The position numbers and the translations under genes were made by a program. From Lentisphaerota bacterium (GTDB lineage: Bacteria; Verrucomicrobiota; Kiritimatiellia; RFP12; JAAYNR01), in the NCBI GenBank assembly GCA_012520735.1, contig JAAYNR010000109.1, forward strand, positions 1 through 36,840: a stretch of DNA of 36,840 nucleotides. The letters run 5' to 3'. This document shows positions 1-36,840 of this stretch, in pieces; within the stretch, counting starts at the first letter, position 1, and every line of letters begins with the position of its first letter. The notes beneath the pieces were generated by a model that did no database searches, was not told the origin of the DNA, and saw nothing but the letters and a program-made list of their open reading frames with translations.

Positions 1-369
1 CATATCGTCATCAGCCGGCTCAACGGGGCGTCCACCACGTTTTGGGAATATAGCAAAATTATAGCCACGCGCGGTACTGATGGTAGCACCTTTGGGGTTT
101 GGCAGAGGTTCTATTACCGGTATCTCGGCTTCGGCGCACGATTTTATAAAATTGTGTTCATCGACAATAGCGTCAAAAGTCCAGCGTCCCGGCCGGTAAA
201 ATTTAGCTATAATTGGTGTTCCGTCGTTGCAGGTGACCTCATAGACACGGTTGATATAACTTGGGAGCGGTCTGATCATGCCAGATAGCCGCTTACCGCA
301 CGCTGTCTCGACCATATCGAGAACGGCGGCAGGGTTTAGTTTGGCAAAATCTGCTGGTCGCTCTTTCAT
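1..369 (-). CDS. srkA: SrkA/YihE-like protein kinase (aminoglycoside phosphotransferase fold), N-terminal 123 aa, truncated by window edge
   Basis: Hand translation of the minus strand from ATG at 369: MKERPADFAKLNPAAVLDMVETACGKRLSGMIRPLPSYINRVYEVTCNDGTPIIAKFYRPGRWTFDAIVDEHNFIKSCAEAEIPVIEPLPNPKGATISTARGYNFAIFPKRGGRPVEPADDDM; matches the SrkA pattern (S-Y-x-NRVY, KFYRP-RW, EEH-F, FP-GGR). Missing from the supplied ORF track because it is open at the edge. Confidence 0.85.
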   Translation of the reverse strand, partial: MKERPADFAKLNPAAVLDMVETACGKRLSGMIRPLPSYINRVYEVTCNDGTPIIAKFYRPGRWTFDAIVDEHNFIKSCAEAEIPVIEPLPNPKGATISTARGYNFAIFPKRGGRPVEPADDDM

Positions 370-540
370 GCCCTATAGTGTGTACCTTTAGGGCCAAAAT
401 GGTCAACTCAAAAATTAGAAAATGAGAAAACTGCCGGTTAGTGGGTGGTCGCAGGAATAAAGCAATAGGCAGATGGGGGATTAGAATGCCTTAATGCGGG
501 AATGCCTTAGTGCCTTAATAGTTTAATGTGAATGGGTGGC

Positions 541-592
541 GGTAGGGCGTGTTTCGCCGAAACCGCCGCACCGTAACATGGTGTAATGCCGC
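541..592 (+). repeat. Intergenic repeat core, copy 1 (GGTAGGGCGTGTTTCGCCGAAACCGCCG...), lacking one hairpin arm
   Basis: Near-identical core also at 19102, 27859 and (inverted) 24636. Confidence 0.8.
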
Positions 593-609
593 TGGAGGCT
601 GATACAGTC

Positions 610-645
610 GATAAAGCTCACAATAAAGCTCACGATAAAGAATAG
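610..645 (+). repeat. Three 12-bp tandem units GATAAAGCTCAC / AATAAAGCTCAC / GATAAAGAATAG (third degenerate)
   Basis: Read directly; related units occur in reverse complement at 19177..19200. Confidence 0.75.
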
Positions 646-736
646 ATGCCCTGTGAAGCCCTGAAGGGCGTGGTGGATGCGTTTAAGTGTGATTTCACTA
701 TTCACCTTTCACTCTCCCCCCTTCGTTTAAGGGTGG

Positions 737-760
737 CGACTAAGTGTGGCGTTTAAGAGT
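737..760 (+). repeat. Copy of the TIR-like sequence CGACTAAGTGTGGCGTTTAAGAGT
   Basis: Matches the right inverted repeat at 19405..19429 with few differences; a related 12-mer GCGTTTAAGTGT also lies at 679..690. Confidence 0.7.
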
Positions 761-935
761 AGCGGCGTGAATGCCGCCGGGATATGGGCTAGGGGCTCAA
801 ATTACAGGTGGTTATTAATGGTGGACAGATTTACTTTTTACTTGTATTGTTATGGGTAGCTTTTGAACGGCTGTATATTGTTATGGTGTATGCCATACAA
901 TTTTAGTAGTTGGTTGCCTTAACTTACGGGGGTGT

Positions 936-3900
936 ATGATGAGTGGTAAGCAGAGGATGTTGGCTGTAGTGCTTGTGGTTGTTGTTTTCAGTGGTATGTT
1001 TTGCCGGGCAGCGGGTGAGGAGGGGGTGCGTCGGGTAGTAGAGACGCAACGATTGCTGTATGAACCGAGTGGTATGGAGTTTGTGGCCGGCAAGCTGAAT
1101 CTTGAGGCAGTAACAGATTGGCGTATCTTGCGGATAGTCGATGGCGCGGAGGTAGTGGCAGAGCCGCAGCTTGGGTTGGGGAGAGAGGAGTGGGCTGCAC
1201 TGACAGAGTACGATACCGGGAAGTTGGGGCTACGGGTGCTTGAAGCACATCTGGGGCGCAGGGGGACTCAGGCGGCATCGTCTGCTTTCTACACATTACG
1301 CCAATACGCAGCGGAGCACGATGGCAAGTGGCCACCTTCTTTTGAGGCGTGGCAGGAGTATCTGCAGCGGGAGGATGTGAATAAAGCTCAGGTGCTGCGG
1401 ACTACAGGTTATGAGGAGAAGTTTGGGGTGTTTGGGGGTGAAAACTGTTGGGGGTTTGTGCATGATGCTCCCTGTGCAATGCGTTGGTATGATAATAATG
1501 GCGGTAAGAGATATGGGTGGCCTACCAATGATGCTGTGGTTTTGATGGAACTACGCCCGCTCTATGATGATGGTAAGCACCTTATAGTCCATGCCAATGG
1601 CTTTGTAGAGCGGGTGGCGATTAATGAGACGATGGTGGGGCGTTATGGCTGGACGATAAAACCGCTCCGGCAAAGTGACGGGGGGCGGAAGCCGCCTGAG
1701 GAGATAAGGTATGATCTTAGAGGGCGGCTGCAGGCACCGGGGTGGATGAGGTTTGTGGTATATAGCAGTAGTCTGGATAAAGAGGTTACCTGTGAATGGG
1801 TAATCGGTGATTTGCCACGGGTGGGTGGTGAGCCAGCGAAGGAGGTACGGAACGAATGGAGCCAGATGCGAGCTGCAAGTTGGCTGCAGATGACCACTGG
1901 TACACGTGATGTAAGCCTGCCGCTGTCAGCTCTACTACAGGTGGCCAGTGAGATTTATGGTAAGGATATTAACTCCTTACTTGAGCAGTTTGAGCGGAGA
2001 TCATGGAGGAGAGGGCGCAATAACAGCGGGGGTGAAACAACTGTTTTTGGTATGCTGGGGGGTGAAGCAGCGGTGAGTGAGACGTTGCAGTTGCAGAGTC
2101 TTGCTCAGGTTAGTGGTGGTGGTAGGGAGGTTTTGTTAAGTGCTATTAATGGTGTGGAGGTGGAGTCGCATCCATATGAGGAGATGTTGGCGGGCGCGGT
2201 AGGGGGGCACCTGCCATTGGCGGAGCTAGTGCCGGCTGATCGTATGATGGTTTATGCTGCCAAACCGCAGGCTCTGGCGGCTTTTCTGGAGGATGGCGCG
2301 GCTTTTGTTTCACGGATAGGTGCTACATCGACGGGACGTAGCATTGATTATGGGTTAGTGGAGCGGTATTTGGCCAAACTGGGGATGAACAGTGAGTTGG
2401 CACAGCAGTTATTACGCTCGGGGATTGTTGCGGAGCTGGCGATTTTCCTGCCGGATCTGTTTCTGATTAATGGTACAGAGGTGACGCTGGTATGTTGTGT
2501 GCCGCAGTTGAAGAGTTTGGCGGCAGTTTTGAAGTTTGGGAATCTGGCTGATGGCGACCAGAAGCCGATGTCTATGAAGGCACCATTGAATGGTGCGGAG
2601 ATCCATCTGGCGGCGAAGGGTGAGATTTTGATATTAGGGAGTGCTGCCAGTGAGGTAGCCAGAGCTTACGGATTGTTGCAGAATGGTGGTGCGGGGAGTT
2701 TGGGGCATAGCGCCGAGTTCAGGTATATGCTGCCCCAGTTGCCGATACTTGAGTCGACCCGTCTCTACGCCTATTTCTCGGATAGTTTTATCAGACGTCT
2801 GGTAGGTCCGGAGGTGAAGATAGGTCAGTTACGGAGGATGACCGAGATTGGCAGGTTGACAAAGATAGAGGCGGCACGTCTGCTGTGGGAGATGGATGGT
2901 AAACCGGGTGAAGAGCCAGGGCGCGATGTGATTGCGCAACTTCTGGCCAGTGGGTACCTGAAAGGTGAGGCGACGGCATATCAGGATGTGGTTTGTCATG
3001 AAGATGGCGCCATCAGCTCGGCGGCTTACGGCACGCTGGGGCAGATGAGCAGTTTGCTACAAAAGCCGATTACGCAAGTGACAGAATTTGAAGCGAAGAG
3101 CTATAAGCAGTATCGTGATCAATATACAAGTTATTGGCAGCAGTATTTTGATCCCATTGCGGTGCGTCTGGATGATACAAGCGACGGTGAGTTGCAGTTG
3201 ACTACTTTTATTCTACCGTTGATCAACAGTAGTCTTTACGACACACTGCGAGAATTTTTCTCTATCAGCAGAAGCGACACATTACGTACTTTTATTGCCA
3301 CGCCGGCGGCTCCATTGACAGTATCGTTTAATGTGAGCGAGGCATCATGGAGTGATATACTGCAAGATATGATGCCGGACGAGATGGTGCAACAAGCACC
3401 GGCTTTAGTGGAGATGCTCAATACTTTTAGCGGTGGGTTACATATTATGGTTCACGATAGCAACCCGGTTTTTGCAGCCGGTTCGGGTGAAATGCTGGCA
3501 CTGGGCGGCAGGATTAATGGTGGAAGGGGGGCGGATCTTCTCTTACCGCTGGCAGTGACTCTCTTTACCCGCCCCTGCACGTTGCTGGTGGAGCTGACAA
3601 CACCCGAAGCGGCTCGCAAAGCGTTGAATACGGCGACACTCAACAATCTTATCGCAGGGGTGATGAGGCATGGTGACGCAAATATTGCTGAGGCTTATCA
3701 AGTTGATGCGGCGGCGTGGATTATCCGTTTCGAGGTTTTTGGTATCAATGTACGGATCAAGATCGAGCTGCGTGACAATATGTTATTGGTGCAGAATATT
3801 CCTTGGATAGAGCCGTTTAAGCTAGACCGGATTGAGGAGGCGCACGGAGTAGCGGCACGGGCACTGCTGGTGCCGGGAGCGGCAGTTATGCAGCAGCCGG

Positions 3901-4265
3901 CGATGTTTGCGGCGGCACAGGAGCGGCTGCGGGGCATTGCTTTTGCTGGTGGTGAGAGGTTGATCCCCTTCATAGCAACGGGGGCGAGTGTGGGAGAGGC
4001 GTTGGCGCGTCATCAGGCCTGTTTCGGGTTTGTGCCACGTCATCCCGGCAATGGTGAGTGGGTGTTACGCAATGGCAGACTATACAGCGACATCTACGGC
4101 TCGGCCAAGGAGGTACGTCAACCGCAATATGCGCCAGATCTGGCACTGGGAGTGTTGGATGGAGTAGAGCGGCTTGAGGTGTCGATGCAGTTTGAGGATA
4201 GCGGACTACGCACCAATATCAAATGGCGTTACCAGAAGAGACAACCACAGGTGGAGGAGAAGTAG
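936..4265 (+). CDS. Large secreted protein of unknown function (1109 aa) with pseudopilin-like N-terminal segment
   Basis: Long ORF; N-terminal signal peptide (MMSGKQRMLAVVLVVVVFSGMFCRAAG); segment TLRQYAAEHDGKWPPSFEAWQEYL...GKHLIVHANGFVERV; no enzymatic motif recognised. Confidence 0.85.
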   Translation: MMSGKQRMLAVVLVVVVFSGMFCRAAGEEGVRRVVETQRLLYEPSGMEFVAGKLNLEAVTDWRILRIVDGAEVVAEPQLGLGREEWAALTEYDTGKLGLRVLEAHLGRRGTQAASSAFYTLRQYAAEHDGKWPPSFEAWQEYLQREDVNKAQVLRTTGYEEKFGVFGGENCWGFVHDAPCAMRWYDNNGGKRYGWPTNDAVVLMELRPLYDDGKHLIVHANGFVERVAINETMVGRYGWTIKPLRQSDGGRKPPEEIRYDLRGRLQAPGWMRFVVYSSSLDKEVTCEWVIGDLPRVGGEPAKEVRNEWSQMRAASWLQMTTGTRDVSLPLSALLQVASEIYGKDINSLLEQFERRSWRRGRNNSGGETTVFGMLGGEAAVSETLQLQSLAQVSGGGREVLLSAINGVEVESHPYEEMLAGAVGGHLPLAELVPADRMMVYAAKPQALAAFLEDGAAFVSRIGATSTGRSIDYGLVERYLAKLGMNSELAQQLLRSGIVAELAIFLPDLFLINGTEVTLVCCVPQLKSLAAVLKFGNLADGDQKPMSMKAPLNGAEIHLAAKGEILILGSAASEVARAYGLLQNGGAGSLGHSAEFRYMLPQLPILESTRLYAYFSDSFIRRLVGPEVKIGQLRRMTEIGRLTKIEAARLLWEMDGKPGEEPGRDVIAQLLASGYLKGEATAYQDVVCHEDGAISSAAYGTLGQMSSLLQKPITQVTEFEAKSYKQYRDQYTSYWQQYFDPIAVRLDDTSDGELQLTTFILPLINSSLYDTLREFFSISRSDTLRTFIATPAAPLTVSFNVSEASWSDILQDMMPDEMVQQAPALVEMLNTFSGGLHIMVHDSNPVFAAGSGEMLALGGRINGGRGADLLLPLAVTLFTRPCTLLVELTTPEAARKALNTATLNNLIAGVMRHGDANIAEAYQVDAAAWIIRFEVFGINVRIKIELRDNMLLVQNIPWIEPFKLDRIEEAHGVAARALLVPGAAVMQQPAMFAAAQERLRGIAFAGGERLIPFIATGASVGEALARHQACFGFVPRHPGNGEWVLRNGRLYSDIYGSAKEVRQPQYAPDLALGVLDGVERLEVSMQFEDSGLRTNIKWRYQKRQPQVEEK

Positions 4266-4274
4266 CGGCAAGAG

Positions 4275-4862
4275 CTATTCAGATTCGGATACGATAGAGT
4301 CTTTAATAGCGTTGTAATTGGCCAGAGCGTTCTCCAGTGCTCCGAGAGTGGCGCGTGAGGAGATGGTGGCAGCGGTGATGGCGGTGATATCGCCGCCATC
4401 TTTAGCGACCTTCCACTTGGTGTTACTGAGAGAGCGTGGCTTGCCGGAGCTATCGCGGGTGAGGCTGGTGCGGAAAGGTTCATCTTTGATTTTGGCACCG
4501 AGACCGGGGGTTTCACTGTGTTCGATAACCTCGTAGTTGTAGAGGGTGTCGTTGACCAGACCGAACATGACGGTAATGTTACCGCTATAGCCTTTAGGGC
4601 AGGAGCCTTGGATAGCGACACCGTTGATAACGCCATTTGGATCGCGTGAGACGTAGCAGGTGTTGGTCTGGTCAGCGATGACGACAGTGACGGCTTTGGG
4701 TGTGGCACCTTCAGGGAGAACTTTCTGAGCGGCTTCGAGGATACGGCGTGCTTTGCTCTGGGCGATGGGTTCACGGGTGACAGAGTTGACAGCCGCAAGG
4801 ATGGCAGTGCAGATGGCACTGATAAGGGCGAGTATAACGACTAATTTTACGATATCTTTCAT
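4275..4862 (-). CDS. rnfG: Rnf/Rsx electron transport complex subunit G (FMN-binding)
   Basis: 195 aa; single N-terminal TM, FMN_bind-like C-terminus ITAITAATISSRATLGALENAL; position after rnfD. Confidence 0.9.
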   Translation of the reverse strand: MKDIVKLVVILALISAICTAILAAVNSVTREPIAQSKARRILEAAQKVLPEGATPKAVTVVIADQTNTCYVSRDPNGVINGVAIQGSCPKGYSGNITVMFGLVNDTLYNYEVIEHSETPGLGAKIKDEPFRTSLTRDSSGKPRSLSNTKWKVAKDGGDITAITAATISSRATLGALENALANYNAIKDSIVSESE

Positions 4863-4871
4863 GGCATTCTC

Positions 4872-5867
4872 TTACTTTTTACGACCAAAGGGGAGGCGTT
4901 TACAGGCGCGGTTAATGAGGGGGGTGAAGGCGTTCATAACGAGGATGGCAAAGCTGACACCATCGGGGTAGTCGCCATTGATAACAGTACGGATGATCAT
5001 GGTGAGCAGGCCGCAGCCGATGCCGAAGATGATCAGTCCGATGTGAGTAATAGGGGTGGTGACCATATCGGTAGCCATGAAAAAAGCGCCGAGCATGAGG
5101 CCACCGCTGAGGAGATGGAAGTGAACAGGCATGGCGTTGGCTGAGCAGGTCATGTGGATAAGACCGTAGATGATGACGGTTCCGATGAAGGCGACAGGGA
5201 CATGCCAGGTGATGACACGGCGGATCAGGAGGTAGGCGGCACCAATGAGGATGGCGGCGGCGGAGACCTCGCCGATACAGCCGTTCATATTGCCGATGAA
5301 GAAGTTCCAGGTCATAGGGCCGGTCATGGTGAAGGGGAGGGGATCACCGGTTTTGAGGGTCTCTTTAACGAGAGAGAGTGGGGTGGCGGTGGTGATGGCG
5401 TCGGGGGAGAGCCAGTTTGAGGCACTCCAGGTGGTCATGGCACCGGTGCAGGAGATGAGGAGGAAAGCGCGTCCGATAAGAGCGGGGTTGAAGGGGTTGT
5501 AGCCGAGACCGCCAAAGGTTTGTTTGGCGATGGCGATAGCGACGACTGAACCGGCGATAGCCATCCACGAGGGGAGGTCTGGGGGGAGGTTGAAAGCGAG
5601 GAGGACGCCGGTAACCGCAGCACTGAAATCGGCGATAGTATTAGCACGGCGCATCGCTTTACGGCAGAGCCATTCGGTGATGAGACAGGCGGCAACACAG
5701 ACGGCAGTGAGGCGCACGGCATTCCAGCCAAAAAACCAGCAGGCAGCGGCAAAGGCGGGGATAAGAGCGATGAGGACATCGGCCATGATGCGGCTGACAG
5801 AAGAGCCTGAGTGGGTGTGCGGTGAGGAGCTGACTAACAGTAGGTTATCTGGTGCTTGTGGTTTCAT
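4872..5867 (-). CDS. rnfD: Rnf electron transport complex subunit D
   Basis: 331 aa multi-TM NqrB/RnfD family; FGGLGYNPFNPALIGRAFLL; MATDMVTTPITHIG; YPDGVSFAILVMNAFTPLINR. Confidence 0.95.
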   Translation of the reverse strand: MKPQAPDNLLLVSSSPHTHSGSSVSRIMADVLIALIPAFAAACWFFGWNAVRLTAVCVAACLITEWLCRKAMRRANTIADFSAAVTGVLLAFNLPPDLPSWMAIAGSVVAIAIAKQTFGGLGYNPFNPALIGRAFLLISCTGAMTTWSASNWLSPDAITTATPLSLVKETLKTGDPLPFTMTGPMTWNFFIGNMNGCIGEVSAAAILIGAAYLLIRRVITWHVPVAFIGTVIIYGLIHMTCSANAMPVHFHLLSGGLMLGAFFMATDMVTTPITHIGLIIFGIGCGLLTMIIRTVINGDYPDGVSFAILVMNAFTPLINRACKRLPFGRKK

Positions 5868-5913
5868 CTTTTAGTGTGGTCTCTTTTGGTGGTGACTTGG
5901 CAGGTAGTGTGGC

Positions 5914-7266
5914 TCAACCGGGGCGAGGGCCGGCGGCGCGTCGTTGAGCCATGATGATGGCTTTAGCGCGGCGCATATGTTGGACTAGTGGGCGGTGTGC
6001 CGGACAGACAAAGGCGCATGAGCCACATTCGAAACAGTCCATGACAAAGGATGCTTCGGCATTGGCGATATCTTCGGACTCAATATATTGACTGAGTTCG
6101 GCAGGCATCAGGCGCATGGGGCAGGCGTTAAGGCAACGTCCGCAGGAGATACACGCCTGAGAGGTAAACTGTTTGACCTGACTCGGCGAGAGGAGGAGGA
6201 GCCCGGATGAGGTTTTAGTCATGGTGACATCGAGGCTGGCTTGAGCAAAGCCCATCATTGTGCCGCCGGAGACCACCTTAGTGAGTGTGCCGGAGACACC
6301 GCCGCAGGCTTCAACCAGATAGCTGAATGGTGTGCCGATATGGGCGATAAGGTTAGCGGGTGCGGCAACGGCGTCGCCACTGACTGTAATAGAGCGTGTT
6401 ACCAGCGGCTGTCCATTGATAACAGCATCACGGATAGCATAGGTAGTGGCGACGTTTTCGACGACACAGCCGACATCCATGGGGAGCCCACCGGCGGGGA
6501 CGGTGCGTCCGGTAACCGAGAAAATCTGGTGTTTCTCACTCCCTTGCGGGAAAGAGGTTTTGAGGACACAGAGAGAGGCATTGGCGAGGTCAGCGGGGAT
6601 GGCCTGTTCCATGGCTCTGACGGCATCGGGTTTATTATCCTCAATAGCGACATAGATATTAGTGGCTTTTAGGATATGGGCGATAATAGCGGCACCCTCC
6701 CAGACAGCGGCAGAGTGTTCGAGCAAAATACGGTTATCGCCGGAGAGGTAAGGCTCACACTCAGCACCATTAATGATCAGGGTGTCGATCGGTTTATCGG
6801 CGGGGGGCGAAAGTTTAACATGGGTAGGGAACCCGGCACCACCCATACCGACAATACCGGCAGCACCGACCCGTTCGGCCAGTGTGCGGGGAGCAACCTC
6901 ACGCCAATTGGTGATAGGGGGGAGAGGGCTTTGCCAGGTGTGATTGCCGTCGGGCTCGATGACCATAGCGGGCGCAGGCCGGCCAAGAGGGGTGGCGGCA
7001 TCGCCTATACTGACGACTCTACCAGAGGTCGGGGCGTGGATAGCGGCCGAGATCATACCTGCGGCGGCGGCGATCATCTGGCCCCCGACAACGGTATCGT
7101 CGGGGCTGACCAGCGGCTTAGCCGGGGCACCGAGGTGTTGTGACATAGAGATAGTTAAGAGAGGGGGTAACGGCAACTCACGCAGTGGGGAGTTACAGGT
7201 GGTCTCTTTATGGTAAGTGGGGCTGACACCGCCGCGAAAATTAAATGGTGCGTATAGTCGTTTCAT
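5914..7266 (-). CDS. rnfC: Rnf electron transport complex subunit C
   Basis: 450 aa; FRGGVSPTYHKE...LPPLLTISMSQHLGAPAKP; GAGIVGMGGAGFPTHVK; two 4Fe-4S motifs CISCGRCLNACP and CFECGSCAFVCP. Confidence 0.97.
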   Translation of the reverse strand: MKRLYAPFNFRGGVSPTYHKETTCNSPLRELPLPPLLTISMSQHLGAPAKPLVSPDDTVVGGQMIAAAAGMISAAIHAPTSGRVVSIGDAATPLGRPAPAMVIEPDGNHTWQSPLPPITNWREVAPRTLAERVGAAGIVGMGGAGFPTHVKLSPPADKPIDTLIINGAECEPYLSGDNRILLEHSAAVWEGAAIIAHILKATNIYVAIEDNKPDAVRAMEQAIPADLANASLCVLKTSFPQGSEKHQIFSVTGRTVPAGGLPMDVGCVVENVATTYAIRDAVINGQPLVTRSITVSGDAVAAPANLIAHIGTPFSYLVEACGGVSGTLTKVVSGGTMMGFAQASLDVTMTKTSSGLLLLSPSQVKQFTSQACISCGRCLNACPMRLMPAELSQYIESEDIANAEASFVMDCFECGSCAFVCPAHRPLVQHMRRAKAIIMAQRRAAGPRPG

Positions 7267-7269
7267 GGT

Positions 7270-8061
7270 TCAACCGACCTTCCTGATACATTTTCCGGGA
7301 CATTTCTCAACCAACTCTTCATTGGTTAATGGCGGCTTAGTGTAGTCGACTTTAGCGAGGAAACCATCCATACTGATAGCACCATCGCTCAGTTTGACAC
7401 AAATGCGGCAGCCTATACAGCCGACACCACATACTTTTCTGACAACGGAGCCTTTATCCCTTGAGCTGCATAGGACATGGATTTTGGCCTCTTCGGGGAC
7501 GAGTTGGATCAGATTGCGCGGGCAGGCTGCCACACATTTACCGCAACCGATACAGGCACTGGAGTCGATTTTGGCGACCCCATCGACCATGGTGATACAG
7601 TTGACCGGGCAGACGCGGAGACATGAGCCATAGCCGAGGCAACCGAAAGAGCAGGCTTTATCACCACCGGCAATAGCAGCGGCGGCGGCACAATCGGTGA
7701 TACCATTATAAGAGAAATGGCGGATGGCTTCGGTGTTGCAGCCACCGCAAAGAACGAGCGCCACTTTGCGTCCGCTGGCGACAACAGCCTTGCCCAGCAG
7801 TGCACCGATAGCCTGAACAGCAGCACTTGAAGCAACGGGGCAGCGGTCGGGGGAGGTTTTATTTTCGACCAACGCTTTGGCATAATCGGCACAACCGGCA
7901 AAGCCACAGCCACCGCAATTGGCACCGGGGAGTTCGTTAGTGACTTGCTCAATACGGGGGTCTTCCGGGACACTAAGGTAGTAAGCGGCGAGGGCGAGTG
8001 CACCGCCGCAAAAGGCACCGATGCCCCCAATCCACATTATCGGAGTCAACCACTCATTCAT
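7270..8061 (-). CDS. rnfB: Rnf electron transport complex subunit B
   Basis: LPGANCGGCGFAGCADYAKALV, several further 4Fe-4S motifs. Start MNEW at 8061 favoured over 8079 because of an upstream GGAG. Confidence 0.95.
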   Translation of the reverse strand: MNEWLTPIMWIGGIGAFCGGALALAAYYLSVPEDPRIEQVTNELPGANCGGCGFAGCADYAKALVENKTSPDRCPVASSAAVQAIGALLGKAVVASGRKVALVLCGGCNTEAIRHFSYNGITDCAAAAAIAGGDKACSFGCLGYGSCLRVCPVNCITMVDGVAKIDSSACIGCGKCVAACPRNLIQLVPEEAKIHVLCSSRDKGSVVRKVCGVGCIGCRICVKLSDGAISMDGFLAKVDYTKPPLTNEELVEKCPGKCIRKVG

Positions 8062-8088
8062 ATTAAACACTCCCTGCAAATGGTGAGG

Positions 8089-8664
8089 TTATTTGACCAG
8101 ACCGCTAAAGCCCATAAAAGAGAGGCTAAGCAGTCCGGCGGTTACCAATGCTATGGCCACACCACGGAAGGCTCGCGGTGGGTTGGCCCGCTCGATTTTT
8201 TCACGTAAACCGGCAAAAATTATCAGGGCAAAGGCGAAACCCACAGCTGCGGCGACTGAGAAGAGGACGGAGATGCCGAGGCTAGATTCATTCTGCACAT
8301 TCATCACGGCCACGCCGAGGACGGCGCAGTTGGTGGTAATGAGCGGTAAGAAGATACCGAGTGCTCCGTGCAAAGCTGGCAGAAAGCGTTTCATAACGAT
8401 ATCGACCAGTTGGACAAAGGCTGCGATAAGGAGAATAAAGGCGGTGGTCTGCAGGTACTCCAGATTGAGCGGTGCCAGCAACCAGTCCTGAATACACCAG
8501 GTGACAGCGGCGGCCATCCCCATTACAAATATAACTGCCCCCGACATACCGATGGCTGTTGACATTTGTTTAGAGACACCGAGAAACGGGCAGATCCCCA
8601 GAAAACGGTTCAAGACAAAGTTGTTGACCAGAACCGCGCCTATTATTAACAGAACATATTCCAT
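8089..8664 (-). CDS. rnfA: Rnf electron transport complex subunit A
   Basis: 191 aa; MEYVLLIIGAVLVNNFVLNRFLGICPFLGVSKQ..., PLITTNCAVLGVA, GLREKIERANPP. Confidence 0.97.
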   Translation of the reverse strand: MEYVLLIIGAVLVNNFVLNRFLGICPFLGVSKQMSTAIGMSGAVIFVMGMAAAVTWCIQDWLLAPLNLEYLQTTAFILLIAAFVQLVDIVMKRFLPALHGALGIFLPLITTNCAVLGVAVMNVQNESSLGISVLFSVAAAVGFAFALIIFAGLREKIERANPPRAFRGVAIALVTAGLLSLSFMGFSGLVK

Positions 8665-8685
8665 ATCACAGCCTGAGGGGTTATT

Positions 8686-9774
8686 TTATTTTGCTTTTTC
8701 GAGCGCCTTGACATCAGTTGAGGTGATTGCCTTGAGGTTACGGGTGATTTTTTCGGCATCCCAATCCCACCAGGCGATCTCTTCCAGAGCTTTCACTATC
8801 TTATCAGAGAAGCGGCGCCGCAGTTCCACTGCCGGGGAGCCGGCAACCACGGTGTAGGGGGCGACATCAGCAGTGACCACGGCACGTGGTTCGATAATGG
8901 CTCCATTACCGATTTTGATACCGGGCATAATGACAGATTCAAAGCCGATGGTGACGTCATTGCCGACGATGGTATCGGGCAGTGGCTCGGGATCTTCATC
9001 CACGGGTGTTGCGGCTTCCCAGCCCTGAGCAAAGAGGGCAAAGGGGTAGCGGGTGAGGTGATCCTCACTGGCAACGGGGCTGGTGGTGTTCATAATAAAG
9101 CGGACTTTACGGCCAATGGCGGTAAAGCGACCAATCACTAGCCGGTTGCCGTTTTCGTTGGAGAGATTTATGACGCGATCTTCAAACGGTGCGCCACTGG
9201 TCTCTTCACTATAGGTATAGTCGCCGATATCGATGTTGGGGTTTTTTACTGTATTGGCGATAAAGGCGATACGGCGATCATTCCCCGGTAGCGGGAAACG
9301 GAGTGTGGGTGGAGGTCCGCATGGATCGGGCAGTTCGGGAACCTCGGGCAATTCGGGGATATCGGTCAGCGGAACATTATTCTCATTACACCAATTGACA
9401 ACAGCCTCACGCTCGGCGCGGTTTCGATAAGTAAACCAGATATCGGTGAGACCGAGTTCATCAGTCCAAAAGCGGAAACGGCGGTAAGCACCGCGGCGGG
9501 TGAAAAAGCCACGGACTTTATAGATATCATCGGGGCGGTACTCTTCAACGAAACTCTCCACCAGAGCACGCCCCAGATCGAGGCTTTTTTCACCCGGTAT
9601 CTGCGTACAGGCCTGCCAGTCGACATCCTCAGGTATCTTCGCCTGCTCCTCTTCAAGGTCTGTCCCCTTGAGATAAATTACGTCTCGTTCATGGTCATAA
9701 AATGCTCCACCGTCGACATAAATGGAGGCATCTGCAAACATTATCGCATCAATCAGTTCACTATAACTAGGCAT
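8686..9774 (-). CDS. UPF0158-domain / CatB-Vat-type hexapeptide acyltransferase fusion protein
   Basis: C-terminal half: LVIGRFTAIGRKVRFIMN...YPFALFAQGWE...DTIVGNDVTIGFESVIMPGIKIGNGAIIEPRAVVTADVAPYTVVAGSPAVELRRRFSDKIVKALEEIAWWDW (xenobiotic acyltransferase LbH type). N-terminal half: AFYDHERDVIYLKG...IPGEKSLDLGRALVESFVEEYRPDDIYKVRGFFTRRGAYRRFRFWTDELGLTDIWFTYRNRAEREAVVNWCNENNV (UPF0158 pattern). Track ORF begins at 9921; MPSYSEL at 9774 is the likelier start. Confidence 0.85.
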   Translation of the reverse strand: MPSYSELIDAIMFADASIYVDGGAFYDHERDVIYLKGTDLEEEQAKIPEDVDWQACTQIPGEKSLDLGRALVESFVEEYRPDDIYKVRGFFTRRGAYRRFRFWTDELGLTDIWFTYRNRAEREAVVNWCNENNVPLTDIPELPEVPELPDPCGPPPTLRFPLPGNDRRIAFIANTVKNPNIDIGDYTYSEETSGAPFEDRVINLSNENGNRLVIGRFTAIGRKVRFIMNTTSPVASEDHLTRYPFALFAQGWEAATPVDEDPEPLPDTIVGNDVTIGFESVIMPGIKIGNGAIIEPRAVVTADVAPYTVVAGSPAVELRRRFSDKIVKALEEIAWWDWDAEKITRNLKAITSTDVKALEKAK

Positions 9775-10123
9775 TTCTCTATCATCCTCTATACATGCTT
9801 TACTATTCCGGCGCAACCTTGCGTCTTCTATGCAGGCAGTAACAATCACGAGGATAGGCACACGGACTACCCAGCTTGCTAAACTCCCTGAAGGCGGTTG
9901 CACCTTAAGCTCGGTGGCCACCTTAAAACTTGGAAATCGCCTCTATAATAGCTAAAAAGTGGTAGATGATGCAAATGTAATTATATTAATAGTGGTAACT
10001 GTTTTTTATAAGGGCTTTTTTATGGGTTGAAGCTGCGCCGATTTTATGCCATATTTTTACTTGTCTTCAGATTAGGAACTTTTATCCTGCTCTGAGATAC
10101 AGTAATATGTTTCGGATATAGAG

Positions 10124-10927
10124 ATGAAAAAAGCGACCATAACCACTCCAGAACCGCAAGAGAGTGCAGAGGCTGTACAGGCCCCCAGCGCTACCGGAGC
10201 GATTTTGCGTAGCGATCATAAATCGCTCTACACGCAGTTGTTATCCGGGCTTTACGATGCGGTGCTTATAACCGACCCTAATGGCTATGTGATTGATACG
10301 AACCCGCGCGTTGAGGAGTTCTTTCAGTTTAAAGGGTCAGAAGTGTGGGATGAGATGATCGGCGAGCTGATCAGTGGTGTCGATTTGCCATTATTGGCGC
10401 GGGTACGCAAGGGGCTGGAGCAGGGGCGTTTGATCATGCTCGATGCCAAGTGTGTGCGTAAAGATGGGACGACCTTCCCCGGCGAGGTCTCTATCAGCAC
10501 TATCCGTGCTGTCAACGAAGGTGATCTGGTTTTTGCGGTGCGCAATGTGGAGCGGCGCAAGAGTGCCTGGAAAAAGATGCGCAGCGAGCAGAACGGCTGG
10601 CTGGTCTCGCTGGCACCAGGGGTGATTGTTGATCATGACGGGGTGATTTGCGGTGTCAACCGTGCGGCTGTGGAGTTGTGGCAGCGCAAGGGAGAGACGG
10701 AGTTTACCGGCAAATATTTTAAAGATTTATGGGAAAACGGGGCAGAGGCAGAGGAGGCTTTGGCTTTAACTGTTAAGGAGAAATCGTGGCGCGGTAAGCT
10801 GGCGGCTTTGCTTGATGATGGCCAGACGGTGCCAGTTGAGGTCTCTCTGGAGTCTGATGCCAGTGACCGGGGGAGTGCCGGCGGGTTTCTCTGTTCGCTA
10901 CTGCCCAGCGGAGGGGATGGCAATTAA
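10124..10927 (+). CDS. PAS-domain protein (two PAS-like domains, no output domain)
   Basis: LYTQLLSGLYDAVLITDPNGYVIDTNPRVEEFFQFKGSEV...KDGTTFPGEVSIS and a second GVIVDHDGVICGVNRAAVELWQRKGETEFTGK...DDGQTVPVEVSLE. Confidence 0.8.
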   Translation: MKKATITTPEPQESAEAVQAPSATGAILRSDHKSLYTQLLSGLYDAVLITDPNGYVIDTNPRVEEFFQFKGSEVWDEMIGELISGVDLPLLARVRKGLEQGRLIMLDAKCVRKDGTTFPGEVSISTIRAVNEGDLVFAVRNVERRKSAWKKMRSEQNGWLVSLAPGVIVDHDGVICGVNRAAVELWQRKGETEFTGKYFKDLWENGAEAEEALALTVKEKSWRGKLAALLDDGQTVPVEVSLESDASDRGSAGGFLCSLLPSGGDGN

Positions 10928-11784
10928 TGAGAGGTTCAACTAAGCAACAGCAGCGCACACTGATTGCGGCTGCGGTTGATGCTGATAAAACTTTACAGGA
11001 CTTTATCTGTGCCCGGCTGTCGTTATCGCGGCGCGGAGCGAAGTCGCTGATTGATACCCGTAATGTCTGGGTGAATCGCAAGCGGGTATGGATGGCAAAC
11101 CATATAATGCGTGCCGGCGATCAGGTGATTGTGCCGGTTTACAGTGACACTGTGGCGCAGGTTAAGGTGCCCAAACTGCGGGTGCTGATGAGTGACGAAG
11201 ACTACCTGGTGGTGGATAAACCGGCCACACTGGTCTCGGTAGGGAGTGGCGGAGTGGAGGAGTTGCTACGGCAGCAGCTCAAAGATCCGCAATTAATGGC
11301 TATCCACCGACTCGACCGCAACACCACGGGGTGCCTGCTCTTTGCGCGTCATCAGCAGGCTTTTGATGCAGCGGTTGATGAGTTTAAAAAACGCCATGTA
11401 CGTAAATCTTACAATGCGATTGTGGCGGGGCGCTTCCGGCAGCAGGTGTCGACGGTACATGAAGAGATTGACGGTGCCCGCGCGGTGACCAATATACGGC
11501 TGTTGCAGGCGCAGGACGATGCCAGCTTTTTGCTGCTACGGATTGAGACAGGGCGAACCCACCAGATACGCAAACATCTGGCTTCGTTGCGTCACCCCGT
11601 ATTGGGCGACCGTGAATACGGTATGAAGACGGCACGTGACGAGCGGCTGATAGATGTGCCGCGGCAGATGCTCCATGCGGTAGAGGTGGAGATGCCTAAT
11701 CCATTAAAAGCCGGCAGTACAATACGGGCTCACAGTCCGTTACCGGCCGATTTTCGTCGCTGTTTGAAGATGTTTAAACTGTAG
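10927..11784 (+). CDS. RluA-family pseudouridine synthase with S4 domain
   Basis: S4-like LQDFICARLSLSRRGAKSLIDTRNVWVN; YLVVDKPATLVS; AIHRLDRNTTGCLLFAR; GRTHQIRKHLASLRHPVLGDREYG. Confidence 0.93.
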   Translation: MRGSTKQQQRTLIAAAVDADKTLQDFICARLSLSRRGAKSLIDTRNVWVNRKRVWMANHIMRAGDQVIVPVYSDTVAQVKVPKLRVLMSDEDYLVVDKPATLVSVGSGGVEELLRQQLKDPQLMAIHRLDRNTTGCLLFARHQQAFDAAVDEFKKRHVRKSYNAIVAGRFRQQVSTVHEEIDGARAVTNIRLLQAQDDASFLLLRIETGRTHQIRKHLASLRHPVLGDREYGMKTARDERLIDVPRQMLHAVEVEMPNPLKAGSTIRAHSPLPADFRRCLKMFKL

Positions 11785-11802
11785 ATAAGTGGGAGATGCA
11801 GA

Positions 11803-13158
11803 ATGCGTGCCGGTTTTTACTCTGTTGATATTACACCCCGTGTGGGGGTGGGGTTGTGTGGTTTCGGGCCATATCTCAACCGTTACTCCCGGGCTATACG
11901 TGACACCCTTAAAGCCCGGGCCGCCGCTTTTGAGCATAAAGGCGAGCGGGCTATTGTGGTGAGTTGTGATCTGATCGGGGTCACGGCCGAACTCGCCGCT
12001 GAGATGCGCGAGCGTGCTGCAACAGCGACGGGCGTGGCGAGCAGTAAAATTATGATCCACTGTACTCACACCCACAGCGGCCCCAATACGGGCGGATACA
12101 TTGGTTGGGGTGAGGTTGACCCTCCTTATATAGCACTGCTGCCGCATAAAATTGCCTCTCTCTGTGCGGGAGCGGTTGAGCGGTTGGGTGAAGTAACACT
12201 GCACCACGCTGCTGCACCGTGTCATGGGGTTGGGCTGAACCGTGAGTACGACAAAGACGCTCCGCCGCTTGAGGATGTTTTAGAGGAGACGTGGTCTCCG
12301 GCAAAACCGGAGTTGACCGACACCGTGACTCAGGTGTTAGCCTTTCGCGACAGCACCGGTGGTCTGGCAGGATTTATGGCCTATTTCGGGTGTCACCCGG
12401 TAGTGTGCTGCGAACAGACTCACTATATCCATGGCGACTACTGCGGTGTAGCTATGGGTAATCTGGAACGCGAGTATCCTGGCAGTGTGGGGATGTTTTT
12501 GCAGGGGGCGCAGGGCGATGTCAACTCTTGTGTGGTACACAAACCGGAGCAGGAGTCGTTACTGGCACTTGATATTATTGCTGCCCGCTTTGCCAATGCC
12601 GTCCGATCCGGTCTAAAAGCGGCCAAACCTTTAGAGGTAGAGAGATTGGCTACTGTCAGCAACATGACCCGTTTCAGCTCTAAAGATATCTCCCTGGAGA
12701 GGATTGAGGCTCTGATAAAAGAGCAGGAGGCGGTGATTGATGCTCCGGGGGCAAGTGATACTGACCATAAACTGCGTATGGCGGTGGTGACGCTTAACGG
12801 ATTGCGGCAGATAGAGCAGCAGATGCGTCGGGGAGTCGACCTGAGTTTTCAGGAGGGTGAGGTACAGGGGGTCAGAGTGGGGCCAGTGGTGTTGTTGAGT
12901 GCACCCTTTGAGATTATGCAGGCGATTAAAAACGACGTGGTGGGTCGGGCCAGAGCGCAACTGCCGTTGGTGATGGGGATTACCAACGGTTCAATGGGCT
13001 ATGCACCTGACAAACAGGCGGCGGCTCGTGGCGGCTACGCGGCTGACATTGTGCCGATGATCGTAGGGCGGTTGCCATATAGAGATATACACAGTGAACT
13101 GGTAGAGGCACTACTTGAAGCCGACAGGCAATTAGATGGTGCACCCGGAGGGATTTGA
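11803..13158 (+). CDS. Neutral/alkaline non-lysosomal ceramidase N-terminal-like protein
   Basis: MRAGFYSVDITPRVGVGLCGFG...RAAAFEHKGERAIVVSCDLIGV...MIHCTHTHSGPNTGGY...FGCHPVVCC; 3' end overlaps tRNA-Leu on the other strand. Confidence 0.85.
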   Translation: MRAGFYSVDITPRVGVGLCGFGPYLNRYSRAIRDTLKARAAAFEHKGERAIVVSCDLIGVTAELAAEMRERAATATGVASSKIMIHCTHTHSGPNTGGYIGWGEVDPPYIALLPHKIASLCAGAVERLGEVTLHHAAAPCHGVGLNREYDKDAPPLEDVLEETWSPAKPELTDTVTQVLAFRDSTGGLAGFMAYFGCHPVVCCEQTHYIHGDYCGVAMGNLEREYPGSVGMFLQGAQGDVNSCVVHKPEQESLLALDIIAARFANAVRSGLKAAKPLEVERLATVSNMTRFSSKDISLERIEALIKEQEAVIDAPGASDTDHKLRMAVVTLNGLRQIEQQMRRGVDLSFQEGEVQGVRVGPVVLLSAPFEIMQAIKNDVVGRARAQLPLVMGITNGSMGYAPDKQAAARGGYAADIVPMIVGRLPYRDIHSELVEALLEADRQLDGAPGGI

Positions 13159-13221
13159 ACCCCCACGTCTCTCGACATAAGAACCTGAATCTTACGTGTC
13201 TGCCAGTTCCACCACGGGTGC
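13137..13221 (-). tRNA. tRNA-Leu (CAG)
   Basis: Reverse complement GCACCCGTGGTGGAACTGGCAGACACGTAAGATTCAGGTTCTTATGTCGAGAGACGTGGGGGTTCAAATCCCTCCGGGTGCACCA: acceptor stem, variable arm, GGTTCAAATCC T-loop, anticodon loop TTCAGGT, encoded CCA. Confidence 0.95.
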
Positions 13222-13380
13222 AAAACAGCGGTTATATTGGCAAAAAACGGTTGGATAGTCAACCAGTAATTGTATATATATTTTGCCACTTGCCTTTGTG
13301 AGGTCAGTATTGTATAGTATGCGGCAGATAAAGACATACTCTTTATTAGGCTCTTTTTAAAAAAGATAGCAGGTGGTAAT

Positions 13381-14517
13381 TTGCGTGTGATGCTTGTTGA
13401 GACTGTGTCACATCTTGGTGGGGCACAGTGGAGTTTATTTGAGAATGGCCTCAGGCTACAAAAAAATGGTGTTACGGTAGTAATTGCAGCACCAAAGGGG
13501 GAGCTATTAAGTGTTGCACAAGAGGCTGGGCTGGCGACGGTTGCGATACCTTTTTACAGGTTGCGCCGCAGCCCGTTCTTATGGTTTTCATGGTTGAAAC
13601 AGCACCGGGCGGCCGCTAAATTAAACAGAGCGGCTAATGCTTTTGTGCCGCATGTTATCCATGCCAATTCACTGGCTGCCGGCTCAATAGCACTTGGTTT
13701 GGCTGATAAATTTCCCTTTGTGTGTCATATTCGTGATCTGGTGTTCCCATTTTCTATTTTGCGTAAGGTAGCCAAACGGAGCGGGAGGATAGTTGCCTGC
13801 TCAAAGGCGGTAGATTCATTGCTGGCAGAGATGCTGCACGGGTCACCACGCAGTAGGTTGGTGCGGGTAATTAACGGTATTGATTGCGAACGTTTCAAGG
13901 GGGCAGTTGGTGCTGAGGTGCGGCGTGCCCGTAACCTGCCCGAGAGTGGGCCGTTGGTAGTGATGGCTGCACATCTGGTGCCATGGAAGAGACACAACGT
14001 TTTTCTTGATATGGCGGCCATACTGGCTAAGATATATCCAGAGGTGAACTTTGTTATAGCGGGGCGTGATTTATTGGGTGAACATGCGGCCTACAGGCGG
14101 CGGTTGCATGAGCAGGCGACAAATCTGGGATTGGAACAGAGGCTCTTCTGGTTTGAAAACGATACCGATATTGCCGATTTGTTGCAGGTGTCGACAGTGC
14201 TGGTACACCCGACCAGTGACGAGCCGTTCGGGCGTGTTCTGTGCGAAGCGATGGCTGCCAGCCGTCCAGTGGTGGCGGTGCGCAACAAAGGCCCGGCGAT
14301 GATAGTTGATGATAAGGTTACCGGTATACTGGTAGAGAAAAGTGACCCGGGGCAACTGGCAGGAGCGGTACGGCAGTTGCTGGATAATCCGCAACAGGCC
14401 GATGACTTTGGCCAGGCGGGGTATAAGCGTGTATCAGAGTTATACACGGTTGAGCGGAGTGTGCGTGAGTTGATGGAAGTTTATCAGGGTGCCATTAATG
14501 AGTTTCCGGTTAGCTAG
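13381..14517 (+). CDS. Family 4 glycosyltransferase (group 1)
   Basis: 378 aa, TTG start; ETVSHLGGAQWSLFENGLRLQKNG...VNFVIAGRDLLGEH...VLVHPTSDEPFGRVLCEAMAASRPVVAVRNKGPAMIV. Confidence 0.92.
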   Translation: MRVMLVETVSHLGGAQWSLFENGLRLQKNGVTVVIAAPKGELLSVAQEAGLATVAIPFYRLRRSPFLWFSWLKQHRAAAKLNRAANAFVPHVIHANSLAAGSIALGLADKFPFVCHIRDLVFPFSILRKVAKRSGRIVACSKAVDSLLAEMLHGSPRSRLVRVINGIDCERFKGAVGAEVRRARNLPESGPLVVMAAHLVPWKRHNVFLDMAAILAKIYPEVNFVIAGRDLLGEHAAYRRRLHEQATNLGLEQRLFWFENDTDIADLLQVSTVLVHPTSDEPFGRVLCEAMAASRPVVAVRNKGPAMIVDDKVTGILVEKSDPGQLAGAVRQLLDNPQQADDFGQAGYKRVSELYTVERSVRELMEVYQGAINEFPVS

Positions 14518-14522
14518 GGCTG

Positions 14523-15323
14523 TCAGTTAAACAGCAACCATAGCAGAGCGATACCACCGGCGCAGAAGCAGTAGATGGCAAAAATAGCGTAACGGCCGCG
14601 TCCCAGCAGGCGTACCAGTGCTCCAATCGCCAGATATCCCACAGTGGCAGAGATGGCTGCTCCAACCAGATAGTGTGTGTTGGTTAGTGGGCTATGGATG
14701 ATCTCTTCGTGATTTTTGATAAAAAAATCGACCACAGCACTGGCCAATAGCACAGGTATCGACATTAAAAATGAGAACTCTACAGCAGCCTCAGCACTTA
14801 ACCCGAGGTGGCGGCCAATGGTGATAGTGCTGCCAGAGCGGCTGATACCGGGGAAAACAGCAAAGCCCTGTGCCACGCCAATCCACCAGGCACGCTTGAG
14901 GGTGAAAGTTTTTTCATCGCCTTTGGCATGGCGCGCGGAGAGGAGCAGCAAGCCGGTTATCCACAAAAGCAGTGCCGCCACAAAGGCACCGGTACGGCGG
15001 TCGGCGATGAGCGGCTCAAGATAACGCCCACTAACCAGCCAGATCAAACCGGCGGGAACCACAGAGAGGGCTAACAGACCGACCATGTAGAGAGAGCTCT
15101 TCTCAAAACGGAGTGAACCGATTACCAGAGTTGCCAGCCGGCGTCGATAATATAGGATAACGGCTATCAGCGTACCCAGATGGAGAACTACTTCCAAACG
15201 TACACCGGGGGCATCGAGTTCCAGCAGTTCTTTTAAAATCAACAGATGACCAGAGCTGCTGATTGGCAAAAACTCAACTATGCCCTGAACAACCGCCAGA
15301 ATTATCACACTCAGCCAGATCAT
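14523..15323 (-). CDS. uppP: Undecaprenyl-diphosphatase
   Basis: VQGIVEFLPISSSGHLLI; VAQGFAVFPGISRSGSTITIG; multi-TM. Confidence 0.97.
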   Translation of the reverse strand: MIWLSVIILAVVQGIVEFLPISSSGHLLILKELLELDAPGVRLEVVLHLGTLIAVILYYRRRLATLVIGSLRFEKSSLYMVGLLALSVVPAGLIWLVSGRYLEPLIADRRTGAFVAALLLWITGLLLLSARHAKGDEKTFTLKRAWWIGVAQGFAVFPGISRSGSTITIGRHLGLSAEAAVEFSFLMSIPVLLASAVVDFFIKNHEEIIHSPLTNTHYLVGAAISATVGYLAIGALVRLLGRGRYAIFAIYCFCAGGIALLWLLFN

Positions 15324-15352
15324 TGTTATGTTAGCCCAGACTTTGATACTGT

Positions 15353-15391
15353 AAAATAAAAAAGCGCAGTCAGCGGTATGCCGACTGCGCT
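15353..15391 (-). terminator. Rho-independent terminator downstream of tRNA-Asp
   Basis: Minus strand AGCGCAGTC-GGCATACCGCT-GACTGCGCT (9-bp perfect stem) followed by TTTTTTATTTT. Confidence 0.85.
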
Positions 15392-15397
15392 AAAATG

Positions 15398-15474
15398 TGG
15401 CGGGGACGACGGGGCTCGAACCCGCAACCACCGGATCGACAATCCGGTGCGCTAACCAATTGCGCCACGTCCCC
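15398..15474 (-). tRNA. tRNA-Asp (GTC)
   Basis: Reverse complement GGGGACGTGGCGCAATTGGTTAGCGCACCGGATTGTCGATCCGGTGGTTGCGGGTTCGAACCCCGTCGTCCCCGCCA; complete cloverleaf, encoded CCA. Confidence 0.96.
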
Positions 15475-15763
15475 TTAAAAAGACAAGGCGTAATATACAT
15501 GATCTTAAAATTAATGCAAGCGCAAATTTTAAAAAAATGTAATTTTGTGACTTGTTAAAGTAAATGCTCCCATGAGGGGCATTTACTGAGTCAAGTTACC
15601 AAAACGAAAATAGTGTTTTTAGCTGTAAAAAAAGACCGCAAAATAGAAATAAATGGTATAATGGTAGCTTGTTGTTTGGTCGTTATGTGACGTACCAGGT
15701 TAACATATGGTTATAACCGGGTAAGGTTTTGAATTTAACCGAGCCTGTAAAACAGTAGGAGTA

Positions 15764-16270
15764 GTGATGAAACGGATATTATCAATAGTGGCAACAATTG
15801 TCTGTGGTTTGGCGTTGGCAGGCAGTATTGGCTGTGATGCAGCACAGGCAGAGAATAATGAAGTCAAAGCTGATGCAGCCAAAGAGGCTGTCTGGGGGAG
15901 TGACTTTGCCAAGGCGCAGGAGGCCGCCAAAACTAGTGGCAAACCGATATTGGCCTTTTTTACCGGCAGTGACTGGTGTGGCTGGTGCATCCGGCTACAT
16001 AAGGAAGTTCTGGGTGAGAAGCCTTTTGCCGACTATGCTAGTGAGAGTCTGGTCCTCTTTGAGGCCGACTTCCCACGTGGTAAAAAACTCGACCCTGAGG
16101 TCGCTAAACAGAATGATACTCTGATGGAGAAATATGGTGTCAGGGGCTTCCCGACCCTATTCTTGCTTAGTGCTGACGGAAAAGTATTGGGGCAGACCGG
16201 TTACCGTCCCGGCGGTGCTGATAAATATGTTGAGCACCTTAAAGAGCTGATTGCTGCAGGGAATAAATAA
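15764..16270 (+). CDS. Secreted thioredoxin-family protein (thioredoxin_7-like, WCGWC)
   Basis: Signal peptide; KPILAFFTGSDWCGWCIRLHKEVL...YGVRGFPTLFLLSADGKVLGQTGY. GTG at 15764 or ATG at 15767 as start. Confidence 0.9.
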   Translation: MMKRILSIVATIVCGLALAGSIGCDAAQAENNEVKADAAKEAVWGSDFAKAQEAAKTSGKPILAFFTGSDWCGWCIRLHKEVLGEKPFADYASESLVLFEADFPRGKKLDPEVAKQNDTLMEKYGVRGFPTLFLLSADGKVLGQTGYRPGGADKYVEHLKELIAAGNK

Positions 16271-16404
16271 GAGTTAGTCGGGGCAGAGTTATATCTGTTC
16301 CCAATAAAACAGCCCGGTGTGGCCTAATTGCTGAAGGCGTGTCTCAGGATGCGTCTGTTGGCAGGGGTATGCCGGGTTCTTTTTAGCTATAAGGTGGGGC
16401 GGTA

Positions 16405-18924
16405 GTGGTGAAAACAGGACAAGTGACGACACGTTGGCAGGGGTGGCGTGATAGCGACTTGCCTGTCGGCCAGATTGTGCCCGATATTATTGAGGCACTG
16501 GCGGCTAATCGTCCCACCATATTAGAGGCACCTCCCGGTTCCGGCAAAACCACCCTTGTGCCGTTAGCGCTGCTGGGATCCCCCTGGTTACAGGGACGGC
16601 GTATTGTGATGCTTGAGCCGCGACGGTTGGCGGCACGGGCAGCGGCACGGCGGATGGCACAGTTGCTGGGCGAGGCGGTAGGTGAGCGGGTTGGGTATCA
16701 TGTACGACTGGAACAGCGGGTCTCAGCAGTAACAGAAATTGAGATAGTGACAGAGGGGATGCTGGTGCAGCGTCTGCTGGGTGATCCTGAACTCAGCAAA
16801 ACAGGTCTGGTGATTTTCGACGAGTTTCATGAGCGGGCACTGGCAGCAGATCAGGCTTTGGCCATGACACTTGATGTGAAGCGGGCTTTACGCCCCGACT
16901 TGCGTTTGCTGGTGATGTCGGCCACGATTAACAGCGCTGAAGTTGCAGAGTGGTTAGCCGATACAGCGGCTGATGTAAACGAACAACCGTATGTGGCAAA
17001 AGCAGAGGGACAACTCTGGCCTGTGGAGACAGTGTTGCAGGCACGGAGTTCGGCGGCACCATTGCCACGTCAGGCGGCTGAAGCGGTAGTGCGGGCTTTG
17101 GGTGAGACCAGTGGTTCAATATTGGTTTTTTTACCGGGTGAGGGTGAGATACGGCGGACAGCAGAGTTGTTGGCAGAGATTGGTGTGCCGCGTAATGTAG
17201 AGGTGTTACCCCTCTATGCGGCACTCTCGCGTGAGGGACAAGACCGGGCAGTAGCAGCGGCGGTAGCAGGTGTGCGCAAAGTGGTGTTGGCGACTTCAAT
17301 AGCCGAGTCGAGCCTGACAATTGAAGGGGTAAGGGTGGTGATCGATTGCGGCATGATGCGTGTGTCACGGTTTTCACCACGTAACGGGATGTCGCGGTTA
17401 GAGACACTACGTGTAACGAGAGATCGGGCGGATCAGCGGCGCGGACGAGCTGGGAGGCTCGGTCCCGGTGTTTGTTACCGACTATGGGACGAGGCCGATG
17501 AGAGCAATCTGGCAGACCACGCGGCGGCTGAAATAGTGGCGGCTGATCTGGCACCGGTGGTTCTACAATGTGCCTTCTGGGGTGCGCCGCGCCTGGAAGA
17601 CCTCCCCTGGCCGACATTACCGCCTTTGGCTTCGTGGCGGCAGGCAACATCGTTGCTGATCGACCTTGGCGCTCTGGAGATGGGCGTAGATGGTGTGGCA
17701 CGGATCACCGCACGTGGGCGGAGTATGGTTCGTTTGCCGACACATCCACGACTCTCCCACATGGTGGTGCGTGCGGCTGATCATGGCTGTGCCCGTGTGG
17801 CTACGCTACTGGCTGCAGCAATAACCGAACTGGCTGGGGAGTCGCGCTTACGCGGCGAAACCGATGCGCGAGCGTTGCTGGATCACGTAGAGAACGGTGA
17901 CGCAGCCGACGGGTTTTCACGGCGGGTCGAGAGACTGGCCCGTTCCTGGGGGCGGCAATGGCCACCCGACTCAGCCGAGATTGCGGTGGGGCGTATGTTG
18001 TCGTGGGCCTTCCCTGATCGGATTGCGCGTCAGCGCGGTCCCGGAGGGCGTTACCAGATGGCCGGCGGCGGCGGTGTGCAGATAGATCCGGCAGACCCAC
18101 TGTCGAGTCAAGAGTGGCTGGTTGTAGCAGAGCTCTCCGGCACCAGCGCAGAAGCCCACATCAGACTGGCGGCACCTTACGAACAGGCGTGGCTGTATGC
18201 CGACTTCAGTGGTTTGATAGAGTCGATGCCTTTGATAGAGTGGGATCGCCAACGCCAGATGGTAGTTGCGGCGAACCGGAGTCGGTATGGTGCGATAACA
18301 CTACGTGACTCAGGGTTACACGAGCCTGACCCGATTGCTGTGGCAACGGCGATGTTGGTGGGGGTCAAAGAAGAGGGGCTTGAGCGCTTGCCATGGTGCC
18401 GGGGTGCGTTAGAGCTACGGGCGAGAGTAGAGTTTTTAAGGAGAGCACGTCCTGAAGAGCTCTGGCCCGACTTCAGTGACAGTGGACTGAAGGCGAGTTT
18501 AGAAGAGTGGTTGCTGCCGATACTGACAGGGATCAGTCGGTGGAGTCAGATGAAAGAAGTTGATCTGGTCGGGGCGTTGCTCGCCTTACTGGGAGATCGG
18601 CGGCGTCAGCTCGATACATTGGCTCCGACACATTTTATCTTACCGGGCGGTTCACGATGTCGCATCCGCTATGACCAGGGGATAGAGCCGATCATTGCGG
18701 TACGGATACAGGATATTTTCGGTTTAGAAGAGACTCCGAAAGTGGCTGGTGGCAGAGTAGCAGTAGTGATCCACTTACTCTCTCCGGCACAACGTCCGGT
18801 ACAGATAACCAAAGACCTGACTAGTTTTTGGCGTACAGGTTATGCCCAGATACGGAAAGACCTGCGTGGTCGCTATCCCAAACACCACTGGCCAGAAAAC
18901 CCGATGTTGAAGGGAGAAAGGTGA
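16405..18924 (+). CDS. hrpB: ATP-dependent helicase HrpB
   Basis: 839 aa; EAPPGSGKTTLVPLALL; MLEPRRLAARAAARRMA; DEFHERAL; MSATI; QRRGRAGRLGPGVCYRLW; C-terminal RKDLRGRYPKHHWPENP. Confidence 0.96.
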   Translation: MVKTGQVTTRWQGWRDSDLPVGQIVPDIIEALAANRPTILEAPPGSGKTTLVPLALLGSPWLQGRRIVMLEPRRLAARAAARRMAQLLGEAVGERVGYHVRLEQRVSAVTEIEIVTEGMLVQRLLGDPELSKTGLVIFDEFHERALAADQALAMTLDVKRALRPDLRLLVMSATINSAEVAEWLADTAADVNEQPYVAKAEGQLWPVETVLQARSSAAPLPRQAAEAVVRALGETSGSILVFLPGEGEIRRTAELLAEIGVPRNVEVLPLYAALSREGQDRAVAAAVAGVRKVVLATSIAESSLTIEGVRVVIDCGMMRVSRFSPRNGMSRLETLRVTRDRADQRRGRAGRLGPGVCYRLWDEADESNLADHAAAEIVAADLAPVVLQCAFWGAPRLEDLPWPTLPPLASWRQATSLLIDLGALEMGVDGVARITARGRSMVRLPTHPRLSHMVVRAADHGCARVATLLAAAITELAGESRLRGETDARALLDHVENGDAADGFSRRVERLARSWGRQWPPDSAEIAVGRMLSWAFPDRIARQRGPGGRYQMAGGGGVQIDPADPLSSQEWLVVAELSGTSAEAHIRLAAPYEQAWLYADFSGLIESMPLIEWDRQRQMVVAANRSRYGAITLRDSGLHEPDPIAVATAMLVGVKEEGLERLPWCRGALELRARVEFLRRARPEELWPDFSDSGLKASLEEWLLPILTGISRWSQMKEVDLVGALLALLGDRRRQLDTLAPTHFILPGGSRCRIRYDQGIEPIIAVRIQDIFGLEETPKVAGGRVAVVIHLLSPAQRPVQITKDLTSFWRTGYAQIRKDLRGRYPKHHWPENPMLKGER

Positions 18925-18927
18925 TAT

Positions 18928-18952
18928 ACACTTAAACGCTTACGCTTAGACG
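18928..18952 (+). repeat. Left terminal inverted repeat of a ~502-bp intergenic unit
   Basis: ACACTTAAACGCTTACGCTTAGACG; reverse complement of 19405..19429 is ACACTTAAACGCCTACACTTAGTCG (22/25 identical). Confidence 0.85.
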
Positions 18953-19101
18953 AGGTACTTCAACGAAGAGGATGAAGAGTGAAGGTGGAAGGGGATTAAC
19001 CACGGAGAACGCAGAAAACACGGAAGCTCATGCACGGGAGAGGTAAACCACGAATGGGCACGAAATAGAATGCCTTAATGGCTTAATGGCAAGTACATGG
19101 T

Positions 19102-19165
19102 GGTAGGGCGTGTTTCTCCGAAACCGCCGTAGTTCCGGTGCGGCTTGTCGCACCGGAACAAGGTA
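19102..19165 (+). repeat. Intergenic repeat core, copy 2, with perfect hairpin TTCCGGTGCG-GCTTGT-CGCACCGGAA (19133..19158)
   Basis: GGTAGGGCGTGTTTCTCCGAAACCGCCG core followed by 10-bp perfect stem. Confidence 0.85.
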
Positions 19166-19247
19166 TAATGGCAAACACAAGCTTTGTCGTGAGCTTTGTC
19201 GGGGCTGGCGAATGGTCTTTTGCGTGTCGGAAACCGGGTTATGTCAC

Positions 19248-19326
19248 GCCCTTACAGGGCTAAATTTACTATGTGACGTAAACCCGTGGCGTTGCCACGG
19301 GCTGGTATGTATAGCCCTTTCAGGGC
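19248..19326 (+). repeat. Hairpin cluster: GCCCT-TAC-AGGGC (19248..19260), CCCGTGGC-GTT-GCCACGGG (19283..19301), GCCCT-TTC-AGGGC (19314..19326)
   Basis: Perfect short inverted repeats; GCCCT/AGGGC module recurs at 658..669 and, degenerate, near 24552. Confidence 0.8.
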
Positions 19327-19404
19327 AGGCTTTGCACTTCATTTTTCACTCTTCATTTACATCGTTTAAGAGTAGGCGATCAAGTGTGGTTCGACTAAGG
19401 GTGG

Positions 19405-19429
19405 CGACTAAGTGTAGGCGTTTAAGTGT
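19405..19429 (-). repeat. Right terminal inverted repeat of the ~502-bp intergenic unit
   Basis: CGACTAAGTGTAGGCGTTTAAGTGT, inverted match to 18928..18952 (22/25). Confidence 0.85.
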
Positions 19430-19661
19430 GTGATTTAGTAGCGAACCCGTTAGCTACTGTCAAAAAACAAGGAGTTCAAGCAGCTATCTTCATAAAGGGA
19501 ATACGGTTTCTGTGCTATACAACATTTGGTTACGGCTGTAAGCAGTTTTAGTTGAATATTGGGTTTCTTTTGTGGTCCGTTTGCGGTATAATTGAGGCTA
19601 TACAGTATAGTTAAAGGTGGTGCGTGAGCGGCTACCGTGTTAGCAATTTTCAGAGGTTTTT

Positions 19662-20639
19662 ATGGAGTATGTGGTTTGTGATATTTGCCCGCGTCAGTGT
19701 CGATTGAAGTCTGGTCAGACGGGAGTGTGCCGTGCCAGACAGAATGTTGATGGCAGGATTGTTTTGCTTACTTATGGGTTGCCGTGTTCGGTTAATGTTG
19801 ATCCGGTGGAGAAAAAGCCGCTTTACCATTTTTTGCCGGGGAGTAAAACTTTTTCGATAGGGATGGCAGGATGTAATATTAACTGTCTGAATTGTCAGAA
19901 TGCGGAGATATCGCAGTCGGGGCCTTTGGGGTTGCCGGCATATGAGTTGCCGTCGGGTGCAACTGTGGCGGCGGCTACGGAGCGGGGGTGTCCTTCGATC
20001 TCTTATACTTACACTGAACCGCTGGTGGCGTTTGAATATGTAAGGGACTGCGCCGAAGCGGCGCGCAGGGCGGGGGTGCGTAATGTTCTGGTGACAGCGG
20101 GTTATGGCACGCCGGCGACAATAAGTGAGCTGGCGAAGGTGATCGATGCGGCGAACGTCGATTTGAAGTCGATCGATGATAAATTTTACAGGGAAATATG
20201 TGGGGTAAATTCGGTTAAGCCGGTTTTGGATGCTTTGAACCGCTGGCGCGAGGCGGTGGTGTGGCTTGAGGTGACGGTGTTGTTAATCCCTACAAAAAAC
20301 GACTCTGATAAGGCGATCAGTGATTTGGTTAATTGGGTAGTGGCTAATTTGGGGCGGGAGGTGCCGATCCATTTTTCCCGTTTCTTCCCGATTCACCGTT
20401 TGACGGAGTTGCCACCGACGCCGATAGAGACGCTGGCGCGGGCAGTGGAGATTGCCAATGCGGCTGGTTTGGTCTATGCCTATACAGGCAATGCCGATGT
20501 TGATGGTGGCAGTGATACAGTGTGTGCCGGTTGTGGTGAAGTTTTAATCAGGCGGCAACGGTTTTCGGTTTTTGACAACAGGCTGCAGGAGGGTAAGTGT
20601 GTTTCATGTGGACGTGTGGCAACAGGAGTATGGAGGTGA
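19662..20639 (+). CDS. amrS: AmmeMemoRadiSam system radical SAM enzyme
   Basis: CDICPRQCRLKSGQTGVCRARQN; radical SAM CNINCLNC; YTEPLVAFEYVRDCAEAARRAG; C-terminal Cys-rich CAGCG...CVSCG. Confidence 0.95.
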   Translation: MEYVVCDICPRQCRLKSGQTGVCRARQNVDGRIVLLTYGLPCSVNVDPVEKKPLYHFLPGSKTFSIGMAGCNINCLNCQNAEISQSGPLGLPAYELPSGATVAAATERGCPSISYTYTEPLVAFEYVRDCAEAARRAGVRNVLVTAGYGTPATISELAKVIDAANVDLKSIDDKFYREICGVNSVKPVLDALNRWREAVVWLEVTVLLIPTKNDSDKAISDLVNWVVANLGREVPIHFSRFFPIHRLTELPPTPIETLARAVEIANAAGLVYAYTGNADVDGGSDTVCAGCGEVLIRRQRFSVFDNRLQEGKCVSCGRVATGVWR

Positions 20640-20645
20640 GGGGAT

Positions 20646-21497
20646 GTGAATAGGAGAGGATGGAGTTCGCCACTGGCAGGGCGTTGGTATAGTGATGATG
20701 CCAGGGTGTTGCGGCAGACATTGACGCATCTGGAAGGATGCGTGCGTAAGGTTCCTTTGGCTGGTGTGCGGGGGGTGATTGTGCCACATGCAGGGTATCA
20801 GTTTTCAGGGCGGGTGGCGATGGCTGCTTATGCGCGGCTTGATGTGGCGGATTATAAGCGGGTGGTGGTGGTGGGACCGAGCCACTATGCGGCGATGGAG
20901 AACTGTCTAAGTTGGCCGGGGGTAGCGGAAATAACGACTCCGCTGGGGAGTTGTCGGGTTGATACCGAGTGGCTCGATATTTTTGCGGAGAGCGGTTTTT
21001 TGCGGCATGAGCCGCAGGCTCACCGGCAGGAGCATAGTGATCAGATACAGTTGCCGTTGTTGCAACATCTGTTTGCCCGGCGCGAGTGGAGTCTGGTGCC
21101 GCTGGTGTGTGGGCAGTTTGATGATGCAACCGCAACGGCTTGTGGCGAGAGATTGCGGCTGCTGCTGGATGAGGAGAGTTTGCTGGTGATCAGTACAGAC
21201 TTTACCCACTATGGAGTAAACTTCGGTTATGTGCCGTTTGAGTTTGATGTGGCGCAGCGTCTGGAGGAGTTGGACCATGAGGTTTTTGCGCAAGTAGTTG
21301 CCGGTAACAGTGGAAGTTTCTGGCGGGTAATACGTGAAACCGGGGCAACCGTGTGTGGAGTTTATCCTTTAGCGCTGTTGCTGGCGGTGATGGGCGGACG
21401 GGGTGTGGTAGAGGAGGTTGCTTACGATTTATCGGGCAATATAACGGGCGACTGGGAGAACTCGGTCAGTTATTTGAGTGCAACGTTAAAGTGGTGA
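20646..21497 (+). CDS. amrB: AmmeMemoRadiSam system protein B (Memo-like)
   Basis: VPHAGYQFSGRVA, GPSHYA, QEHSDQIQLPLLQHLF, STDFTHYG, downstream of the radical SAM gene. Confidence 0.95.
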   Translation: MNRRGWSSPLAGRWYSDDARVLRQTLTHLEGCVRKVPLAGVRGVIVPHAGYQFSGRVAMAAYARLDVADYKRVVVVGPSHYAAMENCLSWPGVAEITTPLGSCRVDTEWLDIFAESGFLRHEPQAHRQEHSDQIQLPLLQHLFARREWSLVPLVCGQFDDATATACGERLRLLLDEESLLVISTDFTHYGVNFGYVPFEFDVAQRLEELDHEVFAQVVAGNSGSFWRVIRETGATVCGVYPLALLLAVMGGRGVVEEVAYDLSGNITGDWENSVSYLSATLKW

Positions 21498-21501
21498 GGT
21501 A

Positions 21502-22047
21502 GTGATGTTAGGTAGTGAGTGTCGGGAGTGGTTGTTGAAGTTAGCGCGTGGGGTAGTTGATAGTGCGGCGCGAGGGGAGCGGCATGTGGCTGCGGCGGCG
21601 GATGGAATACCGACGGAGGCGCGTCAGGTACGTGGGGGATTTGTAACGCTGACAATCAGGGGTGCGCTGCGGGGGTGCATTGGTGAGATTTTTCCACGCC
21701 GTGAGTTGTGGCGTGTAGTAGAGGAGCAGGCTTATAACGCTGCTGTTAACGACCCGCGTTTTGAGCCGCTGCGAGCGTCGGAGGCTGTGGCGGTACGGAT
21801 AGAGATTTCGGCGTTGACACCACCTGAGGTTATCGGGTCGTGGCGTGAGATCGAGGTGGGGCGGCACGGTGTTGTGCTGGAGCGTGGTGAGACGGGGGCA
21901 GTTTTTCTGCCGCAAGTAGCCACTGAACAGGGGTGGGATGTAGAGACAATGTTAAGCCATTTGGCCTATAAGGCGGGGTTGCCGCGCGAGGCGTGGCGGG
22001 AGGGGTGCAGCTTTCAGGTGTTTGAGGCGGAAGTTTTTGGCGAGTAG
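21502..22047 (+). CDS. amrA: AmmeMemoRadiSam system protein A (AMMECR1 domain)
   Basis: GGFVTLTIRGALRGCIGEIFPRRELW; NAAVNDPRFEPLRASE; VFLPQVATEQGWDVETMLSHLAYKAGLP. Confidence 0.95.
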   Translation: MMLGSECREWLLKLARGVVDSAARGERHVAAAADGIPTEARQVRGGFVTLTIRGALRGCIGEIFPRRELWRVVEEQAYNAAVNDPRFEPLRASEAVAVRIEISALTPPEVIGSWREIEVGRHGVVLERGETGAVFLPQVATEQGWDVETMLSHLAYKAGLPREAWREGCSFQVFEAEVFGE

Positions 22048-22053
22048 CGGGGG

Positions 22054-22629
22054 TTAAAGTGTAATTGCGCCGGCACGGAGAGTGGTGATGCCGGAGTTAT
22101 CGACTCGGACGACCGTACTGGCCTGGCCACCGGGGGAGGGGCCATCGTTGATGATGATGTCGGCTTGGAGACCGATGGAGCTGAGAACGGCAGCGGCATC
22201 ACATGCCGGCTGGCTACCGGCGAGGTTGGCGCTGGTGACGCGGAGCAGACCACCACAGGCGGCCAGAAGGTCGCGACAGAACTGGTGGTTGGGGACACGG
22301 AATCCTTCGGTGCAATTATCACAAGGGAGAACCATGGTGAGTGCACCGGGCCAGTATTTGTTCGCCAGAGTGGTTGCTACCGGAGTGAATGAGGCTCCAT
22401 AACGGATTACGGCGCTGGTGTCGGCGGCGAGAAAGGCTATTGGTTTATTGGCGGCGCGTTGTTTGGTGGTAGAGAGGCGTGCTACAGCGGCGGGGTGGTC
22501 GTGGTGTGCAGCCAGACCGTAGACGGTGTCGGTAGGTATAACGGCAACTGCGCCACTGATTATGGCTGTGGCTGCTTGCTGCAGTGTTTCATTATAGGAC
22601 TCAGCAGTGAGCTTCAAGATTAGAGGCAT
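22054..22629 (-). CDS. L-threonylcarbamoyladenylate synthase (YrdC/Sua5 family)
   Basis: VAVIPTDTVYGLAAH; KQRAANKPIAFL; YWPGALTMVLP; LLRVTSANLAGSQPA. Confidence 0.94.
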   Translation of the reverse strand: MPLILKLTAESYNETLQQAATAIISGAVAVIPTDTVYGLAAHHDHPAAVARLSTTKQRAANKPIAFLAADTSAVIRYGASFTPVATTLANKYWPGALTMVLPCDNCTEGFRVPNHQFCRDLLAACGGLLRVTSANLAGSQPACDAAAVLSSIGLQADIIINDGPSPGGQASTVVRVDNSGITTLRAGAITL

Positions 22630-22655
22630 GATATTTCAGTGAGAGAGGGGTTTGT

Positions 22656-23165
22656 TCAGGAGTGGAGAGAGTCCTGCAACTTGGCATCAGCGGCACTTAC
22701 CTTAGAGGCCATCTCTTTTTTATAGGCGTGGAATTTTGTGCGGAGTGCATTGTTTTCGTTGCCGAGAATCTGCACGGCGAGGAGGGCGGCATTGGTAGGG
22801 CCGGCACTGCCGAGTGTGACAGTAGCCACGGGGATACCGGCGGGCATCTGCACCATGGCGAGGAGTGCGTCGAGGCCATTCAGGGCACCGTTGGCGACGG
22901 GGATACCGATGACCGGCAGCACAGTGTGACCGGCAATAACACCGGCCAGATGGGCTGCGCCACCGGCTGCGGCGATAATTACTTTTAGGCCGCGGCTTTC
23001 GGCTGAGGCGGCGTAGATACTGGCAATGTCGGGGGTGCGGTGAGCCGACATGACCCTGACTTCAAAGGGGACATCGAAATTTTTCAGGGTTTGGGCTGCT
23101 TTTTCAACGAGCGGCCAATCGGAATCACTACCCATGATGATCCCTACTAACGGTCTTTTTGACAT
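22656..23165 (-). CDS. purE: 5-(carboxyamino)imidazole ribonucleotide mutase
   Basis: [27 protein letters not shown]...[12 protein letters not shown]...[32 protein letters not shown] upstream of ATG at 23165. Confidence 0.97.
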
Positions 23166-23195
23166 ATTGCACCTCATGATCCGGTGGAGTGGTTG

Positions 23196-24473
23196 TTACT
23201 TAATACGGTTAATAGCGCGAGCGGCAATATCGCGGCGATAGTGACTGCCTTCGAGGGAGATAGCAGCAATAGCGGCATAGGCATCGGCAACAGCGGTGGA
23301 GAGGTCGGGGCCGCTTGCAGAGACGGCGAGGACGCGTCCGCCTACGGAGATAATCCGGTTATCGCGGCGGGCTGTGCCACTGTGAAAGATGGTGACGTTG
23401 TCGAAAGCGGCAGCATCATTGAGACCATTAATGGGTAACCCCTTCTCGTACGAGCCGGGATAACCTTTGGCAGAGAGAACCACAGTGACGGCCGGGTTGG
23501 GCGAGACGCTCAGTTTAACGGTGTTAAGTGTGCCGTTAATACAGGCCTCGAAAACAGGGATGATATCGCCCTCCAGGCGGGGCATGATGGCCTGAGTTTC
23601 GGGATCGCCAAAACGAGCATTAAATTCGAGTACTTTAATACCGGTTTTGGTGACCATGAGTCCGGCATAGAGGACACCTTTATAAGTGATGCCACGCTTG
23701 GCCAACTCAGCGACAACAGGGAGGATGATGGTGTCGCGGATAGTGGGGAGCATGTCGTCGCTGACGACAGGTGCCGGTGAGTAGGCACCCATACCGCCAG
23801 TATTGGGGCCGGTGTCGTTATCGAAGATACGTTTATGATCTTGCGAGGTAGGCAGCAGGGCTACATTGTGGCCATCGACTAGGGCGAGGATTGAGGCCTC
23901 TTCACCGTCGAGAAACTCCTCCAATAGAATTTCTGTACCGGCATTGCCAAAGACATTCTGCAGCAACATTGAGCGGATGGCAGCTTCGGCATCGGCGCGA
24001 TTAGTGGCGATGATCACTCCTTTACCGGCAGCCAGACCAGAGGCTTTGATCACAACGGGGAGACCGAAAGAGTCGAGTGCGGCGACAGCAGCGGTGGCAT
24101 CGGTGAAGATTTCGGCATGTGCGGTGGGGACACCAGCGGCCAGCATCACCTCCTTGGCGAAGCTTTTGCTGCCCTCGATATTTGCGGCGGCTTTATTAGG
24201 ACCGAAAGCGCGGAGGCCGAGTTGGCTGAGCTCGTCGACCAGACCGGCACACAAGGGGGCTTCGGGGCCGACCACAGTGAGGTCGGGGCGGTTGCTACGG
24301 GCCCAGGCGATCAGTCCGGAGATATCTTCGGCATTGATAGGGAGGTTATCCGCCAGTTCGGCTGTACCAGCATTGCCTGGGGCACAAAACAATTGAGGCT
24401 GGCGTGAGTCCTGCGCCAGTTTCCAGATAAGGGCATGTTCACGGCCGCCCCCGCCAACTACTAAAATTTTCAT
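23196..24473 (-). CDS. purD: Phosphoribosylamine-glycine ligase
   Basis: MKILVVGGGGREHALIWKLAQDS...GPEAPL...NTGGMGAYSPAP...LEFNARFGDPETQ. Confidence 0.98.
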   Translation of the reverse strand: MKILVVGGGGREHALIWKLAQDSRQPQLFCAPGNAGTAELADNLPINAEDISGLIAWARSNRPDLTVVGPEAPLCAGLVDELSQLGLRAFGPNKAAANIEGSKSFAKEVMLAAGVPTAHAEIFTDATAAVAALDSFGLPVVIKASGLAAGKGVIIATNRADAEAAIRSMLLQNVFGNAGTEILLEEFLDGEEASILALVDGHNVALLPTSQDHKRIFDNDTGPNTGGMGAYSPAPVVSDDMLPTIRDTIILPVVAELAKRGITYKGVLYAGLMVTKTGIKVLEFNARFGDPETQAIMPRLEGDIIPVFEACINGTLNTVKLSVSPNPAVTVVLSAKGYPGSYEKGLPINGLNDAAAFDNVTIFHSGTARRDNRIISVGGRVLAVSASGPDLSTAVADAYAAIAAISLEGSHYRRDIAARAINRIK

Positions 24474-24635
24474 GCCAACAGGATAACGGAATTGCGGTAG
24501 AGAAGGCAAGGGGTAGTTTTAAGGGGTGGTGTAAAGAGGGGGTTATGTCACGCCTTACAGGGCGGAGCCAGCAGAGTGTAACAAGGTTTGCTGCCGACCG
24601 GAGGTAAGGTAGGGACGGCTCTACGTAGCCGTCCG

Positions 24636-24663
24636 CGGCGGTTTCGGAGAGACACGCCCTACC
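24636..24663 (-). repeat. Intergenic repeat core, copy 3 (inverted), next to hairpin GGACGGCT-CTACGT-AGCCGTCC
   Basis: CGGCGGTTTCGGAGAGACACGCCCTACC is the reverse complement of the core seen at 19102 and 27859. Confidence 0.85.
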
Positions 24664-24668
24664 TTTCT

Positions 24669-25529
24669 TTAGCGTCCGCCCCAGCCTAGCTTGCGGTTCA
24701 TGACAGTGCATGGACTATAGGCTGCGTGGTGGAGGAGGGTGACGCTGTGGGGGCTGAGTTTCAGTTCAAGCTGTTCGTTTGCGGCGAGTTCGCAGCCGCC
24801 ACAACCGTCGGTAGTTACAACGCCGGTCACTGTTGATTGCGGTGCCATGGAGATGGTGATGGCGGCTGTGTCGGGTACTACCAGTGGACGAAAAGAGAGG
24901 GCGTGTGGTGAAATCGCTGTGATTACCAGAGCGCGGGTGTCGGGGAGGAGCAATGGGCCGCCACTGGCCAGAGCGTAAGCAGTACTGCCGGTGGGTGTGG
25001 CAACTACAATGCCGTCAGAACCGATAGTGGCAACATCCTCACCGTTTATGCCGAGGTTAAACCAGGCTAGACGACCTGAGGTGCCGCGTCCGACAACAAT
25101 CTCGTTGAGGGCATCGGGGAGCTTGCGGAGCGCACCGGTAGCGTCAATAATATGGGCAGAGATAGTGGTGCGGACATCACTGGTACAACTATTCTCTGCC
25201 AGTGAGCGGAGAGCATCGTGAAACTCATTTTCACCAACACAGGTGAGGTAGCCGAGCGAGCCGATGTTCAGACCCATCAGTGGCAGGCCACTCCCCTGGA
25301 GGCGTTTCACGGCATCGAGTACGGTGCCGTCGCCGCCCAAAACCACAACCGCCTCGACGGTGGTGGCAAAAGATGAGAGTGGTGCCAGCGGCAGCTTGGC
25401 AGCAACAGCGGCAGCACGGTCGTCGACCACTACCTCCATGCCGAGGGCTGTGGCACTGGTTGTCACCTTTTGCAGAGCCTCAAAGGCACGTTCTTTACTC
25501 CAGTTGACGATTATACCTATTTTTTTCAT
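24669..25529 (-). CDS. nadK: NAD kinase
   Basis: VVLGGDGTVLDAVKRL; GLNIGSLGYLT; DGIVVATPTGSTAYALASGGPLL; FRPLVVPD. Confidence 0.95.
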   Translation of the reverse strand: MKKIGIIVNWSKERAFEALQKVTTSATALGMEVVVDDRAAAVAAKLPLAPLSSFATTVEAVVVLGGDGTVLDAVKRLQGSGLPLMGLNIGSLGYLTCVGENEFHDALRSLAENSCTSDVRTTISAHIIDATGALRKLPDALNEIVVGRGTSGRLAWFNLGINGEDVATIGSDGIVVATPTGSTAYALASGGPLLLPDTRALVITAISPHALSFRPLVVPDTAAITISMAPQSTVTGVVTTDGCGGCELAANEQLELKLSPHSVTLLHHAAYSPCTVMNRKLGWGGR

Positions 25530-25535
25530 AAGCGT

Positions 25536-26273
25536 TCAGTTCTCTTTCGGGGTTTGCCAGCAGGCGAGAAATTCAATGTTGCCCTCAGGGCCTCGTAACG
25601 GTGATTCAACAAGATTTAGCCATGTAAGGCCAACGGTAGCGGAGCCAAACTCCTTTATGGCAGAGATCACCTCCTGATGGACAAGTGGGTCGCGGACAAC
25701 TCCGCCGGGAGCCTGCCCGCGGCCGGCTTCAAACTGTGGTTTGATCAGGGTGACAAGGTAGCTGCCGGGGGCCATAACTGTTGTCAGAGGGGGGAGTATC
25801 AGACGGAGTGAGATAAATGAGACATCGACCACGCCGAATTGCGGTACAAAGGGGAGGTCATTGGCTGTGAGGTGGCGGGCGTTAAAGCGCTCCATAACAG
25901 TGACGCGGGGATCTTGGCGCAGCCGCTCATGGAGCTGGGCACGGCCAACATCGATGGCGATAACCCTGGCGGCACCGTGTTGCAGTAGGCAGTCGGTAAA
26001 ACCGCCGGTAGAGGCTCCGATATCGATACAGTCCAGTCCGTTGACATCAGGGTTGAAAGCGATAAAGGCACCTTCTAGTTTGTCGCCACCGCGGCTGACA
26101 AAACGGGGACGTGCCGCAACTTCAATCAGTGAGTCGTCGGCAAAGAGGTGACCGGCCTTGGTTGCGGGGTGTCCATTGACGCGGACTTCACCGGCCAGAA
26201 TAAGGCGGCGCGCCTGTTCACGGCTATCGGCCAAGCCCAGCGAGACGACAAGGTTATCGAGGCGTTGCTTCAT
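25536..26273 (-). CDS. tlyA: TlyA-family rRNA (cytidine-2'-O)-methyltransferase
   Basis: S4 N-terminus MKQRLDNLVVSLGLADSREQARRLILAGEVRVNG; RPRFVSRGGDKLEGAF; DIGASTGGFTDCLLQHGA. Confidence 0.94.
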   Translation of the reverse strand: MKQRLDNLVVSLGLADSREQARRLILAGEVRVNGHPATKAGHLFADDSLIEVAARPRFVSRGGDKLEGAFIAFNPDVNGLDCIDIGASTGGFTDCLLQHGAARVIAIDVGRAQLHERLRQDPRVTVMERFNARHLTANDLPFVPQFGVVDVSFISLRLILPPLTTVMAPGSYLVTLIKPQFEAGRGQAPGGVVRDPLVHQEVISAIKEFGSATVGLTWLNLVESPLRGPEGNIEFLACWQTPKEN

Positions 26274-27553
26274 TACTCCTCAATGCCGGCGACATCGCCG
26301 TCAAAAATCTCCATGGTACGTTTAACAACAGGGTCGTCGAAATATTGCTGGCGTCTCATACCGGATGAAGTAGGAGGAGCCACAGCAGGGGCGGTTGCGG
26401 CTGGTGGTTCGGCGGTGCGGATAGCATTAAGGCGGCGAATCACTTCATCAACAGTGGCAGTGGTACTGGCACGGGCGCAACGGATCAGGGCTGTCTCCAG
26501 CAGCGTGCGGACATTGAGTGCATGGCGCAGGCGGCCTTCGCTTTCGGCGAGAAGTTCGGCTACGCGGAGGACGCGGCTAGAGTCGGCGGCGGCGGCCTGA
26601 GCGGCGAGCGTTTGCAACTGCTCAGCGGTGGCGTCGAGGCTCTCTGTTTCGCCCACATGCTGATAGACCAGAAGGTTACGGAAGTGGTCGAGCAGCTCAG
26701 CGACAAGGCGACGTAAATCTTTGCCGGCGCTGTCGAAATTAGCGACCTGACGCAGCATATCGCCCATTTCACCACATAAAATATGACCGGCCAGAGCTTC
26801 GAGTGCTTCACGTGAAACGAGGCCGAAAACAGCGAGTACATCATCTTCGGTAAGGGTGTCGCCTTTAAAAGAGATGAGCTGGTCAAGGGCCGAGAGGGCA
26901 TCACGCATACCGCCATCGGCACCGCGGGCGATAGCGAGGAGGGCATCGTCGGTGATATTGACCTTTTCCTGGTCGCAGATATAGCGCAACCGCTCCACTA
27001 TGAGTGCAGTATTGATACGGCGCAGGTCAAAGCGTTGACAGCGGGAGATGATAGTGGGGAGGATTTTGTCGCCTTCAGTGGTAGCAAAGACAAACTTGAC
27101 ATGTGGTGGTGGCTCTTCAAGGGTCTTAAGTAAAGCGTTAAAAGCCTGAGCGGTAAGCATGTGGACTTCGTCGATAATAAAGATACGGAAACGGCCACTG
27201 GCTGGGGAGAACTGGACCTGTTCACGCAGGTCACGCACCTGATCGACACCATTATTAGAGGCACCGTCAATCTCCAGCACATCAAACGAATTGCCGGCAG
27301 CTATTTCGCGGCAGAGATTGCACTCTCCGCAAGGGGTGGTGGTAGGGGCATCGTACTTCTGGCAATTCAGTGCTTTGGCAAAGATACGCGTGAGGGTGGT
27401 TTTACCGATACCGCGTGGTCCGACAAACAGATAAGCGTGTGCCACCCGGTTGGCCTCGATGGCATTTTTCAATGTTTGCGTCACATGCGCCTGTCCGACA
27501 ACATCGTCAAACTGCGCCGGGCGCCATTTTCTGGCTAAAACTTCATAACCCAT
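26273..27553 (-). CDS. dnaX: DNA polymerase III subunit gamma/tau (short form)
   Basis: MGYEVLARKWRPAQFDDVVGQAHVTQTLKNAI; GPRGIGKTTLTRIFAKALNC; zinc-binding Cys motif; IIDEVHMLTAQAFNALLKTLEEPP. TAATG stop/start overlap with tlyA. Confidence 0.97.
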   Translation of the reverse strand: MGYEVLARKWRPAQFDDVVGQAHVTQTLKNAIEANRVAHAYLFVGPRGIGKTTLTRIFAKALNCQKYDAPTTTPCGECNLCREIAAGNSFDVLEIDGASNNGVDQVRDLREQVQFSPASGRFRIFIIDEVHMLTAQAFNALLKTLEEPPPHVKFVFATTEGDKILPTIISRCQRFDLRRINTALIVERLRYICDQEKVNITDDALLAIARGADGGMRDALSALDQLISFKGDTLTEDDVLAVFGLVSREALEALAGHILCGEMGDMLRQVANFDSAGKDLRRLVAELLDHFRNLLVYQHVGETESLDATAEQLQTLAAQAAAADSSRVLRVAELLAESEGRLRHALNVRTLLETALIRCARASTTATVDEVIRRLNAIRTAEPPAATAPAVAPPTSSGMRRQQYFDDPVVKRTMEIFDGDVAGIEE

Positions 27554-27858
27554 AACAAAAACCGTCCTTGCTTTATATATTGTGCACTGCCAAGCTGAAC
27601 AAGAGAGCCTTTCGTCACCGCCAATGGGCAGGATTTACCCTCTTATCCGGTCTCTTTGCTTCTGGCTTCAGAAAAATCGGAATATAGCAACCTGATGGTG
27701 CTACGGCATCACCAGTTTGGGAAGTGCTACTTTTGCGTTCAAGTTTACCCCCTATAGGCCAAACCTGCAACCGCAAACTTTGGTTACGCGCTGAAGACGC
27801 ACGGTTGTGAAGGTTGGAGGTTGAATGGTGAATTGTGGTTTTATGGCAAGCACATGGC

Positions 27859-27931
27859 GGTAGGGCGTGTTTCTCCGAAGCCGCCGCATCCCGGTGCGGT
27901 TATGCCGCACCGTAACAGGGTGTAGTGCTGC
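27859..27931 (+). repeat. Intergenic repeat core, copy 4, with hairpin CGGTGCGG-TTATG-CCGCACCG (27892..27912)
   Basis: Same core as copies 1-3, followed by an 8-bp perfect stem. Confidence 0.85.
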
Positions 27932-28319
27932 CAGGGAAGGATTAACCACGAATTGACACGAATGAGCACGAAGCGCATGTTGTCGGGGGGGGGAAGGCTA
28001 ATGGAAAGGGAAAATGGCGAAAAGCGAAAAGGTAGGCATCTAAGACAGGAGTGTTTATCCTACCAGGGGCGAGGCGAGTGCACCCGCTGGGGAGAGACAG
28101 GAATGCCTATCCTAAAGTGGGCACACTGCGGGCGATAAAGGCTAGCGGTGCGCATGTTTCCGTAGAGACCGCAGCTACTGAAGTGATCGCAGTGCATGGC
28201 GAAGTGGGCGGCAAAACGCGCCCTGAAGTGGTGGTTTATCGATACAAAGTGCGGAAAAGTGGTGCATTTGGTACGTGGTGTGCTATAATTACAAAATACA
28301 TAGAAGAGGTGGTTTTTGT

Positions 28320-31300
28320 ATGCGCTTTAGACTTTTAATAGTTGTTTTGTTTTTTGGAGCTCTGTTTGCGGTAGCCAGCACGGTGCTTGAGGAGCAGTTT
28401 GTGCTGGAGAGTCGCGAAGAGCTGGGGGCTGTACTTTGTGCCTGGGGTGATGCCGGGATAGACCTGACGCTGGGGTGTGCGGGCGGTACCAACAAGCTGA
28501 AGGTGACGCGGGCGGGGACTTTTTCGGAAGGCTCCTTTAAGGCACAGTTGTTACGTCAGGCGCCATCGGTGTCGACTAACAATGTTTGGCTGGTGTTGAA
28601 GCGGCGGCCTCAGGCTTGGACGCTCTATCTGGCTGATGAGCCGGTGGCGCGGTTTGCCGAGGCTGCAACGGGGGCAGTGGCTGTGGCGGTATCGAATGTC
28701 TCCCTGCCTCCTGAAGAGAATCAGGATAGCTATACGCAGCGATTGGGGGAGTTTCGCTTTGAAGATGGCTTCATGGTACCCGAGGGCGATAAGCTATCGG
28801 ATAATTGGGAGCAGGTGCGTGGTGAATGGTCGCTGCATACAGTTATAGACGAGAAGGAGGCTCTCACCATACAGGTGAAAAAAGGTGGCAGGATACCGAC
28901 TCCGGCTCGCAGTCCAAACTACTACAGTCTCCATGGTGCCGGAGCTAACGCGCTGATTCTGGCCGGGGAATATTTTCATGACTCCTACGCGGTGCGGGCA
29001 GCTATACAACATAACGAGGGGACTAACGGGGTAGTTTTTTTAGCGACCGAGGCAGGTGCGTTTTATGCCCTGACAGCACGGACCGATAGTGAGAGTGATA
29101 ACCTTGTAGTAGAGCTGTGGCGTTCAGACTTTAAAACACCAACTGAGCGGCATATTCTGGCTGCATTTCAGACCGACCTCACGCCGGGGCAGTGGCTGCA
29201 GTTGGAGGCTGTTGTTTTTGACGATCGCATTGTGATCCTGGCCGATGGAATTGAGCTGGGGCGGTTCGCACTGGCTGGGCTCCCTTTTGGCGGACGCTAC
29301 GGGTTGTATAGCGATTCAGCCGTGGGGACGCGGTTTGACGATTTTGCCGTTGGCTCTCATCAAGATTATCCCTTTGACTGTGGCGATGATGCCACCAGAC
29401 AGACTAAAAGTGTTAAAGGGGCGTTTAACGTCCGCTCTTTTGGTGAGGGTACTGACTTGCCACAGCCGGCAACACTGCAGTTTGGGGCTGGCGCAAGTGA
29501 GTGGCGTTTTGGGTCAGATACAGATGAGCCGCATCGCCTGGCAATGCGGTTTTTACTGCCGCGTGATGGCAGCACTGCTACAGTAGGGCTTTTAGCCGGC
29601 GGCAGTGGTGGAGGGGCGGGATGGCGTTTTGCGTGTCGTGCCGATAGTAGTAGCCGGCACTATACACTGACTCGTCTTGACGGCACCAACACAGTGGTGG
29701 TGGAGAGCGCAACCTTGCCGGCAGCGGGGCGTGATATACGGCTGGCACTTGACGCTTTAAGGGTTAATGAGTTGCGGGCTTATGCCGACGACCTGCAAGT
29801 GTTGTTTCACCGTACCGAACTGCCTCTTGGGGGAGGCGGTGCCGTAGAGGTTAGAGCATCAACACCGCTCTCTGCGGCCATGCCGGAATACACCACACGT
29901 GCTGCAGTTTATGCCGACCGCTTTGAGAAAAATTTGCAATACGTAAACGACCCCTTTATGCGGCATTGGGCTTCGCCCGAGGGTCAATGGCATATTGCTA
30001 AAGATAATCAGATCTGGTTGCGGGGTGATATGATAAGAAGGATTCGGTTACGAATGCCGGTGACAACAGAGGCATCGCGGATTTTTCTGGCAACCGGTGA
30101 GGGCGGTTCCAATGCGGCGTGCCGTGTGGAGTGTCGGGATGGAGTTTTACATGGTTACACCATAGAGAGTGGTGATGAGCCGTGCTTTACCGTTGCAGTT
30201 ACAAATATACCGATACAGGAGTTTCCTCAAGGTGTTAAGCACCGTCTCTACACACTGGGGCTGGAAGATCATGTGTTCTGGCTTGGGGATGACACTCGCC
30301 TGCTGGCCACAGCTCACCTGTCGCAACCGGCAGAAGGGCGGCGGGTGCGTATTGATGGTTTTGATCTGACACAACTCCGGTTTTCACTGGCCCGACGTGA
30401 AAACGTGTTTGACAGCCTGTTTAACGAGTCGTTACAAAACTGGTCGATCGGCGGCGGACGCTGGGAGGTGGTAAACCGCTTTCAATGTGACCCTACGTGG
30501 TCACACCTCAATGGCGAAAACGCCGAGTCGCTGGCAGCTTTGTGGTCGAAATATGAATTCAGCGGTGATTTTTGTGCTGAGCTATACGCCGGTATGAGAC
30601 ATGGCAAGTGGTATAATCGTGTGGGAGATCTCAATATGACAGTCCTCTCGCCGCGTGGAACCACAGGTGAAGGGTACTCAATTACAGTAACGGGTTGGGA
30701 TCCTGACAACTCCCAAAATGAGACTCGACTTTTCCGCAATGGTCAGGTGGTTGCCACTACAGATGCCTATCTGTTGCCTCGATTCCGTGAGGGGAATGTG
30801 CGCCGTGGTGGTTACGAACCACTTGTCCCGGGCGGACGTGATGTGCATGGGGCCTGGTATGGGATCAGGCTACGACGCACCGCCGACCGTGTGCAACTGG
30901 TTTACGATAATTTGCCTGCGCTGGAATATACAGACCCCAATCCTTTAGAAGGTGGCTGTTTCGGAATATGGACTTACCGCAACTCGATGATGGTAGCACG
31001 GGTCAGGATCGTGGCCGAGACAGTCCGACCACGCAGATTTGTTTTTAAGGCTATCAGTACTAGGCAGTCTGCTACAGCATCACTATCAGATAATAGAGCC
31101 TTTGTTTTGCCGCCACATAGCGCCAATGGCTTGCCACTAAATACCTTGGTGCCATCGTTATGGGAGGCGGCCGACCCGGTGTCACGGCCGCTGACCCGTT
31201 TTAGCGGTATCGGTGATAAAGCAGAGATGACTGTAAGCGCGCACCATGGCGGAGGAACGTTTTTTGTGACTAACCGTATGCCGTCGGTGGCTGCCTCAAA

Positions 31301-34037
31301 AATGTTGGGCTGGCGCTTTGAGATGGCACGTTCAGCCGATGCCTCCGTTAACTTTGAATTCAGTGTTGGGCAAAACGGTGATAAAGGTTTTGCCGCCGAG
31401 AGTAATTGGAGCTATGTAATAAGTGGTTCGGCTGATCAGCGCGGACCGCGCCGTGTGGCCGGGTCGGTTGAGGTGCCACCAACGCCCGAGGGAGCCAAAC
31501 CACTTTGGAGTACAGCTTACATCTGGCTGCCATGCGAAGTTTTGACCTCGGGAAAAGCTGTTTTATTCGAAGGCTTCGGTAACTTGCAACCGAGTGATAT
31601 ACAACAGGGACTAAGTGGCAACGGCCCGGGGGCATGGTACAAAATACGTCAGTTCAGACCCGTATTTCGTGGCTATCCCAGTCTGGGCGGGATTGCCAGT
31701 CAGGAGGCACTCGACGCAGCCGCTGCGGCGATATCGGCTCGGCCACCAGGGGAACTCACCACTTACACTCTGCCGCAAGAGGCCGTGCCACAAGGGGTTT
31801 CAGTGGAGTGGGCCGTACCACCTGATGTTGCCTTTGGCCTCCAGCTCCAACGCGACCCAGAGCGTCCCGACACGCTTGTTCTTTGCGGGACTAATGAGTG
31901 GAACTCTCCGCTACTGCCGCCACAGGCTGTCAGTGTTGATGGTACACTGGTGAATTTTGTCTCCGGCAACCGACAAACCGATATTTTGCTGCCACGTCTG
32001 TTAGAGTCGTCAAACTCAACTGTTGAAATAAAGCTCGCCGATGGTCGTACCTTTAAGCAGACCATACCGGCACCGGCACCTCCTGGCAGTGCGCCACTGT
32101 TGTTGACACTGGAGATGCCTGAAGGGGGATTGACTACTTTTGAACAGCGCCCCCTCGATGGACAGGCATTTAATCTTGGCGCCGGAGTTCGCCTTATTTA
32201 TGGCGGCCCTGAGCAGGGGACACTGCTGGAAGTCTGTAATAACGGTAAAGCCTCACGTATGGCGGCGCGCTTAGCACAGGGTTATGATCCTCTTCTGACA
32301 CCACTGGTTCAGCTTACCTATCGTGCCGAACCTATGGCGCGCTTCTCCATAATTACCGGTCGCAGCCATCTCCGTTTTACCGAAAACGCCGGCACAGCCG
32401 CAACTATCAGCGGTGCTATAGAGGCCGATAACACCTGGCAAACCTGGCTGGGATCGCCACTGAAAGCGATTGGAGCCGCAGGTATAAAAGAGGGGTTTGC
32501 TTTCCCGGCGGCAGATTTACAAGTTATCTCTAGGCACGGCCATGATCAGAGTGGTCTTTACAGCTCCTTCCATATCAGTCAGATGGCATTAGGGCCGGCA
32601 GTGGGACCGTCGCGGATACTCGCTTTTCGGGCTCTTTACGATGATATTGACGGCGACCTCACTAAAGTGGAATATGCTCTAATTCAAGGGAGAGAGCCGT
32701 GGGTTTTGCGTACGCCAACCGAACAGACCCAGGCCGTTTGGCAGACAATAGCCAATGGCGAAGTCACTACACCCGACATCAGCAAACTCTCCGAAGGGCT
32801 TTGCCACCTGATAGTGCGAGCTCACGATGCCGCCGGTAACATATCAACAGTTAGTGATGTTCCCTTCCTACTCGACCGCACCCCGCCTGTCGTAAAATAT
32901 GCAGTAGTAGAGACAACCAAATACAACAAGACCGCCTTAAATCTCACTATTGATGGTGGTTATGCTATGCCGTCGCTGCGCGGGCTCGGCCTCACTTGCA
33001 ACGGCAAACAGCTTAACCTTGTCGACGACACCACAGGAGTGGCCTCATTCAGCGAAGCAGGGATTAATTTGGAGATCAACTGGCCATGGTTACTGCGACG
33101 TCAACTGCAACAGGCTAAACACGGCGATATCCTCAAGCTGAGTTTTGAAGGAGTGGCCGATATTGCCGGCAACAGTTTGGAGCGTATTGATGTGCCGATT
33201 ACCCTCGACATCGCCAATGATAAAACACCTCCTACAGTTGAGCTGACAGGAAGGCCTAAAAACATTAACTCATGGCTTCCCCAGATCAGCAACCTCAGTG
33301 CTTTTTTTCAACGCATTCAACTCGACAGCATAAGTACACTGGTGACAGAAGATGGCTCGGTAGTTACCGCTTTCAACGCTCTGGATAATGGCTCATCGTG
33401 TCTGGTTAACAACTTCCGCAACGACCCCGGCTGGAAGGTGAGTCAGAGTGGTTGGCTCGGTTTAAGTATCAGGACTATGTCGGCCGATAAAGCCGCCGCT
33501 CCAAATGTTGAATTACGCCTTTTGCCACGGGCTCTGCCGAATGAAGCGACCAAACCGGATAAAGGCAAACATTATGTAATCTCGCTGAAAAATAGCGACA
33601 GCCCCTATGTTCACGGCAAATTAAACTGGTATGCCGGTGAATGGCAAAATATCATGATCGATGTAGCCGGGTTCCTTTGCAATGCCACCGGCTTGAAAGA
33701 GGCTCCCGATATCCGTGATGTGATTGTCGCCTTTGCTGACAAAGAGACCCGCTCTTACCAGATACGTGCCGCCGCAATTATGGCCCCCTACGGTGAAAAA
33801 GATATTGTCCGTTTCCGCGCCTACGATATCTCAGGAGTAGAGGGGTTAAAGTGGAGCGGTGGCAGCAGCACCAAACTATCGTTAAGACCATCACTTGTGC
33901 CACGTGACGCAGGGAGCGTCTGGCTCGATGTCCGTGTGGCAGACCGCAGCGGCAATCTATCACAGCTCTATATGATTCCAGTGCCACCTGTGGCCATGGA
34001 GGGTAATGTATCGGGTGAGTTGCCCGAAGATGAATAA
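28320..34037 (+). CDS. Giant secreted protein with multiple concanavalin A-like (LamG/DUF1080-like) beta-sandwich modules and C-terminal Ig-like regions
   Basis: 1905 aa from ATG at 28320 (track start 28275); signal peptide MRFRLLIVVLFFGALFAVAST; repeated pattern 'F-x-D-x-F...W....G.W' at about 250, 590 and 760 aa; HDAAGNISTVSDVPFLLDRTPP Ig-like motif. Confidence 0.8.
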   Translation: MRFRLLIVVLFFGALFAVASTVLEEQFVLESREELGAVLCAWGDAGIDLTLGCAGGTNKLKVTRAGTFSEGSFKAQLLRQAPSVSTNNVWLVLKRRPQAWTLYLADEPVARFAEAATGAVAVAVSNVSLPPEENQDSYTQRLGEFRFEDGFMVPEGDKLSDNWEQVRGEWSLHTVIDEKEALTIQVKKGGRIPTPARSPNYYSLHGAGANALILAGEYFHDSYAVRAAIQHNEGTNGVVFLATEAGAFYALTARTDSESDNLVVELWRSDFKTPTERHILAAFQTDLTPGQWLQLEAVVFDDRIVILADGIELGRFALAGLPFGGRYGLYSDSAVGTRFDDFAVGSHQDYPFDCGDDATRQTKSVKGAFNVRSFGEGTDLPQPATLQFGAGASEWRFGSDTDEPHRLAMRFLLPRDGSTATVGLLAGGSGGGAGWRFACRADSSSRHYTLTRLDGTNTVVVESATLPAAGRDIRLALDALRVNELRAYADDLQVLFHRTELPLGGGGAVEVRASTPLSAAMPEYTTRAAVYADRFEKNLQYVNDPFMRHWASPEGQWHIAKDNQIWLRGDMIRRIRLRMPVTTEASRIFLATGEGGSNAACRVECRDGVLHGYTIESGDEPCFTVAVTNIPIQEFPQGVKHRLYTLGLEDHVFWLGDDTRLLATAHLSQPAEGRRVRIDGFDLTQLRFSLARRENVFDSLFNESLQNWSIGGGRWEVVNRFQCDPTWSHLNGENAESLAALWSKYEFSGDFCAELYAGMRHGKWYNRVGDLNMTVLSPRGTTGEGYSITVTGWDPDNSQNETRLFRNGQVVATTDAYLLPRFREGNVRRGGYEPLVPGGRDVHGAWYGIRLRRTADRVQLVYDNLPALEYTDPNPLEGGCFGIWTYRNSMMVARVRIVAETVRPRRFVFKAISTRQSATASLSDNRAFVLPPHSANGLPLNTLVPSLWEAADPVSRPLTRFSGIGDKAEMTVSAHHGGGTFFVTNRMPSVAASKMLGWRFEMARSADASVNFEFSVGQNGDKGFAAESNWSYVISGSADQRGPRRVAGSVEVPPTPEGAKPLWSTAYIWLPCEVLTSGKAVLFEGFGNLQPSDIQQGLSGNGPGAWYKIRQFRPVFRGYPSLGGIASQEALDAAAAAISARPPGELTTYTLPQEAVPQGVSVEWAVPPDVAFGLQLQRDPERPDTLVLCGTNEWNSPLLPPQAVSVDGTLVNFVSGNRQTDILLPRLLESSNSTVEIKLADGRTFKQTIPAPAPPGSAPLLLTLEMPEGGLTTFEQRPLDGQAFNLGAGVRLIYGGPEQGTLLEVCNNGKASRMAARLAQGYDPLLTPLVQLTYRAEPMARFSIITGRSHLRFTENAGTAATISGAIEADNTWQTWLGSPLKAIGAAGIKEGFAFPAADLQVISRHGHDQSGLYSSFHISQMALGPAVGPSRILAFRALYDDIDGDLTKVEYALIQGREPWVLRTPTEQTQAVWQTIANGEVTTPDISKLSEGLCHLIVRAHDAAGNISTVSDVPFLLDRTPPVVKYAVVETTKYNKTALNLTIDGGYAMPSLRGLGLTCNGKQLNLVDDTTGVASFSEAGINLEINWPWLLRRQLQQAKHGDILKLSFEGVADIAGNSLERIDVPITLDIANDKTPPTVELTGRPKNINSWLPQISNLSAFFQRIQLDSISTLVTEDGSVVTAFNALDNGSSCLVNNFRNDPGWKVSQSGWLGLSIRTMSADKAAAPNVELRLLPRALPNEATKPDKGKHYVISLKNSDSPYVHGKLNWYAGEWQNIMIDVAGFLCNATGLKEAPDIRDVIVAFADKETRSYQIRAAAIMAPYGEKDIVRFRAYDISGVEGLKWSGGSSTKLSLRPSLVPRDAGSVWLDVRVADRSGNLSQLYMIPVPPVAMEGNVSGELPEDE

Positions 34038-34056
34038 CCACGCTATAAGGAGATTT

Positions 34057-34575
34057 ATGACTACCCGCATAGTAGTACCTCATCTTGACGCTAATATTAT
34101 TGATGTCACCGTTACAGAGTGGCTCAAGCAACCGGGTCAGGAGGTGGCCAAAGGCGAAATCGTTGCTGTCCTCACAACCGATAAAGCCGCCTTCGAGCTA
34201 GAGTCTCCCGCGTGCGGCATCTTGTTGGAGATATTGGCTGCACCAAAAAGTGTTGTGCCGTCGGGCTATATTCTGGGTCTGCTCGGTACGGTTGGTGAGA
34301 GCGACCCTCAGGCAATTGCCGACAACCAGACCACCATGACCGCTTACGCTATCGCTACAGGGACTAGGGGTTCAGGAGCAACCAACAATGGGTCGGCAGC
34401 ACCGGTAGATGTTGCCGACAGTGGCACTGCCGATGCAACCACACGTGTTCGCGCTACGCCCAAGGCCAGGCGTCTGGCTCGTGAAATGGGACTCGATTTA
34501 GCTACAGTTCAGAGAGTAACTGGGGTTGAGATCATTGACGAAGCAGCCTTACAGCAATATCGGGAGAGAGACTGA
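34057..34575 (+). CDS. Lipoyl-domain protein with degenerate E3-binding-like motif and no acyltransferase domain
   Basis: MTTRIVVPHLDANIIDVTVTEWLKQPGQEVAKGEIVAVLTTDKAAFELESPACGILLEIL (lipoyl, TTDKA); C-terminal VRATPKARRLAREMGLDLATVQRVTGVEIIDEAAL; AAGGAG upstream of ATG at 34057. Confidence 0.85.
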   Translation: MTTRIVVPHLDANIIDVTVTEWLKQPGQEVAKGEIVAVLTTDKAAFELESPACGILLEILAAPKSVVPSGYILGLLGTVGESDPQAIADNQTTMTAYAIATGTRGSGATNNGSAAPVDVADSGTADATTRVRATPKARRLAREMGLDLATVQRVTGVEIIDEAALQQYRERD

Positions 34576-34579
34576 AATT

Positions 34580-35314
34580 ATGGCACATTGTGTGATAACA
34601 GGTGGTTCCCGGGGTATTGGTAAGGCCACGGCACTGGCTTTAGCTGCCGGTGGTTGGTCGCTCACTATAAATTACCATAACAACACTGCTGCTGCTGAGG
34701 CTGTCTGCGCTGCAGCTCTCGATGCCGGAGCCCCGCAGGTCAGGCTGGCTGCCGCTGACATATCCGATCCTGAACAGGCCGCTACGATGATAAAAGAGGC
34801 AGAAAAAGCTCAGGGCCCCATAAGTGGGCTGGTTTGCAATGCCGGTATTATACGTACCCAGTTTACGGCCCTGACTTCGCCTGACGACTGGCGCAAAATA
34901 CACGCCACCAACCTCGATGGATCTTTCTACGTAACTAAAGCGGTTATCCGTGGCATGGTGCGTCAGCGAGCCGGCCGTATTGTCTACATCTCCTCCGATG
35001 CCGCCCTGCTGGGCGACCTGATGCGCGCCGCTTACAGTTCCTCCAAAGCAGGACTACTAGGCTTGATGCGCGCAGTGTCACGCGAAGTCGCCTCCGCTGG
35101 TGTAACTGTCAACGCCATAACACCCGGGATCATCACTACAGACATGACCGCCGATATCCCTGAAACCCGGCGTCAAAAACAACTAGCTGCCATCCCGCTA
35201 GGCCGTTTTGGCGAACCCGGAGAAGTCGCTGCTGCTGTCAGCTTCCTTATGTCCGATGCCGCCTCATTTATCACCGGCCAAACCCTCTCAGTTAACGGTG
35301 GCCTCTATATGTAA
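34580..35314 (+). CDS. SDR-family oxidoreductase, FabG-like (3-oxoacyl-ACP reductase-like)
   Basis: CVITGGSRGIGKATALAL; VCNAGI; YISSDAALLGDLMRAAYSSSKAGL; GVTVNAITPGIITTDMT; FLMSDAASFITGQTLSVNGG. Track start 34526 overlaps the previous gene; ATG at 34580 favoured. Confidence 0.93.
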   Translation: MAHCVITGGSRGIGKATALALAAGGWSLTINYHNNTAAAEAVCAAALDAGAPQVRLAAADISDPEQAATMIKEAEKAQGPISGLVCNAGIIRTQFTALTSPDDWRKIHATNLDGSFYVTKAVIRGMVRQRAGRIVYISSDAALLGDLMRAAYSSSKAGLLGLMRAVSREVASAGVTVNAITPGIITTDMTADIPETRRQKQLAAIPLGRFGEPGEVAAAVSFLMSDAASFITGQTLSVNGGLYM

Positions 35315-35554
35315 GGCGCTGTTTGCCAACAAAATTAACAGAATCCCGAATGAACACGAATATACACAAATGTATCGCTTTGCTAGTGTAAGGTTTGTTT
35401 TTGAATAACTCTTAACCTCCCCGGTAAACCACCAAGCCCAATAGCGGTTTGACATTTAGCTTGTTTTTTGTCATTTTATTTGTGTTGGGACAACAAGATT
35501 TATTGTTAAAGTGATAATTTACGGCTTTTATATAGCTGTTTTATGGGGGTTATC

Positions 35555-36840
35555 ATGAGAAACACGAGAGCTGGTTGGGTACGTGGTTGGCTGACAGTTG
35601 CGGTATTAGCCACCACCATGGTATTTGGGTCGCCGTTTGGTGACTGGATGTATAAAAGTAAGCTCATCTTCAGCGGCTATGAGGGTACGGAAACCCTGAA
35701 AAACTTTCCGGCATTGGTGGTGTTGAGCAGTGACACGATCAGCGGCTTTGATCACGCCGACTGTGCGGCGGGTGGTGCCGATTCCGTTTTTCTGATGCCG
35801 ATGGCACTGAAATTCCCTACGAGGTTGAGAGCTGGAACAGAGCGGGAGAGTCGCACCTCTGGGTAAGGGTGCCGGAGCTGGCATCGGCGGCGGATTACAT
35901 CTGGCTCTATTGGGGTAAAGCCGGGGCAGAAGCACCTGCATATAGCGGCGTGGAGGGAGTCTGGGTGGGCGGCTATGAAGCTGTGTGGCACATGAATGAG
36001 AGCGACCCGCTGGATGTAACGGGGAATGGGAATGATGGTGAGGGTAAAGGGGGTGTTCCTGTTGTGACCACTGGTGTCGCCGGGCAAGCTCTTGAATTTA
36101 ACAGCACCAACCAAGATTATGTCGATTGCGGCACCGGCCTGAAGATGCGCAAAAATGACGCCACTTTGAGTGTCTGGTATAAAACGTCAAATTCGGTCGC
36201 CTCTTCAGTGATGGGCTTTCTGGGCAAATCAAGGGCTACAAGTGCGCAGCGCTACTCTATGTTCATTGACAAAGGGACGCTTTACGCAATGTTTCATGGC
36301 AACTCTTCGCTATCAGCGAAAACTACTTGGAGTGCTCCTTATTATGATGATAGGTGGCATCAATTGGTCGCTTCTTATAAACGGGATGGCAACCTCGAAC
36401 TTTATATTGATGGGGAATCTAAGGGCTCGACTTCTATTAGCGCGCAAGCCAACTATGACATGGACAGTTCAACTCTTTTTCTCATCGGTGCCTATGGAAA
36501 CTCTACAGGAACGGCTCCTAATGCCGGCTTCTATTATAACGGCTTAATGGACGAGGCGCGTTTCATGAATGTGGCGGTCTCAGCCGATTGGGTTTGGGCT
36601 GAATATCAAAATATTGCCGCAAATGATCTCTTTATCACTTATGGGGCTAAAGAGTTGCAACTGATGAGTATTATTGGGATAGATGGCATACATATTGTGA
36701 ACAACTCGGCAGCAACGGCAGGGGATGGGAACGTCTTTAATCCTGTGACCGGTGCATTGAAGAATAATGCCACTTGGGTGGATGCCACTTTACCGGTGCT
36801 CTATGCTAGTGGTGAAAATCTGACGATCGGTGCGCAAAGC
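35555..36840 (+). pseudogene. Frameshifted secreted DUF2341 + LamG-like protein, 3' end outside window
   Basis: Frame 1 (35555..35866): signal peptide then WMYKSKLIFSGYEGTETLKNFPALVVLSSDTISGFDHADCAAGGAD. Frame 2 from 35785 to the window end is fully open: RFSDADGTEIPYEVESWNRAGESHLWVRVPELASAADYIWLYWGK...GYEAVWHMNE...GNGNDGEG...WHQLVASYKRDGNLELYIDG...NGLMDEARF. One added base at about 35782 restores DIRFSDADGTEIPYEVE. Confidence 0.8.

Follow-up and report, generated by a model that had tools for sequence, protein, structure and literature searches.

We analysed a stretch of 36,840 nucleotides (hereafter the window) from a Lentisphaerota genome, in which a minus-strand gene coding for a two-domain protein lies directly before a cluster of rnf genes. 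The ORF was uninterrupted from an ATG at 9774 to a stop codon at 8686 (362 aa); the frame stays open further upstream to a GTG at 9921, and conservation in the homologue from another genome, G001 (see below), begins only at MPSY. The features of the locus were the following:

9775..10123, no strand: divergent intergenic region of 349 bp between the fusion gene and a plus-strand gene (10124-10927), from the gene layout
8686..9774, minus strand: fusion CDS, 362 aa, with a UPF0158-like domain, a linker and an XAT (Vat/CatB-like) domain; single ORF, matched over its whole length by one open frame in G001 (58% identity)
9364..9774, minus strand: UPF0158-like domain, residues 1-137; Pfam PF03682 below cut-off, 36% identity to a stand-alone protein of G072
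9319..9363, minus strand: proline-rich linker, residues 138-152 (PELPEVPELPDPCGP region), read from the sequence; matching Pro-rich linker in G001 (53% identity)
8695..9318, minus strand: XAT left-handed beta-helix acetyltransferase domain, residues 153-360, from NCBIfam, a PDB sequence match, the AF2 model and Foldseek
9058..9087, minus strand: degenerate active-site loop TTSPVASEDH, residues 230-239, with Pro233 (codon 9076-9078) at the catalytic His position and a 2-residue insertion, from the alignment
8950..8952, minus strand: Thr275 (ACC), at the Trp position of DVWIG; all 45 XATs and the G001 protein have Trp there
8665..8685, minus strand: gap of 21 bp from the end of the fusion gene to rnfA, from the coordinates; the counterpart in G001 is 16 bp
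8089..8664, minus strand: rnfA (TIGR01943, 262 bits)
7270..8061, minus strand: rnfB (TIGR01944, 69.5 bits; ORF from a TTG at 8079, likely ATG start at 8061)
5914..7266, minus strand: rnfC (TIGR01945, 517 bits)
4872..5867, minus strand: rnfD (TIGR01946, 347 bits)
4275..4862, minus strand: rnfG (TIGR01947, 133 bits)

The five rnf genes each scored above their own NCBIfam subfamily cut-off. The set A, B, C, D, G and E was present in the genome, with A-B-C-D-G contiguous at 4275-8664 and an rnfE-type gene on another contig (G000:C262, L173:1966-2640); no further gene for an Rnf/Nqr-type membrane subunit was found in this genome. The cluster that the sequence-only reading had seen headed by the fusion gene is thus rnfABCDG, i.e., an rnf cluster without rnfE. 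The rnfE-type gene was unlinked from rnfABCDG in the window's family, and certain other families of this order, such as those of G011 and G012, had rnfA and rnfE on a single contig at a distance of about 4 kb. The fusion gene does end 21 bp upstream of the rnfA ATG (8664) on the same strand, as that reading had it. No terminator-like site was present in the 21-bp gap by sequence scan, and a scan of the junction gave one promoter-like match (8669-8642), at chance level; consensus promoter and terminator scans were in general near chance level. The likely promoter site of a fusion-rnf transcript is the divergent region 9775..10123. The plus-strand gene beyond this region, at 10124-10927, was by reading a PAS-like sensor gene, and a PAS protein of similar look (L094) was found directly before rnfA in G011.

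The G001 homologue, from a different genus of the window's family, was encoded in one frame (360 aa) and aligned over its full length with the window fusion at 58% identity. In G001, 16 bp separate the gene from rnfA, and B, C, D and G come next in the same order as in the window; a divergent region (~360 bp) is again present upstream, with unrelated genes beyond: thiD/thiC in G001 and the plus-strand PAS-like gene in the window, both by reading. Therefore, the only linkage shared by the two loci is that with rnf. Conservation is also absent on the 3' side of the rnf genes: in G001, rnfG is followed by a lipoprotein-like gene (L067:15119-15640), and in the window a 1109-aa plus-strand ORF (936-4265) occupies that place. 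The same open-frame architecture next to rnfA in a second genus excludes a frameshift or an assembly join of two genes, and supports the co-transcription with rnf that had been suggested for the window; given a layout conserved in two genera, the fusion gene and rnfA are likely co-transcribed. The proposed UPF0158-XAT fusion was thus confirmed as a gene, and it is a new domain architecture built from two known families. In phylogenetic trees the XAT domains of the two fusions formed one clade (100/98), as did their N-terminal domains (100/100). G002, the third genome in the family and 81% complete, had the rnfE-type gene only and was left out of the linkage comparison.

Residues 153-360 of the window protein are a full-length left-handed beta-helix XAT domain. 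The NCBIfam Vat model NF000311 matched residues 158-357 (E=4.5e-59), a PDB sequence search matched VatA (4hur) over residues 150-360 (E=3.8e-45), and Foldseek placed the AF2 model next to VatA (4hus, E=3.2e-20). Confidence of the model was high over most of the XAT part except about residues 231-260, where block means fell to 52-67. Scores were below every Vat or CatB equivalog cut-off of NCBIfam (Vat, 199.4 bits vs 300; CatB, 150.7 vs 350), and the mean identity to 45 XAT relatives was about 43%. As in the Vat streptogramin A O-acetyltransferases and CatB (VatA 4HUR/4HUS, CatB 2XAT), with which the domain aligns over its whole length, the oxyanion Tyr is kept: Tyr188 in GDYTY aligns with Tyr42 of VatA (PDB alignment; numbering from PMC7885111). 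Most of the beta-helix and the WWDWDAEKIT C-terminus are kept as well. Unlike Vat and CatB, the window protein lacks both the catalytic His and the Trp of DVWIG, carries an extra N-terminal domain and has a chromosomal rnf context. A plasmid search returned XAT matches only, with no plasmid record covering 80% of the fusion query.

The catalytic His (VatA His87, CatB His79) was present in all 45 aligned XATs and in G001, within NSPAH; Pro233 takes its place in the window. The C-terminal half had been described as a plain CatB/Vat-type acyltransferase; its fold is of that type, but the description does not hold as written, since this copy lacks the catalytic His as well as another invariant residue. 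These losses come from a single MAG, the one genome of its genus in the sample. Base-calling errors were rejected at both sites: the ACC of Thr275 matches TGG at none of its three bases, and the His site combines a 6-base insertion with several substitutions. The catalytic His is conserved in all Vat and CATB sequences (PMC7885111), and it is essential in a CatB enzyme, whose H79A mutant had an activity of 0 (PMC5331189). However, ApmA, an XAT relative, still confers apramycin resistance when the equivalent His is changed to Ala (H135A; PMC7885111), so the loss of His in the window is no proof of inactivity. Judged by these residues, the O-acetyltransferase activity of the window XAT has probably been lost or altered. 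End-branch lengths in the XAT tree were 0.84 for the window and 0.41 for G001, vs 0.40 and 0.34 in the N-domain tree and 0.186 and 0.177 in the RnfA tree; as the XAT branch doubled while the other two were nearly balanced, the change was specific to the enzyme half. In both domains second codon positions differed far less than third positions (0.27 and 0.57, respectively, in the XAT part of the window vs G001), and this pattern, together with the absence of stops, makes the gene unlike a pseudogene and still selected.

The N-terminal domain was more difficult to assign. Pfam UPF0158 (PF03682) matched the whole protein with E=0.039 (14.4 bits) and residues 1-136 alone with E=0.006 (17.0 bits), below the gathering cut-off of 21.1 bits, and the G001 protein scored lower (12.2 bits). 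This sub-threshold match came close to speaking against the UPF0158 assignment made from the sequence, and was overcome by means of an intermediate. A stand-alone protein of 140 aa from the same order (G072), which itself passes the PF03682 cut-off at 32.0 bits, was 36% identical to window residues 1-139 and matched the N-domain with a phmmer E of 1.7e-23 (small local sequence set). Membership in the family is therefore firm: going by this intermediate, residues 1-137 are a divergent UPF0158 domain, shorter than the ~190 aa first attributed to it. The domain shares the core pattern of the stand-alone UPF0158 proteins, with P60, L65, Y97, W113 and W128 invariant in 18 sequences, but differs from them in its divergence, in its sub-threshold direct Pfam score and in its fusion to XAT; in the N-domain tree its group was a divergent subgroup on a long stem. 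Structure prediction, which had been proposed for confirming two domains, was confident for the XAT part. An AF2 model of the N-domain alone, made without homologues, had a pLDDT of 48.6 and was kept out of the fold search as unreliable, as was also true of the N-domain in the full-length model, a run that used XAT homologues only. No relative of UPF0158 was found in the PDB and none of the N-domain in viral contigs; the only naming met in a literature search on UPF0158 was a list entry for a Chlamydia trachomatis gene among transposon hits (PMC8767425).

An 18-sequence UPF0158 profile, searched against 388 genomes from the phylum, revealed UPF0158-like domains in 22 genomes, nine of which had the domain within a larger fused ORF. 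UPF0158 proteins had been said to be normally small, and this is true of most copies, but fusion is not exceptional. The fused architectures, including one from outside the phylum sample, were:

UPF0158 + XAT: G000 (the window genome) and G001
UPF0158 + ferredoxin (Fer4) + nitroreductase: G136 and G137, same class as the window (L084, L086)
UPF0158 + transglutaminase-like: one genome, G531 (L129)
UPF0158 + a domain of ~350 aa without Pfam match: G475 and G535 (L126, L131)
Ntn/AAT-type domain (weak match) followed by a C-terminal UPF0158: one genome, G521 (L133)
N-terminal part without assigned family, with UPF0158 at the C-terminus: one genome, G404 (L150)
UPF0158 + GNAT (PF00583): two Treponema-type genomes (L167, L168), spirochaetes outside the phylum sample

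UPF0158 is thus a recurrent fusion module, joined in other bacteria to at least four kinds of enzyme besides XAT. The XAT and nitroreductase architectures each corresponded to a single clade in the N-domain tree. In the nitroreductase fusions the N-terminal module is the same as in the window and the junction lies at a similar point, about residue 137, but the partner is Fer4 plus nitroreductase instead of XAT. In the spirochaete proteins, one of which was scanned and had both domains above the Pfam cut-offs, UPF0158 is also N-terminal to an acetyltransferase, although the GNAT fold is unrelated to that of XAT. No neighbours common to the other UPF0158 fusions were recognised at three loci.

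We propose, with moderate confidence, that the window protein descends from an O-acetyltransferase with UPF0158 as an accessory part, and that its present role, as the first protein encoded on the rnfABCDG transcript, is mainly that of a binding scaffold. The gene would give a soluble two-domain protein, first on that transcript if co-transcription holds. Solved CatB/Vat relatives are trimers with active sites between chains (PMC8096840; PMC7885111), and by analogy the XAT part would trimerise and hold three UPF0158 domains on flexible Pro-rich tethers. The ancestor, and still the G001 protein, was probably an acetyl-CoA-dependent O-acetyltransferase acting on a small hydroxylated compound. 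UPF0158 may be an accessory module that brings substrate or a partner to the enzyme; this adaptor role is suggested by the fusion patterns, since the same domain is joined to several unrelated enzymes. With His and Trp gone, O-acetyltransferase activity would most likely be lost in the window genome while the N-domain is still constrained, and the protein may then work mainly by binding. We regard as unlikely a more specific form, in which UPF0158 is a module for recruitment or regulation that attaches in general to unrelated small-molecule enzymes, and in this genus has survived the loss of its enzyme; the catalytically dead XAT trimer would then be a three-armed scaffold presenting UPF0158 domains and co-expressed with the Rnf complex.

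Two of the alternatives concern the fate of the enzyme half. The protein may still be active in acetyl transfer, with its chemistry or substrate changed, e.g., base-free N-acetylation of amines as proposed for ApmA, with UPF0158 shaping the acceptor site. The retained beta-helix, Tyr188 and C-terminus, the continued selection on the XAT part, the resistance of ApmA H135A (PMC7885111) and the existence of a UPF0158 fusion with a second, unrelated acetyltransferase fold all agree with this; the loss of the invariant Trp in addition to His, the 2-aa insertion and low model confidence in the active-site loop, and the doubled XAT branch make it rather unlikely. The same missing residues and long branch would also be expected of a gene of the xenobiotic-resistance type in decay, joined by chance, retained as the first cistron and losing its enzyme function in this genus without a new role. 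This we consider quite improbable, given the intact frame, a fusion maintained in two genera, an N-domain that is constrained and not accelerated, and the codon-position pattern of selection in both domains.

The remaining alternative makes the protein an accessory or assembly factor for Rnf, with a first-gene position that reflects a direct role in maturation or regulation of Rnf. The gene is directly before rnfA in two genera with different upstream genes, with co-expression likely, and this adjacency makes a direct role in Rnf function possible. On the other hand, no fusion, UPF0158 or XAT gene adjoined rnfA at about 28 further rnfA loci in the order (inspected to about 1.5 kb upstream, with a few contigs ending sooner), and in the DNA read the stand-alone UPF0158 genes of G072 and G042 had no rnf gene as neighbour; a general association of UPF0158 with rnf was thus rejected. 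Moreover, the two genomes share one ancestor, and the linkage may be inherited instead of functional. We find this alternative improbable, to the same degree as decay.

The value of the fusion is mainly as a way into the study of UPF0158. With a set of fusion partners whose chemistry is known, among them acetyltransferases of two unrelated folds, the function of this domain becomes a testable question, i.e., what it binds and whether it changes the substrate range of its partner; G001, with the active-site residues kept, and the window genome, with them lost, offer a natural comparison of whether UPF0158 matters without catalysis. Among the UPF0158 genes, that in G590:C378 (L148/L157) was split by a stop and a frame change, and is probably broken or a sequencing error. 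The same type of acetyltransferase was also found with another N-terminal partner, GrpB, in a fusion from a Chlamydiae MAG (L003:5557-6630).
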